Source of the DNA: Moorella humiferrea | Lineage (GTDB): Bacteria > Bacillota > DSM-521 > Neomoorellales > Neomoorellaceae | DNA length: 64,000 nt | Direction: 5' to 3' | Assembly (NCBI RefSeq): GCF_039233145.1 | Contig: NZ_CP136419.1 | Span: forward strand, 594,001-658,000 | Shown: one piece after another, positions 1-64,000 of the stretch | Position numbering within the stretch: the stretch's first letter is position 1 | Layout of the letters: each line of letters starts with the position of its first letter | Translations under genes and position numbers: made by a program | Notes under the pieces: model-generated | What the model saw: the letters and a program-made list of their open reading frames with translations, nothing else | Told to the model about the DNA's origin: nothing | Databases searched by the model: none

Positions 1-50
1 TCAGGCGCAAGAAAAAATCCGAGGCGGCTCGCAAGCGTCGCTGGCATTGA
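1..50 (+). CDS. rpsU: 30S ribosomal protein S21, C-terminal end (partial)
   Basis: Only the last 15 codons lie in the window. They read RRKKKSEAARKRRWH followed by TGA at 48-50, and this basic tail is the typical C-terminus of bacterial S21. S21 is a small-subunit ribosomal protein. Its position upstream of yqfC, yqfD and phoH matches the gene order common in Firmicutes. A rho-independent terminator follows at 115-142, so yqfC probably starts a separate transcription unit. The identification rests on a short tail plus synteny. Confidence 0.8.
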   Translation, partial: RRKKKSEAARKRRWH

Positions 51-114
51 TGTCACGGCAGTTCACTTCCCTCAATATTTAATTTTCCCGGTGGCCAGCT
101 TTAAAGCCAATAGG

Positions 115-142
115 GCCCGGTCCTACAGGACCGGGCTTTTTT
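115..142 (+). terminator. Rho-independent terminator after rpsU
   Basis: A perfect 9-bp GC-rich stem (115-123 with 128-136) closes a 4-base loop, TACA, and is followed by six T residues at 137-142. It separates rpsU from yqfC. Confidence 0.9.
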
Positions 143-193
143 GCGGTCTTTTTTTCCGGTACCCTGCATAAAGTAGTGGCAGGAGGGAACAGG

Positions 194-496
194 ATGAAAA
201 GACGTTCCCGGCACAGTCTCGTGGACAGGGCCAGACGCCTGGAGAGGGCCGTTACCGAATACCTGGAATTGCCGGCGGATGCCGTCCTGGACCTGTCCCG
301 TCTGACTTTGTTAGGCAATGGCAGGCTTATAGTAGAAAACCACCGGGGTATAAGCACCTACCGGGATGATCTGGTGCGCCTGCACCTTACCACCGGCGAA
401 TTGGCGATCAAGGGGACGGGCCTGCTCCTCAAAGAAATTCGACCGGACGCCATTGCCCTGGAAGGCACCATCCATTCTTTGGAATTTCTGAAATGA
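194..496 (+). CDS. yqfC: Sporulation protein YqfC family
   Basis: This is a 100-residue protein of the YqfC family, small proteins found in endospore formers and almost always encoded directly upstream of yqfD. The N-terminus is strongly basic (MKRRSRHSLVDRARRLER). The rest alternates hydrophobic and polar residues, as in the family, and has no transmembrane segment. The ATG at 194 is chosen because AGGAGGG at 181-187 lies seven bases before it; an in-frame start at 176 would precede that ribosome binding site. Molecular function is not established. The gene is evidence that the organism sporulates or derives from sporulating ancestors. Confidence 0.85.
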   Translation: MKRRSRHSLVDRARRLERAVTEYLELPADAVLDLSRLTLLGNGRLIVENHRGISTYRDDLVRLHLTTGELAIKGTGLLLKEIRPDAIALEGTIHSLEFLK

Positions 497-517
497 GGGG
501 ATGGGAGGAAGGGACCG

Positions 518-1768
518 GTGCCCTGGCGCAGCATAATGAACAACCTGGAAGGCTATCTGCTCCTGGAAGTTCGTGGTGGCGATCCAGAAAAATTCCTCAA
601 TGAGGCCCTGGCCGCAAATATTACCCTTTGGGATATAGTCTTCAATAAAGACGGCGGCATTCAGGCCAAAATGAGGGTGGACGAAATACACGCCCTGCGT
701 TCTCTGGCCCATAGGAGCGGCTGCCGGGTACGCATTGTGGACAAGCGGGGCTGGCCTTTTTACGGCCGCCGCCTGCGGCGGCGCCAGGTACTTGTTGCAG
801 GCAGCCTCTTCTTTTTGCTGGCCGTCTATTTTTTATCTACCTTTGTCTGGGTGATCCATGTTCGCCCGGAAGGCGAACCCCTTAAGGTCCTTACCCCGGA
901 ACAGGTTTTGGCCGCCGCCCGGGCTGAAGGTTTGCAACCGGGGATCAGAAAAAGCGCCATCGACGTCCGCGTCCTCGAAGAAGGGATAGAAAGGCGCCTG
1001 CCCCAGGCCGCCTGGATAGGTATACGCTTTAGGGGAACCCTGGCCGAAATCGCCGTAGTAGAAAAAGCGGCGGCTCCTCCGGAGGAGCGGGAGACTGGTC
1101 CGGCAAGTATCGTGGCCGCCAAGGACGGGGTGATCAAGGATATCCTCGTCATCGACGGCGAAGGTAGGGTCAAGGTCGGCGACACCGTGCGGCGGGGGGA
1201 GATTTTAATATCCGGCTTAATTTTGCCGTCCGGCCCGGAACAGCCGCAGGGTGGGGCCCCTTCTTCCCAACCGCCCCAGGAGCCGCGCCTGGTCCGGGCA
1301 CGGGGTGAGGTAAAGGCTCGCGTCTGGTATGAAGGAGAAAAAAGCGTTGAGCGCCGGCGAATTTTTACAGTACCTACGGGGCGCCACCAGGAGACGATTA
1401 CGGTGCAGATTGTCGGGCGACGCTATATAATAAAAGGACCGGAAGGTCCTCCTTACGCCCACTACCACCGGGAAAATAAAGTTGTGGCCCTGCCGTCCTG
1501 GAGGAATTTTATCGTGCCCGTCGAACTCATTATTACGACATATAGCGAAGTTCAAATCAACTCGCGACAGCTTTCCTATGAAGAAGCGGTGCGGACTGCC
1601 GGTGAAGAGATCCTGGCGGAACTTAAAAGAAAGTTGCCGCCCGGTGCAGTCGTGACAGGGGAAAAGATAATTCCCATAAGCAAACCAGAAGAAGAAACGG
1701 TTCGCGTTCGCGCCTGGATAGAAACGGAAGAAGACATCGGCCAGGTCGTACCCCTGGGCGGCGGTTAA
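518..1768 (+). CDS. yqfD: Stage IV sporulation protein, YqfD family
   Basis: This 416-residue protein matches the YqfD/SpoIV family of endospore formers. It has a soluble N-terminal segment starting near GYLLLEV. One transmembrane helix lies at about residues 88-112, after a basic stretch KRGWPFYGRRLRRR. A large extracytoplasmic beta-rich part follows, with a Pro/Gln/Ser-rich insertion around residue 240-255. The family acts in the mother cell or forespore membrane during engulfment and cortex stages, but the mechanism is unclear. The start is a GTG at 518 with GGGAGGAAGGG just upstream; an ATG at 536 is an alternative. It directly follows yqfC and precedes phoH. Confidence 0.88.
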   Translation: MPWRSIMNNLEGYLLLEVRGGDPEKFLNEALAANITLWDIVFNKDGGIQAKMRVDEIHALRSLAHRSGCRVRIVDKRGWPFYGRRLRRRQVLVAGSLFFLLAVYFLSTFVWVIHVRPEGEPLKVLTPEQVLAAARAEGLQPGIRKSAIDVRVLEEGIERRLPQAAWIGIRFRGTLAEIAVVEKAAAPPEERETGPASIVAAKDGVIKDILVIDGEGRVKVGDTVRRGEILISGLILPSGPEQPQGGAPSSQPPQEPRLVRARGEVKARVWYEGEKSVERRRIFTVPTGRHQETITVQIVGRRYIIKGPEGPPYAHYHRENKVVALPSWRNFIVPVELIITTYSEVQINSRQLSYEEAVRTAGEEILAELKRKLPPGAVVTGEKIIPISKPEEETVRVRAWIETEEDIGQVVPLGGG

Positions 1769-1838
1769 AGGTGTAGTGCACCTTTACGCCGCCTCATGTA
1801 TATGCTAAAATTAAATGATTTAAAGCACAAAGGAGCTG

Positions 1839-2843
1839 ATGGATAAAACCTTGGTCACCGATTACGAAACCCGGCTGGTAGTCGGCAGCAACGGTGAAGC
1901 AGTCAACCTTTTCGGACATCAGGACGAAAATCTTAAGTTTATTGAGAGCCGGACTTCGGCCCGCATCATAGCCAGGGGCAATGAGGTGACGGTGAGGGGG
2001 TCACGCCAGGAAGTCGAGGAACTGGAAAGATTATTCAGGCAGCTGATTAAGCTAGCCCGGGCCGGTACGACCATAAACACGGCCACCATCAATTACGCCT
2101 GGAACATGGTGCGCCTGGAGGATCGGGTCGGCGAGGGCCATACCGACCTTGCTCAGGCCCTGGGAGAGGTTCTTTACGTCACCCCGAGGGGCAAGCATAT
2201 CCGGCCGAAGACTTTGGGACAGCTTCGCTACGTCCAGGCCATGCGCCGTTATGATATCGTCTTCGGCATCGGACCCGCCGGTACGGGGAAGACCTATCTG
2301 GCCGTAGTCATGGCCGTCAACGCCCTCCGGTCCCGGAGCGTAGAAAGGATAATCCTCGCCCGTCCGGCAGTGGAAGCCGGGGAGAAGCTCGGTTTCCTGC
2401 CCGGGGACCTGCAGGAAAAGGTCAACCCTTACCTCCGCCCCCTGTACGACGGCCTTTACGATATTTTGGGGATGGAAACGGCACAAAAATATATGGAAAA
2501 AAATATTATAGAAGTAGCGCCCTTGGCCTACATGCGAGGGCGTACCCTGGACGATGCCTTTATCATCCTGGATGAGGCCCAGAACACCACCTCCGAGCAG
2601 ATGAAGATGTTTCTAACGAGAATCGGTTTTGGCTCTCGGGCGGTCATCACCGGTGACGTCACCCAGGTGGACCTGCCCCGGGACACTACTTCCGGCCTGG
2701 TGGAAGCCCAGCGGATTTTAAAGGGCATCGAGGGCATTGCCATTGAATATCTCACTGAGGCCGATGTGGTCCGCCATCCCCTCGTCCAGGAAATAATCAA
2801 AGCCTACGAGAGGAGTGACCGGATGTGCCGTGGCAGCGGTTGA
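1839..2843 (+). CDS. phoH: PhoH family ATPase
   Basis: This is a 334-residue PhoH-like cytoplasmic ATPase. The N-terminal 100 residues resemble a KH-like RNA-binding fold. The ATPase core has a Walker A motif GPAGTGKT at about residues 145-152 and a Walker B region FIILDEAQN. A conserved TGD motif (VITGDVTQVDLP) also identifies PhoH. The family is linked to RNA metabolism and often sits next to ybeY, as it does here two genes away. The ATG at 1839 has AAAGGAG at 1829-1835. The stop lies 19 bases inside the next gene, which suggests translational coupling. Confidence 0.93.
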   Translation: MDKTLVTDYETRLVVGSNGEAVNLFGHQDENLKFIESRTSARIIARGNEVTVRGSRQEVEELERLFRQLIKLARAGTTINTATINYAWNMVRLEDRVGEGHTDLAQALGEVLYVTPRGKHIRPKTLGQLRYVQAMRRYDIVFGIGPAGTGKTYLAVVMAVNALRSRSVERIILARPAVEAGEKLGFLPGDLQEKVNPYLRPLYDGLYDILGMETAQKYMEKNIIEVAPLAYMRGRTLDDAFIILDEAQNTTSEQMKMFLTRIGFGSRAVITGDVTQVDLPRDTTSGLVEAQRILKGIEGIAIEYLTEADVVRHPLVQEIIKAYERSDRMCRGSG

Positions 2844-4990
2844 AAGGGCTCCTTTATCCGCTGCTGGCCCGCCTTGGTCCTGAACTTTCAAAAACCAGGA
2901 TTTTTTGGGGGATAATCCTGTTTATGGCGGCCGTGGCCGTCCTGGCCCTGGATTATATGCCCCAGAAGCTGGATTTAAAGGTGGGGCAGCCCAGCCCCCG
3001 GGATTTCAAGGCGCCCCAGGGTATTGTCTACGAAAGCGAAGTTTTAACCCAGAAGGCCAGGGAAGAAGCGGCGGCCCAGGTAGCCCCCGTTTATCGGGTA
3101 GACAATACGGTAGCCGCGGCTCTAACCGGTCGCCTCGACGAGATTTTCCGGGAGATTAAAACTGTAAGCGGCAGTGCCGGCGACGTCGGCGCGAAGGCGG
3201 CCCTGTTAAAGGAGAAGCTGAACCAGATAAACTTTAGCCCTGCTTCCCTCCAGGCCCTGGCAGGTGCCGACCCAACTACCGTTGACACTTTACGCGAAGT
3301 GACCAAAAACATCGTGAACAGGATAATGGGTGAGGCCGTACCCCAGGACGCCCTGGATGCCGCCCGCGATAAAATGCTGGCCGCCGTGGAAGAGGCGGCG
3401 ATAGAAGATAAATTTAAGCCGGCAGTGGCGGCCATAATCAGGGGCCTGGAGTTAAAGCCCAACCTCATTTACGACGTTGCCGCTACCATGCAGAAAAAGG
3501 AGAAGGCGGCCGCTGAGGTGAGCCCCGTCCAAGTGACCATCCGCCAGAATGAAAAGATCGTCAGCGATGGGGAACTGGTAACCGCCGAGGACATCGAAGC
3601 CCTGCAGAAGCTGGGATTGCTCCGGTCGGGGGCTTCGTGGGGCGGGCTCATGGGTCTCGTCCTCTATCAGGCCATCCTGGTGACCCTGATGCTTCTTTAT
3701 TTGCGCTTTTTTAAGCGTGAGGTATATAACAACAACCGCCTGCTGCTCCTCCTGGGACTTTTATGGTTGATATTCTTGATTTTTGCCCGCGGGGTGGCCG
3801 CCATCAGCCTGGGCGGGGGGACGGAAATCACCCGTCTGGTGGCTTACCTCATGCCGGTGGCCGCAGGTTCCATGCTGGTGGCCATCCTCCTGGATGCAGG
3901 TGTGGCCGTTGTCTTTACCGTCTTTCTGGCCCTGGAGGCTGGCATTATCAGCGGTATATACTACCAGTTCGTTGCCGTGGGCGTCATCAGCGGTCTGGTG
4001 GGCATTTACTGTGTCAGCCACTTGAGCCAGCGTTCCGACCTTGCCCGATCCAGCCTTTTTTTAATGCTGGCCGGGCTCATCGGTGTGGTGGCCCTGGAGT
4101 TGATGTTAAGGCACACCCTCTTTCAAATGGGCATTGCCGCGGTACTGGCCCTGGCTAACGGCCTTTTGTCAACGGTCTTGACCCTGGGCTTCCTGCCTTT
4201 TTTGGAGAACAGCTTCGGCATTACTACGGCGGTGAAGCTTCTGGAACTATCCAATCCCAACCATCCCCTATTGAAGCGTCTCCTTTTGGAAGCGCCGGGC
4301 ACATACCACCATAGCATCCTGGTGGCCAATTTGGCCGAGGCGGCGGCCGATGCCGTAGGCGCCGACTCCCTGCTGGCGCGAGTGGGCGCCTATTATCATG
4401 ATATAGGGAAACTCAAACGTCCGTACTTTTTTATTGAAAACCAGGTGACGGCTGAGAATCCCCATGACCGCCTGGCCCCCACTTTAAGCACCCTCATCAT
4501 TTCCTGCCACGTCAAGGACGGGTTGGAAATGGCCAGGGAATATCGCCTGCCCCAGGTGATTCAGGATATTATAGCCCAGCACCATGGGGCTACTTTAATG
4601 AGCTATTTCTACCATAAAGCCCGGGAAAACAGCCGGGAAGACAGCGTGAACGAAAACGACTTTCGCTATGAAGGCCCCATTCCCCAGACCAGGGAAGCGG
4701 CCATAGTCATGCTGGCCGACAGTGTAGAGGCCGGCATCCGTTCTTTGCCCAGGCCCACCCCAGGACGCATGGAGGGGTTCGTACGCAAAATCATCAAAGA
4801 AAAACTGGAGGACGGCCAGCTGGAAGCCAGCGACTTGACCTTTAAGGATCTAAGCCTCATCGCGGAAGCCTTTATGCGCGTTCTAAACGGCATTTTCCAC
4901 AACCGGGTGGAATATCCGGAAGCGGTTCTCAAAGAAATGGAAAGGAGAAAAAACCGCAATGGAGTGCTCCATAAACAATCTGCAGGATGA
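2825..4990 (+). CDS. pgpH: 7TM-HD cyclic-di-AMP phosphodiesterase, PgpH family
   Basis: This 721-residue membrane protein has the full PgpH/YqfF architecture. It begins with an N-terminal membrane anchor at about residues 20-42. A long extracytoplasmic 7TMR-HDED domain follows to about residue 270. A block of seven transmembrane helices spans about 275-460. The C-terminal cytoplasmic HD domain carries HHSILVANLAEAAA, YYHDIGK and IIAQHHG as metal-binding motifs. Characterised members hydrolyse c-di-AMP, so it probably controls potassium and osmotic signalling. The GTG start at 2825 overlaps the end of phoH by 19 bases, and ybeY overlaps its own end by 32 bases. Length is normal for the family. 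Confidence 0.93.
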   Translation: MPWQRLKGLLYPLLARLGPELSKTRIFWGIILFMAAVAVLALDYMPQKLDLKVGQPSPRDFKAPQGIVYESEVLTQKAREEAAAQVAPVYRVDNTVAAALTGRLDEIFREIKTVSGSAGDVGAKAALLKEKLNQINFSPASLQALAGADPTTVDTLREVTKNIVNRIMGEAVPQDALDAARDKMLAAVEEAAIEDKFKPAVAAIIRGLELKPNLIYDVAATMQKKEKAAAEVSPVQVTIRQNEKIVSDGELVTAEDIEALQKLGLLRSGASWGGLMGLVLYQAILVTLMLLYLRFFKREVYNNNRLLLLLGLLWLIFLIFARGVAAISLGGGTEITRLVAYLMPVAAGSMLVAILLDAGVAVVFTVFLALEAGIISGIYYQFVAVGVISGLVGIYCVSHLSQRSDLARSSLFLMLAGLIGVVALELMLRHTLFQMGIAAVLALANGLLSTVLTLGFLPFLENSFGITTAVKLLELSNPNHPLLKRLLLEAPGTYHHSILVANLAEAAADAVGADSLLARVGAYYHDIGKLKRPYFFIENQVTAENPHDRLAPTLSTLIISCHVKDGLEMAREYRLPQVIQDIIAQHHGATLMSYFYHKARENSREDSVNENDFRYEGPIPQTREAAIVMLADSVEAGIRSLPRPTPGRMEGFVRKIIKEKLEDGQLEASDLTFKDLSLIAEAFMRVLNGIFHNRVEYPEAVLKEMERRKNRNGVLHKQSAG

Positions 4991-5429
4991 TTACCCCCTG
5001 AAAGAGGAGGTAATATCCCTGCTGGAAAGGGTGCTGCAGGAGGCCGCCGCTGTCCTGGGAGTAGACGGGCAGGCGGAGGTTAGCCTCACCCTGGTGGACG
5101 ACGCCGCCATCCAGGACTTAAACCGTACCTATCGGGGGATCGACGCCCCGACCGACGTCCTCTCCTTCGCCCTGGAAGAAAACGTTCCCGATGAGCCCGT
5201 CTCCTTCACCCCCGAGGTGGAAAGGCTTTTGGGAGACATTGTCATTTCCGTGCCCGCGGCCGTCCGCCAGGCGCGTGAATACGGCCACAGCCTTGAAAGG
5301 GAGCTGGCCTTTCTGGCGGTCCACGGGTTTCTCCACCTCCTGGGTTACGACCATGAAGGGGAAGAGGCGGCCGCCAGGATGGAAGCGCGCCAGGAAGAGA
5401 TCCTTGCCCGGATGGGGTTGAAACGGTAA
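4959..5429 (+). CDS. ybeY: Endoribonuclease YbeY (rRNA maturation factor)
   Basis: This 156-residue protein has the zinc-binding signature H-x3-H-x5-H in HGFLHLLGYDH, diagnostic for YbeY. Members are single-strand-specific endoribonucleases that act in 16S rRNA 3'-end maturation and 70S quality control. The central TDVLSFAL motif is also conserved. The ATG at 4959 lies inside the end of pgpH and its last base is shared with the dgkA start, so translation is likely coupled along pgpH-ybeY-dgkA. Confidence 0.93.
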   Translation: MECSINNLQDDYPLKEEVISLLERVLQEAAAVLGVDGQAEVSLTLVDDAAIQDLNRTYRGIDAPTDVLSFALEENVPDEPVSFTPEVERLLGDIVISVPAAVRQAREYGHSLERELAFLAVHGFLHLLGYDHEGEEAAARMEARQEEILARMGLKR

Positions 5430-5773
5430 TGCTGGATAAATTCCGGGCGGCCCTGGTCGGGGTGTTCTACTGCCTGCGCACCCAGGTCAATATGGTCATC
5501 CACTTGACGGCCGCAGCGGCGGTCGTAGCCGCCGGGGTGTACTTTCATGTCCGGCCCTGGGAATGGGCCGTTTTAACCCTCACCATTACCATGGTTATAG
5601 CGGCGGAGGCCTTTAATACGGCTTTAGAAGTGGCCGTCGACCTTTACACCTCAAAATACCATCCCCTGGCGCGGATCGCCAAGGACGTCGCCGCCGGGGC
5701 GGTGCTGATGACCGCCATCGGGGCGATAATCATTGCCTGCATAATTTTCGGCCCCCGCCTGGGGCTTTATTAA
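5429..5773 (+). CDS. dgkA: Diacylglycerol/undecaprenol kinase family membrane protein
   Basis: This is a 114-residue integral membrane protein with three hydrophobic helices and the prokaryotic DAGK signature EAFNTALEVAVDL. Gram-positive members (DgkA of Bacillus) phosphorylate undecaprenol for cell-wall lipid carrier recycling, which is the likely role here. The ATG overlaps the stop of ybeY (TAATG). It converges with the NUDIX gene on the other strand, and the two stop codons overlap by four bases. Confidence 0.9.
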   Translation: MLDKFRAALVGVFYCLRTQVNMVIHLTAAAAVVAAGVYFHVRPWEWAVLTLTITMVIAAEAFNTALEVAVDLYTSKYHPLARIAKDVAAGAVLMTAIGAIIIACIIFGPRLGLY

Positions 5774-6255
5774 AGGGCTTCGCCCCGGATGGTGCTGTAC
5801 AGAACGCCCACCGGCGGGAGGGAGGGAGAAGGGTCGAGGAGACCCAGGGCTTCCAGGACCTCCTTCAACCCCCGGCTTAAGGGATAGTTCTCCACCTCCC
5901 GCAGGGGTACCCAGCGGACCGCCGCGGCGTCGCTGGCGGCTTTAATGCTGCCTCCAAGGTATTCGGCCCAAAAATCGATAAGGACGTAATGAAATTTTAT
6001 CCGGCCGTCGCCGTCGGTATAAATGCTGTCCAGGACGGCGATGGGATGACCGGCGGCCACTTTGATGCCGCACTCTTCCAGAACCTCCCGTTCCACGGCC
6101 TCCCGTACCGTTTCGCCTGCCTCTTGACTGCCGCCGGGCAGGCTCCAAAGGCCTTCGGCCGGCGGTGCCCCTCGCCGTACCAGAAGAATGCTGTCGTCCT
6201 TAATGACCACCGCCCCCACGCCGACGAGGGGGCGGGAAGGATAAGTCCGCTGCAT
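5770..6255 (-). CDS. NUDIX hydrolase
   Basis: This 161-residue protein carries an intact Nudix box G-x5-E-x7-R-E-V-L-E-E-C-G-I at about residues 40-63, so it should bind divalent metal and hydrolyse a nucleoside diphosphate linked to another moiety. The N-terminal VGVGAVVIKDDSILLVRR is typical of ADP-ribose pyrophosphatase and MutT-like members. The substrate cannot be told from sequence. It is the only minus-strand gene in the first 16 kb and interrupts the otherwise colinear dgkA-cdd-era order, so it was probably inserted there. GGGTGAGG precedes the ATG. Confidence 0.88.
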   Translation of the reverse strand: MQRTYPSRPLVGVGAVVIKDDSILLVRRGAPPAEGLWSLPGGSQEAGETVREAVEREVLEECGIKVAAGHPIAVLDSIYTDGDGRIKFHYVLIDFWAEYLGGSIKAASDAAAVRWVPLREVENYPLSRGLKEVLEALGLLDPSPSLPPVGVLYSTIRGEAL

Positions 6256-6365
6256 GTCCTCACCCTTTCACCAGGTTTTCCGTTCTTCCCTAATTATAGT
6301 TCAATTTCCCGAAAAATTGACCGCCGACTGGCTCTAATGGTAAAATTAGATAAGGAGGACGCCTC

Positions 6366-6755
6366 ATGTCTTTAAGACCCGAAGAATTAATCGCCGCCGC
6401 GTCCGCGGCTAGAAAAAGGGCGTATGCGCCCTATTCACTCTTTCCTGTAGGTGCGGCTTTACTAACGGCTACGGGCAAAGTGTATACGGGGTGCAATATA
6501 GAAAACGCCTCCTATGGTTTAACCGTATGCGCCGAACGGGTGGCCGTATTCCAGGCCGTGGCCGCCGGCGAACGGGAGTTTTTAGCCCTGGCGGTAGTTG
6601 GCGGTAAAGATGCGCCTTCCTTTCCCTGCGGCGCCTGCCGCCAAGTTTTGGCCGAGTTTGCTTCTGAGCTGGAAATCTTCATAGGACGGCCCGGCGGTCC
6701 CTGGATTCGCCGCACCCTCAAGGAGCTGCTGCCCGACACCTTTATCATGAAATGA
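6366..6755 (+). CDS. cdd: Cytidine deaminase
   Basis: This is a 129-residue homotetrameric-type cytidine deaminase of pyrimidine salvage. The catalytic CAE motif (TVCAERVAVF) supplies a zinc ligand and the proton-shuttling Glu, and PCGACRQVL supplies the other two cysteines. NIENASYG is the conserved substrate loop. A strong AAGGAGGA lies eight bases before the ATG. Neighbouring era is the usual partner in Firmicutes. Confidence 0.94.
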   Translation: MSLRPEELIAAASAARKRAYAPYSLFPVGAALLTATGKVYTGCNIENASYGLTVCAERVAVFQAVAAGEREFLALAVVGGKDAPSFPCGACRQVLAEFASELEIFIGRPGGPWIRRTLKELLPDTFIMK

Positions 6756-6767
6756 GGTGCCGCTGTT

Positions 6768-7670
6768 TTGGTTGAATATTTTTCCGGATTTGCCGGCCTC
6801 ATCGGCCGGCCCAACGCCGGCAAATCAACCCTGTTGAACCGCCTGGTAGGCCATAAAATCGCCATCATGTCCGAAAAGCCCCAGACGACGCGCAATAAAA
6901 TTTTGGGGGTGCTGACGACGGACACCTACCAGATTGTCTTCCTCGACACGCCCGGCATCCACAAGCCCATCCATCAGCTGGGGGAATATATGGTGGCCGT
7001 GGCCCGCAGCACCCTGGGCGAAGTGGACGTAATCCTCTACGTAGTTGACGTTGCCGTTCCTCCGGGACCCGGCGAAGAATACATTATTGCCCAGTTAAAA
7101 GAAGTCGCTACCCCCGTTATCCTCGTTCTTAATAAAATCGACCTGGTGGACGACGCCGTCCTTAGAGAGCGGGAAGAATTCTTCCGCTCCCGCCTGGACT
7201 TTAAAGCCGTGCAGGCCGTCTCGGCCCTGGAGGGCACCAATGTAGCCGCCCTGCCGGAAATAATATTAAAGTTTTTACCGCCCGGGCCCCAGTATTATCC
7301 TCCGGACATGATCACCGATCAACCGGAAAAATTCATTATAGCCGAGCTCATCCGGGAACAGGTCCTTCACGCCACCCGGGAAGAAGTGCCCCATGCGGTG
7401 GCCGTTGTGGTGGAGGAAATAGCCGAGCGCCCCAACGGCTTTCTCTACGTCGATGCGGTGATTTATGTGGAAAGGGAATCCCAAAAGGGCATCATCATTG
7501 GAGAAGGAGGAGGCCGTCTCAAAGGCATCGGCACTGCGGCCCGCCGGGAGATGGAAGCCCTGCTGGGCAGCAAAATTTTTTTAAATTTAAGGGTGCGCGT
7601 AAAAAAGAATTGGCGTCGTGAGGAACTGGCGTTACGCCAGCTGGGTTATGATCGCCGCCTTATCCAGTAG
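6768..7670 (+). CDS. era: GTPase Era
   Basis: This 300-residue protein has G1 GRPNAGKST, a G2 Thr in KPQTTRNKI, G3 DTPGIHKP and G4 NKID, followed by a C-terminal KH domain with the GEGGGRLKGIG loop. Era is an essential 16S rRNA-binding GTPase in 30S assembly. The start is TTG at 6768 with GAGGTG about nine bases upstream. It sits between cdd and yqzL-recO as in Bacillus. Confidence 0.95.
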   Translation: MVEYFSGFAGLIGRPNAGKSTLLNRLVGHKIAIMSEKPQTTRNKILGVLTTDTYQIVFLDTPGIHKPIHQLGEYMVAVARSTLGEVDVILYVVDVAVPPGPGEEYIIAQLKEVATPVILVLNKIDLVDDAVLREREEFFRSRLDFKAVQAVSALEGTNVAALPEIILKFLPPGPQYYPPDMITDQPEKFIIAELIREQVLHATREEVPHAVAVVVEEIAERPNGFLYVDAVIYVERESQKGIIIGEGGGRLKGIGTAARREMEALLGSKIFLNLRVRVKKNWRREELALRQLGYDRRLIQ

Positions 7671-7748
7671 TACCCTGGTATAAGGCGCGCCTTTTAGGCC
7701 AGTCTATTTATTACCCCACTACGGCGAAACCCGGAAAGGATGACGCCT

Positions 7749-7886
7749 ATGCAGTCGAAGGATACGTGGTGGCGCCTTTTTACCCTGACGGGCAGCATTG
7801 AAGCCTATCTTTTGTACCGCCTGCTTGAACGGCAGCTGGCTGCCGATGAATGGCGGCAGGAAAGGCAACTTTCGGGAGAAGGATAA
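7749..7886 (+). CDS. yqzL: YqzL family small protein
   Basis: This is a 45-codon open frame between era and recO. It reads MQSKDTWWRLFTLTGSIEAY then LLYRLLERQ. The W-x-F-x3-G-x-I-x-AYLLY pattern and the exact era-yqzL-recO location identify the YqzL family. GGAAAGGA lies eight bases before the ATG at 7749; a second ATG nine bases earlier overlaps this site and is less likely. Function is unknown. Confidence 0.82.
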   Translation: MQSKDTWWRLFTLTGSIEAYLLYRLLERQLAADEWRQERQLSGEG

Positions 7887-7889
7887 AGA

Positions 7890-8693
7890 ATGGCGGGCTA
7901 TTTCCGGGCCGAAGGCATAGTTTTGAAAAGCAGGGACTACGGCGAAACGGACCTGCTCTTGACCATCCTCACGCCCCATCATGGCAAGGTAGAGGCCATC
8001 GCCAAAGGGGTGCGTAAATCCAAAAGCAGCCTGCGCAGCGGAACCCAGCAGCTCTGCCGGTCCCGCTTTTTATTTTACGCCGGTAAAAGCCTGGCCACCG
8101 TCACCCAGTGTGAAGTACAGTCGATTTTCGCTCCCTTGCGTAGCGATTTACAGCTTCTGGCCTATGCCTTTTATCTGGTGGAGATCGCCGACGTCGTCGT
8201 CATGCCCGGCCAGATCAATAGGGCCATGTATTATCTTTTAAAAGAGGGGCTGGAGGCCCTGGGGGCGGCCCGCCCTTCCCTTGTGGCCCGCGCCTTTGAA
8301 GCCCGCACTTTAAAAATCATGGGTCTGGAGCCCCGCCTCGACCGCTGCGCTTCCTGCGACGGCATGTTAGAGCTAAAGGGGAAGGTGACCGTTGCGCCGG
8401 CAGCCGGTGGGGCTATTTGTTCCCGGTGCCGCGGGCAAAAGCCTCCGGAATACCAGGTAGTGCCGGGTAGTATAAAGATATGGCAACAGTTAAATCATAT
8501 AAACTGGCGGCACCTTCAGCGCCTGCGTTTGAGCCCGTACTTTGATAAAGAGCTGGGGGAAATTATGCCCGCCTTTTTAGAATACTATTTAGACAGGAAA
8601 CTCAAATCCCGTGCCTTGATCAATGAGATAGGGGGCGTTACAGATGACGGAACTGGAAAAAATCGATCAGCTGCGCGAGCGCTTAGGAATTAG
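7890..8693 (+). CDS. recO: DNA repair protein RecO
   Basis: This 267-residue protein starts with the RecO OB-fold (FRAEGIVLKSRDYGETDLLL). It has a four-cysteine zinc site CASCDG and CSRCRG in the C-terminal half. RecO works with RecR and RecF to load RecA onto SSB-coated DNA. The gene begins three bases after yqzL and overlaps the next gene by 50 bases. Confidence 0.93.
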   Translation: MAGYFRAEGIVLKSRDYGETDLLLTILTPHHGKVEAIAKGVRKSKSSLRSGTQQLCRSRFLFYAGKSLATVTQCEVQSIFAPLRSDLQLLAYAFYLVEIADVVVMPGQINRAMYYLLKEGLEALGAARPSLVARAFEARTLKIMGLEPRLDRCASCDGMLELKGKVTVAPAAGGAICSRCRGQKPPEYQVVPGSIKIWQQLNHINWRHLQRLRLSPYFDKELGEIMPAFLEYYLDRKLKSRALINEIGGVTDDGTGKNRSAARALRN

Positions 8694-9078
8694 CTACCGG
8701 GAGGCCAGGGATGCCCTGGAACGGGCGGGAGGTGACGTTTTAGAGGCCCTCATCCAGTACGAAGAAACTGCCAAAGAAGGGCTGCAAAAGGAGCTGGCCG
8801 GGTGGAGCGCAAAGCTCATGGAGCGTATTCGTGGCATCCTGCAGCGGGGCAATGTGGCGCGGATTAAAGTCAAAAAGGACGGCAAAACCGTGGCCGAAAT
8901 ACCGGCAACCGTCGGCGCTCTGGGAGTTTTAGGGATTCTTGCCAGCAGCGAGTTGGCCGTCCTGGCGGGTCTAAGCACGGTGGCCGCCCTTTTTAACCGC
9001 TACACCCTGGAAATCGAGCGGCCCGACGGGCAGGTGGAAGAACATACCCTGGCTGGCGACGACCAAGTTGACAACTAG
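8644..9078 (+). CDS. DUF4342 protein with UBA-like N-terminus
   Basis: This 144-residue protein starts with a UBA/EF-Ts-like helical motif: LGISYREARDALERAGGDVLEAL. A charged linker and a hydrophobic stretch at about residues 95-118 follow. This is the arrangement of the DUF4342 family, whose function is unknown. The start overlaps the recO end by 50 bases in another frame, so expression is probably coupled to recO. A terminator follows at 9149-9182. Confidence 0.72.
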   Translation: MTELEKIDQLRERLGISYREARDALERAGGDVLEALIQYEETAKEGLQKELAGWSAKLMERIRGILQRGNVARIKVKKDGKTVAEIPATVGALGVLGILASSELAVLAGLSTVAALFNRYTLEIERPDGQVEEHTLAGDDQVDN

Positions 9079-9148
9079 AGGTTATTTTGCTAAATTAATG
9101 ACATGTAAGGCTGGCCAGGGGCCGGCCAAAGTGTTCTGACGAAAAGTT

Positions 9149-9182
9149 AGCTCCCGTCCCTGGCAGGGCGGGGGCTTCTTTT
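9149..9182 (+). terminator. Rho-independent terminator upstream of glyQ
   Basis: An eight-pair lower stem (9149-9156 with 9169-9176, one G-T pair), a one-base bulge and a three-pair upper stem are followed by TTCTTTT. It ends the era-recO unit or works as an attenuator for glyQS. I looked for the T-box consensus that often regulates aminoacyl-tRNA synthetase genes and did not find it. Confidence 0.8.
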
Positions 9183-9203
9183 GTAAGAGGGGAGAAATTT
9201 AAT

Positions 9204-10133
9204 TTGAATTTCCAGGAATTAATCTTGACCCTGCAGCAGTACTGGGCGGCCCAGGGCTGCGTCATCCAGCAGCCCTACGACCTGGAAAAAGGAGCCGGCA
9301 CCATGCACCCGGCGACTTTTTTGCGGGTGCTGGGGCCGGAGCCGTGGCGCGTGGCCTATGTCGAGCCTTCCCGGCGTCCCACCGACGGCCGCTATGGTGA
9401 AAACCCCAACCGCCTGCAGCATTATTACCAGTACCAGGTCATCTTAAAGCCTTCCCCCGACGACGTCCAGGATTTATACTTAAAGAGCCTGGAAGCCATC
9501 GGGATCGATCCTCGCGAGCACGACATCCGCTTCGTCGAGGATAATTGGGAATCTCCCACCCTCGGCGCTTGGGGACTGGGGTGGGAGGTCTGGCTGGACG
9601 GCATGGAGATTACCCAGTTTACCTACTTCCAGCAGTGCGGCGGTTTCGACTGCCGGCCGGTGAGCGCTGAGATCACCTACGGCCTGGAAAGGCTGGCCAT
9701 GTACATACAGCAGGTGAACAGCGTTTTTGACATCGAGTGGGTAGACGGCATTACCTACGGCGACATCCACCACCAGACCGAGGTTGATTACTCCCATTAC
9801 AACTTCAATGTCGCCGACATCGCCATGCTGACCACCCTTTTCAACGCCTATGAGGCCGAGGCCAAGCGGGTGGTGGAACAGGGCCTGGTACAACCGGCCT
9901 ACGACTACGTCCTTAAGTGTTCCCACACCTTTAACCTCCTGGACGCCAGGGGAGCCATCAGCGTCACCGAACGGACGGCCTACATCGGCAGGATCCGGCA
10001 CCTGGCGCGCCTGTGCGCCGCCGCCTATCTCGAGCAGCGGGAAAAACTGGGCTATCCCCTGCTAAACCATGCCATGGACGTTCCGGTCTTAGGCCGGGAT
10101 CTGAAAGACGCGTACGACGTAAAGGAGGGATAG
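9204..10133 (+). CDS. glyQ: Glycyl-tRNA synthetase alpha subunit
   Basis: This 309-residue protein is the catalytic subunit of the tetrameric bacterial glycyl-tRNA synthetase. Recognisable motifs are [35 protein letters not shown] and the glycine-specific [10 protein letters not shown]. The start is TTG at 9204 with GAGGGGAG nine bases upstream. glyS follows after three bases. Confidence 0.96.
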
Positions 10134-10136
10134 CCC

Positions 10137-12221
10137 GTGAGCCGCGACCTTATTTTTGAAATAGGCACCGAAGAGATTCCCGCCCGTTTTATGCCGGGGG
10201 CGCTGGAACAAATGGCCGACCTGGCTGCCGGGGTTTTTGAGGAATATCGTTTAAAGTATGACCGGGTGGCCACTTACGGCACGCCCCGGCGACTGGCCCT
10301 TTACATAAGCAACTTAGCGGAAATCCAGGAAGAAAGGGTTCAGGAGATTAAGGGACCGCCGGTAAAGGTGGCCTTCGACGCCGACGGCCGGCCTACCAAG
10401 GCCGCCCTGGGTTTTGCCAGGAACAACGGCGTCGCAGTGGACGAACTTGTTACCCGCAGCATTAACGGCGGGGAATACGTCTTTGCCGTCAAAAAGGAAG
10501 CCGGGCGCCCGGCCCTGGAGGTCCTGCCCGACCTGCTTTTAAACATCGTTAACGGTTTGAGCTTTCCCAAACCCATGCGCTGGGGAACCCTGGACATGCG
10601 TTTCGCCCGCCCCATACGCTGGGTGCTGGCCCTTTTCGGCGAGGATGTCGTACCTGTGGAGGTGGCCGGCCTTAAAGCAGGCCGCCTGACCTACGGTCAC
10701 CGTTTTCTATCTCCAGGGCCCCATGAAGTCCCCGAGGCGGGTGCTTATTTTGCAATACTGGAGCAAAACTTCGTTCTGGTCGACCAAGAGCGCCGCCGGC
10801 GGCTTATTTGGGAGCAAGTGACCCGCCTGGCCGCCCGGGAAGGAGGACGGGTGGAAGAAGATCCCGATCTGCTGGAAGAAATAAATTACCTCCTGGAATA
10901 TCCCACGGCCCTGGCCGGACGTTTTAACCCGGACTACCTGAAACTGCCCCACGAGGTAGTCATTACCCCCATGCGCGACCACCAGCGCTACTTCCCCGTG
11001 TGGAACGATCGGGGGGAGCTCCTGCCCCTGTTTATCACCGTCCACAACGGCACCGACGCCCACCTGGAAACCATCGGCCGCGGCAACGAAAGGGTGCTGG
11101 CGGCAAGACTTGCCGATGCCGCCTTCTTTTACCGGGAAGATCAGAAAATCCCCCTGATGGATAGGGTGAAGAAACTGGCGGAGATCGTCTTCCAGGAAAA
11201 TCTGGGGACCATGTATGATAAAACAAAACGCATTGTACGTTTAAGCCGCTTGCTGGTCACGGAGCTGGATCTGCCGGATTACTTGACGCCGCTGGTAGAA
11301 CGTACGGCGGAGCTGGCCAAGGCTGATCTGGCTACTGCCATGGTCTACGAATTTCCCGAGCTTCAGGGGATTATGGGCTCCTACTACGCCGCCCACGACG
11401 GCGAAGATGCCGAAGTGTGCAGGGGCATCCGCCAGCACTACTGGCCCCGTTTCGCCGGCGACCGCTTGCCCGATTCTTTGACGGGGATGGTCGTGGGCCT
11501 GGCCGACCGGCTGGACACCCTGGTGGGCTGCTTCGGCGCCGGGCTGATTCCCACTGGTTCCCAGGACCCTTACGCCCTGCGCCGCCAGGCCGCAGGGCTG
11601 GTAACCATGGCCGTGGAGCTTAACCTTAAGTTTTCCTTGGCAAGGCTTATCGCCGCCGCCTACCAGGGTTACGGCGATGAAGGGATTAAGCTCCCCCGGG
11701 ATTTAACCTTCGTCCAGGACCAGTTGGCCGCCTTTTGCCGCCAGCGTTTAGAGCATCTCCTGGAGGAAAAGGGCATTCGCTTTGACGTCATCGAGGCCTG
11801 CCTGGCTGTTGGTAGCGACGACCTGGCCGACGTCTACCACCGCGCCCGGGATTTGAACGCCTTCCGGGAAGAAGAGGGTTTTAACGCCCTGCAAACGGCC
11901 TTCACCCGCGCCTTCAACCTGGCCCGCCAGGCAGGCGAAAGGTACGTCCTGGAACCGGAGGCCTTGAAGGAAAAGGTGGAAATCGAACTCTACCGGGCCC
12001 TGGAAGAGGTACGGCGCCGAGTGGAACCGGAAATCAAGGCCGGCAGATATTTAGACGCCTTAAAAGCCATGATTCCCTTACGGGAGCCCATCGACGCCTT
12101 TTTTGACGGCGTCCTGGTCATGGCACCGGAAAAGGAAGTGCGCGCCAACCGCCTAGCCCTCCTTCAGGGGGTGGTGGACCTGGTCAGGCAACTGGCCGAC
12201 TTTTCCCGCCTGGTACCTTAA
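10137..12221 (+). CDS. glyS: Glycyl-tRNA synthetase beta subunit
   Basis: This 694-residue beta subunit of the alpha2-beta2 glycyl-tRNA synthetase binds tRNA-Gly. It has the N-terminal LIFEIGTEEIPARF motif, GNERVLAARLADAAFFYRED, an HD-like region and a C-terminal DALR-type anticodon-binding domain. It starts with GTG at 10137 and forms an operon with glyQ. Length is normal. Confidence 0.96.
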   Translation: MSRDLIFEIGTEEIPARFMPGALEQMADLAAGVFEEYRLKYDRVATYGTPRRLALYISNLAEIQEERVQEIKGPPVKVAFDADGRPTKAALGFARNNGVAVDELVTRSINGGEYVFAVKKEAGRPALEVLPDLLLNIVNGLSFPKPMRWGTLDMRFARPIRWVLALFGEDVVPVEVAGLKAGRLTYGHRFLSPGPHEVPEAGAYFAILEQNFVLVDQERRRRLIWEQVTRLAAREGGRVEEDPDLLEEINYLLEYPTALAGRFNPDYLKLPHEVVITPMRDHQRYFPVWNDRGELLPLFITVHNGTDAHLETIGRGNERVLAARLADAAFFYREDQKIPLMDRVKKLAEIVFQENLGTMYDKTKRIVRLSRLLVTELDLPDYLTPLVERTAELAKADLATAMVYEFPELQGIMGSYYAAHDGEDAEVCRGIRQHYWPRFAGDRLPDSLTGMVVGLADRLDTLVGCFGAGLIPTGSQDPYALRRQAAGLVTMAVELNLKFSLARLIAAAYQGYGDEGIKLPRDLTFVQDQLAAFCRQRLEHLLEEKGIRFDVIEACLAVGSDDLADVYHRARDLNAFREEEGFNALQTAFTRAFNLARQAGERYVLEPEALKEKVEIELYRALEEVRRRVEPEIKAGRYLDALKAMIPLREPIDAFFDGVLVMAPEKEVRANRLALLQGVVDLVRQLADFSRLVP

Positions 12222-12261
12222 CGGAAATTTTTTGGCAAGCGGGAAGGAAAATAACCGGGTA

Positions 12262-12272
12262 TGTGGTATACA
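12262..12272 (+). promoter_or_regulatory. Extended -10 element with a CcpN-like operator
   Basis: TGTGGTATACA at 12262-12272 matches the Bacillus CcpN operator consensus TRTGHYATAYW at 10 of 11 positions. It also contains an extended -10 box, TGGTATACA. It lies about 43 bases before the start of the ccpN-like gene. Autoregulation by the encoded repressor is inference. Confidence 0.45.
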
Positions 12273-12314
12273 TTAGAGAGCATCCAGGCTGGGGGCCGGG
12301 AGGAGGGGTAAAAG

Positions 12315-12950
12315 GTGGAGCTTTCCCCGCGGCAGCAGCAGATTTTAGCCATCGTCAAACGTTCCGGACCCATTACCAGCCAGCAGATTGCCGAAGAGCT
12401 GAACATTTCTCGTGCCGCCCTGCGGCCCGATCTGGCCGTCCTCACCATGTCCGGCCTTCTGGAAGCCCGTCCCCGGGTGGGCTATTTTTTGAGCAGCAAA
12501 CCCACCCAGGCCCTGGTTGCCGAGGAGATTAAAAAGATAAAGGTGGGGGACGTCAAGGGACTGCCGCGTGCCGTAAAAGTAAACACCTCGGTTTACGACG
12601 CTGTGGTGACCATGTTTTTAGAGGACGTCGGCACTTTGATGGTGGTTGATAATGAAGGCTACCTGGAGGGCGTTGTCTCCCGCAAAGACCTTTTGAAAGC
12701 CGCCATCGGCGGTGGCGATCTCCAGAAGATGCCTGTTTCGGTGGTCATGACGCGAATGCCGAACATCATCTGCACCACCTCTGACGAAACCGTCCTGACA
12801 GCCGCCCGGAAAATGATCGAACACGAAGTGGACGCCCTGCCGGTGGTCCGCCCGGTGGAAGGGCAGGAAAAGAAAGTGGAGGTTATCGGCCGCCTCACCA
12901 AGACGACCATTACCCGGCTCTTTGTCGAGCTGGGAGAAGGCGGCCGCTAG
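12315..12950 (+). CDS. ccpN: CcpN/YqzB-type transcriptional regulator with CBS pair
   Basis: This 211-residue protein has an N-terminal winged-helix domain ([20 protein letters not shown]) followed by two CBS domains at about residues 75-135 and 140-200. That is the architecture of CcpN, which represses gluconeogenic genes in Bacillus and whose CBS pair senses adenine nucleotides. It directly precedes the PPDK regulatory protein and PPDK, so it probably controls pyruvate-to-PEP conversion here. The start is GTG at 12315 after AGGAGGGGT. Confidence 0.88.
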
Positions 12951-13779
12951 GGAAGGAGGGTTTACCATCGGCGTTATCTATATCATTTCCGACTCCTTAG
13001 GGGAAACGGCCGAGTATGTGGCCCGGGCGGCGGCCAGCCAGTTTGACGGCGGCGAGCTGGACATCCGCAGGGTGCCCTTTGTGACCGAAGCCGAGCATCT
13101 GGAAGAGGTCATGAACGAAGCGGCCCAGGAAGGGGGCATAGTTGTTTTTACCCTGGTCCTGCCGGAGTTGAAAAAGCGGCTGCTGGAGCTGGCGACCGAA
13201 AGGGGAATAACGGCCGTAGATCTCCTTGGGCCCTTGATAGATGCCTTCGCCCGGGCGACGGGCAGGGAGCCGCGCCAGGAGCCGGGTCTCATCCGCCGTT
13301 TGGATGAAGATTATTTCCGTAAAATGGAAGCCATTGAATTTGCCGTCAAATATGACAACGGCAAAGACCCCCGGGGCCTCTGCCACGCCGACCTGGTTTT
13401 AATCGGCGTCTCCCGGACTTCTAAAACACCGGTGTGCATGTACCTGGCCCACAAGCGCCTGCGGGCCGCCAACCTGGCCTTGGTTCCGGAGGTGCCCCTG
13501 CCGGAAGAATTGCTAACACTACCGGCGGAAAAGATAATAGGGCTGACTATAGATGCCGAGAAATTATACCAGATCCGCCAGGAGCGTTTGAAAACCCTGG
13601 GTTTACCGGGTGAGGCCGGTTATGCTAACCGCAGCCGCATCGAAGAAGAACTGGCCTATGCCCGGGAAGTAATGGCAAAATTAGGTTGCCCGGTAATCGA
13701 CGTTACCAATAAGGCCGTCGAGGAGACGGCCGATAAAATACTCCAAATCTATTATCGGAGGGAAGGTTATGGCAAATAA
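12922..13779 (+). CDS. PPDK regulatory protein (kinase/pyrophosphorylase, DUF299)
   Basis: Members are bifunctional: they inactivate PPDK by ADP-dependent phosphorylation of its active-site threonine and reactivate it by Pi-dependent dephosphorylation. The signature [16 protein letters not shown] opens the protein and the P-loop-like GVSRTSKTP lies in the C-terminal half. The only standard in-frame start that keeps the N-terminus is TTG at 12922, and it has no ribosome binding site. A strong GGAAGGAGGG at 12951-12960 instead points to an ATC codon at 12967, so the true start is uncertain. The gene overlaps ccpN and PPDK, consistent with one operon. Confidence 0.92.
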
Positions 13780-16441
13780 AAAGTACGTTTACCTGTTTAG
13801 CGAAGGTAGGGCTGACATGCGGCGCCTCCTCGGGGGGAAAGGTGCCAACCTCGCCGAGATGACCAACATCGGCCTGCCCGTGCCCCAGGGAATTACCATC
13901 ACCTGCGAGGCATGTAATGAATACAACCGCCTGGGACAGCAGTTTCCGCCCGGTCTGGAGGAGGAAGTCGCCGCCCGCCTGAAGGATCTCGAGGCTATCA
14001 ACGGCAAAAAACTCGGCGACCCCGAGAATCCCCTGCTCGTCTCCGTCCGTTCCGGGGCGCCCGTATCCATGCCCGGCATGATGGACACTATCTTAAACCT
14101 CGGTTTAAACGATGAGTCGGTCAAGGGCCTGGCCGCCCAGACGGGTGACGAGCGCTTTGCCCTGGACTGCTACCGCCGCTTCATCCAGATGTTTGGCAAT
14201 GTGGTCTTAGGCATAGAACATAACAATTTTGAAGCTGTCCTGGAAAAACATAAAGAGCGCCTGGGTGTCAAATTTGACAACGAGTTGACCCCGGAAGCTT
14301 TGCGCGAGGTTATTGCGGAGTACAAGGATGTCGTCAAGAGCCACAGCGGTCGCGATTTCCCCCAGGATCCCAAAGAACAGCTCTACATGGCCATCCGCGC
14401 CGTCTTCAACTCCTGGAACAACCCGCGGGCCATCGTCTACCGCAAGATCAATAAAATCGCCGATGACCTGGGCACCGCTGTCAACATCCAGACCATGGTC
14501 TTCGGCAACATGGGCAACACCAGCGGTACCGGCGTGGCCTTTACCCGTAACCCCTCCACCGGGGAGAAGGGCGTTTACGGCGAGTATCTCATCAACGCCC
14601 AGGGCGAGGACGTGGTGGCCGGCATCCGCACGCCCAAACCCATCAGCACCCTGAAAGAAGAAATGCCCGAGGTTTACCGCCAGTTCGAAGAGATATGCGA
14701 GCTGCTGGAGAAGCACTACCGCGACATGCAGGACATCGAGTTTACCATTGAGAAGGGTAAGCTCTACATCCTCCAGACCCGCAACGGCAAGCGCACGGCG
14801 GCCGCAGCCGTTAAAATCGCCGTCGATATGGTGAACGAAGGCCTGATTACCAAAGAAGAAGCGGTCCTCCGCGTCGAGGCCGACCAGTTAGGCCAGCTCA
14901 TGCACCGCCGCATCGATCCCAAAGCCAAACTCCAGGTCATTGCTAAAGGCCTTCCGGCTTCCCCAGGCGCCGCCTCTGGTCAGGTGGTTTTTGATGCCGA
15001 TGAAGCCGAAAAGATGGGCCTTGACGGCCAAAAGGTAATACTCGTGCGTACCGAAACCACTCCCGACGACATCCACGGCATCGTCCAGGCCCAGGGGGTT
15101 CTCACAGCCCGGGGCGGCATGACCAGCCACGCCGCCGTAGTGGCCCGGGGTATGGGCAAACCGGCCGTCACCGGCTGCGACGCCATTAAGATTGATGTGG
15201 AAAATAAACGCTTCTTTATCGGCGACCTGGTCATCAAAGAAGGGGACGTCATTTCCATCGACGGTTCCACGGGCAACGTCATGCTGGGCGAAGTCCCTCT
15301 GATTGACCCGCAGCTGACCGGTGAATTTGAAACCATCCTGGAGTGGGCCGACTCCTTCCGCCGTCTCAAAGTCCGCGCCAACGCCGACACGCCGGAAGAC
15401 GCCCGGAGGGCCCGGGAGTTCGGCGCCGAGGGCGTCGGTCTCTGCCGGACGGAGCACATGTTTATGCAGGTTGACCGCTTGCCCGTTGTCCAGGAGATGA
15501 TCCTGGCCAAGACCAAAGAAGAACGCGAAGCGGCCCTGGCCAAACTCCTGCCCATGCAGCAGGGCGACTTCTACGGGATCCTCAAAGCCATGGAAGGCCT
15601 GCCGGTGACCATCCGTCTCCTCGACCCGCCCCTGCACGAGTTCCTGCCTAATATCGAAGAGCTGCTGGTGGAAGTCACCAGGCTGCAGGCGACAGGCGGC
15701 GATCCCAAAGAGCTGGAAGAAAAGCAGGCCCTCCTGCGCGAGGTGCGGGCGCGGCACGAATTCAACCCCATGCTGGGCCACCGCGGCTGCCGCTTAGGTA
15801 TTACCTATCCGGAGATCTACGCCATGCAGGCCCGGGCCATTTTCCAGGCCGTCGCCCAGCTGGTGAAAGAAGGGGTTAAAGTCCTGCCGGAAGTGGAGAT
15901 CCCGCTGGTCATCCATGTCAACGAGTTAAAGCGCCTCCACGAGCTGGTGGATAAGGTGGCTGCAGAGGTAAAGAAGGAAACGGGCGTCGACTTTGAATAC
16001 AAGGTCGGTACAATGATCGAAATGCCGCGGGCCTGCGCCACGGCCGATGAAATCGCCAGGGAAGCCGAGTTCTTCTCCTTCGGCACCAACGACCTGACCC
16101 AGACCACCTTCGGCTTCAGCCGGGATGATGCCGAGGGCAAATTCCTGCATCAGTATGTAGACGAGAAGATCCTGAAAGAGGATCCCTTCATCGTCCTCGA
16201 CCGCGACGGCGTGGGCAAATTCATGAAGATGGCCGTGGAACTCGGCCGCAGCACCAATCCCAGACTGGAAGTCGGCATCTGCGGCGAACATGGCGGTGAA
16301 CCCAGCTCGGTGGAGTTCTGCCACCAGATCGGTTTGAACTACGTCAGCTGCTCACCCTTCCGGGTGCCGGTAGCGCGCCTTGCCGCCGCCCAGGCCGCGT
16401 TGAAGGAAAAGAAGGGCAAACTCGAGCAAAAGGGAGAATAA
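13769..16441 (+). CDS. ppdK: Pyruvate, phosphate dikinase
   Basis: This 890-residue enzyme interconverts pyruvate, ATP and Pi with PEP, AMP and PPi. It has the N-terminal ATP-grasp domain ([18 protein letters not shown]). The central phosphohistidine domain [13 protein letters not shown] carries His454 as carrier and Thr452 as the regulatory phosphorylation site. The C-terminal TIM barrel has Cys838 in [10 protein letters not shown]. Length is typical. Co-transcription with its regulatory protein and a CcpN-like repressor indicates combined transcriptional and post-translational control of PEP synthesis. A terminator follows at 16468. Confidence 0.97.
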
Positions 16442-16467
16442 CAAGGCGGGATAAGATAGTAAAATTA

Positions 16468-16506
16468 CAGGCTGCTGACTTTGCACTGGGTCGGCAGCCT
16501 GTTTTT
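16468..16506 (+). terminator. Rho-independent terminator after ppdK
   Basis: A 12-bp stem with one G-T pair (16468-16479 with 16490-16501), a 10-base loop and five T residues end the ccpN-ppdK operon. Confidence 0.9.
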
Positions 16507-16762
16507 ATATTCCTTCCTTCCGCATTGTGTGGATTATTTCTTCAATATCTTTATCATCTTTAAGCTGTAATTGCCGGGCGGAAGCCTGGCCCCATTTTCT
16601 AATATACTGCCAGCGTTTTTCGCTTTCTATATACCTGACTATGGCCTCGCGGGCGAATTCTGCCTTAGTTTTGGCTTTTTCCCGTGCCATCTCCTCGAGA
16701 TCTTTATACAAAGTAACCGGCAGAGAAATGTTTAAAATCCTTCTTTTGATCACTTCACCCAT
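16505..16762 (-). CDS. Ribbon-helix-helix antitoxin-like protein
   Basis: This 85-residue protein has an N-terminal RHH pattern: KRRILNISLPVTLYKDLEEMAREKAKTKAEFAREAI. This is typical of CopG/MetJ-type DNA-binding antitoxins. The ATG at 16762 is chosen because GGAGGG lies nine bases upstream. It overlaps the end of the nucleotidyltransferase-like gene by eight bases and is the last gene of a three-gene minus-strand unit. No intact toxin is recognised beside it. Confidence 0.72.
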   Translation of the reverse strand: MGEVIKRRILNISLPVTLYKDLEEMAREKAKTKAEFAREAIVRYIESEKRWQYIRKWGQASARQLQLKDDKDIEEIIHTMRKEGI

Positions 16763-17099
16763 GGTAAACACCCTCCGTAACAAAAATGGTTACACCAGTG
16801 GTTACACCAGCTTTGTCCAGTTCTTCGTGATACCAGTGTCGCTCACCGGGGCGGTGTAAAAAACCCATTCTTGCAAGAATAGCTTTGGCCTGCTCCCTGC
16901 CGTTGATAACCAGATCCATGTCTTTGGTTGCGTAACCACCTAAAGTGTAAAATTCCAGCGCCCGCCCGCCTACCAGAATGGGTTTTATACCTAAAGGTTT
17001 AAGGGCAGCCGTCAAAACAGCCAATATCCCCAGGGCTTTTTTAAGCTGGTCTTTCTCTTGCTTTAAAGATTCCAGCCTTGCCACTAAATATTTATCCAT
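16755..17099 (-). CDS. Nucleotidyltransferase-like protein, apparently truncated
   Basis: This 114-residue protein has a predicted coiled N-terminus (VARLESLKQEKDQLKKAL) followed by a nucleotidyltransferase core: ILVGGRALEFYTLGGYATKDMDLVI. The GG...D-x-D arrangement fits the MNT/AbiEii-like superfamily. After HWYHEELD the protein ends in an unusual tail encoded by a perfect 12-bp tandem repeat at 16787-16810. Relatives continue further, so I infer a C-terminal truncation. The ATG at 17099 has GGAGG ten bases upstream. It sits between two small genes in an operon that resembles a toxin/antitoxin remnant. Confidence 0.6.
   Translation of the reverse strand: MDKYLVARLESLKQEKDQLKKALGILAVLTAALKPLGIKPILVGGRALEFYTLGGYATKDMDLVINGREQAKAILARMGFLHRPGERHWYHEELDKAGVTTGVTIFVTEGVYHG
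16787..16810. repeat. Perfect 12-bp tandem duplication
   Basis: TGGTTACACCAG occurs twice without a gap (16787-16798 and 16799-16810). It adds an in-frame four-codon repeat (GVTT, GVTI) at the end of the truncated nucleotidyltransferase-like gene. Confidence 0.9.
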
Positions 17100-17319
17100 T
17101 CCATCTATACCTCCGGGGGCCAAGTTTTTCCAGGCGCTTGCTGGCTAGTGCCCATTGCCAGCGGTTCCGGTCCAAAAGAAACAAAATTTTTTCCTCTTCA
17201 GGGTCGCGCGGTTTACGAGAATGATCGCCTTTACTTGTATGTGCTGCCCAGCGCACATAAAGATGGAGCGATTTTTTACGTAATTGTTCCATGTATTCAT
17301 CGTAATCTATGCGCCTCAT
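17092..17319 (-). CDS. Small protein of unknown function in toxin/antitoxin-like operon
   Basis: This is a 75-residue basic protein with many Arg, Lys and Trp residues, starting MRRIDYDEYMEQLRKKS. I do not recognise a family. It is the first gene of a unit with the nucleotidyltransferase-like and RHH genes and overlaps the next start by eight bases. GGGTGATAAG lies just before the ATG. A promoter with a palindrome over the -10 box lies about 110 bases upstream. It may be a DNA-binding or partner protein of the system, but that is a guess from context. Confidence 0.55.
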   Translation of the reverse strand: MRRIDYDEYMEQLRKKSLHLYVRWAAHTSKGDHSRKPRDPEEEKILFLLDRNRWQWALASKRLEKLGPRRYRWNG

Positions 17320-17424
17320 CTTATCACCCGTAATTAATCTTTTTTTGTTTGTTTAATGGTGGTGCTTTTTGAAAATGTTCCGGCGTTTATTGGATCCTGA
17401 TAAAGATTCTGGGTCGTAATACTT

Positions 17425-17455
17425 TTATGCTAATGCATAAGGCAAATATTGTCAA
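17425..17455 (-). promoter_or_regulatory. Promoter with operator-like palindrome
   Basis: On the minus strand TTGACA (17450-17455) and TAGCAT (17427-17432) are separated by 17 bases. The -10 is covered by the inverted repeat TTATGC-TAAT-GCATAA at 17425-17440, a plausible autoregulatory site for the downstream RHH operon. Confidence 0.6.
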
Positions 17456-17732
17456 CAAATATCGCGATCTATCCCGCACACCTACAAAAAATGCAATCCA
17501 TAATGTGCAGATTTTAACAACTTACAGGTAGTACCGATAGGATGAAAAGAATAATTTAAAGAATAAATTGTGTTCTTTATCCCCCCTCTGCTCCTTTCCG
17601 GCCGTTTAAAGTACGCCAGACTGTTTTCAAAGGGCGAGAATGACTTTTGGCGGCCAAAGCCTTTATTTTTTATGGTATACCATTTAAAATAAAGGCTCAA
17701 GGGGAGAAACATACGGATGGGGGGTAAGCGTA
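17456..17732. other. AT-rich intergenic region between minus-strand trio and gcl
   Basis: No convincing gene is present. An open frame at 17482-17712 on the minus strand has no ribosome binding site and a composition unlike a protein. The main structured element is the palindrome at 17659-17696. I found no clear -35 box for gcl, so its promoter may need an activator. Confidence 0.5.
17659..17696. promoter_or_regulatory. 38-bp near-perfect palindrome, candidate gcl operator
   Basis: The two 19-base halves are complementary except at two positions. The centre is ATGGTATACCAT (17672-17683), which resembles the TNGTATACNA core bound by FadR-subfamily GntR regulators. It lies 36 bases before the gcl start. 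No GntR gene is seen in the window, so the regulator would be encoded elsewhere. Confidence 0.6.
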
Positions 17733-19403
17733 GTGCTTGTGGCCGAAGTTCTAGTGAAAATAATGGAAAGCGAAGGCGTGGAGGCTGCGTTTGGGATACC
17801 GGGTGCCAGCATTACGCCGGTGTATAAGTACTTAGCCCGCTCGAAAATAAAGCATTACACCGCCAGGCACGAAGAGGGGGCGGCCCATGCCGCCGACGGC
17901 TATACCAGGGCCAGCGGGAAGATCGCCTGCTGTCTTACCACTTCGGGCCCCGGGGCGACCAACCTGGTTACCGGGCTGTACAACGCCCAGATAGATTCTG
18001 TACCCATGGTGGCGATTACCGGCCAGAATACCCGTTCCCAACTCGGTAAGGAAGCCTTCCAGTGCGTGGACATTGTAAGTACGGTACGGCCCTATGTTAA
18101 AGGCGCATGGTGTGTGACCGAACCGGCCCGGGCACCAGGTATTTTCAGGGAGGCCTTCCGCCTGGCCAGGTCGGGCAGGCCGGGTCCGGTTCTTATCGAC
18201 CTACCCCTGGATGTCCAGACGACCGATATACCTTACGATCCGGATCTGGATGCTCCATTGACCTGGGATAAACCCCGGTCCAATCCCAAACAGATTGAAA
18301 AAGCGGTAGAAATGATTTTGGCCGCCCGATCCCCCATTATCCTTGCCGGTGGCGGGGTGATCGCTGCCGGGGCCACTAAAGAGCTCCTAGACTTTGCCGA
18401 CTACCTTTCCTTACCGGTGGTGACAACCTATATGGGCAAGGGCAGCATACCCCCGGATCACCCCCTTTACTGCGGCCAGGTAGGTATACAGTGCAATACA
18501 CCCTTCGGTAACAAAGCCTTTCTAGAATCCGATCTGGTTTTGGGCATCGGCTGCAGGTTCAATGACCGGCATACAGGTAACTTGGATGTCTACACCCGGG
18601 GGCGAAAGTTTATCCATATCGATATCGAACCAACCCAGATAGGGCGCGTCGTCAGCCCCGACCTGGGCATAGTCGCCGATGCCAAGCAGGCCCTGGCGGC
18701 GCTGCTGGAGGCCGCCAAGGTGAAGACCGGAAAAAGGGCGCCCCAGGGCTGGGTGGCCGGGATACCGGAGCTCCGGGAAAAATACGAGCGGCGTTTGCAA
18801 TTCGATGATATTCCCATAAAGCCCCAGCGGGTGTTTCATGAAATAAACGAATTGCTGGGCAAGGACACTATTTTCACGGCCGGCTGCGGCGTCGTCCAGA
18901 TCTGGTCGGGGCAGTTCCAGAAGATATGGCGGCCCAGGTACTATCTTCCCTCGGGGGGAGCGGGGACGCTGGGTTATGAAATCCCGGCGGCTGTAGGTGC
19001 CAAAATAGCCAATCCCGACGCTCGGGTTTGCGCCATCGTAGGCGACGGTGGTTTTACCTTTCAGGGCGAAACCCTGGCCATGGCCTGCCAGTACGATGTG
19101 CCAATTATCGTCGTCATAGTGAACAACGGCTACCTGGGCCTTATCCGTCAGAATCAGGCCCAGAACTACGGCTATGAATATGCCGTCGACCTGTGGTACG
19201 GTGAGGGGAAAATAGATTTTGTCCAGGTGGCCGCAGGTTACGGGGCCAAAGGCGAAAGGGTAACGCGGCCGGAGGAAATAAGACCGGCCCTGGAAAGGGC
19301 GATGAACGCCGGGGTACCATACGTCCTTGACATAGTAGTAGAGAGGACGACCCTTTGCTCCATGGGTACCAGTATTGACGCCATTCAAGAATACGAACAA
19401 TAA
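17733..19403 (+). CDS. gcl: Glyoxylate carboligase-like ThDP enzyme
   Basis: This 556-residue enzyme has the three-domain layout of the acetohydroxyacid synthase superfamily. Segments such as RFNDRHTG, YTRGRKFIHIDIEPTQIGRV and PDLGIVADAK closely match E. coli Gcl. Gcl condenses two glyoxylate to tartronate semialdehyde and CO2, and the next gene encodes the matching reductase. The ThDP-binding GDGGF-to-NN motif is present. Residue 47 is Glu, as in most ThDP enzymes, whereas E. coli Gcl has Val at the equivalent place. An acetolactate-synthase-like activity therefore cannot be excluded. The start is GTG at 17733 after GGATGGGGGG. Confidence 0.82.
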   Translation: MLVAEVLVKIMESEGVEAAFGIPGASITPVYKYLARSKIKHYTARHEEGAAHAADGYTRASGKIACCLTTSGPGATNLVTGLYNAQIDSVPMVAITGQNTRSQLGKEAFQCVDIVSTVRPYVKGAWCVTEPARAPGIFREAFRLARSGRPGPVLIDLPLDVQTTDIPYDPDLDAPLTWDKPRSNPKQIEKAVEMILAARSPIILAGGGVIAAGATKELLDFADYLSLPVVTTYMGKGSIPPDHPLYCGQVGIQCNTPFGNKAFLESDLVLGIGCRFNDRHTGNLDVYTRGRKFIHIDIEPTQIGRVVSPDLGIVADAKQALAALLEAAKVKTGKRAPQGWVAGIPELREKYERRLQFDDIPIKPQRVFHEINELLGKDTIFTAGCGVVQIWSGQFQKIWRPRYYLPSGGAGTLGYEIPAAVGAKIANPDARVCAIVGDGGFTFQGETLAMACQYDVPIIVVIVNNGYLGLIRQNQAQNYGYEYAVDLWYGEGKIDFVQVAAGYGAKGERVTRPEEIRPALERAMNAGVPYVLDIVVERTTLCSMGTSIDAIQEYEQ

Positions 19404-19427
19404 AATTTAGAAAAGGGGTAGAAAACA

Positions 19428-20339
19428 ATGGGTAAAATCGGTTTTATCGGACTTGGTATAATGGGGAAACCGATGAGCAAAAACCTTATCAAGGCAGGCT
19501 ACCAGTTAGTTGTATATGATATCGTCAAAGAGGCGGTTGCGGAAGTAGTTGCAGCCGGAGCGGAACCCGCCGGTTCTCCCCGCGAGGTGGCTGCACGCTG
19601 CGACAAATTTATTACCATGCTCCCCAATTCCCCTCATGTAAAGGAAGTGGTCCTGGGAGACAACGGGATAATCGAAGGCGCACAGCAGGGTTCCATCCTT
19701 ATTGATATGAGCTCCATAGACCCCATGGTTACCAGGGAAATTGCCGCCAAATTAAAGGAAAAAGGCATAAGGATGCTCGATGCCCCGGTCAGCGGAGGGG
19801 AGCCGAAGGCCATAGACGGAACCCTGTCGATTATGGTGGGAGGGCGGCAGGAAGACTTTGATGAATGCTATGATATTTTAAAGGCCATGGGGGCCTCGGT
19901 GGTGCGGGTCGGCGACATCGGCGCCGGCAATGTTACCAAACTGGCGAACCAAATTATCGTCGCCCTGAATATCGCCGCCATGTCCGAGGCCCTGGTCCTG
20001 GCCACCAAAGCCGGCGTCGAGCCGGAACTCGTCTACCAGGCCATCCGCGGCGGGCTGGCCGGGAGTGCGGTCCTTGACGCCAAAGCCCCCCTAGTAATGG
20101 CCAGAAAGTTTAATCCCGGTTTCCGCATCAACCTGCACATCAAAGACCTGGCCAACGCCCTGGCTGCCGGCCATGAGGTGGGAGTACCCCTGCCCCTGAC
20201 CGCGACAGTCATGGAAATCCTCCAGGCCCTCAAGGTTGACGGCCTGGGCGACGCCGACCATGGTGCCATCATCCGCTTCTATGAGAAGCTGGCTCAGGTA
20301 GAGTGTCAAGCTAGTTCCACCACACGGCCGTCGAGATAA
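19428..20339 (+). CDS. glxR: Tartronate semialdehyde reductase (2-hydroxy-3-oxopropionate reductase)
   Basis: This 303-residue protein belongs to the beta-hydroxyacid dehydrogenase family. It has the N-terminal NAD(P) motif GLGIMGKPMSKNL, the substrate motif DAPVSGGEPKA and the catalytic Lys in GNVTKLANQ. With gcl it would complete the glycerate pathway by turning tartronate semialdehyde into D-glycerate. It lies 24 bases downstream of gcl. The last residues run into the 3' end of the convergent carbonic anhydrase gene, a 34-base overlap. Relatives such as 3-hydroxyisobutyrate dehydrogenase share these motifs; context favours glxR. Confidence 0.87.
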   Translation: MGKIGFIGLGIMGKPMSKNLIKAGYQLVVYDIVKEAVAEVVAAGAEPAGSPREVAARCDKFITMLPNSPHVKEVVLGDNGIIEGAQQGSILIDMSSIDPMVTREIAAKLKEKGIRMLDAPVSGGEPKAIDGTLSIMVGGRQEDFDECYDILKAMGASVVRVGDIGAGNVTKLANQIIVALNIAAMSEALVLATKAGVEPELVYQAIRGGLAGSAVLDAKAPLVMARKFNPGFRINLHIKDLANALAAGHEVGVPLPLTATVMEILQALKVDGLGDADHGAIIRFYEKLAQVECQASSTTRPSR

Positions 20340-20686
20340 AGGAAGGCCAGATGTACTTTAAGTTCCGGGTGGCGTTCTTTTAATATCCTGGCGGCCGCTT
20401 CCATATCCGGGCGCTGGCGGGCCAGCTGTTCCGCAACGGGAAGGTCCCCTAAGTTGTAAGCGCCGCAGTCCTCGTGGTGGATTAAGTATACTTCTTTAAT
20501 TTGATGGAGCCGGTAAGAATCTTCCACCAGGTTTATTTTCCCTTCTTCAAGGAAATTGCGGCTGGCGCCGGGAAGGGATAAATAATCGTACTGCCCGAGC
20601 AACCCTTTGTCCCGCAACCAATTGGCAACGGCGGTCTGGATGCGGAAATCCATACAGGTCAATACACAAGCCTGGCAGCTCGCCAT
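20306..20686 (-). CDS. Small beta-carbonic anhydrase-like protein
   Basis: This 126-residue protein has the zinc-binding pattern of the beta-class: C-x-D-x-R in CMDFR and H-x2-C in HHEDCGAYN. It is shorter than classical beta-carbonic anhydrases and matches a compact bacterial group. CO2/bicarbonate interconversion suits an acetogen, but activity of this short form is uncertain. It converges on glxR with overlapping 3' ends. A ribosome binding site, GGAGG, precedes the ATG. Confidence 0.75.
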   Translation of the reverse strand: MASCQACVLTCMDFRIQTAVANWLRDKGLLGQYDYLSLPGASRNFLEEGKINLVEDSYRLHQIKEVYLIHHEDCGAYNLGDLPVAEQLARQRPDMEAAARILKERHPELKVHLAFLYLDGRVVELA

Positions 20687-20758
20687 GGTATACCACCTCC
20701 GCCTTCAATTATAAATTATGACGCCGGTAGTTAAAACCCTTTATTTTACAAATCTATC

Positions 20759-20783
20759 GCCCGCCTGCCTTTAGCAGGCGGGC
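20759..20783. other. Perfect GC-rich hairpin without U-tract
   Basis: A 10-bp stem (20759-20768 with 20774-20783) closes a CTTTA loop. Neither side is followed by a run of T, so it is not a textbook terminator. It lies between the divergent carbonic anhydrase and hsp20 genes. Confidence 0.7.
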
Positions 20784-20855
20784 TTACATATTTCCGGGCC
20801 GGGAGGGCCATAATATCCACCGGATGGAAGCAGGCTCAAATGGGAGGTAAACTGC

Positions 20856-21533
20856 ATGTACATCAGCAACATCGGTCCCGGCTTGGGAATGGGTATGCCC
20901 GGAAGCACGGTAATCAATTACAGCTTTGTGCCCACCTCTTCAGGTTGGCGGGCGGGAGCGAGCACCGGTTTTCCGTCCATGGGCTTAAGCTACAATCCTG
21001 CCATGGGCTGGCATACGGACATCCAGGCGGGTCCCTTTTCCGGTATCGGCCAGTACTGGGGCGGTTTTAGTCAGCCTCTAATCAGCAGTTTCAGTCCGGC
21101 CATGTTTTCCGGGCAGATTGCCGGTCAGGGCATGGGAGGTTTCGCCGGTCCCGGTATGTTTCAACCTATGGTAAGCGGGTTCCCCGGGATGATGGCCGGC
21201 CTGGGAATGTCCAGTGCCATTGCTCCTAGCGGCGGAATGATTCAGCCCCGCATCGAGCTGGCCGAAACCAATAGCGATGTGGTGGTAACGGCGGAACTTC
21301 CTAACATAAACCCCAATAATTTACAATTAACTGTGACCGACGACTCCTTAAGCATTTCCGCCCTGGCCATATCAGGCGGTATGACCACGAGCCTCCATCG
21401 GACGGTGGCCCTGCCGTGTTCGGTAAGGGCAGAGCACGTCGACGCCACTTACAGCAACGGTATCCTCGAGGCGCGCCTGCCGAAGTCGGATCTTACCGCC
21501 CGGCGGCGGGTCAAGGTCAACGTCACCGGCTAG
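20856..21533 (+). CDS. Hsp20/alpha-crystallin protein with long Gly/Met-rich N-terminus
   Basis: This 225-residue protein has a C-terminal alpha-crystallin domain at about residues 128-225 (RIELAETNSDVVVTAELP, ending RRRVKVNV). The N-terminal 125 residues are a low-complexity arm rich in Gly, Met, Phe, Ser and Pro, with repeats such as GLGMGMPG, GQGMGGFAGPGM and GFPGMMAGLGM. Normal Hsp20 N-terminal arms are about 30-60 residues. Small heat-shock proteins hold unfolded clients in oligomers, and the arm usually sets oligomer size and client binding. GGGAGG precedes the ATG. A second Hsp20 follows. Confidence 0.85.
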   Translation: MYISNIGPGLGMGMPGSTVINYSFVPTSSGWRAGASTGFPSMGLSYNPAMGWHTDIQAGPFSGIGQYWGGFSQPLISSFSPAMFSGQIAGQGMGGFAGPGMFQPMVSGFPGMMAGLGMSSAIAPSGGMIQPRIELAETNSDVVVTAELPNINPNNLQLTVTDDSLSISALAISGGMTTSLHRTVALPCSVRAEHVDATYSNGILEARLPKSDLTARRRVKVNVTG

Positions 21534-21591
21534 CAACTTTAATTAATACAGACCTGCTTCCATCCCAATTAACTATTCGAGGTGAATAAAA

Positions 21592-22026
21592 ATGCTCCAA
21601 CCACAGGGACAGTGGTTCGTCCCGGGAATGACGTCGCCTGGATGGATGGCGGCCCCGGCTGATATGCTGGTACCACCTGTAGACGTCCTGGAAAGCGATC
21701 ATGATTTAATTTACATATTTGCCGTACCCGGAGCCCGGCCGGAAGACGTCCGCGTGGAAGTTCGTCAGCAGGCCCTGGAGATAGAAGGTACTGTTGCCGC
21801 CCCTGACGCCGGCCGCTATGTCTACCGCTATCAGGAATGGCCGGTAGGTAGGTTTTACCGCCTTCTCCCCCTGCCGCCGGAATTAGATGGGGAAAAAGCG
21901 GCGGCCAGCTTCGACCGCGGGCTCTTGATGGTACGTTTCCCCAAAACGAATCGCGGTAGACAAATAGCCGTAAACGTACAGTCGCCGGAACAAAATCCTT
22001 CTCCGGGGCAAGGACATTTAATTTAA
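21592..22026 (+). CDS. Hsp20/alpha-crystallin family small heat-shock protein
   Basis: This 144-residue protein has an alpha-crystallin domain at about residues 30-132 (DVLESDHDLIYIFAVPG, RFYRLLPLPPELDGEKA, GLLMVRFPK). The N-terminal arm is short and Trp/Met/Pro-rich. It lies 58 bases after the long-armed paralogue, so the two are probably co-expressed and may form mixed oligomers. The C-terminus lacks an obvious IxI motif. A terminator follows at 22044. Confidence 0.87.
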   Translation: MLQPQGQWFVPGMTSPGWMAAPADMLVPPVDVLESDHDLIYIFAVPGARPEDVRVEVRQQALEIEGTVAAPDAGRYVYRYQEWPVGRFYRLLPLPPELDGEKAAASFDRGLLMVRFPKTNRGRQIAVNVQSPEQNPSPGQGHLI

Positions 22027-22043
22027 ATAACAAAGGGATAAAG

Positions 22044-22085
22044 GCAGCAGCCGGATCCTTCAGAGGGGCCAGCTGCTGCTTTTTT
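22044..22085 (+). terminator. Rho-independent terminator after hsp20 pair
   Basis: An 8-bp stem (22044-22051 with 22072-22079) with a 20-base loop is followed by a run of T. The 3' end of a small minus-strand gene lies inside it. Confidence 0.7.
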
Positions 22086-22236
22086 CTTCCTCATCGCGTA
22101 CGACTAAATAAGTGCCCGGAGTAAGGGTATCAAAGGCGGCCGGGTAAGCAGAAGAATCCGTAAGCGTCCGATATGGACTGCGGACCGGTATTATACGGAT
22201 GTTGGTTCTTAAGGGTCCGGATTTCCCTGTAACCAT
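22060..22236 (-). CDS. Hypothetical 58-residue protein
   Basis: A small open frame starts with MVTGKSGPLRTN and ends KSSSWPL. The ATG has AAAGGAG eight bases upstream, and it lies 17 bases after the stop of the ClpP-fold protease gene on the same strand, so it may be co-transcribed. I recognise no family. The stop falls within the hsp20 terminator, which lowers confidence. Confidence 0.4.
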   Translation of the reverse strand: MVTGKSGPLRTNIRIIPVRSPYRTLTDSSAYPAAFDTLTPGTYLVVRDEEEKSSSWPL

Positions 22237-22253
22237 GGACGAAACTCCTTTCT

Positions 22254-23252
22254 TTAGATCAGCTGGCGCCATCCCTGGCGGGTAAAGGTGACGTTAACGG
22301 GCGGGGCGCCTTCCCTGGGCTGGCTTTCCCGGGTTATGGTGCCGTTGAAGATAAAAGCATCCAGACAGGGAATGCTCTCTATAATACCGCCGGTTGCCTC
22401 AAAATCCACCGAATACTCCTGGGGTTTTAAAAGGGCGACCGGGTTAAACGGTTCCAGTAGCTTCAAGTCGGCTTCATAATCGAGATAAAGCTGCCACATG
22501 AGCTCCTCCAGCCGCGCCGAAGGCGTGGTAACATGAAGTTTGATTTCCTGGAGGGCTTCGCGTCGAGAGATCATATGGTTATGGGCGTAAAGCCTTTCCG
22601 TCAGGTTTTTGATAATTTCTGTAACCCGCCCGTCTTCTTCCGCAGGCATGTGCAGCTCCAGGAGCTTCCGGGCCAGGGAGCGGATGAGGGCATAGTTGCG
22701 GTGCACATTGCCCAGGGCCAGGGGATGTACCTTATCTACCAGGCGGTTAAACACCGCCGCGAGACTGTCTTCACTCTCCAGACCGGCAGTCTCCCGGGCC
22801 AGGGAAAAGTAGGCCATGACGTCTTCCACGCTGACCGGTAGGCGGGCGATGGGGTTGGCCGGGTCTTCCGGGTTGAAGGCATTGGCGACACTGGGGTCAA
22901 TGGGTCCCAGCTCTCCCAGGGCGCCCATGACTATCTCGTTGGCCCCCAGGCAGAGGAGGGTGCCGGCGCTGGCGGCGCGAAAGGGTACCAGAACACCCAG
23001 GTGATGGGTAAATTCCCGCACCAGGTTTACCAGGCGCCAGGGCGTCAGGACATCGCCGCCGCGGGTATAAAGGAATAGATCGATGCGCGGCCGCGGGCCC
23101 AGGGCCAGGAGATGGCGGTAAAAAACCCGGATGACGTCGGGTGCTATGCGGGTGCCCAGGTTCTCCCGATCACCGGTAAAGTAGCAGATCACGGCCGACT
23201 GGCGTTCGGCTTCGATCTGCTGTAAAAGGGGCAGGCGTTCGGCCCTTCCCAT
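22254..23252 (-). CDS. SDH-type ClpP-fold serine protease
   Basis: This 332-residue protein matches the serine dehydrogenase proteinase group, a ClpP/SppA-fold family. It has the oxyanion segment LYTRGGDV, a candidate nucleophile Ser in ASAGTLLCLGAN, and GELGPIDP as the conserved following motif. There is no signal peptide, so it should be cytoplasmic. The C-terminal 130 residues include a helical segment and a beta-rich end. It is convergent with the hsp20 pair, which suggests a protein quality-control neighbourhood. Substrate is unknown. Confidence 0.83.
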   Translation of the reverse strand: MGRAERLPLLQQIEAERQSAVICYFTGDRENLGTRIAPDVIRVFYRHLLALGPRPRIDLFLYTRGGDVLTPWRLVNLVREFTHHLGVLVPFRAASAGTLLCLGANEIVMGALGELGPIDPSVANAFNPEDPANPIARLPVSVEDVMAYFSLARETAGLESEDSLAAVFNRLVDKVHPLALGNVHRNYALIRSLARKLLELHMPAEEDGRVTEIIKNLTERLYAHNHMISRREALQEIKLHVTTPSARLEELMWQLYLDYEADLKLLEPFNPVALLKPQEYSVDFEATGGIIESIPCLDAFIFNGTITRESQPREGAPPVNVTFTRQGWRQLI

Positions 23253-23317
23253 GGTTATCGCCCTCCCAAGCGCGGGGTTAAAAATAGTATTTCCCGCCGG
23301 GCGATGAAAAACACCCG

Positions 23318-23346
23318 TTGCTCCTTAACGCGTGAATTGTTATACT
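23318..23346 (+). promoter_or_regulatory. Promoter of orphan RHH antitoxin gene
   Basis: TTGCTC (23318-23323) and TATACT (23341-23346) are separated by exactly 17 bases, 30 bases before the ATG at 23377. Confidence 0.65.
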
Positions 23347-23376
23347 ATAAGTAATACAAGAAAAGGAGTGGCGACC

Positions 23377-23640
23377 ATGAATAGTACTTCCGGCAGAGTT
23401 TCTAAAATGACAGCTGTAAGATTACCTTTAAGTGTTATACATGAAATTGACACCATGGTCGGAAAGGGGAAGCGGTCAAAGTTTATTGCCATGGCTATTG
23501 AAAAAGAACTCAAGCGACAAAAACGCCTTGCCTATGTACAAAACTCCGAAGGCCTTTGGCAAGGGGAGCTGGTACCAGATAAAAAGCCCGGTGAAGATGA
23601 CACTCTGGCTTTTGTTAATCGCTTGAGGCGACGTAACTAA
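23377..23640 (+). CDS. VapB-like ribbon-helix-helix antitoxin, orphaned
   Basis: This 87-residue protein has the RHH signature VSKMTAVRLPLSVIHEIDTMVGKGKRSKFIAMAIEKEL split over the first half, and a charged C-terminal tail ending RRRN. AAAGGAG lies eight bases before the ATG at 23377. The expected toxin gene has been lost; only the last 33 codons of a PIN-domain gene remain at 23630-23731. The antitoxin still has a good promoter and ribosome binding site, so it may be expressed. Confidence 0.78.
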   Translation: MNSTSGRVSKMTAVRLPLSVIHEIDTMVGKGKRSKFIAMAIEKELKRQKRLAYVQNSEGLWQGELVPDKKPGEDDTLAFVNRLRRRN

Positions 23641-23731
23641 TGCTGCTCTGGCCATTTCTAGGAAGCTTGTTTTGGTTACGCGAAATACAAAACACTATCC
23701 CTTTGAACAACTTCTGATTATGAGCTGGTAA
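23630..23731 (+). pseudogene. C-terminal remnant of a VapC-like PIN toxin
   Basis: Read in the frame beginning GAC at 23630, the sequence gives DVTNAALAISRKL then VLVTRNTKHYPFEQ and ends IMSW at a TAA (23729-23731). This is the usual end of PIN toxins: an Asp and Ala-rich helix, then LVTRNTK and a final Trp. No upstream PIN sequence with the first catalytic Asp residues is present because the frame runs back into the antitoxin gene. I infer an internal deletion that removed most of vapC. Confidence 0.72.
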
Positions 23732-23778
23732 AGAGAAAAGTTTACCGGTAGTAGAATAATGTCCCGATTACTGCATTT

Positions 23779-24240
23779 CTATACTTTAAAAGCAAATTCT
23801 TCCTCACTGATAACCCTGAAACCATGCTCCCTGAGAAGCGCCGTTGTGACACCAAAGCCTGGGCGTTTGGTGCCGGTAAAGGTGCCGTCGTAGATAAATT
23901 TGCTGCCGCACGAGGGGCTTTTTTCTTTTAAGACCACCAGTTCGGCCTCTATCTCCCGGGCCTTGGCCAGGGTGGCCGCCGCGCCCCGGAGGAAGGCCGC
24001 CGTTACGTCTTTTCCTTCTTTATCCACCACCCGGGCCCGGCCGGCCAGTACGTCACGACCGTCGCCGCCCTGGATTTCCGCCGGCGGCCGGGGTATTTTT
24101 AATCCCCCCAGGGTTTCCGGACAGACGGGAACTGCTTTGCCCTTTGCTACGAGTTCGGCTATGGCCGGGACCAGATTATGGCCGCCGCTGTATTTACAAT
24201 TTACGCCCGCCAGGCAGGCACTGACCAGGATTCTCCCCAT
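23779..24240 (-). CDS. DUF523 family protein
   Basis: This 153-residue protein matches DUF523. It has the N-terminal VSACLAGVNCKYSGG and the central VLKEKSPSCG motif with conserved cysteines, along with PVCPE. Cysteine placement suggests metal or Fe-S binding, but the function is unknown. It is a single-gene unit. The next gene is divergent. Confidence 0.85.
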   Translation of the reverse strand: MGRILVSACLAGVNCKYSGGHNLVPAIAELVAKGKAVPVCPETLGGLKIPRPPAEIQGGDGRDVLAGRARVVDKEGKDVTAAFLRGAAATLAKAREIEAELVVLKEKSPSCGSKFIYDGTFTGTKRPGFGVTTALLREHGFRVISEEEFAFKV

Positions 24241-24354
24241 TCAATAATCACCCCCTGTCAATTTAACATTTATTTACTGGCACGTCAAATTCCCGCTTAC
24301 ACCGTAAGTAGTCTATGGTAAAATTAAAAAAATGCTTTTATGGAGGGATACGTT

Positions 24355-24669
24355 TTGATTATCACTACGACCAATACCATCGAGGGTCATGAGATTCGGG
24401 AATACCTGGGGATAGTAGCAGGTGAGGCCATCATGGGAGCCAATATCGTTCGTGATCTTTTTGCCAGCATTACCGATATTGTTGGCGGCCGCTCGGGAGC
24501 CTATGAAGAAAAGCTGGCCCAGGCCAGGGAAATCGCCTTGCTGGAAATGGCCGACAAGGCCAGACGCCTGGGCGGGGATGCCGTGGTGGGCGTTGACCTT
24601 GACTATGAAGTAGTAAGGGAAGGGATGCTCATGGTTACCGCCGCCGGTACGGCCGTAAGGCTCGACTAA
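24355..24669 (+). CDS. YbjQ/UPF0145 family protein
   Basis: This 104-residue protein starts [21 protein letters not shown] and contains [21 protein letters not shown], the UPF0145 signature. It was once described as a putative heavy-metal-binding domain and forms pentamers in known structures. The start is TTG at 24355 because GGAGGG at 24342-24347 is well placed; an ATG at 24340 overlaps that site. Function is unknown. Confidence 0.87.
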
Positions 24670-24696
24670 AAACCTGAAAAGGAGACCTGGTGATCA

Positions 24697-25425
24697 ATGC
24701 AGAAGATCCCGTGGCGGTCCGGCGAAACAAATTTTATCCGTTCCTTGACGGCCACCGTTGACGTCGACAAACTCCTCGCCATGGAGGGCGGAGGAAAAGG
24801 ACGCCGTCCGGATGGCCGTGTTATGGAACTGTATAACGACATATGCCGGGAGGCCATTGCCCTCGCCCAACCTGCCTTTGCCTGTGCCTACCATGACCTG
24901 GTCGCCATTGAGGAAGACAGGCTTTCGTTACAAGGGGGAAAGATCCTCACCAGCCGTTTTTTGGCTGCCAAACTGGCGCCGGCTCAGGGAATTTTAGTAA
25001 TGCTGGCCACCATCGGTCCCCGTCTGGAAGCGAGGGTTAAAGAATACCAGGAAAGGGGAGACGCCCTGGCTGCCTATCTCCTGGACATGGCCGGCTCGGC
25101 CCTGGTGGAAAGCGTCTACTACAGCGGCTTTCAGCAGCTGGAACTGGAGGCGGCAGCCGCGGGGCTGGAAGCAACTACGCCCTTCGGCCCCGGCCATTCC
25201 TACTGGGACAACCTGGCCGATCAGGAAGTTATCTTCTCCCTCGTAGACGCCGGAAGCCTAGGGATGATGCTCACGGATACATACCTCATGCTGCCCCGTA
25301 AATCTATATCGGGCATCAGCGGTGTGGGGCGAGGTTTTACCGTTGCGGAATACCACTGTCACTACTGCCACCTGCGGTGCACCTGTCCCCTGAGCAAGGC
25401 CAGGAGGGCCGTGACGGGAAAATGA
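24697..25425 (+). CDS. MetH activation-domain-like protein with C-terminal Cys cluster
   Basis: This 242-residue protein resembles the AdoMet-binding activation domain of B12-dependent methionine synthase, which reductively reactivates cob(II)alamin. Supporting segments are MLATIGPRLEARV, LLDMAGSALVES and PFGPGHSYWDN. The C-terminus adds a cysteine cluster, Cys221-x2-Cys224-x3-Cys228-x-Cys230, that could bind Fe-S or another metal. Stand-alone versions are common in acetogens with corrinoid methyltransferases, so a corrinoid reactivation role is plausible. Its stop overlaps the rnhA start (ATGA). Confidence 0.78.
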   Translation: MQKIPWRSGETNFIRSLTATVDVDKLLAMEGGGKGRRPDGRVMELYNDICREAIALAQPAFACAYHDLVAIEEDRLSLQGGKILTSRFLAAKLAPAQGILVMLATIGPRLEARVKEYQERGDALAAYLLDMAGSALVESVYYSGFQQLELEAAAAGLEATTPFGPGHSYWDNLADQEVIFSLVDAGSLGMMLTDTYLMLPRKSISGISGVGRGFTVAEYHCHYCHLRCTCPLSKARRAVTGK

Positions 25426-25877
25426 AAGAAGTAATTATTTACACCGACGGCGCCTGCTCGGGCAATCCCGGTCCCGGGGGCTGGGGCGCCGTGCTCATTT
25501 ACGGCGATAAACGCAAGGAGATTTGCGGGGCTGAGGTCCGGACCACCAACCAGCGCATGGAACTGACGGCGGCCATTGCCGCATTAAAGGCCCTCAAAGA
25601 GCCCTGCCGGGTGCGCCTTTACAGCGACAGCGCCTACCTCGTCAACGCCTTTCGCCAGGGGTGGCTGGAGCGCTGGCAGAAAAACGGCTGGCTGACGGCC
25701 AAAAAAGAGCCGGTGGAAAACCGGGACCTGTGGCAGGAACTACTTAAGCAGACTTCCCGCCACCAGGTGGAATGGTTAAAGGTAAAGGGGCACGGCGACA
25801 ATACTGAAAACAATCGCTGCGATGAGCTGGCCCGGGCGGCAATTAAACGCCTTTTGCAGCAGGAAATTCCATCTTAA
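25422..25877 (+). CDS. rnhA: Ribonuclease HI
   Basis: This 151-residue enzyme cleaves RNA in RNA-DNA hybrids. The four acidic catalytic residues are visible: Asp9 (YTDGACSGNPG), Glu47 (RMELTAAI), Asp69 (YSDSAYL) and Asp134 (NRCDELAR). The ATG at 25422 overlaps the previous stop in ATGA. Length is typical. Confidence 0.95.
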   Translation: MKEVIIYTDGACSGNPGPGGWGAVLIYGDKRKEICGAEVRTTNQRMELTAAIAALKALKEPCRVRLYSDSAYLVNAFRQGWLERWQKNGWLTAKKEPVENRDLWQELLKQTSRHQVEWLKVKGHGDNTENNRCDELARAAIKRLLQQEIPS

Positions 25878-25963
25878 TAGCGAATACTATTTGCTAAAAA
25901 GGGGCATCCCGGCGTTACACCCTGTTCCGCCGGACAAAGTTCCGTAAAAGGAGGGCCTCCAGA

Positions 25964-26122
25964 ATGGCCAAATGGTCCTGTTTAGCCTGCGGTTACGTCT
26001 ATGATCCCGAAGTTGGCGATCCGGACAACGGTATTGCCCCGGGAACGGACTTTGCCGACCTCCCGGAAGATTGGGTCTGCCCTAACTGCGGCCTGGGCAA
26101 AGACAATTTTGAACCCCTGTAG
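25964..26122 (+). CDS. rub: Rubredoxin
   Basis: This is a 52-residue protein with the two rubredoxin C-x2-C knuckles, Cys6/Cys9 ([10 protein letters not shown]) and Cys39/Cys42 (CPNCG), which bind one iron atom. DLPEDWVCP is the canonical second knuckle context. Rubredoxins shuttle electrons, for example in oxygen detoxification in anaerobes. AAAGGAGG lies a little upstream of the ATG. The next gene encodes a flavoprotein that could be a redox partner. Confidence 0.95.
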
Positions 26123-26205
26123 CCGGTTACGGGCGGCGCTGTCAGCGCCGCCTTCAAATTATCCCGATTTAAAGAGAAGAAACCTGGACAAAGGGGAATT
26201 TAGCA

Positions 26206-26811
26206 ATGTTAATCGTAGGTATCAATGGCAGTCCCAAAAAGGAAGGCAATACGGCTTTTCTGCTGAGGGAAGGACTGGCGGCGGCGGCCGGCGCGGGGGC
26301 GGAGACGGCCCTCATCCACGTCGCTGATGCTTTGGCTGACCAGAAAATACCATACTGCACCCAATGCTCAAATCCCTGTCGGGGGGCGTGTTCCCGCAAC
26401 AACACCTTGGGGGAAGCCTTCGACCTCCTGCGGCGGGCCGACGGGATCCTCCTGGGCAGCCCGGTGTACTTCGGTAGCGTTTCGGCCCAGCTCAAGGCCT
26501 TCTGGGATAAAAGCCGCGTTTTGCGCAAGGAAAAGGCCCTGTACAACGTCGTCGGCGCCGGAGTAGCCGTAGGGGGTAGCCGTTTTGGCGGCCAGGAAAC
26601 GACCCTTAAAGCCCTTTTCGACATGATGCTCATCCAGGGTATGATGATCGTCGGCGACGGCTTCATTGAAGCGGACTGCGGCCATCAGGGCAGCTGCGGC
26701 CAGGCTCCGGCCGAAAAGGACGAATTTGCCATTGCGAGGGTTCGTCTTACGGGCAGGCGCCTGGCCGAAGTGGCGGCGGCTACCGCCCCTTTACGCAGGC
26801 ACCGCCTTTAG
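26206..26811 (+). CDS. NADPH-dependent FMN reductase / iron-sulfur flavoprotein-like
   Basis: This 201-residue protein has the flavodoxin-like FMN motif GINGSPKKEGNT at the N-terminus and GSPVYFGSVSAQLKAFWD in the middle. A cysteine cluster, CTQCSNPCRGAC, has C-x2-C-x3-C-x3-C spacing near residue 50, suggesting an Fe-S centre as in the iron-sulfur flavoproteins of anaerobes. Its place 84 bases after rubredoxin suggests electron transfer, perhaps in redox stress. Substrate is unknown. Confidence 0.83.
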   Translation: MLIVGINGSPKKEGNTAFLLREGLAAAAGAGAETALIHVADALADQKIPYCTQCSNPCRGACSRNNTLGEAFDLLRRADGILLGSPVYFGSVSAQLKAFWDKSRVLRKEKALYNVVGAGVAVGGSRFGGQETTLKALFDMMLIQGMMIVGDGFIEADCGHQGSCGQAPAEKDEFAIARVRLTGRRLAEVAAATAPLRRHRL

Positions 26812-26824
26812 GGGGTGAGGGTCG

Positions 26825-27814
26825 ATGCTCCTGCGGGTAGAAGCGGAAAAAAGGGAAGAAGCCATTTTGAGTCCCCTGGCGAGTTTAAGCAGCCGCACCA
26901 GGGGCCGCCAGGTACCGGAGGAGCCCTGCCCCATACGTACCGAATACCAGCGGGACCGCGACCGGATTATCCATTCCAAGGCCTTCCGGCGCTTAAAGCA
27001 CAAGACCCAGGTTTTTATCGCACCGGAAGGAGATCATTACCGCACGCGCCTTACCCACACCCTGGAGGTGGCCCAAATCAGCCGCACCATTGCCCGGGCC
27101 CTGCGCTTAAACGAAGACCTGGCGGAAGCCATTGCCCTGGGCCACGACCTGGGTCATACCCCCTTCGGCCATTCCGGGGAAGAAGCCTTGAACGAGGTGG
27201 TCCCCGGAGGGTTTAAGCACAACCTTCAGAGCCTGCGGGTGGTGGAAGTCCTTGAAGGCGGCCGCGGCCTGAACCTTACCTGGGAAGTCCGCGACGGCAT
27301 CGTTCACCATACCGGCCCGGTCAAACCCCAAACCCTGGAAGGGCAGATAATCTGCTATGCCGACCGCATCGCCTACATCAACCATGACATTGACGACGCC
27401 CTGCGGGCCGGCATCATTACCAGGGAACAGCTCCCCGTCGAATGTCTGAAAGTGTTGGGGGACACCCACAGGCAGCGCATCGACACCATGGTGACGGACC
27501 TCATCCGCTACAGCTGGGAGCAAGGCCGCATCGCCATGAGCCCGGCGGTCCAGCGGGCCACCGATGAGCTGCGCGCCTTCCTTTTTCAAAAAGTCTACAT
27601 CGGCTCCCCCGCCAAAACGGAAGAAGGCAAGGCCAAAAACCTCCTGAAGCAGCTTTACTATTATTACCTGGAGCACCCGGAAGCTCTGCCGCCGCCCGTC
27701 CATCCCCAGGACGATTTACCCCGGCGGGTCTGCGACTATATTGCCGGGATGACCGATCGATTTGCCATTCTCCAGTATACCAGGATTTTTGTACCGACAG
27801 GCTTTCCCTCATAA
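26825..27814 (+). CDS. dgt: dGTP triphosphohydrolase-like HD protein
   Basis: This 329-residue protein has the dGTPase family features. It has RDRIIHSKAFRRLKHKTQV at the N-terminus and HD metal ligands in RTRLTHTLEVAQI, LGHDLGHTPFGHSGEEAL and DRIAYINHDIDDA. Such proteins cleave dNTPs to nucleoside and triphosphate; the exact nucleotide preference of this short type is not predictable. The start ATG follows GGGGGTGAGGG and lies 14 bases after the flavoprotein gene. Confidence 0.9.
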   Translation: MLLRVEAEKREEAILSPLASLSSRTRGRQVPEEPCPIRTEYQRDRDRIIHSKAFRRLKHKTQVFIAPEGDHYRTRLTHTLEVAQISRTIARALRLNEDLAEAIALGHDLGHTPFGHSGEEALNEVVPGGFKHNLQSLRVVEVLEGGRGLNLTWEVRDGIVHHTGPVKPQTLEGQIICYADRIAYINHDIDDALRAGIITREQLPVECLKVLGDTHRQRIDTMVTDLIRYSWEQGRIAMSPAVQRATDELRAFLFQKVYIGSPAKTEEGKAKNLLKQLYYYYLEHPEALPPPVHPQDDLPRRVCDYIAGMTDRFAILQYTRIFVPTGFPS

Positions 27815-27820
27815 ATAATG

Positions 27821-27895
27821 AAGGTGGGCGGAACCTCTTCGCTCGTCAGGCTATCCGCTCGCCGACGAAGCGGGCGGCAGGATTCCGTCCACCTT
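27821..27895. other. Long imperfect hairpin with internal secondary stem
   Basis: The 13-base arms 27821-27833 and 27883-27895 pair fully with one G-T pair. Within the 49-base interior a second near-complementary pair (CGCTCGTC with GACGAAGCG) is visible. No U-tract follows on either strand. It lies between the stops of dgt and the 38-residue membrane protein gene, so it may be a bidirectional transcription end or a structured RNA. Confidence 0.55.
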
Positions 27896-27958
27896 CTGGA
27901 TAATATTTTAGCCATATCCGGCGAACTATATACAGGGCAAACATAGAAATATATAAAG

Positions 27959-28075
27959 TCACTGCCTCGTTTTAAAAAACGGCTGAAAGAGGGCAAGGAA
28001 GACACCCCGGTAGAGAACGTAGAGGGCGCATCCGCCGATGAGGGCGATTAAAATTAAGGCCACCGTTTTACCCAT
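27959..28075 (-). CDS. 38-residue single-pass membrane protein
   Basis: A small open frame encodes MGKTVALILIALIGGCALYV then LYRGVFLALFQPFF and a basic KTRQ end. The first 20 residues form a hydrophobic helix, and an amphipathic segment follows. GGGAG lies about nine bases before the ATG. I recognise no family. The good start signal and membrane-protein composition support a real gene. Confidence 0.5.
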   Translation of the reverse strand: MGKTVALILIALIGGCALYVLYRGVFLALFQPFFKTRQ

Positions 28076-28279
28076 AATTTCATCTCCCTGTTAACTTTTT
28101 CGGCTACCTCTAATTTTTAAGTGTATCGCCAGAAGTTGAAACCTATGCGGTAAGACAAAGGTATAATCTGGTAAAGCGGGACAAATAATAGGAAAAAGCG
28201 AAAATACGGCCCGAAAAAGAGGATATTTCAATCTGACAGCGAATTGTATTAGCACACCGGGTTCCGGGAAGTGGTGTCC

Positions 28280-30100
28280 GTGACAGCCGCCTTCAGCCAG
28301 GAAGTGATCGAAGAGGTAAAAGAGCGGGTCGACATCGTCGAAGTCATCGCCGGTTATGTGCGGCTGAAAAAGAGCGGCCGCAACTACGTCGGTCTTTGCC
28401 CCTTTCATAAAGAAAAAACGCCTTCCTTTACCGTTAGCCCGGATAAGCAGATGTTTTACTGTTTCGGCTGCGGGGTGGGAGGCGACGTTATCGCCTTTTT
28501 AATGAAGCAAGACGGCCTCAGCTTTCCCGAAGCGGTAAAGACCCTCGCCGCCAGGGCGGGTATTGATCTGGCCGGAGTTTTAGAAACGCCGGCGGCAAGG
28601 CGCCAGAGGGAATGGAAGGAACGCCTGTACCAGCTGGGGGCAGTAGCTGCCAGCTTTTATTATCGCCTTCTCATGCGTCACCCGGCGGCCGCGCCGGCAC
28701 GCCGCTACCTCATGATGCGGGGGGTTAAAGGGGAAACGGCGCGCCTTTTTGAACTGGGATACGCCCCGGAGACGGGAACGGCCCTCATAGATTACCTGCG
28801 GCGCCAGGGTTTCACCCTCGACGATATTGTCCACGCCGGCCTTTGTCTTTCCCGGCCTTCAGGAGGGGCAGTGGATCGCTTCCGGGGCAGGCTCATGTTT
28901 CCCATAAAAGACGCCCGCGGCCGGGTCATAGGCTTTGGCGGGCGCACTTTAAACGACGGGCAGCCCAAATATTTAAATTCCCCGGAGACGGCTTTATTTC
29001 ATAAAGGGAGGCATCTCTATGGCCTGCACCTGGCCCTGCCGGGCATCCGCCGGCAAGGCCAGGCCATCCTCGTGGAAGGCTATATGGATATGATCGCCGC
29101 CTGGCAGCACGGCATCAACAATGCAGTCGCCTCCCTGGGAACGGCCCTGACCCATGAGCAGGCCCGGGAGCTTAAAAAATACGCCCGCGAAGTGATTATC
29201 GCCTTCGATGCCGACGCGGCGGGCCAGGCCGCCGCCTTGAGGGGCCTTGACATCCTGGCCGGTGCGGGGCTGGAAGTTCGTGTCCTTGAGTTTCCGGAAG
29301 GGAAAGATCCCGACGAATTTTTGGCAGCCCGGGGGGCGGAGGCTTTTCAGGAACTGGTAGAGGCCAGCCAGAGCCTGATGGAGTTTATAATCAACAAAGC
29401 CGTTGCCGCCCACGATCCCACCCGGCCCCTGGGACGCAAAGCTATTATGGACGCCGTCCTGCCCAGTCTTCGACAGGTACAGGACCCCGTCGAACAGGAA
29501 GCCTATATCAGACTGTTGAGCCGCCATACGGGCATTTCGGAAGCCGCCGTAATGGCAGCCATGGGACGGCCGTCGGTGAGAAAGGTCCGGGCCGCTGTAG
29601 TCCCGGAAGAACACGGCCGGGGCAAAACTGGAGCGGCGAATCCAGGAGAAACCGGAGTGCTCTACCTGCTTAAGGCTTACTTAGAGAGTCCCCGGCTGGC
29701 GGCACTCATCGACGGGGAGCTGGGGGAGGAGTGGGGCGGCGGCCGGGCCATCCAAAGCCTCATTTCCTTTATCCGGGAAAAACGCCGGCAAGAAGGGGAA
29801 TTAGCAGGGCAGGAGCTGATATCCCTTATAACCGGCCAGGATATGCCGGAATGGAAAATTTTAATGGCCCGCCTGGCAGTGGCCGAAGATTTAGCTCCCG
29901 TCGGGGAGCAGGCCGTCAAAAAGGCGGTCCTTCTCTACAAGCTCCACCGGCTTCAGAAGCAGGAAAAGAAAATAAGAATCGACCTGGCCAGGGCGGAAAG
30001 GGAAGGCGCCGTCGGCCGGGTACGAGAGCTTCAAGAACAGGTCTTTCACCTCCAGCAGGCTATAAAAACAATAAAGTCCGGAAGGGGGGAGCAGCGGTGA
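28280..30100 (+). CDS. dnaG: DNA primase
   Basis: This protein of about 606 residues has the CHC2 zinc finger ([13 protein letters not shown] and YCFGCGVGG), the primase core, and a TOPRIM domain with EGYMDMIA and [10 protein letters not shown]. The C-terminal region would bind the replicative helicase. It makes RNA primers at the replication fork. Three GTG codons (28271, 28274, 28280) are possible starts; 28280 is best spaced from GGGAA. The stop overlaps the rpoD start, giving the conserved dnaG-rpoD operon. Confidence 0.95.
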
Positions 30101-31179
30101 AAGAGGAACAGCAGAGGCAAAAAATCAGGGAGCTGGTAGAAAAGGGCAAGAGTCAGGGCAGCTTAACCTATCGCGAGATTATGGACGCCCTCGAAGGAAT
30201 CGAGCTTACACCCGAGCAGATCGACGATATATACGAGCATCTAAACCAGATGGGCATAGAAATTTTACCGGAAACCGTAGAACTCGAGGCCCTGGAAAAA
30301 GAAGACGAAGCCATCGACACCGACATCGATCTTTCGGTGCCCGACAACGTGGCCATAGATGATCCAGTACGCATGTACCTGAAGGAAATCGGGCGGGTAC
30401 CCCTGCTGACGCCGGAAGAAGAAATCGAACTGGCCAAAAGGATGGAGCAGGGGGACGAAGAAGCAAAACGCCGCCTGACGGAAGCAAATTTACGCCTGGT
30501 GGTGAGCATCGCCAAGCGTTACGTCGGCCGCGGCATGCTGTTTTTGGACCTCATCCAGGAAGGCAACCTGGGCCTAATAAAAGCCGTAGAGAAGTTCGAT
30601 TATCGTAAAGGCTATAAATTCAGCACCTACGCCACCTGGTGGATTCGCCAGGCCATAACCCGCGCCATAGCCGACCAGGCTCGGACCATCAGAATCCCAG
30701 TGCATATGGTCGAAACCATCAACAAGCTTATCCGCGTTCAGCGGCAGCTCCTCCAGGAACTCGGCCGGGAACCCACTCCGGAAGAGATCGCCAAGGAGAT
30801 GGACGTTCCCGTAGAACGGGTGCGGGAAATCATGAAGATCGCCCAGGAACCTGTATCCCTGGAAACGCCCATCGGCGAAGAAGAAGACAGCCACCTGGGG
30901 GATTTCATCGAAGACGAGGACGCCCAGGCACCGGCCGAGGCCGCATCCTTTATGCTTTTGAGGGAGCAGCTGGAAGAGGTCTTAGATTCCTTGACGCCCA
31001 GGGAAAAACGGGTGCTGCGCCTGCGCTTCGGCCTGGATGACGGCCGGGCCCGCACCCTGGAGGAAGTAGGCCAGGAATTCGGCGTCACCCGGGAACGCAT
31101 CCGCCAGATTGAAGCCAAAGCCCTGCGCAAGCTGCGCCACCCAAGCCGCAGCAAAAAGCTCAAGGACTACCTGGAATAA
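30097..31179 (+). CDS. rpoD: RNA polymerase primary sigma factor SigA
   Basis: This 360-residue sigma-70 factor has region 1.1 at the N-terminus. Region 1.2 is [12 protein letters not shown], 2.1-2.4 runs from [18 protein letters not shown] to [14 protein letters not shown], and region 4.2 is [19 protein letters not shown]. It is the housekeeping sigma of Firmicutes length. The GTG at 30097 overlaps the dnaG stop and follows GGAGGGGGGAG-like purines. A much longer upstream open frame is only the dnaG gene read in another frame. Confidence 0.96.
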
Positions 31180-31204
31180 AGGGGATTGATTGGCCATCTA
31201 CCTG

Positions 31205-31233
31205 TTGACCAAAACGGCATTCCCGGGTATAAT
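31205..31233 (+). promoter_or_regulatory. SigA promoter of the tRNA pair
   Basis: TTGACC (31205-31210) and a perfect TATAAT (31228-31233) with a 17-base spacer lie 15 bases before the tRNA-Asn gene. Confidence 0.88.
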
Positions 31234-31247
31234 ATAAGCGTTGGCTA

Positions 31248-31322
31248 TCCTCGGTAGCTCAATGGTAGAGCGCCCGGCTGTTAACCGGGTGGTTGCAGGT
31301 TCGAGTCCTGCCCGGGGAGCCA
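31248..31322 (+). tRNA. tRNA-Asn (GTT)
   Basis: The full cloverleaf is visible: acceptor 31248-31254 pairs with 31312-31318, and the D-arm is AGCTCAATGGTAGAGC. The anticodon stem CCCGG/CCGGG has GTT at 31280-31282, and the T-arm GGTTCGAGTCC follows. CCA is encoded. Confidence 0.96.
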
Positions 31323-31326
31323 GAAA

Positions 31327-31401
31327 GGGCCCATAGCTCAACGGTAGAGCTGCCGGCTCATAACCGGTTGGTTCCTGGTTCGAATCCGGGTGGGCCCACC
31401 A
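31327..31401 (+). tRNA. tRNA with CAT anticodon (tRNA-Met, or tRNA-Ile2)
   Basis: The acceptor GGGCCCA pairs perfectly with TGGGCCC, the anticodon loop is CTCATAA, and CCA is encoded. The fully paired first base pair rules out an initiator tRNA. The anticodon stem resembles that of lysidine-modified tRNA-Ile2, so the amino acid is uncertain between Met and Ile. Confidence 0.9.
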
Positions 31402-31447
31402 AACAAGAAAACAAGGCCAGCAGCGGCGGTCGGGAGGTGACCACGAA

Positions 31448-32167
31448 GTGCTGGCCTTTTTTAATGGGCTACCGGCCCGCCTGCGGGCCGTCGCCCGCAT
31501 GGTGCCGCCGGGAAGCCGCCTGGCGGACATCGGCACCGATCACGCTTATCTGCCCATATACCTGGTCACCAGCGGCAGGTGCCCCCGTGTTATTGCCGTT
31601 GAAAAAAAATGGGGTCCCTACCGCCGGGCCCTGGCAGCCGTAGCCAATGCCGGCCTTCAGGAGCGGGTAGAGGTGCGCCTGGGAGACGGCTTTGCCCCTT
31701 TAAAGCCCGGGGAAGTAGACACGGTAACTATCACCGGTCTTGGCGCCCTTACCCAGCAGGACATCCTGACGACCGGCGCGGCGGTAAGGCAGGCCTTGAG
31801 GCGTCTGATCCTCCAGCCCCAGGGGGAAGCCGGGCCGCTGCGCCGCTTCCTTGCCACTATTGGATGGTGCCTGGAAGAAGAAGAGCTGGTATACGAAGGC
31901 GGCCACTATTATTTTATCATGGCGGCCGGGCAGGGGGAGAGCCCGGCCTACAGCGATGTTGAGTGGCGTTTCGGTCCCCTTTTGCTCCGGCGCCGTCACC
32001 CCCTGTTGGGCGTTTATCTCTTGCAAAGCATGGAAAAACTAAATGCGGCAAGACGCCAGCTGCTTAACGCAAAAAGTGAGCGTGCCCGCGCCAGGCTGGT
32101 GGAAGTAGACCGGCAGTTGGAAGACATACGGGAGGTGCTGGCATGGCTGCAAGACTCAGCGAAATAA
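31448..32167 (+). CDS. trmK: tRNA (adenine(22)-N1)-methyltransferase TrmK
   Basis: This 239-residue SAM-dependent methyltransferase has motif I LADIGTDHAYLPIYL and the family-typical LILQPQGEAGPLRRFL. TrmK methylates A22 of bacterial tRNAs. The C-terminal helical pair (EKLNAARRQLLNAKSERARARLVEV) is also conserved. The start is GTG at 31448 after GGGAGGTGA. It overlaps the nif3-like gene by 25 bases, and the rpoD-trmK-nif3 order matches other Firmicutes. Confidence 0.9.
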   Translation: MLAFFNGLPARLRAVARMVPPGSRLADIGTDHAYLPIYLVTSGRCPRVIAVEKKWGPYRRALAAVANAGLQERVEVRLGDGFAPLKPGEVDTVTITGLGALTQQDILTTGAAVRQALRRLILQPQGEAGPLRRFLATIGWCLEEEELVYEGGHYYFIMAAGQGESPAYSDVEWRFGPLLLRRRHPLLGVYLLQSMEKLNAARRQLLNAKSERARARLVEVDRQLEDIREVLAWLQDSAK

Positions 32168-33255
32168 TAGCCGTTATGGAAGCCCTAGCCCCGCCGGAGC
32201 TGGCGGCGGAATGGGACAACGTCGGCCTTATGCTGGGAACGCCTGAGGCGGAAGTGCGGCGGATATTGGTCTGCCTGGACGTCACCATGGCAGTAGCGGC
32301 AGAAGCTGCCGCTCGGGGGGCCAACCTCATCATCAGCCACCATCCCCTTTTTTTCCGGCCCGTAAAGTCCTTACGCTTCGATAAAGCCCCCGGTAGCCTG
32401 GTCCAGCGCCTTATCCAGGACAACATCATGGTTTACGCGGCTCATACCAATTTAGACTGCGCCGAGCTGGGCGTGAGCTACCATCTAGCAGTAAAGCTGG
32501 AACTGGAAGACATTCAGGTCCTCCGGCCCACCTATCGGGAGAAATATTACAAGCTCGTTACCTTTGTGCCAGCAGACCATGAAAAAAACGTTCGCGAAGC
32601 CATTACCAGGGCCGGGGCGGGATGGATAGGCAATTACTCCGACTGCACCTTCCGGGTGGCCGGCACGGGCACTTTCCTGCCCCTCAGCGGTACTAATCCC
32701 TATATAGGGCGGGAAGGGGAAGTCACCGAGGTTAAAGAATACCGTCTGGAAACCATCGTCCCTACCGGCAGGCTGCCGGAAGTCTTGCAGGCCCTCCTCA
32801 AGGCCCATCCCTATGAAGAGGTGGCTTACGACATCTACCCCCTGGCCAACGAAGGCCCGGCGGCGGGCATCGGTCGTCTGGGAGTTTTAAACCAGGCCCT
32901 CCCCCTCTACGAATTTGCCCTGCAGGTCAAGGAGGCCCTGGGCGCGGCCAGGGTTAATGTGGTAGGCGAAAGGGAACGGAGGGTAAAGAAAGTAGCCGTC
33001 TGCGGCGGTGCCGGCAGCGACGTTATGAATACCGCCCTGGCCGCCGGGGCCGACGTCCTGGTAACCGGCGATCTGAAATTCCACGAAGCCCAGGCGGCCG
33101 TCAATATGGGACTGGCCGTCATAGACGCGGGTCACTACGCTACCGAAAGGTTGATTGTCCCGGCCCTGGTGACATACCTCCAGGATCAGCTTCAGGAGCG
33201 GGAAGTAATGGTCCTGGCCTCCCAGAAGGAACAGGAACCGTGGTACGTACTATAG
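32143..33255 (+). CDS. Nif3-like dinuclear metal center protein
   Basis: This 370-residue protein has the NIF3 signatures EWDNVGLMLGTP, ISHHPLFF, YAAHTNLD, and a C-terminal TGDLKFHEAQAA plus DAGHYATE metal site. It includes the central PII/CutA-like insertion seen in Bacillus YqfO. Family members form toroidal hexamers with two metal ions per subunit, and the biochemical role is uncertain. The ATG at 32143 lies inside the end of trmK. Confidence 0.92.
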   Translation: MAARLSEIIAVMEALAPPELAAEWDNVGLMLGTPEAEVRRILVCLDVTMAVAAEAAARGANLIISHHPLFFRPVKSLRFDKAPGSLVQRLIQDNIMVYAAHTNLDCAELGVSYHLAVKLELEDIQVLRPTYREKYYKLVTFVPADHEKNVREAITRAGAGWIGNYSDCTFRVAGTGTFLPLSGTNPYIGREGEVTEVKEYRLETIVPTGRLPEVLQALLKAHPYEEVAYDIYPLANEGPAAGIGRLGVLNQALPLYEFALQVKEALGAARVNVVGERERRVKKVAVCGGAGSDVMNTALAAGADVLVTGDLKFHEAQAAVNMGLAVIDAGHYATERLIVPALVTYLQDQLQEREVMVLASQKEQEPWYVL

Positions 33256-33280
33256 CAAATTCCGCAGTTGCCGCGCCTCC

Positions 33281-33310
33281 TTGACAGGTTGGAGCAAGAG
33301 GTGTTATATT
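33281..33310 (+). promoter_or_regulatory. Promoter of RNase P RNA
   Basis: TTGACA (33281-33286) and TATATT (33305-33310) have an 18-base spacer. A TATAAT overlaps just downstream. Transcription should start near 33318. Confidence 0.75.
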
Positions 33311-33334
33311 ATAATCCCCGCAGAAACTAAAAAG

Positions 33335-33698
33335 GTGCTTTTGAGTAAACCGGATGGTCGCGGGCGGCACAACTTTGCCGCCTGAGGAAAGTCCGAGCTC
33401 CGTAGGGCAGGGTGCTGGATAACGTCCAGTGGAGGCGACTCCAAGGATAGTGCCACAGAAACAGACCGCCCGGCACATTTGTGCCGGGTAAGGGTGGAAA
33501 GGTGAGGTAAGAGCTCACCAGCGGTTAGGCGACTAACCGGCTCGGTAAACCCCACCTGGAGCAAGACCGAATAGGGGGACAAATGGGGTGGCCCGCCCCG
33601 TCCCCGGGTAAGGTCGCTTGAGGCGTCAGGCAACTGGCGTCCTAGATAGATGACCATCCAAGACAGAACTCGGCTTACAGGTTTGCTCAAAAGCACTT
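33335..33698 (+). ncRNA. rnpB: RNase P RNA (bacterial type A)
   Basis: All conserved P RNA blocks occur in order: GAGGAAAGTCCGAGCTC, ACAGAAACAGACCGCC, GGGTGGAAAGGTGAGGTAAGAG, GTAAACCCCACC-TGGAGCAAGACC, and the final AGATAGATGACC to CAGAACTCGGCTTACAG. The ends pair over about 18 bases (33335-33352 region with 33680-33698), forming P1. The RNA is the catalytic subunit that trims tRNA 5' ends. Length of about 360 nt and the layout fit type A. Confidence 0.95.
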
Positions 33699-33935
33699 AT
33701 TTTATTGGTTATAGACTGCTGGCCGGAGTTATGGCTCACTGAGTGGAGTTATGTCTCACTCAGTGAGCCATTCTCCTTATATCGCTCCATGTTATTGCTA
33801 TAGTATTTTAACCGCCCTCATTATGCAAGCTGACATGTAGATTTTCATTTTAGTACGGGAAAAATTGTCACAAGAGAAGGTGGACGCACAGGGAGGCGTG
33901 ATCAGGGCGCTTGGCCCAAAAATTAGGAGCCAGAC
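33699..33935. other. Intergenic region with compound repeat
   Basis: No gene is supported here. The notable element is the nested direct and inverted repeat at 33725-33775. The rest is AT-rich up to the promoter of the toxin/antitoxin pair. Confidence 0.5.
33725..33775. repeat. Nested direct and inverted repeat, possible mobile-element end
   Basis: A perfect 15-bp inverted repeat (33731-33745 with 33757-33771) is separated by 11 bases. Overlapping it is a direct repeat: GGAGTTATGGCTCACT near 33725 and GGAGTTATGTCTCACT near 33745. Such mixed repeats occur at insertion-sequence ends, but no transposase gene is nearby. Confidence 0.7.
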
Positions 33936-33963
33936 TTGAAGTACGGAAAATTATATGTATAAT
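33936..33963 (+). promoter_or_regulatory. Promoter of the phd-relE pair
   Basis: TTGAAG (33936-33941) and TATAAT (33958-33963) with a 16-base spacer lie just before the antitoxin start. The -10 region is in an AT-rich, partly palindromic stretch suited to autorepression. Confidence 0.65.
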
Positions 33964-33985
33964 TATAAGTAAAGGAGTGGGGACA

Positions 33986-34273
33986 ATGGATATAAATATT
34001 AAATCGATGGTTAGCTCTACAGCTTTGTCCAGGTCTTTTGGCAAATACCTCAAGGTCGCCAAAGAAACACCTGTATTTATAATCAAAAACAATGAAGTTA
34101 CAGGAGTTCTTCTCAATATTGACACTTATAAAGAACTAGTTGAAGCTTATGAGCTTATGCAAGATACCAAACTGGCCCGGGAGGTTTTTGAACAACCCAC
34201 CGTGAACCCCCTGGAAAAAGACGTTTTTGAAGTCATGAGGGAAGTTGAGGCCAGGGATAATGTACCAGGTTAA
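33986..34273 (+). CDS. Phd/YefM-type antitoxin
   Basis: This 95-residue protein has the Phd/YefM fold signature: VSSTALSRSFGKYLKVAKETPVFI then KNNEVTGVLLNIDTYKEL. The N-terminal half binds DNA and the C-terminal tail neutralises the toxin. AAAGGAG precedes the ATG at 33986. It overlaps the toxin gene by 14 bases. Confidence 0.88.
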   Translation: MDINIKSMVSSTALSRSFGKYLKVAKETPVFIIKNNEVTGVLLNIDTYKELVEAYELMQDTKLAREVFEQPTVNPLEKDVFEVMREVEARDNVPG

Positions 34274-34535
34274 ACCCAAAAACATTAACCGTTTCAAGCA
34301 TGATTTTGAGAGGCTAGAAAAAAGGGAAAGGGAAAAAGTGTGGCAGGCATTAAAAACGCTTACTGAAATCCCTGTACCACCTAACGCTATCTGCCTGGAG
34401 AAAAATTATTATCGCCTTAAGATAGATAACATCAGAATCCTGTATCAAATCTTGGATGAAAAGATAATTCTTATAGGGGCAATTGTAAAGCGCAATGAAA
34501 ATACTTACAAGAACTGGAAAAAATATTTTAAATAG
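34260..34535 (+). CDS. RelE/ParE-family toxin
   Basis: This 91-residue basic protein shows the RelE pattern: FKHDFERLEKREREKVWQ, then YYRLKIDNIRILYQI and a C-terminal VKRNENTYKN. RelE members cleave mRNA in the ribosome and ParE members poison gyrase; the Arg and Lys pattern favours RelE but does not decide. The ATG at 34260 overlaps the antitoxin gene. A hairpin without U-tract follows at 34591-34624. Confidence 0.85.
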   Translation: MYQVKPKNINRFKHDFERLEKREREKVWQALKTLTEIPVPPNAICLEKNYYRLKIDNIRILYQILDEKIILIGAIVKRNENTYKNWKKYFK

Positions 34536-34590
34536 CTGTTGTTTGCTTGCTTGACAATGGATCGCTCACAAAAGCAATAAAAATGTCCCT

Positions 34591-34624
34591 AGAAAGGCTG
34601 GTAGAAGAATTAGCCAGCCTTTCT
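34591..34624. other. Perfect 11-bp hairpin downstream of the toxin gene
   Basis: AGAAAGGCTGG (34591-34601) pairs with CCAGCCTTTCT (34614-34624) across a 12-base loop. There is no strong T-run, so terminator function is uncertain. No supported gene lies between 34536 and 34749. Confidence 0.6.
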
Positions 34625-34749
34625 CATAGCGACGGTCCTTCCTGGAATCTGCTTGCCGGGCAAATTTCCCCTAATCCACAAGCCTATTTACAACCGTTAA
34701 AAAGAAGGATAGGGCTTCTTTCGCGCAAATATAGGTGTGTCGCCAAACT

Positions 34750-36156
34750 TTAACCTTCCCTTTCCCCACGGTGTATTTGTCCGCGGGCCAGGGAGGCAAA
34801 TATGCCGCCCAGGGAAAAAACGGCAAAGACCAGGAAGGCCACGTTCATGCTTCTTAAAAGGAGGGGAGCGGCGGCAGGGGTGAATTGACTTCCCTTTAAA
34901 TATAAATTAAAAATCAAGGCCACTACTGCCATACTGAAGGCCTGCCCCAAAAGGCGCATTGTTCCCAGAATGGACGAAGCTACGCCGTAATAAGCCCTGG
35001 GAGCGGAGCTCATGACGGCATTGGTGTTGGGAGAAGAAAAGAGGGCAAAGCCAAAGCCCATAAACATGAGATTGGCCACGACCAGGGCCATGGGCGTGCG
35101 GGCGTTAAACAGGGAAAAAAGGAAAAGGCCGATGGTGTTTAAGGCCATGCCTGTCGACGCCACGATTCGCGGTTCCAGCCGATCCGAAAGCTGCCCCGCC
35201 GGCGGCGAAAATAGCACCTGGACGACGGGCTGAACCAAAAGGATCAGGCCGGCGGTCTGGGCCTCCAATCCCCTGACAACCTGGAGGTAAAGGGAAATGA
35301 TATAGCTTACCGCGTAGGTGGAACTGTAACTTATAAGGGCGGCCAGATTGGAAAAGGTAAAGGCGGAGCTGGATTTAAAAAGGCCTACGTCCAGCAGGGG
35401 GAAGGGGGCCCTGCTTTCCTGGAGGACAAATAAAAGAATCCCTCCCAGGCCGAGAACTAAAAGGAGTTTTGGCAGGAACCCCAAAGAAAAACTGGAAGCC
35501 CCGTAGATAACGGCGGCCAAACTAGGAACAGAGAGGAGGGCGCCCGATAGATCGAATTTTTCCCGCCGTGGCGTTACCGGCTCCCCTTCGAGTTTGGTCA
35601 CGGCGATGATGAGGGCGGCAAGACCCAGGACGGCATTAACTCCAAAAAGCAGCCGCCATCCCAGGTAGTGGGTGATGATGCCGCCCAGGAAGGGCCCCGC
35701 CGACAGGCCGGTGTACACGGCTGCGACGTTGATGCCCAGGACGCGGCCTCTAGCCTGGGCGGGGAAAAAGGCCACCAGCAGGGCCGTGGCGGTACTGAAA
35801 ATCATGGCGCTGCTTATACCGTGGAGGGCCCGCGTGGCGATGAGTAAGGGTAGAGAAGGGGCCAGGGACGACAGCAATGAAAACAGGGCGTAGCCGCAGA
35901 GGCCGGCCCGGAAGACGCGCGTACGGCCGTAGAGGTCAGCCAACCGGCCAAAGGGCAGGAGAAAAGCGGCCGAGGTCAGCAGAAAGGCCGATACTACCCA
36001 ATTGAGGTCAAGGGCCCCGGCTTGAAATTCCTCCCCGATGGTCGGAATGGCCAGGTTGATGGAGCTGCCCATAAATGCCGTCAAAAAGGAAGCCAGCGTG
36101 CACACCGTTAAGATATAAGTGGCCCTGGTTTCGCTCCGCCTGTTTTCGTCCACCAT
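34750..36156 (-). CDS. MFS drug:proton antiporter-like transporter (DHA2 type)
   Basis: This 468-residue membrane protein is dominated by hydrophobic helices consistent with 14 spans. It has the MFS motif GRLADLYGRTRVFRAG between helices 2 and 3, the LNWVVSAFLLTSAAFLLPFG helix and a motif-C-like AVYTGLSAGPFLGG. The EmrB/QacA subfamily exports drugs or metabolites with proton antiport. It lies 78 bases downstream of mqnC on the same strand and may be read through from that operon. Substrate is not predictable. Confidence 0.87.
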   Translation of the reverse strand: MVDENRRSETRATYILTVCTLASFLTAFMGSSINLAIPTIGEEFQAGALDLNWVVSAFLLTSAAFLLPFGRLADLYGRTRVFRAGLCGYALFSLLSSLAPSLPLLIATRALHGISSAMIFSTATALLVAFFPAQARGRVLGINVAAVYTGLSAGPFLGGIITHYLGWRLLFGVNAVLGLAALIIAVTKLEGEPVTPRREKFDLSGALLSVPSLAAVIYGASSFSLGFLPKLLLVLGLGGILLFVLQESRAPFPLLDVGLFKSSSAFTFSNLAALISYSSTYAVSYIISLYLQVVRGLEAQTAGLILLVQPVVQVLFSPPAGQLSDRLEPRIVASTGMALNTIGLFLFSLFNARTPMALVVANLMFMGFGFALFSSPNTNAVMSSAPRAYYGVASSILGTMRLLGQAFSMAVVALIFNLYLKGSQFTPAAAPLLLRSMNVAFLVFAVFSLGGIFASLARGQIHRGEREG

Positions 36157-36234
36157 TCGTCTCTCCTTTTATATACACAGAGAAAGGCATTCTAATGTAA
36201 TTATATATCTGCTAATTTTGGCGTAAATAGGGAA

Positions 36235-37308
36235 CTAATGCTTTGCGTCAAAATATTTAAGAATGCGGTATTCATTGTCACGCTGGGCGGGACGGAAACC
36301 GGCCTCCCGAATGCAGTGGACGATTTCTTCCATACAGGCCCGGTAAGAGGCACCCGCCGCCCGCACCACGTTTTCCTCCAGCATGGTGGAGCCGAAATCA
36401 TTGGCACCGAAGAAAAGGGCCACCTGGGCTACCTTAAGGCCCTGGGTCACCCAGGAAACCTGGAGGTTGGGGACGTTATCCAGATAGATGCGGGCGAGGG
36501 CCAGGACCTTCAAATATTCCGCCGCCCCGGCCTCGGTGCCTCCCAGCTCGGTATTGCCGGGCTGGAAGCTCCAGGGAATGAAGGCAGTAAAACCCCCGGT
36601 TTCATCCTGGAGCCGGCGGACGGCCTCCAGATGGGCGATTCTGTCGGCAATAGTTTCGCCCAGGCCGAAAACCATCGTTGCCGTGGACTTCATCCCCAGG
36701 GAATGGGCGGCGCGCATCACTTCCAGCCAGCGCGCCGTTTTGGTCTTTTTAGGGCTGACCCGGTCGCGGACTCCGTCTACGAGGATTTCTGCACCCCCGC
36801 CGGGCAGGGAATCCAGGCCCGCTTTTTTAAGCCGCCGCAGCACCTCAAATACGGGGAGCTTTTCTTTGCGGGCCAGGTAGTCGATTTCCACCGGTGACAG
36901 GGAGTGAAGGGTTACGGGATAGCGGGATTTAATCCAGGCGAAAAGGTCTTCAAACCAGGCAAGGTCCAGATCGGGATTGAGGCCCCCCTGCAGCAAAATC
37001 TGGGTACCCCCGGCAGCCAGGGTGGCCTCGATTTTGTTGCCGATCTCTTCGCGGCTTAAAACGTAACCTTCGGCATCTCCGGGCAGGCGGTAAAAAGCGC
37101 AGAAGCGGCAGGCGTTGACGCATATATTGGTGTAATTGATATTGCGGTCCACGACAAAGGTGACCGTCCCATCACGATGCAGCCGCTGCCGCACCAGGTT
37201 GGCAAGATACCCCATCTCCAGGAGGTCGGCTTCCCGGTATAGGCACTCGCCTTCGTCGGCACTCAACCGTTTACCTTCAAGCACTTTGCAGGCGATAGCT
37301 TCGATCAC
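36235..37308 (-). CDS. mqnC: Cyclic dehypoxanthine futalosine synthase MqnC
   Basis: This 357-residue radical SAM enzyme of the futalosine menaquinone pathway has the cluster motif C-x3-C-x2-C in NACRFCAFYR preceded by NYTNICVN. GGGAEILVDGVRD and PWSFQPGNTEL are typical MqnC segments. It cyclises dehypoxanthine futalosine. GTG at 37308 is preferred because GGGGGGAG lies directly upstream; a TTG at 37329 has none. It overlaps mqnA by 32 bases. Confidence 0.92.
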   Translation of the reverse strand: MIEAIACKVLEGKRLSADEGECLYREADLLEMGYLANLVRQRLHRDGTVTFVVDRNINYTNICVNACRFCAFYRLPGDAEGYVLSREEIGNKIEATLAAGGTQILLQGGLNPDLDLAWFEDLFAWIKSRYPVTLHSLSPVEIDYLARKEKLPVFEVLRRLKKAGLDSLPGGGAEILVDGVRDRVSPKKTKTARWLEVMRAAHSLGMKSTATMVFGLGETIADRIAHLEAVRRLQDETGGFTAFIPWSFQPGNTELGGTEAGAAEYLKVLALARIYLDNVPNLQVSWVTQGLKVAQVALFFGANDFGSTMLEENVVRAAGASYRACMEEIVHCIREAGFRPAQRDNEYRILKYFDAKH

Positions 37309-38137
37309 GCTCTCCCCCCCAAATCTCAATGGTAACCGGGTGGGTAAGGAAACCGTCCATGTGGGCCAGACGGTAAAAGGCCAGTAGTCCTTCCAGGTGC
37401 GGCCATTCCAGGTCGTAATTTAAAAGGGCAAAATAATCTTCAACAAATTCTGGCTCTACTTCGAGGCGTCCGGCCCCTGCCGCCGCCAGGGCGCCGGGGT
37501 GTTCCCGGCTCCAAGCCTTGGCTTTTTGCAGAGCCCGCCAAATGGCGGCAAGCTTATCCGGGTTTTCGGCGGCAAAATCTTTCCTCACCACCCAGAGGGC
37601 AAAGACCATGGGCTTGCCGGCAAACCGCAGCCACTCCTCGCCCAGGTCGTAAATGTGGGGGAAGCGGCCGCTGCGAGCGATTTGCAGGGCTTCGTCGCCG
37701 ATGGTGAGGAGGGCATCGGGGCCCTCCCATTCCGGGAGGCTGCCTGCTGGGCGGGTGAAGTAGGTCGGGGTCACACCGTACCAACGCTTCATGAGGATGC
37801 GGAGCAAAACCACACTGGTGGCCGAATAAGGAGTCAGGGAAAGGGGCCGGCCTTCGAGGTCTTCTGCCGGCAAGCGGCTTGCCAGTAAAACACTGCCGAC
37901 CCTGCCGCGGCAGGAAATGGAGAGCCCCGGGAGGACCAGGGCTTCTCCCGCGAACTGACCGTAGGCCAGGGAAGAGACGGCCGTAACCTCCAGTTCGCCC
38001 CGACGGAAAGCGGCGTTCAATACGGCGGGATGGGCGGCGACAATTTTGGCCGGGACCGACACCCGCCCGGCCTCGATGGGGTAGAAAAGGGGCAGGCAGT
38101 TGAGGTAGCTCACCCGTCCCAGTCTAGGACGATCCAT
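37277..38137 (-). CDS. mqnA: Chorismate dehydratase MqnA
   Basis: This 286-residue protein resembles a periplasmic-binding-protein fold and carries the MqnA signatures RVSYLNCLPLFYP, LTPYSATSVVLLRIL and GDEALQIA. It dehydrates chorismate to 3-enolpyruvyl-benzoate, the first step of the futalosine pathway. The ATG at 38137 has AAGGAGG upstream. It follows mqnE after 22 bases and overlaps mqnC. Confidence 0.92.
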   Translation of the reverse strand: MDRPRLGRVSYLNCLPLFYPIEAGRVSVPAKIVAAHPAVLNAAFRRGELEVTAVSSLAYGQFAGEALVLPGLSISCRGRVGSVLLASRLPAEDLEGRPLSLTPYSATSVVLLRILMKRWYGVTPTYFTRPAGSLPEWEGPDALLTIGDEALQIARSGRFPHIYDLGEEWLRFAGKPMVFALWVVRKDFAAENPDKLAAIWRALQKAKAWSREHPGALAAAGAGRLEVEPEFVEDYFALLNYDLEWPHLEGLLAFYRLAHMDGFLTHPVTIEIWGGERDRSYRLQSA

Positions 38138-38159
38138 GGCGGTGGGAACCTCCTTCTCT

Positions 38160-39281
38160 TTAAACATAGCGGCGGATTTCCCGGTAGAGGGTGTCCCGTT
38201 CTACAGGTATCCGGCCGGCCGCCCGGATACTGTTGAGAAAACTTTCGGGTGGCTGGTACTGGGGCGTTGTCGCTCCTGCATCGTGGAAGATGTGTTCTTC
38301 CCGCACCGTGCCGTCCAGGTCGTTGACGCCAAAATGGAGGGCGATCTGGGCCAGCTTCGGCCCCATCATTATCCAGAAGGCCTTGATGTGGCGGAAATTG
38401 TCCAGAAGCAGGCGGCTGACGGCCAGCACCTTTAAATCGTCGACGCCGGTGGGGCCCGGCAGATGGCTGAAGGCCGTGTTGGTGGGGTGGAAGGCCAGAG
38501 GAATAAAGGCCAGGAATCCTCCCGTGCGGTCCTGGAGCTCCCGCAGGGCCAGGAGGTGGTCCACCCGGTCGGCGGCGGTCTCGAAATGTCCGTAGAGCAT
38601 GGTGGCGTTGGTGGGAATGCCCAGGCGGTGGGCCGTTTCATGTACTTTAAGCCAGCGTCGGCCGTCGATTTTTTTGGCGCACAGGCGCCGGCGCAGGTCG
38701 GGGTTGAAGATCTCGGCCCCGCCCCCGGGCAGGGAATCCAGTCCTGCCTGCCGCAGTTCCTGGAGGACGTCGGCTACGGGAAGGCCGGCACGGGAGGCGA
38801 TAAAATCGATCTCTACGGCGTCAAAGGCCTGGATGCAGGCCCCGGGGGCCGCCCGGCGCACCGTTTTCACTAGTTCCAGGTAATAGTCGTAAGGGAGCTC
38901 TGGATTGAGGCCGCCGACGATATGGATCTCGGTGACGCCGGCAGCGGCCGCCGTCCGGGCCTTAGCTTCAACTTCTTCCAGGGTCATGGTGTAGGCCCCC
39001 GGGGCATCCTTTTCTTTGCCGAAGGCACACAGTTCGCAGAGATTCTGGCAGACGTTGGTATAATTAATGTGGGCGTTGTTGATGAAATAAACGACATCAT
39101 CACAGGTCCGCCGTCTTGCCAGGTCGGCCAGGTAGCCGACGGCCAGCAGGTCGCGGCACTCCATGAGGCGGATGCCGTCCTCCCGGGAAAGCCTTTCTCC
39201 CGCCTCTACCCTGGCGGCTATGTCTGCCAGTTCTCCCCGTAGAAGCTCCCGGCGAATGAATTCTGACGTCATACGAGACAA
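38160..39281 (-). CDS. mqnE: Aminofutalosine synthase MqnE
   Basis: This 373-residue radical SAM enzyme joins 3-enolpyruvyl-benzoate to S-adenosylmethionine-derived adenosine to give aminofutalosine. It has INYTNVCQNLCELCAFG (C-x3-C-x2-C), EIHIVGGLNPELPYDYY and the GHFETAADRVDHL segment that distinguishes MqnE from MqnC. TTG at 39281 is chosen because AAAGGAG lies ten bases upstream; an ATG at 39272 is possible. It lies 16 bases after the MTAP-family gene. Confidence 0.92.
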   Translation of the reverse strand: MSRMTSEFIRRELLRGELADIAARVEAGERLSREDGIRLMECRDLLAVGYLADLARRRTCDDVVYFINNAHINYTNVCQNLCELCAFGKEKDAPGAYTMTLEEVEAKARTAAAAGVTEIHIVGGLNPELPYDYYLELVKTVRRAAPGACIQAFDAVEIDFIASRAGLPVADVLQELRQAGLDSLPGGGAEIFNPDLRRRLCAKKIDGRRWLKVHETAHRLGIPTNATMLYGHFETAADRVDHLLALRELQDRTGGFLAFIPLAFHPTNTAFSHLPGPTGVDDLKVLAVSRLLLDNFRHIKAFWIMMGPKLAQIALHFGVNDLDGTVREEHIFHDAGATTPQYQPPESFLNSIRAAGRIPVERDTLYREIRRYV

Positions 39282-39297
39282 TTCCGTCAAACTCCTT

Positions 39298-40149
39298 TCA
39301 TACAGGGTGCCTGCCGATGTTGTCCGGACAGAGCAGGGTGGGCTTGCGCAACTCTTTGCAGCCACAGTCGTCGTTAAAGGGTATCCGCCCCAGGGCCTTT
39401 AGAATTATGCGGCCAAAGGGCGGCGCGGCGGTGAAAAAGAGATCCTTTAAATCCCGATGCTCCCAGGGTTTCACCACACCTTCGCCGTAATTGACGACCA
39501 GATAAATGCCGGCATAGCAGGCCCCCATTTCCCGCGCCAGGTAGACCTCCGGGCAGAGGGTCTGTCCCACGACGTCCGACCCCCATTGGCGGAAGAGATT
39601 CACCTCGGCCGCGCTTTCGAAGTGACGCCCGTCCGTTACCAGGTAGACACCGCGGTCGAAGACCCGGCCTAAGGGCGCCTCTTTTGCCGCTTCCACCAGG
39701 ACCCGGTGCAGGGAAGGGCAGATGGGCCGGCGCATTATCGACAGATAGCCTTCCATGAGCCCTACGTCGCGGCGCATGGAAAAATCGATGTAGTCGGTGA
39801 CCACCACGATGTCCTTGAGGTCCAGGAGGTGGTTGACGCTTCCCACCCCGCCCTCGGCAATAATTTTTTTTACGCCTGCCTGCATAAACGCGTGGAAAAG
39901 GCGTTGTGAACTTTCACCCCAGGAGACTCCGGGAATCCGCCCGTGCATCTTGGCCGCCAGGATGCGCCGCGGCGGGTCGCCGGTGATGAAAAGGGTCAGG
40001 GGGGCGCTGGGACCCCAGGGGGTGGAAAAGACGAGATCCCGCTCCAGCACCTCCGTCTTTGGATCCTTTAAGGCCTCGGGAAAGTTCAGGCTGTAGGTGC
40101 CGGAACCGCCGATAAAGCCGATGTCGGCCTGTACCTTTTTTTCAGCCAT
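39298..40149 (-). CDS. MTAP/PNP-family nucleoside phosphorylase in the mqn operon
   Basis: This 283-residue protein matches methylthioadenosine phosphorylase: IGFIGGSGTYSL, GVGSVNHLLDLKDIVVV, TDGRHFESAAEVNLFRQWG and DVVGQTLCPEVYLARE. Such enzymes cleave purine nucleosides with phosphate. No mqnB hydrolase or MTA/SAH nucleosidase is in the operon, and this gene sits between the regulator and mqnE. It may therefore remove the purine from aminofutalosine or futalosine, or recycle MTA/5'-deoxyadenosine formed by the radical SAM enzymes. The C-terminus has an extra Cys-x-Cys (DDCGCKEL). Confidence 0.85.
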   Translation of the reverse strand: MAEKKVQADIGFIGGSGTYSLNFPEALKDPKTEVLERDLVFSTPWGPSAPLTLFITGDPPRRILAAKMHGRIPGVSWGESSQRLFHAFMQAGVKKIIAEGGVGSVNHLLDLKDIVVVTDYIDFSMRRDVGLMEGYLSIMRRPICPSLHRVLVEAAKEAPLGRVFDRGVYLVTDGRHFESAAEVNLFRQWGSDVVGQTLCPEVYLAREMGACYAGIYLVVNYGEGVVKPWEHRDLKDLFFTAAPPFGRIILKALGRIPFNDDCGCKELRKPTLLCPDNIGRHPV

Positions 40150-40774
40150 CCTCTTCCTCTCCTTCCGGAGGGTAACCCAGACCGCGCAGGTTGTAGGCTA
40201 TCAGGTCTTTGCCGGCCGCGGTCAAATCGGTGGGGTAGCCATCTTTCAGCCAGCCCATGACTACCTGGTAAAAGGTACCCACAAAAGCCAAGGAGGCCAG
40301 GCGGGCGTCCTGGGGTGGGAGGGCGCCCCTTTCCATCTCTTCCCGCACGTCTTCCTCCACCAGCCGGGCTAGGCGGCGCAGCAGGTCGTAGAGCTGCTCG
40401 CTAACGGCCGGGTGGCCCGCCGGCGACTGCACCAGCATCACTCGGGCCAGGTCGCGGTGTTCCTGCAACACTTCCAGGGCCGCTTCCATGGAAGCCTTGA
40501 GCTTTTCGCGGCCACCCACGGCCTTTTTCCGGGCTTGGGCGATGCGCTCCAGGACCATCTCATATGCCTCATTGACCAGGGCGGCAAAGAGGGCCTCTTT
40601 GTTACGCAGGTATAAATAGATGGTACCGACGGCCACCCCGGCCCGGCGGGCAATGTCCTTAATCGACGTACCGTAAAAGCCGTTGCGAGCGAATTCTTCC
40701 CTGGCGGCCTGCATAATAGCCTGCAGGCGGCTTTCCAGACGCTGATCGACCTTTTTTGTCCGCCGGTAAACCAA
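40142..40774 (-). CDS. TetR family transcriptional regulator
   Basis: This 210-residue regulator has the TetR helix-turn-helix ARNGFYGTSIKDIARRAGVAVGTIYLYLRNKEAL split over residues 25-60. A helical ligand-binding domain follows. TTG at 40774 is the start because GGAGGG lies seven bases before it. It overlaps the MTAP-family gene by eight bases and therefore heads the mqn operon. A TetR-type palindrome lies at 40799-40816, just upstream, so autorepression with control of menaquinone genes is likely. The divergent efflux operon may also be a target. Confidence 0.88.
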   Translation of the reverse strand: MVYRRTKKVDQRLESRLQAIMQAAREEFARNGFYGTSIKDIARRAGVAVGTIYLYLRNKEALFAALVNEAYEMVLERIAQARKKAVGGREKLKASMEAALEVLQEHRDLARVMLVQSPAGHPAVSEQLYDLLRRLARLVEEDVREEMERGALPPQDARLASLAFVGTFYQVVMGWLKDGYPTDLTAAGKDLIAYNLRGLGYPPEGEEEDG

Positions 40775-40798
40775 GGGCTTTCCCTCCAATTTTCAAAC

Positions 40799-40816
40799 AA
40801 TGAACATCGATTCATT
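40799..40816. promoter_or_regulatory. Candidate TetR operator
   Basis: AATGAA-CATCGA-TTCATT is an 18-base palindrome with 6-base arms, 24 bases before the tetR start. It resembles TGAAT/ATTCA operators of TetR-family fatty-acid regulators. A minus-strand TTGACT (40851-40856) lies upstream, with a TATAAA at a short 15-base spacing. Confidence 0.6.
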
Positions 40817-40901
40817 TTTTCATCGTCATTTTATATCCTTTATAAAGCGTAGTCAATGGCAACATTTCTTAGCAATTTTTAAGGTTCGATTGCGCCCTTC
40901 T

Positions 40902-40910
40902 TGCTATAAT
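40902..40910 (+). promoter_or_regulatory. Extended -10 promoter of the efflux operon
   Basis: TGCTATAAT has a perfect -10 box (40905-40910) with the TGn extension. No good -35 is seen, as is common for extended -10 promoters. The first start codon is 40 bases downstream. Confidence 0.6.
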
Positions 40911-40949
40911 TGAAAATTAGATAAACGAGGGGCAGGAAGGGAGAAGGCA

Positions 40950-42446
40950 ATGACGGTAGAGGCAGTTCCGGTAACGCCCCCCCGATTCCGAAAGGTCAGG
41001 TGGCTCCTGGGGGGGTGTATATTTTTACTACTGGTTGGTGCCCTTTTGTGGTGGCAATACGGGCGCCGGGCGGAGGTTAAGTACATAACCGTACCCGTCG
41101 CCCAGGGAAGCATCAAAAACGCCATCAACGCTACCGGCACCATCGAGCCGGTAAAGAGCGTCAACCTGGGATTTAAAAACAGCGGCATCATCAAGGCGAT
41201 CTATGTCAAGCCTGGGGACGCCGTCAAAGCCGGGCAGGTGCTGGCCGTTCAGGACACTGCGGAGCTGGAAGCGCAGCTGGCCCAGGCCCAGGCGAGCTAT
41301 AACAGCGCCGCGGCCAACCTGCAGAAGCTGGAAGCCGGGGCCACGGCCGCAGAGATCGCCCAGGCGGAAGCCAACGTAGAAACCGCCAGGATCGCCTACA
41401 ACGACGCGGCGGCCGCGGCGGAAAGGAACAAGGCCTTATTTGAAGCCGGGGCCCTTTCCAAAGCCGAGCTGGACAGCGCCGTAAGCGCGCGGGACAGCTC
41501 GGCCGCCAAACTCCGGCAGGCCGAAGCGGCCCTAGAAGATTTAAAAAACGGCAGCCGGCCGGAAGAGATCGCCGCGGCGCGGGCCCAGGTAGAAGCGGCG
41601 AAGGCGCAGGTAGAGCTGGCCCGGAACAACCTGGAAAGCGCCCAGCTGCGCGCGCCGTGGGACGGCATCATCAGCGCCGTGAACGGCGAGGTGGGATATA
41701 GGGTCGGCAGCAGCACAGATAACAGCAACTCCAGTTTCATCACTATGATTACCCCGACTTTGCAGCTGCGGGCGAAGGTAAACGAGGCCGACATCAATAA
41801 AGTAAAGGTCGGCCAGGAAGTCAGCTTTACCGTCAACGCCATACCCGGAAAGGAAATGAGGGGTAAAGTGGCCTGGATCGCCCCCGAAGCCCAGACGGTA
41901 TCTAACGTCCAGCTTTATGATGTCGTAATATCTTTGGACCCTGAGCCTTCCCTTAAAGCCGGCATGACGGCCAGCGTCGACTTTATCCTTGACCGCAAGG
42001 ACAACGTCTTGACCATACCCGAAGCGGCCCTCACCTTTGCCAGAACCTACCTGGCCGGTAGCGAGGGAAACGGCGGCCGGAGCGGCGCGGCGGTCGGGGG
42101 CGACCGCAGTACCTCCGGCGGCAGGACGATTCCGGGCGGCGTTCCAGGGACGACCACAAATGATAACGGAAGTGCTGGTAGATCGGAGGCGGGGGCCGCA
42201 GGGGGCCATACTGCCGGCACCACTGTACTCGTGTTAGAAAACGGCCGGCCGGTGCCCCGGCAGATCGTCACCGGCGCCAGCGACGAGAGCAACGTCGAAG
42301 TAGTGAGCGGGCTTGCTGCAGGGGAAGCCGTCGTCGTCGGCACCAGCACATCGGCCAGGACGTCTAGTAGTACCCAGACCAGGTCCTTCATGGGCCCCGG
42401 ACCCGTGCAGGTAAGGCAGCCGGCCCGGACGACGACCGGGAGGTAA
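40950..42446 (+). CDS. HlyD/MacA-type efflux adaptor with a glycine-rich insert
   Basis: This 498-residue membrane fusion protein has an N-terminal helix at about residues 19-40, a biotinyl-lipoyl-like domain (GIIKAIYVKPGDAVKAGQVL), and a long alanine-rich coiled coil at about 95-215. A second lipoyl half and beta-barrel follow. An unusual Gly/Ser/Thr-rich insert spans about residues 368-424 before the final domain (VLVLENGRPVPRQIVTG). It precedes a MacB-like ATPase and permease, so it is the adaptor of an export system. Gram-positive MacA-like proteins work without an outer-membrane channel. Substrate is unknown. Confidence 0.88.
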   Translation: MTVEAVPVTPPRFRKVRWLLGGCIFLLLVGALLWWQYGRRAEVKYITVPVAQGSIKNAINATGTIEPVKSVNLGFKNSGIIKAIYVKPGDAVKAGQVLAVQDTAELEAQLAQAQASYNSAAANLQKLEAGATAAEIAQAEANVETARIAYNDAAAAAERNKALFEAGALSKAELDSAVSARDSSAAKLRQAEAALEDLKNGSRPEEIAAARAQVEAAKAQVELARNNLESAQLRAPWDGIISAVNGEVGYRVGSSTDNSNSSFITMITPTLQLRAKVNEADINKVKVGQEVSFTVNAIPGKEMRGKVAWIAPEAQTVSNVQLYDVVISLDPEPSLKAGMTASVDFILDRKDNVLTIPEAALTFARTYLAGSEGNGGRSGAAVGGDRSTSGGRTIPGGVPGTTTNDNGSAGRSEAGAAGGHTAGTTVLVLENGRPVPRQIVTGASDESNVEVVSGLAAGEAVVVGTSTSARTSSSTQTRSFMGPGPVQVRQPARTTTGR

Positions 42447-42451
42447 AGGAA

Positions 42452-43198
42452 GTGGCCGCACCCGTCATCCAGCTAGAAGGAGTGACCCGGGTCTACGCCA
42501 GCGGCGAGAACCGGGTACACGCCCTGCGGGGTATAGATTTAAAGATCGAGGCCGGAGAAATGGTAGCCATCATGGGAGCGTCCGGGTCAGGCAAATCGAC
42601 CCTGATGCACATCCTGGGGTGTCTGGATAAACCCACCGGCGGCCGCTATCTATTAAACGGGCAGGACATCACCAGGCTCACGCCGGACCAGCTGGCCTAC
42701 ATCCGCAACCGGCAGATCGGCTTTGTCTTCCAGAGCTTTAACCTCATCGGCAACCTAACGGCGTGGGAAAACGTTGCCCTGCCGTTGATATACGCCGGCG
42801 TACCCCGACGGGAAATGAAGGAACGGTCCCTGGCCGCCTTGAAACAGGTAGGCCTGGAAGGCCGGGAACACCATCTGCCCAACCAGCTTTCCGGCGGGCA
42901 GCAGCAGCGGGTGGCCATCGCCCGCGCCCTGGTCAACGACCCGGCCATTATCCTGGCCGACGAACCCACAGGCGCCCTGGACACCCGCACCAGCATCGAA
43001 GTGATGGCCATCTTCCAAGGGCTGCACCGCGAACGAGGGCTTACGGTGGTCATCGTCACCCACGAACCCGACATTGCCGCCTACTGCCGGCGGCTGGTAC
43101 GCCTGCGCGACGGCCTGATCATCGCCGACGAAGCCATAAACCAACCCCGCCAGGCGGAAAAAGAGCTGGTGGCGGCCATAGGGGAGAGGAAAGCATGA
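42452..43198 (+). CDS. MacB-type ABC transporter ATPase (LolD/FtsE-like)
   Basis: This 248-residue ATPase has Walker [10 protein letters not shown], signature [16 protein letters not shown], Walker [13 protein letters not shown] and the switch His in VTHEPDI. It belongs to the MacB/LolD group that couples ATP hydrolysis to mechanotransmission rather than classical transport. The start is GTG at 42452 after AAAGGAA. The stop overlaps the permease start (ATGA). Confidence 0.93.
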
Positions 43199-44403
43199 AC
43201 TTCAGGGCGGCCTTGACCGTAGCTTGGCGGGGGCTCATGGCCAACAAGATGCGCTCTTTACTTACCATGCTGGGGATCATAATCGGCGTTGCCGCCGTAA
43301 TCATTATGGTCAGCATTGGCCAGGGCGCTACGGCCCAGGTCACCGAAAGGATAGCCCGCATGGGGTCCAACATCCTGATGGTGCGCCCCGGGACGGGGTT
43401 CGGGCCGGTGCGCGGCGCCGCCGGTATAAACACCCTGACCTTAACCGACGCCGAAGCCATAGCCGCCCTTCCCCTGGTAGAAAACGTCGCCCCGGAAGTC
43501 AACCAGCAGGCCACGGCCGCAGCCGGGAGCCAGACCTGGAGCACCACCGTCAAAGGCACCACCACCGCCTACATAAAGATCAGGAACCTGGAAACGACGG
43601 CCGGCTCCTTTTTCACCGACGAAGACGTCGTTTACGCCAGGCAGGTAGCCGTCCTCGGTCCCACGGTAGAAGCCAACCTCTTTCCCGGCGGCAGCGCCGT
43701 AGGGAAAACCATCACCATAAACAACCTCAGGTTCACCGTCGTCGGCGTCCTCAAAGCCCAGGGCGGCGGCATGGGTGGCCAGGACCAGGACGACATGATC
43801 TACATCCCCGTCACCACCGCCCAGCAGCGCTTCAGCGGCAGCAAGAATGTCCAGGTCATCAACGTCCAGGCCCGGGACGCCGCCAGCCTCAGCACGGTGC
43901 AGGACGAAGTAACGAGCTTACTACGCCGGCGGCACCGTTTAAGCGATCAGAAAGAAGACGACTTTAACATCCAGAACATGACGGCCATCATGGAGACGGT
44001 AGAGGCCACCACCCGGACCATGACCCTCCTTTTAGCCGGAGTGGCGGCTGTATCCCTTTTAGTGGGAGGCATCGGCATCATGAACATCATGCTGGTGTCC
44101 GTGACCGAACGCACCCGGGAAATCGGCATCCGCATGGCCGTAGGGGCCACCAGCGGGGCGATTTTAAGCCAGTTCCTCATCGAAGCCCTGGTATTAAGCC
44201 TGGCCGGCGGTATAATCGGGATGCTGGCCGGGTTTACCGGCAGCCGCCTGATAGCTATGCTGGCCGGCTGGCCGGCCGTCATCGCTCCGGGTTCCATCCT
44301 CCTGGCCATAGGCTTTTCGGCCCTGGTGGGGGTCTTCTTCGGCTACTATCCGGCCCGCCGGGCCGCCACGGCCGACCCCATCGAGGCTTTGCGGTATGAA
44401 TAG
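43195..44403 (+). CDS. MacB-type ABC transporter permease
   Basis: This 402-residue protein has the MacB-type layout: an N-terminal helix after [21 protein letters not shown], a large extracytoplasmic domain at about residues 45-270, and three helices at the C-terminus. FtsX-like motifs GGIGIMNIMLVSVTERTREIGIRMAVGA and PARRAATADPIEALRYE are complete. With the adaptor and ATPase it forms an export or efflux complex. A terminator follows at 44416. Confidence 0.93.
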   Translation: MNFRAALTVAWRGLMANKMRSLLTMLGIIIGVAAVIIMVSIGQGATAQVTERIARMGSNILMVRPGTGFGPVRGAAGINTLTLTDAEAIAALPLVENVAPEVNQQATAAAGSQTWSTTVKGTTTAYIKIRNLETTAGSFFTDEDVVYARQVAVLGPTVEANLFPGGSAVGKTITINNLRFTVVGVLKAQGGGMGGQDQDDMIYIPVTTAQQRFSGSKNVQVINVQARDAASLSTVQDEVTSLLRRRHRLSDQKEDDFNIQNMTAIMETVEATTRTMTLLLAGVAAVSLLVGGIGIMNIMLVSVTERTREIGIRMAVGATSGAILSQFLIEALVLSLAGGIIGMLAGFTGSRLIAMLAGWPAVIAPGSILLAIGFSALVGVFFGYYPARRAATADPIEALRYE

Positions 44404-44415
44404 TCGATTATACTT

Positions 44416-44448
44416 GCCCCCTGTAGAAAAAGGGGGCTTTATATTTTT
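44416..44448 (+). terminator. Rho-independent terminator after the efflux operon
   Basis: A 7-bp GC stem (44416-44422 with 44431-44437) with an 8-base loop is followed by TTTATATTTTTT. Confidence 0.85.
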
Positions 44449-44756
44449 TATAACTTAATAAAAGCATCAGTGAAAAGCAAATAAAAAGGCCAGAAAAAAT
44501 AATAATTGAAAGATAATAAGGCCATCAGAAACAGAATAAAAAAGACTTTTTTCGACTACTTATTCCAATATCTTTAGAAAGTATTTCTCTAATATTTTTT
44601 ACTTTGCAGCAGGAATCTCCGGTTTTATAGAGAATTATTATGACATAAAACATTGGTAAAGGGGAAAAAAGCTATTTAAAGAATAAAATACGGCTTTCAT
44701 GCCAATTATTTTCTTGATTACTTAATAAAGCCGATGCAAAAAGTATGGGGTATAAG
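44449..44756. other. AT-rich non-coding region upstream of the ROK regulator
   Basis: About 300 bases have clearly lower GC content than their surroundings and no supported gene. ACTTAATAAA occurs near both ends. It is the likely control region of the carbohydrate cluster, but I cannot point to a single convincing promoter. Confidence 0.5.
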
Positions 44757-46013
44757 ATGAATACAAAGCGAGGACCGGCAGATCTAAAACTCTTACAGGA
44801 AATGAATCGGGCGCAGGTACTAGAAACTATCCGCGCTTATGGGCCCATTGCCCGGGTAGACATTGCCCGCAAAACGCAATTGAGCCCCACTACCGTTGCC
44901 ACCCTGGTAAACGATCTTATTGCCGAGGGCTGGGTGAGAAGTGCGGGGGAGGGCGAATCCCGCGGCGGCCGTAAACCGACTCTTCTGGAATTCAACGCTA
45001 AGGCGGGCTATATTATTGCAGTTGATGTTACCGATACTTTGCTTACTGTAGCCCGCACCGACTTGAATGCACGGGAATTGGAAGAAGAACGTTCCGTACC
45101 TCATAGATTTACCGGCCACGCCCTGGCGGAACTGATCGGCGAAACGGTTGGAACTATTATCGATAGTATGAAGGCCAGGAAATTAAACATCGCTGGAATT
45201 GGCATATCTACCCCCGGCCTGGTGGACGCCGATACCGGTATAGTACGCTATTCCCTGAAACTTAATTGGATGGACTTACCTTTGGGGTCTATGCTAAAGA
45301 AGCGCTTTGATTTAACGGTATATGTGGAGAACGATACCAATGCCGCGGCCCTGGGCGAGAAATGGTTCGGAGCAGGGCGCCCCTTTGAAAACATGGTTTA
45401 TGTGACGGTAGGCAGCGGGGTAGGGGCTGGATTGATCCTCGGTGGGCGGATTTTTCGCGGTATAACCGGCAGTGCCGGTGAATTAGGCCATATGAGCATC
45501 GATAAAGGCGGAGAAAGGTGCGAATGTGGCAATATAGGTTGTCTGGAGAATCTGGTCGCCTGGCCGGCCATCTGGGCGCGGGTAACCAAAGCGATGAAGA
45601 GGGGGGTGCCAACGGTGATTACCGAGTTGGTCGACAACATCGACCAGGTGACCCCGGAGATCCTGAATAAAGCAGCATGGGCCAGCGATCAACTGGCGGT
45701 CAACGCCCTGACAGAAGCCGGGGTAAGTCTGGGGATCGGCCTAGCCAACCTTGTTAACCTTTTAAACCCTGAGGCTATTATCCTGGGAGGGGAACTAATC
45801 GGCAAAGACAGCTTTATCCTCCAGCATGTCCAGAAAACTATGGCCACCCACGGTCTGCGGGTGCCGGGTGCCGCAGTCCGCTTGCTTCCCCATCAACTGG
45901 GCGAAAAGGCGCGTTTGTACGGCGTTGCAGGAATTGTGCTTCACAACCTCCTTGCGACTCGTTTCTGGTCGTCAGGCCTTGACACCAGTGCCGAACCTGT
46001 ATTTCCTCAGTAA
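44757..46013 (+). CDS. ROK-family transcriptional regulator (NagC/XylR-like)
   Basis: This 418-residue protein has an N-terminal winged helix (IARVDIARKTQLSPTTVATLVNDL) followed by a ROK domain. The domain has VENDTNAAALGE, GSGVGAGLILGGRIF and the zinc motif C-x-C-G-x2-G-C-x-E in CECGNIGCLE. Such proteins repress sugar genes and are released by a sugar or sugar phosphate. It heads a cluster that ends with a ROK kinase and NagA, so an amino-sugar effector is likely. ATG 44757 has GGGG upstream; ATG 44745 is the alternative. Confidence 0.88.
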   Translation: MNTKRGPADLKLLQEMNRAQVLETIRAYGPIARVDIARKTQLSPTTVATLVNDLIAEGWVRSAGEGESRGGRKPTLLEFNAKAGYIIAVDVTDTLLTVARTDLNARELEEERSVPHRFTGHALAELIGETVGTIIDSMKARKLNIAGIGISTPGLVDADTGIVRYSLKLNWMDLPLGSMLKKRFDLTVYVENDTNAAALGEKWFGAGRPFENMVYVTVGSGVGAGLILGGRIFRGITGSAGELGHMSIDKGGERCECGNIGCLENLVAWPAIWARVTKAMKRGVPTVITELVDNIDQVTPEILNKAAWASDQLAVNALTEAGVSLGIGLANLVNLLNPEAIILGGELIGKDSFILQHVQKTMATHGLRVPGAAVRLLPHQLGEKARLYGVAGIVLHNLLATRFWSSGLDTSAEPVFPQ

Positions 46014-46112
46014 AGATGTTTAAAGAGGTTATACAGGAGGTGATTATCACTGAAACACAAATAACTTCTTTGAAATTTTAGGTTAAATAATATTTAAGGG
46101 AGAGGTATATAA

Positions 46113-48230
46113 ATGAATAATTTTCCTAACCTATTTAAACCTATTCGTATTGGCAATTTGGAGTTACCCAACCGCATAGTTCATGTGCCTACCGACATCA
46201 GTTCTTCCCATGCCGATGGCTCGGTGAGCGAGCGGGATATCATTCATCACGCGGAAATCGCCAAGGGGGGTACGGGTTTCATTATCGTCGGCGCCACCAG
46301 CCCGGATGGTAAAACCGGCCGGCCGACGGTTACTTCCCTGGTGGCCGACGGCGATAATTACATACCCGGTCTGGCCCGCTTGGCCGAAGCCATGCATCGA
46401 TATGGAGCCAAATGCGCCGTACAGCTACAGCATCCCGGCCGTCAGGCGGCCATTCCCCGCTATAATACCATGTCTACCAACGATATGGTCATCAAAGTTC
46501 CCTGGTCGGCCGGGCATGAGGTAGTGTATGCCAACGCCGAGGAAAAGGGTAAAGAAGCAAGGGCCATGACGGTAGAAGAAGTGCTTGATATGATTGAACT
46601 TTTCTCCGAGGCAGCCTGGCGTGTGCAGCAGGCCGGCTTCGACGCTGTAGAACTCCACGCCGCCCACGGTTACCTGCTGGCCCAGTTCATGAGCCCTTAC
46701 ACCAACCGCCGCAACGATCGTTTCGGCGGATCCCTGGAGAACCGGATGCGCTTCCCCCTGGCTATAATCGACCAGATCCACAAAAAGTGCGGTCGTGATT
46801 TCCCCGTCTTGGTCCGTTTCTCTGTAGATGAGTGGATTCCCGGTGGGCGCGACCTTGAAGAGAGTAAAATAGTGGCCCGCATGTTTGAGGAAGCAGGAGT
46901 CGCCGCCTTGGACTTGAGCCAGTGCATAACCGAAACCCCCGGCGCCGGCTTTGACCCCATGTATTACCAGCAAGGTTGGACCATGTACGCTTCCGAGGCT
47001 ATCAAAAAGGTCGTCAGCATACCGGTGATCAACAGCCATACTTTACGCGATCCCGAATACTGTGAGCAAATCCTGGCTGAAGGCAAAACCGACCTGGTCG
47101 GCCTTTCTCGCCAGCTCCTTGCCGATCCTTACTGGCCGGTTAAGGCTAAATTAGGTAAAGTTCGTGAAATACGGAAATGCATTTCCTGCCTGGTGGGTTG
47201 CTGGCAGGAATCCATGCTGGCCAAGAAAGAAATCCGTTGCGCTATCAACCCCGCGGTGGGCGATGCTCGTTATGCCCGCATGCAAAAAGCCAAACAGACT
47301 ATGAACATTGCCGTTGTGGGTGGCGGCCCGGCCGGAATGGAGGCAGCGCGGGTGGCTACTATTCGCGGCCATAAAGTGACTATTTTCGAAAAGACCGGTG
47401 AGCTTGGCGGGGCCATTCTGGGCTGCTGCCTGGTACCGGGGAAGGAAAAAATGAAGTGGTACGCCGACTGGATTCGCTACCAGATCAAATCCCTAGGGGT
47501 GGAAGTTCGCTATCGAACCCAGCCGACCGTCGATGATCTGCGCGCCTACGACGTCATCGTCAACGCCACCGGTGCCAGTTCCTATCTTCCCGACCTGCCC
47601 AGGGCAAATGGCAGCAATGTCGTCCGGTTCGAGGAAGTAATGGCCTGCCCGAAGCGGACCTGCGAGTACAATCCTGGCGACCGGCAGATGGCCCGTGTCG
47701 GTGAGCGGGTAATCCTGTGGGGTGACCACTTCCAGGCCGTCGATACGGCCCAGTTCCTGGCTTCCATCGGCAAGCAGGTAACGATTATCACGCCGAACAA
47801 AGAACTGGGATCCACCATTGAACCCGTGCACATGTATGTGGTACGCAAGCGCTTCAACCAAACCGACGCCGAAGCATTAACCTCTAAACCTTACCGTTAC
47901 CCAGTTAAGGTGATTACCAGCGCCACCCTCCTGGAAATACGCGAGGATGCAGTCGTCATTATGGATCGAGAATTTAACCGCACCATCATACCCGCCGATA
48001 CAGTAGTCATTTGCCAGGTAAAACCAAATGACGCTCTATTCCACGAGCTTCTGGCCGCCGGCCTCAAGGTGGTCAACGTAGGCGACGCCGTCCGTCCTCG
48101 CAATTTAAAGGCAGCCGTTTCCGAAGGCGCCAATTTCGGGCTTATGGTCGACGGCGATACATTATTCAACCCCAACGGCGCCTTGATGGACGATATTCCC
48201 CTGGACGTCCGGCTGGAGCTCAGCCGTTAG
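46113..48230 (+). CDS. Old-yellow-enzyme-type NADH:flavin oxidoreductase with 4Fe-4S and FAD domains
   Basis: This 705-residue protein has the 2,4-dienoyl-CoA reductase layout. An N-terminal FMN TIM barrel carries AAHGYLLAQFMSPYTNRR and GGSLENRMRF. A 4Fe-4S site is formed by Cys356-x2-Cys359-x3-Cys363-x12-Cys376. A C-terminal FAD/NAD(P) domain starts VVGGGPAGMEAARV. Relatives reduce activated C=C bonds or demethylate amines. In this sugar cluster it may reduce an unsaturated keto-sugar intermediate, which is inference. GGGAGAGG lies before the ATG. Confidence 0.88.
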   Translation: MNNFPNLFKPIRIGNLELPNRIVHVPTDISSSHADGSVSERDIIHHAEIAKGGTGFIIVGATSPDGKTGRPTVTSLVADGDNYIPGLARLAEAMHRYGAKCAVQLQHPGRQAAIPRYNTMSTNDMVIKVPWSAGHEVVYANAEEKGKEARAMTVEEVLDMIELFSEAAWRVQQAGFDAVELHAAHGYLLAQFMSPYTNRRNDRFGGSLENRMRFPLAIIDQIHKKCGRDFPVLVRFSVDEWIPGGRDLEESKIVARMFEEAGVAALDLSQCITETPGAGFDPMYYQQGWTMYASEAIKKVVSIPVINSHTLRDPEYCEQILAEGKTDLVGLSRQLLADPYWPVKAKLGKVREIRKCISCLVGCWQESMLAKKEIRCAINPAVGDARYARMQKAKQTMNIAVVGGGPAGMEAARVATIRGHKVTIFEKTGELGGAILGCCLVPGKEKMKWYADWIRYQIKSLGVEVRYRTQPTVDDLRAYDVIVNATGASSYLPDLPRANGSNVVRFEEVMACPKRTCEYNPGDRQMARVGERVILWGDHFQAVDTAQFLASIGKQVTIITPNKELGSTIEPVHMYVVRKRFNQTDAEALTSKPYRYPVKVITSATLLEIREDAVVIMDREFNRTIIPADTVVICQVKPNDALFHELLAAGLKVVNVGDAVRPRNLKAAVSEGANFGLMVDGDTLFNPNGALMDDIPLDVRLELSR

Positions 48231-48377
48231 CGGTGGGAGGTGAGGCTGCTACAACAGTTTAAAAATGGAGGCGGAAGGGGGTCAGGTGCGATAGAGGCAT
48301 AGAGCAACATAGCCATATTTGAAAGTCACCAACATCACCTCTCATTTTACTTAACCCCTAAGGAGGGAGGACTATTA

Positions 48378-49541
48378 ATGTTTGGCAAATATAGTAAGAA
48401 AGTCGGATTTAGCCGGGGTGTCATTTTCATTCTGGTGCTAGTCCTGGTGGCCTCCCTTTCCCTGGCCGGATGCGGCGGCAGCAAAGGTTCAGCCACGGAT
48501 GCCGGTAAATCCGGCCAGTCCGGCCAGGCGGGACAAACAACAAAAAAATCAGGCTTCAATATCGCCCTGCTTGACGGGACCAACGCCAACGCCTGGCGCA
48601 TCCAGATGGAACAGAATATGCAGCAAGTGGCCGACAGGTTTAAATCTCAAGGGATAATCAGCAACTACTCCGTCTATGTAGCTAACAACGATGCTACCAC
48701 CCAGGCCCAGCAAATGGATCAGCTGATCAATTCCGGCGTAGATGCCATCCTTATAAACCCGGTATCGGCTACGGCCCTGGCCCCGGTTATCGACAAAGCA
48801 GTAAGCAAAGGGATCCTTGTCATGGCCATAGATCAGCATATCAACCATCCCAAGGTTATTAGCGTAACCAATGACCAGTATGAATGGGCCCGCATCCAGG
48901 CCGAATGGCTGGCCAAGCAGCTGAACGGCAAGGGCGACATCCTGCAGTTCGACGCCATGGCCGGCGCCCCGGCCAATGAAGTCAGGCATCAGGCTTTCGC
49001 CGATGTTCTGGCCAAATACCCTGGTATCAAGGTCTTGAAACAGGTCAATATGGACTGGGATGAGGGCAAGGCCAAGCAGCTGATGACGAGCCTGCTTTCA
49101 ACATATCCCAAGTTTGACGGCATTTTATGCCAGGACGGGGCCGCGGTGGGCATAATCAACGCCCTCCAGGAAGCCAACCACCCGCTGCCCAAGGCTATAA
49201 CCAGTGACGAGTGGATCGCTTACCTGCGCCTGTGGTATGACATCAACCAGAAGAACCCCAATAATCCCTTGAACGCCATAATCGTGGAGAATCCTCCCGG
49301 TATCGGTGCCGATGGTTTGATGATTGCCGTCAATCTGCTCCAAGGTAAAAAACTCAAAGACGGCGTTCTGACCTCCGATCCCATGGATAAAGAGAATAAG
49401 AACGCCATTATGATCAAGCCTACCGTGATCATCACCAACGATAACCTTAAGGAATGGTACGAGAAGACGAAGGATAAGCCTGACACTTATTATATCGATA
49501 GCGTTTTGCCGCAAGAAGAAATCGATAAATTGTTCCAGTAG
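48378..49541 (+). CDS. Sugar ABC transporter substrate-binding lipoprotein (RbsB type)
   Basis: This 387-residue lipoprotein has a hydrophobic signal segment ending in lipobox LAGC with Cys32 as the lipidated residue, then a Gly/Ser-rich linker. The periplasmic-binding type-1 fold follows: FNIALLDGTNANAWRIQMEQ, GVDAILINPVSATALAPVI and GILVMAIDQHI. The fold binds monosaccharides or derivatives such as ribose, inositol or autoinducer-2. The gene starts a complete RbsBAC-type importer. AAGGAGGGAGG precedes the ATG. Confidence 0.92.
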   Translation: MFGKYSKKVGFSRGVIFILVLVLVASLSLAGCGGSKGSATDAGKSGQSGQAGQTTKKSGFNIALLDGTNANAWRIQMEQNMQQVADRFKSQGIISNYSVYVANNDATTQAQQMDQLINSGVDAILINPVSATALAPVIDKAVSKGILVMAIDQHINHPKVISVTNDQYEWARIQAEWLAKQLNGKGDILQFDAMAGAPANEVRHQAFADVLAKYPGIKVLKQVNMDWDEGKAKQLMTSLLSTYPKFDGILCQDGAAVGIINALQEANHPLPKAITSDEWIAYLRLWYDINQKNPNNPLNAIIVENPPGIGADGLMIAVNLLQGKKLKDGVLTSDPMDKENKNAIMIKPTVIITNDNLKEWYEKTKDKPDTYYIDSVLPQEEIDKLFQ

Positions 49542-49552
49542 GGGTTGAGTCC

Positions 49553-51067
49553 TTGTTACAAGTTCAGCATATCAGCAAGCATTTCGGCGGAGTAACCGCC
49601 CTGAAAGATGCATCCCTGAGCCTGGCGCCCGGAGAAATCCGGGCGCTGCTCGGGGCCAATGGTTCAGGAAAAAGCACCCTGGTCAAAGTCCTGGGCGGAC
49701 TGGTGGCACCGGACAGCGGTACAATCCTCCTGGACGGCAGGCCCCTGGTAATCAATTCTCCTTGGGATGCCCGCCGCCATGGCATCGCCGTCGCCTACCA
49801 GGATTTGAGCCTTGTACCCCGCCTTTCCGTAGCCGAAAATATTCTCCTCGGCCGGGAGCCCTGCCGGCGTGCAGGTTTTGTAGATACCAGGAAGGCGCAG
49901 GCACAGGCGGAGGAATTACTGGCCCGCCTGCGGGTTGATGCCAGCCCTGACGCCCTGGCCGGCGACCTGGAACCGGCGGCCCAAAGCCTGGTAGAAGTGG
50001 CCAAAGCCCTGGCCTGGGATCCCCGCATTCTTATCCTCGATGAAGTAACGGCCTCTCTACATCATGATCAGGTACAGCATCTATTCAGCCTGCTCCGGGA
50101 AATGAGCGAGAAGGGGTTAGCCATTCTTTTCGTCTCGCACCGTTTTGATGAAGTCTTCTCCTTATGCCAGACAGCCATGATCCTCCGTGGCGGGGAAAGT
50201 GTTGCTTCCGTGCAGCTGGACCAGGTAGATGAGGCAGATGTGGTCTATTACATGACCGGTACTCGACCGGAAAAAAGCCGTGTTGTAACTGCCAGAGAGG
50301 AAAAGGAAACCCGGCGGGAGGTAATCCTTGCTGTTTCCAATCTTCAAGTCCCACCGCGGGTGCGGGGTGTCACCCTCACGGCCCGGGCCGGCGAAATTAT
50401 CGGCCTGGCCGGGCTGCAGGGACAGGGCCAGGCAGAATTCCTGCGGGCCATATACGGCCAGATCCCCTTCAGCGATGGGCGCGTGGAATATAACGGCGCC
50501 TCCGTAGCCTTTACCTCCCCGCGGGAAGCAGTACGCCAGGGCATTGGCTTTATTTCAGGTGATCGGGAACGGGATGGTATCCTCCCTGTGCGTTCCGTTA
50601 CCGAGAACCTGTTCCTGGCGCGGCTGGCTAAAAACAATCCGGGCACTATCTTAAATCCCAACTATTTACAGGATGAAGCCGGCCGGCAGATTGAGCAATT
50701 GGGCATTGTCGCCGGCAGCACGGCCCACCCGGCCAGCAGCCTCAGCGGCGGCAACCAACAGAAGTTAATCATCGGCAGGTGGCTGGCCGTTCAGCCGCGT
50801 CTCCTTTTACTCGACGATCCTACCAAAGGTGTCGACGTCAACGCCCGCCGGGAGATCCATGACCTGCTGCGGCAAATGGCCGCCTCTGGGACGGCGGTCC
50901 TTATCGCTTCCAGTGATAATGAAGAGCTCCTGGCCATCGCCGAGCGTATTTATGTCTTTTACGAGGGTGAAATAGTTGCTATCCTCCAGGGAAGCGAAAA
51001 AACGGAAGAAGCCCTGGTAGCGGCGATGCTCGGCATGAAACAGACCCGGCCTGAGGAGGGGACTTAA
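49553..51067 (+). CDS. Sugar ABC transporter ATPase (RbsA type, two NBDs)
   Basis: This 504-residue protein contains two ATPase halves, as in RbsA and MglA. The first has GANGSGKST and ILDEVTAS; its signature region is degenerate (LEPAAQSLVEVAKAL). The second has a degenerate Walker A (AGLQGQGQAEF), the signature LSGGNQQKLIIGRWL and LLLDDPTKGVD. This asymmetry is normal for the family. The start is TTG at 49553. The permease gene follows directly. Confidence 0.94.
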   Translation: MLQVQHISKHFGGVTALKDASLSLAPGEIRALLGANGSGKSTLVKVLGGLVAPDSGTILLDGRPLVINSPWDARRHGIAVAYQDLSLVPRLSVAENILLGREPCRRAGFVDTRKAQAQAEELLARLRVDASPDALAGDLEPAAQSLVEVAKALAWDPRILILDEVTASLHHDQVQHLFSLLREMSEKGLAILFVSHRFDEVFSLCQTAMILRGGESVASVQLDQVDEADVVYYMTGTRPEKSRVVTAREEKETRREVILAVSNLQVPPRVRGVTLTARAGEIIGLAGLQGQGQAEFLRAIYGQIPFSDGRVEYNGASVAFTSPREAVRQGIGFISGDRERDGILPVRSVTENLFLARLAKNNPGTILNPNYLQDEAGRQIEQLGIVAGSTAHPASSLSGGNQQKLIIGRWLAVQPRLLLLDDPTKGVDVNARREIHDLLRQMAASGTAVLIASSDNEELLAIAERIYVFYEGEIVAILQGSEKTEEALVAAMLGMKQTRPEEGT

Positions 51068-52099
51068 ATGATACGGCTGTGGCGACGATTACGCTTATCC
51101 CCGGCGGCACCTGGCTATCTACTTTTGCTCTTAGGCATTATAGTTAATATCCTGGTCCAGGGGCCCGATTTTTTCACAAGCTACAATTTTAATTCTCTCC
51201 TGGCAGTAAACGCGCCCCTGGTGCTGGCGGCCATCGCCCAGACCGTTGTAGTATTGACCGGGGGTATCGATCTTTCCATTGGCAGCAATATGACTTTGGT
51301 TAATACTGTGGCTATTGCCCTGACCAACCAGGGGCACTGGCCGGTGGGACTGAGCTGGGCCGTTGCCTTGGCGGCCGCCACCCTGGTAGGGACGGGAAAC
51401 GGCCTGATGGTGGCCTATTTGCGCATACCGCCCCTCCTGGCCACTTTTGCATCTATGTCCGTGGTCGGCGGTCTTGCCCTGTGGATATGGCCTAAACCGG
51501 GTGGGATGGTTCCCCGGGAGATTTACACTACCTACGGCGCCGCCATCATGGGGATCCCTGTAGCAGGCTGGATTATCATTGCCGTAGCACTACTTTGGCT
51601 GTTGATCTCCCGCCGGCGTGTCGGCATTTACCTTCGCGCCGTCGGCGGACGTGAGCGTAGCGCCTATGCTTCAGGAATCAACACAGCTGCGGTAAAGTTT
51701 TTCGCTTATACCTTCTGCGGGTTCATTACCGGTGTAGCCGGTCTATGCCTGACGGCTTTAACCGCGTCTGGAGATCCCAAGATAGGCCAGATGTTTGGCC
51801 TCAACTCCGTTGCTGCTGTAATTCTGGGCGGCAGCAGCCTGGCAGGAGGATGGGGTAGTATCGGTGGTTCTATAGCCGGAGCCCTTTTCCTGGGGTTAAT
51901 AAATAACATCGTCTTTTTCCTTTTCCGCAACTATGTTAGCCATGTCCAGAGTCTTACAAGCGTAGCCTCATTTTACCAGCAGCTTCTGGCCAATCTCATT
52001 GTGATTTTAGGCCTGGCCAGTGCAGCGTTGACGCAGCGTGGCGGGGCCCTTGGCGGCTTGGGTCGGCGCCGCCGGGGAGGGAGGACCCAGCATGTCTAA
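51068..52099 (+). CDS. Sugar ABC transporter permease (RbsC type), first
   Basis: This 343-residue protein has about 8-10 hydrophobic helices and the RbsC motif VLTGGIDLSIGSNMTLVN, plus AAVILGGSSLAGGWGSIGGSIAGAL-like residues in the last third. It is one of two non-identical permeases that likely form a heterodimer. It overlaps the second permease by eight bases and has a basic Arg/Gly-rich C-terminus. Confidence 0.92.
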   Translation: MIRLWRRLRLSPAAPGYLLLLLGIIVNILVQGPDFFTSYNFNSLLAVNAPLVLAAIAQTVVVLTGGIDLSIGSNMTLVNTVAIALTNQGHWPVGLSWAVALAAATLVGTGNGLMVAYLRIPPLLATFASMSVVGGLALWIWPKPGGMVPREIYTTYGAAIMGIPVAGWIIIAVALLWLLISRRRVGIYLRAVGGRERSAYASGINTAAVKFFAYTFCGFITGVAGLCLTALTASGDPKIGQMFGLNSVAAVILGGSSLAGGWGSIGGSIAGALFLGLINNIVFFLFRNYVSHVQSLTSVASFYQQLLANLIVILGLASAALTQRGGALGGLGRRRRGGRTQHV

Positions 52100-53051
52100 A
52101 ATCAACCTCAATTGGCGGCACAACCAGATTCTTATGGCCGGGCTCATCGCCGTCGCCCTGTTTATCGGCGGCGGCCTGATCAACACCAGTTTCTTATCGC
52201 CGGCCAATATTGGCAGCATCCTGGCCATGGCCGTCTTGCTGGGGTTCGCCGCCGCCGGCCAGACCCTGGTGGTCATCGCCGGTGGGGAAGGAATCGACCT
52301 TTCTGTAGGGGCAGTCATGTCCCTGGGTGCGGTATTGGCCGCCCAGACTATGGCTGGCCAAAATAGCAATATCCTCCCGGCCCTGCTGCTGGTTATCCTA
52401 TCAGGGGCGACTATCGGATTGTTCAACGCTGCCGGCATCCTCTATGCCCGGGTGCCTCCCCTGGTAATGACCATGGCCATGGCCAACGTTGTGACCACCG
52501 TCCAGCTGATTTATACCCACGGTTCACCGGTGGGTATGCCGGCGCCCATCATTGCTTTTATCGGCTCGCGCCGCTTATTTCCCTTCCTGCCCTGGCTGGC
52601 GGTGCTGGGCATTATAGTGTTAATCCTGATGCAGTTTATCCTGCGCCGGACCGTGTACGGGCAGCAGCTCTATGCCATCGGCAGCAACTACAACGCCGCT
52701 TATCTGGCCGGGGTGCGGGCCGACGCGGTCAAGGGTATTGCCTATATCCTGAGCGGGATTTTGAGTAGCCTGGCCGGCTTCTGGCTTATTGCTTACAACA
52801 ACTTTGTCTTTGTCAACATGGGCGCCGCCTATGTACTGCCCTCGGTGGCAGCGGTAGTTATCGGCGGTACCTCTCTGGCCGGGGGTGAAGGTTCCTATAC
52901 CGGTACCCTGCTCGGTTCGGTGATCCTTACAGCCCTGGCCAATCTCCTGGTGGTGCTGCACACTGATGAAGCCGGCCGTCAAGTCATCAACGGTCTGGTC
53001 CTGATCCTGCTCCTCGCCCTTTATACCCGGCAACCAGCCATCCGGCAGTGA
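52092..53051 (+). CDS. Sugar ABC transporter permease (RbsC type), second
   Basis: This 319-residue permease carries VVIAGGEGIDLSVGAVMSLGA and AVVIGGTSLAGGEGSYTG, the same RbsC signatures as its neighbour but with divergent sequence. ATG 52092 is chosen because GGGAGGA lies upstream. Paired unlike permeases also occur in the LsrCD and inositol-type importers. Confidence 0.92.
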   Translation: MSKINLNWRHNQILMAGLIAVALFIGGGLINTSFLSPANIGSILAMAVLLGFAAAGQTLVVIAGGEGIDLSVGAVMSLGAVLAAQTMAGQNSNILPALLLVILSGATIGLFNAAGILYARVPPLVMTMAMANVVTTVQLIYTHGSPVGMPAPIIAFIGSRRLFPFLPWLAVLGIIVLILMQFILRRTVYGQQLYAIGSNYNAAYLAGVRADAVKGIAYILSGILSSLAGFWLIAYNNFVFVNMGAAYVLPSVAAVVIGGTSLAGGEGSYTGTLLGSVILTALANLLVVLHTDEAGRQVINGLVLILLLALYTRQPAIRQ

Positions 53052-53074
53052 GCCGGGAAAGGAGGTCAAGAAAA

Positions 53075-54100
53075 TTGAGCAATAGAGATGTTATCCGTAT
53101 CGGTATTGTTGGTGCCGGGTTTATCGGCGCCATCCACGCCGCTGGTTACGCCCACAATCCCCGGGCACGACTAACGGCAGTGGCCGATATTAGGCCGGAA
53201 AAAGCCGGCGAACTGGCGGCTAAGTACGGTCTCAAAGCTTACCCCACCCTGGATGCAATGCTGACCGCGGAAAAACTGGACGCCGTCGATATCTGCCTGC
53301 CATCGCCTTACCACCGCGAAGCTGTGGTCAAAGCTGCCGCCGCCGGCCTGCACATCCTGGTGGAAAAACCTTTTGCCCTCAACCTAGAAGATATCGACGC
53401 AATGATCGCTGCCGTCGAGGCCGGCGGCGTGCGCTTGATGGTGGCCCACGTTTGCCGGTTCATGCCCGAATACATGGTAGCCAAATCCCTTCTGGAAGAA
53501 GGAAAGTTAGGACGGCCCCTCTTTTTCGGCGCCTGGCGAGTATCAGCCACCCCCGGGTGGAGCTGGAACAACTGGCTCTTAGACCGCCAGCAAAGCGGGG
53601 GTACCATTATGGACCTGCAGATTCACGACATCGACCTCAGCAACTGGTTATTGGGAGAGCCACAATCCTTTTACATGCAGGAAATAATGACCCCCGGTCG
53701 TCTGGGACCGGCCCATGTAGTTTCCAACCTCACTTATGCTAATGGTGCCGCGGCGTGCCTGGAAGCCAGTCACCTGATGCCGCCCTCCTACCCCTTTACC
53801 ACCGGCTACCGCCTGGTAGGCGAGGAAGGCGTTGTAGAGTTCATGAGTCCCCGCGCAGGCGAAAAGCAGGTCCTGGTCTATAGGGGTGATGAAGTGACGA
53901 CCATAGACGGCAACCGCCTGCCGGCGATCATGGCCGGCGATCCTTACACCGAGGAGCTGGCCCATTTCGTCGACTGTCTCCTTACCGGGGCGCCCTTCCG
54001 GGTCAGCCCGATGGAGGCGCGCCTGGCGGTGGCAACAGTCCTGAAACTGGTCGCATCTTTTTCTCGGGGCACTTGGGGAGCAAATAGACGCCCCGGATAA
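53075..54100 (+). CDS. Gfo/Idh/MocA oxidoreductase 1
   Basis: This 341-residue dehydrogenase has the N-terminal NAD(P) motif GIVGAGFIGAIHAAGY, the conserved Glu97-Lys98-Pro99 and a catalytic-type His184 in DLQIHDIDL. Members oxidise hydroxyls of sugars or inositols, and some use bound NAD to cleave glycosides. All key residues are present. The start is TTG at 53075 with AAAGGAGG nine bases upstream. It is the first of three consecutive paralogues after the importer. Confidence 0.9.
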   Translation: MSNRDVIRIGIVGAGFIGAIHAAGYAHNPRARLTAVADIRPEKAGELAAKYGLKAYPTLDAMLTAEKLDAVDICLPSPYHREAVVKAAAAGLHILVEKPFALNLEDIDAMIAAVEAGGVRLMVAHVCRFMPEYMVAKSLLEEGKLGRPLFFGAWRVSATPGWSWNNWLLDRQQSGGTIMDLQIHDIDLSNWLLGEPQSFYMQEIMTPGRLGPAHVVSNLTYANGAAACLEASHLMPPSYPFTTGYRLVGEEGVVEFMSPRAGEKQVLVYRGDEVTTIDGNRLPAIMAGDPYTEELAHFVDCLLTGAPFRVSPMEARLAVATVLKLVASFSRGTWGANRRPG

Positions 54101-54150
54101 TGCCACCACCGGTCATTAATCTAACTTCCGTTGCAGGAAGGAGAATAATA

Positions 54151-55143
54151 GTGACTTTACGCATTGGCCTTATCGGCTGCGGGGCCGCCGGCCAGGCCCA
54201 CGCCGCCGCCTACCGGGAAATTGAGGGAGTGGAGCTCCGGGCCGTAGCTGATATTGATGCTGCTGTCGCTGCCAGGTTGGCGGCCGCAACCAGCTGCGAA
54301 GCTATGCCCTTGGAGGAACTGCTTGACGCTGATCTCGACATAATTGATATAGCCACTCCGACCTCTAACCATGCTGACCTTGTGCAAGAGGCTGCCCGCC
54401 GCGGCAAGGACGTATTTTGCGAGACCCCCCTGGCTCGCACCATGGACCAGGCGCAGGCGGCCGTGAACGCCTGCCGGGAGGCGGGCGTCCGCCTCATCCC
54501 CTTGCACCTCAACGCCTTTATGCCACCCCTGCGCCGCGCCGCGGCCATCCTGGCCGGCGGGAGCCTCGGACGGGCCGGGGTGGTACGGATTACCCGGCGC
54601 CGGCCCGGCATACCTGCCAGCGCCGGCGATTGGCGCCGCAGCCTGAAGGAAAGCGGCGGCGTCATCCTGGACCTCCTCGCCCAGGACATTGCTTTCCTGA
54701 TCGGTTGTTGTGGCCGGGTGCAGCGGGTTTACGCCGCTTCCACCGCCTACCGGGAAATACTGGCCGGGGAATATGCCCTGGTTTCCCTGCGGATGGAAAA
54801 TGGTATTATTGCCCACCTGGATGGAAACTGGCTTCCCCGTGACCATGGTGGTGACGAGCTAGAGATTGCTGCCAGCAACGGCCTTATAGCATATTCCGAA
54901 GAGAATACAGCGCCCTTAAGGTTTACCACCGCTGATGGCGTGGCGGGACGTCATGGTCTAATAAGCCCGGTGGAAGAAGATATGTACGTTGCCGGGTTGA
55001 AGGAAGCCGTAGATTGCTTGTCAGGTAAACCCACACCCCTGGCCGATATAGAGATAGCCCTCCATACTATGGAAGTCGCCCTGGCAGCCCTGAAGTCGGC
55101 GATCACCGGACAGGTTTTTACTTTAGCGCAGTCGAGGAGATGA
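54151..55143 (+). CDS. Gfo/Idh/MocA family protein 2 with substituted catalytic residues
   Basis: This 330-residue paralogue keeps the Rossmann motif GLIGCGAAGQAHAAAY. The family EKP motif is Glu91-Thr92-Pro93, so the conserved Lys is lost. The usual His of the D-x3-HD-x-D segment is Gln178 (DLLAQDIA). It may be a non-catalytic partner, an enzyme with altered chemistry, or a gene losing function; the frame is intact and codon use looks normal. The start is GTG at 54151 after AGGAAGGAG, and there is no long gap to its neighbours. Confidence 0.85.
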   Translation: MTLRIGLIGCGAAGQAHAAAYREIEGVELRAVADIDAAVAARLAAATSCEAMPLEELLDADLDIIDIATPTSNHADLVQEAARRGKDVFCETPLARTMDQAQAAVNACREAGVRLIPLHLNAFMPPLRRAAAILAGGSLGRAGVVRITRRRPGIPASAGDWRRSLKESGGVILDLLAQDIAFLIGCCGRVQRVYAASTAYREILAGEYALVSLRMENGIIAHLDGNWLPRDHGGDELEIAASNGLIAYSEENTAPLRFTTADGVAGRHGLISPVEEDMYVAGLKEAVDCLSGKPTPLADIEIALHTMEVALAALKSAITGQVFTLAQSRR

Positions 55144-55147
55144 AGGG

Positions 55148-56128
55148 ATGAAAATAGGGATTTTAAGTTTCGCCCATATGCATGCTTACAGCTACGCCGG
55201 CGCCCTTACTCGCCTACCCGGGGTGGAATTTGCCGGCTTGGCGGACGACGACGCCAGCCGGGGCCGCGCCACCGCCGCGCAGTTTGGCACGCGTTACTTT
55301 CCTACGATCGATGCCCTCCTGGAAACAGATATCGACGGAGTGATCATCTGCTCCGCCAATGCCGAACATGCCCCCATGGCCCTGGCTGCCGCTTCCCATG
55401 GTAAGCATATCCTGTGCGAAAAGCCCATTGCAACCACCATTGAAGATGCCGCCCGCATGATCGCTGCGTGCCAGGAAAACAATGTCCAGCTGGGCGTGGC
55501 CTTTCCCTGCCGCTTTCACCCGGCGGCGCGCCGATTACGCCAGGAAATCCAGGCCGGCAAGCTGGGACGGGTGATCGCCATTCGCGCCACCAATCATGGC
55601 TCGCTGCCGCCAGGCTGGTTTTTAGACCGGGAAAAGGCCGGCGGCGGCGCTGTCATGGACCATACTGTCCACGTTGTTGATCTCTTACGGTGGTTCTTAG
55701 GCCAGGAAGTGATCCGCGTCTATGCCGAGGCCGGGACCCTCCTTTATGATATCAACGTAGAAGATTGTGGTCTTCTATCCATGGAACTGAGCGGTGGCGT
55801 CTTCGTTACCCTGGACACCAGTTGGTCACGGCCACCGGGCTTCCCCACCTGGGGTGACGTGACCATGGAAATCATCGGCACCGCCGGTACTGCTTACCTG
55901 GACCTGTTTGCCCAGAACCTGGCGGTCTACGGCCCAGGAGAGTTGACTACCCGTTACGAAAACTGGGGTAGCGACGCCGATTATATCATGGTGCGGGAAT
56001 TTGTATCCTGCATTGCCGGCAACCGTCGGTTCCCGGTTTCCGGCCATGACGGCTTGAAAGCCCTGGAAGTGGCCCTAGCCGCCTACCGCGCCGCGGAAAC
56101 CAATGCGCCAGTAGCGGTGGGAAACTAA
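55148..56128 (+). CDS. Gfo/Idh/MocA oxidoreductase 3
   Basis: This 326-residue protein has Glu91-Lys92-Pro93 and Asp171-His172-x2-His175 in the C-terminal half, so catalysis is plausible. The N-terminal dinucleotide loop is unusual: GILSFAHMHAYSYAGAL replaces GxGxxG. This form is seen in one subset of the family. It starts four bases after gene 2 and ends one base before the ROK kinase, so these genes form one tight operon. Confidence 0.88.
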   Translation: MKIGILSFAHMHAYSYAGALTRLPGVEFAGLADDDASRGRATAAQFGTRYFPTIDALLETDIDGVIICSANAEHAPMALAAASHGKHILCEKPIATTIEDAARMIAACQENNVQLGVAFPCRFHPAARRLRQEIQAGKLGRVIAIRATNHGSLPPGWFLDREKAGGGAVMDHTVHVVDLLRWFLGQEVIRVYAEAGTLLYDINVEDCGLLSMELSGGVFVTLDTSWSRPPGFPTWGDVTMEIIGTAGTAYLDLFAQNLAVYGPGELTTRYENWGSDADYIMVREFVSCIAGNRRFPVSGHDGLKALEVALAAYRAAETNAPVAVGN

Positions 56129-56129
56129 C

Positions 56130-57134
56130 ATGGAGAAAGAACGGAGCTACGTCTTAGGAGTAGATTTGGGTGGAACCAAAATAGCTTTCGGGCTGGTCGA
56201 CCAGGCAGGGCGGGTTATCAACGAAATGATCGTACCTACTCGTCCTGACGACGGCGCCGCGTGCGTTATTGAGCGCATCGTGACCGGGTTACGCCTGGTG
56301 GGAGCGGAGGCCGGGAAAGGGGGAGGAATAAAAGGGGTGGGTATGGCCCTCCCCGGCGTTTTCGACAGTGACGGCGGCAGGGTGATCCTCTCTGCCAATT
56401 TGAATTGGCGCAATGTCCCAGTTGGCGAAATTCTGACCAGGGAGTTGAACCTCCCCCTTTTCTTAGAGAACGACGCCCGTGCCGCGGCCTGGGGCGAGAA
56501 ATGCTTCGGCCATGGGCGCAATGTGGAAAATTTGCTTTATATCGCTATTGGTACGGGCATCGGCGGCGGCCTCATCCTGGGCGGGCGGATCTACCGCGGT
56601 CACCACGGCAACGCCGGCGAGATCGGCCATATGGTAGTTAACCCGGCAGGCCCCCGTTGTGGATGCGGCAATTACGGCTGCTGGGAAGCGCTGGCCTCGG
56701 GCAAGGCTATCGCCGGCCGGGCCGCCGCCCTCCTCGCCGCCGGCCGGCCTTCGATCTTGGGGGAGATTATAAACCGTAACGAAGAACTCACCGCCTTGCA
56801 CGTCGCCTCCGCCGCCGCGGCCGGCGATAAGCTGGCGCAGGAGGTTATGGAAGAAGCGGCCAATTATATCGGTTTGGGCATCGCCTCATTGGTTACCATC
56901 TTCGACCCGGAACTAGTGGTTCTGGGCGGAGGCGTCAGCCGGACCGGCAGCTTGCTGTTACCCACGGTAACCCGGGTGGTGCGCCAGCGCGCCCTGCCGC
57001 CGGCCGCTAGTAGCGTGCAGGTGGTTTTGTCTACATGGCCGGAAATGGCGGGAGTAGTAGGCGCTGCCGCCATAGCTTTTACCCGCCTCGGACTGCTGGA
57101 CGAAGGGGGCAGGCAAACATGTCGCGCATGTTAG
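56130..57134 (+). CDS. ROK-family sugar kinase
   Basis: This 334-residue kinase has the phosphate motif GVDLGGTKIAFG and the catalytic-type Asp in LENDARAAAWGE. GTGIGGGLILGGRIY and the zinc motif CGCGNYGCWE are also present. It lacks a helix-turn-helix, so it is an enzyme and not a repressor. ROK kinases include glucokinase, GlcNAc kinase and ManNAc kinase; the NagA and SIS genes downstream favour an N-acetylhexosamine. It overlaps the SIS gene by 16 bases. Confidence 0.9.
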   Translation: MEKERSYVLGVDLGGTKIAFGLVDQAGRVINEMIVPTRPDDGAACVIERIVTGLRLVGAEAGKGGGIKGVGMALPGVFDSDGGRVILSANLNWRNVPVGEILTRELNLPLFLENDARAAAWGEKCFGHGRNVENLLYIAIGTGIGGGLILGGRIYRGHHGNAGEIGHMVVNPAGPRCGCGNYGCWEALASGKAIAGRAAALLAAGRPSILGEIINRNEELTALHVASAAAAGDKLAQEVMEEAANYIGLGIASLVTIFDPELVVLGGGVSRTGSLLLPTVTRVVRQRALPPAASSVQVVLSTWPEMAGVVGAAAIAFTRLGLLDEGGRQTCRAC

Positions 57135-58153
57135 AGGAGATTATGGAACAGCCTGGTGTGTTGCGCCGACTGCTCCAGGAAGAAAAAGAAAACGTCCGCG
57201 CCATAGCTAACCTCATCAAGGAACGGCAGTGCCGTTATGCGGTTATCGCCGCCCGCGGCACTTCCGACCATGCCGCCACCTTTGCCAAATACGCCCTGGA
57301 AGTTTACACCGGCCTGCCGGTGGCCCTGGCCGCACCTTCGGTCATCACCCTTTACGGCGGCTGCTTGCAATTACAGGACGCCCTGGTAATCGGCATCTCC
57401 CAGTCGGGCGAGGCGGCCGATGTGGCCGAGATCTTACACCAGGGCCGGACGAGCGGGGCGGTGGTAGTCACCATCACCAACGAAGCGGAATCTACGCTGG
57501 CTAGGCAGGCAGATCACCTGCTCCTCTGTCGCGCCGGTAAAGAGACGGCACTGGCAGCGACCAAGACGTATACCAGCGAGCTGGCCCTGCTCGGCATGTT
57601 GGTGGCGGCCCTGTCCGGGCGTGACGACTTGATTACCGCCCTAGCAGGGGTGACGGAAGCCGTGGAGGCTTGCCTGGCCCTGGCGCCGCGCATCAACCAG
57701 GTCGTAGAGCGGTACGCGTATATGGATGAATGTGTGGTCCTGGGCCGGGGGTTGAATTACCCCACCGCCCTGGAGGCGGCCCTGAAGCTGCAGGAAACAT
57801 GCTATGTGCAGGCCCAGGGTTTTTCCGCCGCCGACTTTTTACACGGCCCCATTGCCATTATATCCCATGGTTATCCGGCTATCATTGTAGCGCCCTCCGG
57901 CAGAAGTTATATGCAGATGCAGGAAATGGCTGGCCGGCTTCTGGCCCGCGGAGCGGAACTCATCGTCCTCTCCGACCGCCGGGAAATCCTGGACCAGGCC
58001 CGGACAGGGCTGGAACTCCCCGCTGTGGACGAGTTCATCTCGCCGTTTACCGGCATTGTGGCCATGCAGCTTTTCTCCTGTTTCCTTGCCGAAGCAAAAG
58101 GCTTAGATCCCGATCGCCCGCGGGGACTGCGTAAGGTAACGGTGACCCGTTAA
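57119..58153 (+). CDS. SIS-domain aminosugar-phosphate isomerase/deaminase (NagB-II or GlmS-like)
   Basis: This 344-residue protein matches the isomerase half of GlmS, with two SIS domains. Motifs are AARGTSDHAATFAKY, IGISQSGEAADV, ALAATKTYTSELALL and ARGLNYPTALEAALKLQET. It lacks the glutaminase domain, as in NagB-II deaminases that convert glucosamine-6-phosphate to fructose-6-phosphate and ammonia. Its position between a ROK kinase and NagA supports that role. ATG 57119 lies within the end of the kinase gene. Confidence 0.87.
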   Translation: MSRMLEEIMEQPGVLRRLLQEEKENVRAIANLIKERQCRYAVIAARGTSDHAATFAKYALEVYTGLPVALAAPSVITLYGGCLQLQDALVIGISQSGEAADVAEILHQGRTSGAVVVTITNEAESTLARQADHLLLCRAGKETALAATKTYTSELALLGMLVAALSGRDDLITALAGVTEAVEACLALAPRINQVVERYAYMDECVVLGRGLNYPTALEAALKLQETCYVQAQGFSAADFLHGPIAIISHGYPAIIVAPSGRSYMQMQEMAGRLLARGAELIVLSDRREILDQARTGLELPAVDEFISPFTGIVAMQLFSCFLAEAKGLDPDRPRGLRKVTVTR

Positions 58154-58174
58154 GGAAGGAAGGGGGCCTAACCT

Positions 58175-59434
58175 TTGCCGATCAGTTCGACGCCGCCCGA
58201 TGTTATAACACTGCAGGGCGGCATCCTTGTCCTGCCGGATCGATTGATTACCGGCGGTATTTTAGAGATTGGTGGCGGTAAAATCATCGCCCTGGGCGGC
58301 CCGGGGTCCGGCGGAGAAAGCACGGACCGGGAACTGAGGGGTACAATCATAGACGTATCCGGCCGCTATGTTTGCCCGGGATTTATCGACCTGCATGTTC
58401 ACGGTGGCGGGGTCCACGGCTTCGACTGGCAGCAACCGTGGAGTGAGTGGGAGCAGGTGGCCCGCGTTCACGCCGCCCACGGAGTAACCTCCCTCCTGGC
58501 CACGGTTCCGTTACCGCATGATGTACACTTGCTCTACGAGTTCCGTAGAGAAGTAGCCGGAAAAGAAATGACGGGGAGCACCATTTTAGGCCTGCATCTG
58601 GAGGGGCCGTACTTAAGCCCGGTACGTCGCGGCTGCTGGCCGCAATCCTCCCTGCGACTGCCCCGGCCGGATGATTGCCGAGCCCTCCTGCAAGCCGCAG
58701 GTCCGAGTCTAAAAGTCATCACCCTGGCCCCGGAGCTGCCGGGCGCTATGGAATGTATCTCGCTCCTGAAGGCCGCAGGTGTGGTGGTGGCCATGGGTCA
58801 TACGGATGCCACCTATGAACAGGCCGTTCAGGCGGCCCGCGCCGGCGTGCGGAGGGTCACCCATCTTTTCAACGCCATGCGGGGGCTACACCACCGGGAA
58901 CCTGGTACCGCTGGGGCGGCCATGGATCTGCCAGGGGTAATGGCGGAGATAATCTGCGACGGCGTCCACGTCCACCCCGCCGCCATGCGTTTGGCCCTGC
59001 GGGCTAAAGGTGTAGATGGCCTCAACCTGGTCACCGACGCTAGTCCCCTGGCCGGGGCCCCGGATACGACGTTGGAAGTACCGTTCGGTCAATTTCCAGT
59101 AAAGGTTGTCAACGGTGCCTGCCGCGCGCCCGACGGCTCCCTGGCCGGCAGCCTCCTAACCTTGGAGCAAGCCGTGGCCAACGCTACCCGCTTTCTGGAA
59201 GTTCCGCTATGGCAAGCGGTGCGCATGGCCAGCCTCAATCCCGCCCGTTCCCTGGGCATCGACGACTGCAAGGGTTCCCTGGAAACCGGCAAAGATGCGG
59301 ATATTACTGTGCTGGATAACGACTTCGGTGTTGAAGCCACCTTCATCGGCGGCCGCCTGGTATATGTCGACCCGGCAGCCGCCGGGCGATATAAACCGCT
59401 AAACCCGCCTCACCACCAGTCCCAGCAGAATTAA
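58175..59434 (+). CDS. nagA: N-acetylglucosamine-6-phosphate deacetylase
   Basis: This 419-residue amidohydrolase has the metal motif GFIDLHVHGGG. It also has GLHLEGPYLSP (metal-binding Glu), MGHTDATYEQA, HLFNAMRGLHHREPG, and LVTDASPLAG with the catalytic Asp. NagA removes acetate from GlcNAc-6-phosphate to give GlcN-6-phosphate. With the kinase and SIS protein it forms a complete salvage route and would also release acetate. TTG 58175 follows GGAAGGAAGGGGG. It ends the cluster and overlaps a convergent small gene by 36 bases. Confidence 0.93.
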   Translation: MPISSTPPDVITLQGGILVLPDRLITGGILEIGGGKIIALGGPGSGGESTDRELRGTIIDVSGRYVCPGFIDLHVHGGGVHGFDWQQPWSEWEQVARVHAAHGVTSLLATVPLPHDVHLLYEFRREVAGKEMTGSTILGLHLEGPYLSPVRRGCWPQSSLRLPRPDDCRALLQAAGPSLKVITLAPELPGAMECISLLKAAGVVVAMGHTDATYEQAVQAARAGVRRVTHLFNAMRGLHHREPGTAGAAMDLPGVMAEIICDGVHVHPAAMRLALRAKGVDGLNLVTDASPLAGAPDTTLEVPFGQFPVKVVNGACRAPDGSLAGSLLTLEQAVANATRFLEVPLWQAVRMASLNPARSLGIDDCKGSLETGKDADITVLDNDFGVEATFIGGRLVYVDPAAAGRYKPLNPPHHQSQQN

Positions 59435-59680
59435 AAAGGCGAGGCTGGTAAGCTGGTTGACCAGTTCTTTATAGAGTTCCTTAGCACGTGAGTCTAACTT
59501 TGATTTTCCGATTAAGCAGTTCGCTAAATCCTCCACAGGGCCGACGATAATTATAGCCAAGGCAATATAAAGCTGCGGGGGCGAAGGCCCCCGTACTCCT
59601 TTGATGAGGGCTTCTAGGACGACAGCGGCGCCAAGGAAGTAGGAAAGGATGCCGAGGATTTTGTTCAGTGTTTTAATCAT
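59399..59680 (-). CDS. Small membrane protein of unknown function
   Basis: This 93-residue protein has three hydrophobic stretches, at about residues 8-27, 35-50 and 75-90, separated by charged loops (GKSKLDSRAKELYKE). I do not recognise a family. GGGTGAAG lies before the ATG. Its 3' end overlaps nagA by 36 bases. It is probably a single-gene unit. Confidence 0.6.
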   Translation of the reverse strand: MIKTLNKILGILSYFLGAAVVLEALIKGVRGPSPPQLYIALAIIIVGPVEDLANCLIGKSKLDSRAKELYKELVNQLTSLAFLILLGLVVRRV

Positions 59681-59803
59681 AGCACTTCACCCGGCGTGGG
59701 TTATTTTTGTAGAAAGATTATTTCAAAAGGAACTTTTTCATGCCAATTTATTATTTACATATAAGCATTTGCATACTAAAATACTTACATGAGGTGATTT
59801 AAC

Positions 59804-60046
59804 ATGCGCACAACCATTGAAATCAGCAATGAAATCCGTGCTAAGCTTATGGCCTTGGCGGCCAGGCGGGGTTTACGGGGTTATTCGGAAATAGTAAATG
59901 AAGCCCTTGAGGAGTATTTAGCAAGGGTGGAGAATCGGGAAAAAGAGATTAACGAGGTTCTAAAACTGGCCGGTAGTTTAAATGAAGAAGAAAGCCAAAA
60001 ATATGCAGCCAGGGTGAAGGAGTTCTGGTCGCGGTGGGAGTCGTAA
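59804..60046 (+). CDS. vapB: VapB-type RHH antitoxin
   Basis: This 80-residue protein starts MRTTIEISNEIRAKLMALA and continues GYSEIVNEALEEYLA, a ribbon-helix-helix antitoxin pattern, with a charged C-terminal tail for toxin binding. GAGGTG precedes the ATG. It overlaps the PIN toxin gene by 13 bases. Confidence 0.87.
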   Translation: MRTTIEISNEIRAKLMALAARRGLRGYSEIVNEALEEYLARVENREKEINEVLKLAGSLNEEESQKYAARVKEFWSRWES

Positions 60047-60444
60047 CCGATACCTCGATAATTATTGGCTTTTTGAAAGGGCACCAGCCTGAAGTCGATT
60101 ATGTCGAGCAAGCTTTAAGAAATGGTACGCTTACCATAACAGCGATAACGGTATTTGAACTCAAAGTAGGTCTTCCGGCCAACAGTAAAAGGGAAAGGTT
60201 GCTAACAAAATTTTTTCAGCAGGTTACCATTTTACCCTTTGATGGCCAGGCAGCCCTGGCGGCGGCTATGATTGAAAATAGATTGCGGGCTGGCGGAGAG
60301 GTAATAGGAGTGCCTGATACCCTCATTGCCGGCATCTGCCTAGCGCGCAACTTATCCCTGTTAACATTAAATATAGAGCATTTTAAACGGGTGCCCGGGT
60401 TGGAAGTGCTAACCCCTGTCTCCCTTTCCTCGCCGCAAGCGTAA
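60034..60444 (+). CDS. vapC: VapC-type PIN-domain toxin
   Basis: This 136-residue PIN ribonuclease has the first acidic residue in VVTDTSIIIGFL, Glu in ITVFELKVGL, and Asp in GVPDTLIAGICLA, followed by LLTLNIEHF. These are the metal-binding positions, so it looks intact. VapC toxins cleave specific tRNA or rRNA. The start is GTG at 60034 inside vapB. Confidence 0.9.
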   Translation: MGVVTDTSIIIGFLKGHQPEVDYVEQALRNGTLTITAITVFELKVGLPANSKRERLLTKFFQQVTILPFDGQAALAAAMIENRLRAGGEVIGVPDTLIAGICLARNLSLLTLNIEHFKRVPGLEVLTPVSLSSPQA

Positions 60445-60572
60445 CTTGTATATGCGTCTTACAGTACCCTTGGTCTGCCTGCTCCCATATAGCGGCAGAC
60501 ACCAGGTTAACGATAAAAAGAGGCGCCAATGGGCAAAATGTGTATTATGAAACGATAACCGGAGGTATGCCT

Positions 60573-61268
60573 GTGCGACGCGCAGCCGCAGTTATCGCCG
60601 TCGCTTTACTCATAGCGGTGGCCTTTTTTACTTTTAAGGACCGGTCCCGCCCCCAAGCGCCCCAGCCGCCCGGGGCAAAGGAGCCGGGCATCCAGCAGCC
60701 CGCACCGGGTCAGCAACCCGAAGCGGGTGGGGGAGGCCAGAAATCCTCGACAGTTGTCAAGCCCGGTAATTATTTTCCCCTTACTCCTGGTAGCTGGTGG
60801 CAGTATCTTGGTGAGGGCAACGAATACGCTACTTTTAAACGCGAGGTCCTGTACGTCAAAAATGACCGCGCCCAGATCAAGGAAGACAACGGCGGCACGG
60901 TCAGCGCGGCCGTTTTTAAGATAACGGACGACGCGGTAACGCGCATCCTTTTTGAGGGCGAGCAGTATGAAAACACGAACCTCCTGGACCAGGCGCCCCG
61001 GGAAAACGTCGTCATTTTGAAGGCGCCCCTGGCGGCGGGCACCCGGTGGGAAACCCCCAACGGCCCCAGGGAGATCGTGGATGTTAACGCTACCGTAGAC
61101 ACGCCGGCGGGGAAATTCGCCGACTGCCTTAAAATAAAGATCGAAGGCGCCGGTTCCACCATCTATGAGTACTACAAAGAAGGGGTAGGCATGGTGAAAA
61201 GGGAATTCGTTTCCGGAGATATTCGAGTGACTTCTACCCTGGAAAGCTATAAAATAAACGAGCGGTAA
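60573..61268 (+). CDS. Membrane-anchored extracytoplasmic protein, unknown function
   Basis: This 231-residue protein has an N-terminal hydrophobic anchor (RRAAAVIAVALLIAVAFFTF) then a Pro/Gly/Gln-rich linker at about residues 25-65. A beta-rich domain follows with YFPLTPGSWWQYLG and a TPAGKFADCLKIKIE segment. It resembles extracytoplasmic domains common in Firmicutes, but I cannot name a function. GTG 60573 has GGAGGT six bases upstream; ATG 60567 is too close to that site. Confidence 0.7.
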   Translation: MRRAAAVIAVALLIAVAFFTFKDRSRPQAPQPPGAKEPGIQQPAPGQQPEAGGGGQKSSTVVKPGNYFPLTPGSWWQYLGEGNEYATFKREVLYVKNDRAQIKEDNGGTVSAAVFKITDDAVTRILFEGEQYENTNLLDQAPRENVVILKAPLAAGTRWETPNGPREIVDVNATVDTPAGKFADCLKIKIEGAGSTIYEYYKEGVGMVKREFVSGDIRVTSTLESYKINER

Positions 61269-61388
61269 AAATTGCAAGTTAGCAGCTTTCCGGGAGGTGG
61301 CCAATTTAAAATCGACTAATATTGACAGATGCACCAAATATATGACAGAATATAACCATACAGTAGGCAAAATATAACAAATTGTTTT

Positions 61389-61470
61389 ATGACGCTTAAA
61401 AACAACACTGGTAGCCAGTTCGACCCCAAAGCGGTCGCCGTCTTCCTGCGCCATTTAAAGGAAATAGAGT
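61389..61470 (+). pseudogene. C-terminal scar of an HD-GYP domain gene
   Basis: The frame from 61389 reads TLKNNTGSQFDPKAVAVFLR, which matches the usual end of HD-GYP phosphodiesterase domains (GTQFDP-x-VV-x-AF). Nothing upstream in frame shows the HD or GYP motifs, and past 61470 the frame dissolves into out-of-frame sequence. I infer a deletion joining this tail to the DUF4405-like fragment. Confidence 0.5.
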
Positions 61471-61471
61471 A

Positions 61472-61699
61472 TTGCCGGAACGGCGGCCAGGACGATTACT
61501 GTTCATCACCTGGCAGGTTCTGCCGTCCGGCAGGCAGGGCAGGGGAAGCGTGGAGGCCACTTTCATTTTCAGCCGCCACGAATGGGTTGATTTTCACGCA
61601 TGGCTGGCGGTGATTGCAGTTGTTTTGCTTGTTATTCACATTGCCCTGCACTGGAGCTGGATCGTGGCGACGACGAAGCGTTTACGCCAGAGGATTTAA
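61472..61699 (+). pseudogene. N-terminally truncated DUF4405-like membrane protein
   Basis: The frame encodes FITWQVLPSGRQGRG then RHEWVDFHAWLAVIAVVLLV and IHIALHWSWI, which resembles the end of DUF4405 proteins: a tail of helix 1, the WxxxH loop and a His-rich second helix that may bind heme. The first helix and start are missing. A TTG at 61472 gives only 75 residues with no ribosome binding site. It directly abuts the HD-GYP scar. Confidence 0.5.
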
Positions 61700-61758
61700 G
61701 GAGCTTAAGCCGGCCGGCTTGCGCGGGCGGCAGCCGGGTTGTAGCTGGAGGCAGGTTG

Positions 61759-63792
61759 ATGGACATGATACCGGGTAAACGAATATTAATAGTAGAAGAC
61801 AGCAAGCTTCAGGCCAGGATAACTGCCGATATTCTAAGCAGGCATGGATATAGCACAGATTTTGCCGACACCGCGGAAGGGACCCTTAAGAAGATATCCA
61901 GTCCAGAGGGTCCCGATCTCATTCTAATGGATATAGATCTGGGAGAAGGGATGAACGGAGCGTCCCTCGCCAAACACCTACAGCAGATAAAAGACGTGCC
62001 TGTGGTGTTTCTCACCGCCATGTCCACCCCGGAGGTACTTGAGCAAGTACGTAAAGTTGCGCGCTACGGCTACGTTTTGAAGGGCGCGCCGGAACACGTG
62101 CTGGTGTCTACCGTAGAGATGGCCCTTAAGCTCCATGAAATCATCTCTCAGGCGCGGATGTACCGCAGGATATTTGAAGAGTCCTTGACGGAGGTTTATA
62201 TCTTTCACCTCAAAACGTTAAAATTTCTGGCGGTCAACCGCGGGGCCAGAGAAAACCTCGGATACACCATGGAAGAATTAAGGGAGATGACGCCCTTGGA
62301 TCTCAAGCCGGAACTTGATTTTCCCAAATTTAAGGCCCTTCTTGACCCTTTGCTTAAGGGCGAGCAAGAAAAAGTAGTGTTTGAGACGGTACATCGGCGC
62401 AAAGACGGCACCACCTACCCGGTGGAGGTCCACCTGCAGCAATTCGAACATATGGGGGAAAAAGTGGGAACGGCAGTAGTAATCGACTTGACGGTGCGCC
62501 GGAGGATGGAAGAAGAACTTGTAAAGAGCCGCCAGGAGTACCTGGAACTGGCCGAGGATGCCCCCATAGGCATCTTAAAATGCGATCGCCGGGGCAATAT
62601 TACTTATGTAAATCAAAAGGTGCCGGAAATATTGGGATCGCCGTCAATAGAAGAGACCAAAAAGATTAATCTCCTCACCTTCCACCAAATGATTAAATTC
62701 GGTTTATCCCAAAGACTCGAAGACTGCCTTCAAAACAACAGAAGCGATACTTATGAAGTCCACTATGAATCCAAATGGGGCAAAAAAGTATGGCTGCGGG
62801 TGCATGTAAAACCCCTGGCAAACAAAAATGAAGTGACGGGCGCGCAGATGATAATTGATGATATTACCCAAAAGAAACGGCTGGAAGAAGAAAACAGGCG
62901 CCGGGAAGAGCGGCTGCGGCTGATGCTTAAAGGCATTCCCAGCCCGGCCTGGCTGATTTCCCGGGAACGCCGCATCCTGGCCCAGAATAAAGCCGCGGCA
63001 GAATTATTTGGCACCAAAGAAGGCGATTACTGCTGGCAGGGCATCCACGGCGGGGAATATTTGCCTAAAGAATACAGGGAAGCCATACAAAAAACCGGTG
63101 TCCCTCTACCCGGCACGAAATGTTACTTCTGCCGCGGCGACGAGGCCCTGGCCGCCAACGAACCCCTGAACAGCGAAGTGGAATTCGCTGAGGGCGTCTG
63201 GGATACGTGGTGGGTCCCCCAGGGCGAAGACGTGTACGTCCATTACGCCGTGGACGTCACCCGGTATAAAAAGATGGAAGAAGAGCTTTATCGTCTGTCC
63301 ATAACGGATCCGTTAACCGGTGTATATAACCGCCGCTATTTCATCCAGACCCTGGAACAAGAAATCGAGCGCGTCCGGCGTAGCGGTCAGCCCTTATCGG
63401 TGATCATGGCCGATCTAGATCATTTTAAAAACATCAACGACCGTTTCGGACACGCCGTCGGCGACCAGGTTCTAAAGGCCATGGCAGCCTCTTTTAAGGA
63501 AAGGCTGCGCAAGACGGACTGCCTTGCCCGCTGGGGCGGGGAGGAATTCGTCATTCTTTTACCCGACACGACGGCAGAAGGAGGCGCCCTTCTGGCCGAA
63601 GACCTGCGCCGGCGTCTAAGCCAGATGGAGATCCCCGGCGTGGGACATGTGACGGCCAGCTTCGGGGTTACCGGATACTTACCGGGAGATACCGTCGACA
63701 CCATCATTCAGCGGGTGGACGACATGATGTACCAGGCCAAGGGGAAAGGACGAAATTGCGTTTGTACCTGTACAGCACCGCCCCCCAGTTAG
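61759..63792 (+). CDS. Response regulator-PAS-PAS-PAS-GGDEF diguanylate cyclase
   Basis: This 677-residue protein starts with a REC domain (about residues 6-120) with phosphoacceptor Asp58. Three PAS domains follow at about 140-255, 258-385 and 390-505. A GGDEF domain at about 510-670 has an active site GGEEF (593-597) and an inhibitory RxxD site (Arg584-Asp587), so it should make c-di-GMP with product feedback. The third PAS has Cys425, His430, Cys455 and Cys458, a possible metal or redox site. No cognate kinase is adjacent. ATG 61759 follows CTGGAGG. The 3' end overlaps the convergent amylase-family gene by 89 bases. Confidence 0.9.
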   Translation: MDMIPGKRILIVEDSKLQARITADILSRHGYSTDFADTAEGTLKKISSPEGPDLILMDIDLGEGMNGASLAKHLQQIKDVPVVFLTAMSTPEVLEQVRKVARYGYVLKGAPEHVLVSTVEMALKLHEIISQARMYRRIFEESLTEVYIFHLKTLKFLAVNRGARENLGYTMEELREMTPLDLKPELDFPKFKALLDPLLKGEQEKVVFETVHRRKDGTTYPVEVHLQQFEHMGEKVGTAVVIDLTVRRRMEEELVKSRQEYLELAEDAPIGILKCDRRGNITYVNQKVPEILGSPSIEETKKINLLTFHQMIKFGLSQRLEDCLQNNRSDTYEVHYESKWGKKVWLRVHVKPLANKNEVTGAQMIIDDITQKKRLEEENRRREERLRLMLKGIPSPAWLISRERRILAQNKAAAELFGTKEGDYCWQGIHGGEYLPKEYREAIQKTGVPLPGTKCYFCRGDEALAANEPLNSEVEFAEGVWDTWWVPQGEDVYVHYAVDVTRYKKMEEELYRLSITDPLTGVYNRRYFIQTLEQEIERVRRSGQPLSVIMADLDHFKNINDRFGHAVGDQVLKAMAASFKERLRKTDCLARWGGEEFVILLPDTTAEGGALLAEDLRRRLSQMEIPGVGHVTASFGVTGYLPGDTVDTIIQRVDDMMYQAKGKGRNCVCTCTAPPPS

Positions 63793-64000
63793 CCTCTAAG
63801 GGCAAAAGCATCTGGCCGCTTACTACTGTAAAATACCGGCCGTTTAAAGCGTCGGCCCAAACCTCGTCTTCCTGAAGCCCCAGTTCCTCTGCCCGAAGGC
63901 TTACAGACTGGGGAAAATCACTGGCATTTATAACCACGACAACCTTCTCGTTTTTCAAGCGCCGCGCGAAGGCATAAACATCGGTCCCGTCGTCGGTAAA
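63704..64000 (-). CDS. Alpha-amylase family glycosidase, C-terminal part (partial)
   Basis: Only the last 98 codons are in the window. They read VYAFARRLKNEKVVVVINAS, then a beta-rich domain ending NWGAVLYRYK and a 17-residue tail. This fits the C-terminal beta-sandwich of GH13 enzymes such as neopullulanase or alpha-amylase. The catalytic barrel lies beyond the window edge, so the specificity is unknown. It converges on the diguanylate cyclase gene and overlaps its end. Confidence 0.7.
   Translation of the reverse strand, partial: FTDDGTDVYAFARRLKNEKVVVVINASDFPQSVSLRAEELGLQEDEVWADALNGRYFTVVSGQMLLPLEANWGAVLYRYKRNFVLSPWPGTSCRPPAE

Follow-up and report, generated by a model that had tools for sequence, protein, structure and literature searches.

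A maintained pseudoenzyme of the Gfo/Idh/MocA fold in Moorella humiferrea, most likely a non-catalytic partner of the paralogous enzyme encoded beside it

The window analysed here, a 64,000-nt stretch of the Moorella humiferrea genome, carries a cluster of sugar-related genes on the forward strand, within which three paralogues of the Gfo/Idh/MocA family (here P1, P2 and P3) lie side by side. The head of the cluster is a ROK-family regulator-like protein (44745..46013), assigned from its similarity to the ROK kinase and its N-terminal sequence. A ribose/allose-type ABC sugar uptake system with a binding protein, an ATPase and two permeases (48378..53051) is followed by P1 (53048..54100), a canonical Gfo/Idh/MocA dehydrogenase, then by P2 (54151..55143) and P3 (55148..56128), and finally by a ROK-family sugar kinase, an SIS/NagB-II-like deaminase and NagA, a GlcNAc-6-P deacetylase (56130..59434). 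Because the operon combines NagA, the NagB-II-like deaminase, the ROK kinase and ABC sugar uptake with the ROK-type regulator, its substrate would be a glycoside or amino-sugar derivative; the pathway is one of sugar catabolism, with a probable route via GlcNAc-6-phosphate. The start of the sugar operon (46113-48230) also encodes a putative old-yellow-enzyme/dienoyl-CoA-reductase-like protein of 705 aa, assigned from its sequence, which is conserved at both orthologous loci described below with 92-93% identity.

P2 is an open reading frame of 330 aa with a GTG start at 54151. This start is supported by the ribosome-binding site GGAAGGAG (54136..54143, forward strand), and two other species of the genus start the gene at the same position, behind a similar ribosome-binding site. 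The protein contains the Rossmann domain PF01408 (84.1 bits against a Pfam cut-off of 24) and the C-terminal alpha/beta domain PF22725/PF02894 (56.1/30.4 bits against cut-offs of 27/22.9), and its structure model has a pLDDT of 87.1. The nucleotide-binding loop GCGAAG (residues 9-14, 54175..54192) is intact and invariant in the genus, and D34, P70-T71-H74 and D174 are also retained. At 54421..54429, where active relatives have EKP, P2 reads E91-T92-P93 (C90-E91-T92-P93 in context), and at 54670..54684, where they have DxxxH, it reads D174-L-L-A-Q178. The catalytic Lys and His are absent, with T92 and Q178 in all three species, and the Asp is kept. The corresponding motifs are VEKP and DLQIH in P1 and CEKP and DHTVH in P3. 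A preliminary description of this DNA had placed Thr92 and Gln178 at these positions in an intact frame with a good Rossmann motif, and had credited both flanking paralogues with the normal Lys and His; all of this holds, with K92/H175 in P3 and, in P1, the description's K98/H184 when counted from a later start or K107/H193 from the longest one.

The changes extend beyond these two residues. Relative to positions conserved in its wider lineage (lineage X, below), P2 also has R122A, Y162R, D181A and W185G; overall it keeps 13 of the 19 conserved sheet positions and most of those in the nucleotide site, with K92, R122, H178, D181 and W185 lost. Each of K, D and H is required in a characterised Gfo/Idh/MocA member, in which the Ala mutants are inactive, and the His of DxxxH is conserved in the inositol-dehydrogenase branch (PMC5969746). 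Since all three are needed in that relative, P2 is very unlikely to perform the usual reaction of the family. P2 retains an NAD-type nucleotide site and, from these kept motifs, probably binds NAD(H), either structurally or as a sensor.

Within the genus, P2 is present in 3 of 11 genomes examined. The two orthologues (G009, 85% identity; G010, 76%) show the same operon order, and in the window as in both of them P2 directly precedes P3 in the same orientation, with 4-16 nt between the genes. T92, D174 and Q178 are kept in both, and the E91 and T92 codons differ synonymously among the orthologues. Pairwise dN/dS for P2 is 0.15-0.23 by NG86 and YN00, somewhat higher than for P1 (0.11-0.18) and P3 (0.07-0.16) yet far below 1. 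The nucleotide loop and pocket segments of P2 are invariant at 48 of 52 positions, compared with 191 of 278 elsewhere (within genus; Fisher p 0.0003), and the pocket of the active paralogue P3 is conserved to the same degree (48/52).

With T92 and Q178 fixed in three species and dN/dS at 0.15-0.23, P2 is therefore a maintained pseudoenzyme, reflecting neither decay nor sequencing error. The preliminary description had held that orthologues with normal Lys and His would point to recent decay or error. The orthologues divide on this point: the distant ones (34-40% identity) do have the normal residues, which would favour decay, as would a related species of the genus (G001) that has only a broken remnant of P3, whereas the close ones share T92 and Q178 under purifying selection. 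Because of the latter, and given identical substitutions in three species with no stops or frameshifts, we rejected recent decay or error, which we regard as highly improbable. The remnant in G001 (L100 9858-10362) is made up of 92% and 81% pieces in different frames, and no P1 or P2 counterpart was found beside it.

Outside the genus, the best P2 homologues among 398 Bacillota genomes (32-40% identity) carry both EKP and DxxxH. Their immediate downstream neighbour is a P3 orthologue (P3 identity about 50-56%), and we refer to this lineage, the P2 homologues directly upstream of P3 orthologues, as X. P2 nests in the X clade, with support of 98/91 in a 63-protein tree and 81/81 in another tree, making it an X orthologue without the catalytic Lys and His. 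P1 was rejected as an X orthologue, as it falls in a separate clade of the 63-protein tree. The P2 stem is long (1.6-1.8 changes per column) and that of P3 is ordinary; likewise, the P2-to-X distance is 0.64 against 0.47 among other X, the equivalent values for P3 being 0.474 and 0.458.

X is closely tied to P3. All 20 genomes with an X-like match also have P3, which occurs in 25 of the 398 genomes (hypergeometric p about 2e-29). X lies directly upstream of P3 wherever the contig allows, often with a 4-nt overlap, and the X and P3 distances outside the genus are correlated (r = 0.91). An apparent X-P3 fusion in G205 (632-aa frame) was discarded as merely an extended open frame over adjacent genes. 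In a contig scan with P2 alone, all homologues found were distant, with a bias towards CETP proteins; scans around Shouchella xiaoxiensis (G406) and its order yielded many more X-P3 pairs, and scans of the whole phylum with G406 and G405 as centres added almost no loci to those already found. Other X-P3 pairs adjoin sugar uptake, ROK-type or sugar-isomerase-like genes. In one family (L024, L061, L063, L067), the pair is located between CinA-like and DAK2/FakA-like genes, not sugar transport.

We scored the state of the partner at 74 P3 loci whose upstream gene could be read, counting near-copies. X has EKP and DxxxH at 47 of these loci. It is a full-length pseudoenzyme at four, namely P2 in its three species and L156, which has CQSP and lacks the His. 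Six loci (L113, L114, L115, L127, L182, L188) have a Rossmann-degenerate X with neither motif, and the remaining 17 have a short X, mostly some 170-250 aa long, whose one clearly recognisable part is the C-terminal beta-sheet region (for example L163 2463-3167, L170 803-1504 and L180 752-1501). The short forms match the catalytic-X model around positions 180-300 with E-values of 1e-5 to 1e-12 for most, reversed-sequence decoys reaching 0.12 at best; weaker matches are L187 (0.05) and L168/L193 and L185 (4e-4). Compared as a profile by hhalign, the short X forms align with X at 97.3% probability (E 2.4e-11) and with P3 at 1%, which led us to reject the idea that they are P3-like. Region 180-300 of the X model corresponds to C-terminal strands 190-249 of the P2 model (54718..54897), the best-retained part of reduced X proteins and the proposed interface with P3. 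Similarly, the degenerate L113 keeps 14 of 19 X-conserved sheet positions but 9 of 33 in the nucleotide and catalytic parts (p 0.0016).

The short X genes are not frameshifted full-length genes, since the gaps or overlaps to the upstream open reading frame are too small to hide a Rossmann domain: this frame ends 3-12 nt before short X in 9 of 16 loci examined and overlaps it by 4-8 nt in three more, and the gap is 73-119 nt at L170, L174, L183 and L186. They are under purifying selection, with dN/dS of about 0.3-0.4. On a quick P3 tree of 67 orthologues with SH-aLRT support only, loss of X catalysis requires five changes, three of them forced by starred branches, and the short forms make up one clade. 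On the P3 tree, a clade of this genus plus the L113 group is rejected (AU p 1.4e-5). For the X proteins alone, the AU test does not reject a grouping of P2 with the L113-type proteins (p 0.25), as expected with long branches, and so the independence of these two losses rests on the P3 tree. There are at least five separate catalytic losses in X, with the catalytic residues of P3 kept throughout.

P3 itself keeps K92, D171 and H175, and every P3 examined has the EKP and DxxVH motifs, whatever the state of its partner. In place of GxGxxG it has SFAHMHAYSY (55166-55195); SFAHxHA or a close variant substitutes for GxGxxG in the P3 orthologues and is nearly invariant across Bacillota. Modelled, P3 shows the full fold of the family (pLDDT 88), with 2glx as its best match (Z 38.7). 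No nucleotide site can be recognised in the reduced forms of X, so P3, even with its SFAHxHA loop, probably takes care of its own cofactor.

Together, these findings suggest that P2, a maintained pseudoenzyme, most likely serves as a non-catalytic partner subunit of the P3 enzyme, a possibility that the preliminary description had raised and that the repeated catalytic losses in P3-coupled X now support. The reading builds on direct observations: P2 is orthologous to X, has a fixed loss and is under purifying selection, X consistently adjoins P3 and has lost catalysis at least five times, and the sheet region is preferentially retained. The C-terminal sheet is the dimerisation face of proteins with the Gfo/Idh/MocA fold. 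X would at first have been an ordinary NAD-dependent dehydrogenase, inherited together with P3 and translationally coupled to it. Selection would then have preserved its C-terminal beta-sheet, allowing X and P3 to form a heteromer through their sheets, in which catalysis by X is dispensable and P3 would supply the active site (K92, D171, H175) and the unusual cofactor loop. In this genus, catalysis would have been lost, but the nucleotide-binding residues are kept. Since the sheet domain and the position before P3 are what is best kept across X, we infer a physical X-P3 hetero-oligomer, with P3 as the active subunit, as the simplest reading of the sequences.

Several observations can be read differently. 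Two proteins of one pathway could also be translationally coupled and co-inherited, and P2 is carried by only three species. Moreover, a partner with a purely structural role would have no need of the strong within-genus conservation seen in the P2 pocket, and P2 may therefore have a ligand to bind or another reaction to catalyse. The preliminary description had named a changed reaction and a sensor alongside a partner, and both are kept here as lesser readings. An enzyme with a changed reaction, using NAD and Asp174 in a pocket remodelled by T92, Q178, A122, A181 and G185, would account for the conserved pocket segments and for the retained loop, D34, P70-T71-H74 and D174, and a long stem followed by slow change is also what a new function could produce. 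We nevertheless consider it unlikely, given the loss of further X-conserved residues at positions 122, 162, 181 and 185 and the inactivity of the K, D and H mutants in the characterised member (PMC5969746). In addition, the parallel losses beside P3 proceed to complete destruction of the nucleotide and active sites, so the retained function shared by X is not catalysis.

The same reduced forms bear on whether P2 is instead a ligand or NAD sensor, or a Gal80-like regulator, and not a structural subunit of P3. Yeast Gal80 is a non-enzymatic member of the same fold, the nucleotide site of P2 is intact, its non-catalytic pocket is conserved, and a ROK-type gene heads its operon. However, P2 is tightly coupled to P3 and not to a regulator, and reduced X proteins without a nucleotide site persist at the same position, making such a role improbable. 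If the partner reading is extended to all of X, the picture is of a widespread two-subunit Gfo/Idh/MocA system in Bacillota, in which a catalytic P3 with the non-canonical SFAHxHA loop has an obligate ex-enzyme partner that has repeatedly and independently been dismantled down to its dimerisation sheet, with P2 as an NAD-holding intermediate; we put this forward tentatively, as a possibility somewhat short of even. Were it true, a common sugar-dehydrogenase family, described as homo-oligomers in the structural work consulted, would have an obligate heteromeric branch, living genomes would display several stages from catalytic subunit through pseudoenzyme to reduced binding domain, and the origin of pseudoenzyme partners would have a directly testable system.

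P2 resembles known members of the family over its whole chain, matching scyllo-inositol dehydrogenase (5yab), 1,5-anhydrofructose reductase (2glx) and levoglucosan dehydrogenase (6a3f) with Z-scores of 33.9-35.5. It shares with them both Pfam domains, the Asp and the nucleotide loop but, unlike these enzymes with their K-D-H triad, lacks K and H. For such enzymes, the reported assemblies are homo-dimers or homo-tetramers (PMC5969746). The BT_2158/BT_2159-type glycoside 3-dehydrogenases (NCBIfam NF058561, NF058563) also belong to Gfo/Idh/MocA and carry the annotation sugar 3-dehydrogenase; NF058563 is matched by a P3-family protein with an E-value of 3.5e-22, well below that model's cut-off, and the P3/X subfamily differs from theirs. 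We know of no pseudoenzyme partner for these dehydrogenases. As in pseudoenzyme-enzyme paralogue pairs generally, the inactive paralogue is encoded beside the active one and kept with it; unlike them, X adds a stepwise reduction to one domain. We found no heteromeric or pseudoenzyme Gfo/Idh/MocA pairs and no stepwise reduction described in the open-access literature, where absence is weak evidence. Family models match pseudoenzymes of this kind as dehydrogenases, a warning for annotation, and the most reduced X forms tested score above cut-off in neither Pfam nor NCBIfam.

Two other members of the fold, Gal80 and biliverdin reductase, are non-canonical in that the usual sugar-dehydrogenase residues are altered, and a biliverdin reductase (5b3v) is among the fold matches of P2 (Z 33.5). 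To our knowledge, neither shares an operon with a catalytic paralogue to which it is coupled. Non-catalytic members of the Gfo/Idh/MocA family are already known in principle (Gal80); a coupled, stepwise-reduced partner we did not find described in the open-access literature. The preliminary description's view that a pseudoenzyme or changed reaction would be unusual for the family needs qualifying on the same grounds, and also because three full-length family members (L047, L053, L055) seem to lack both Lys and His; they came from a search with a CET-biased pattern. The same search gave a separate family group (L043, L044, L046, L050, L054, L056), which has CETP instead of CEKP and mostly keeps the His.
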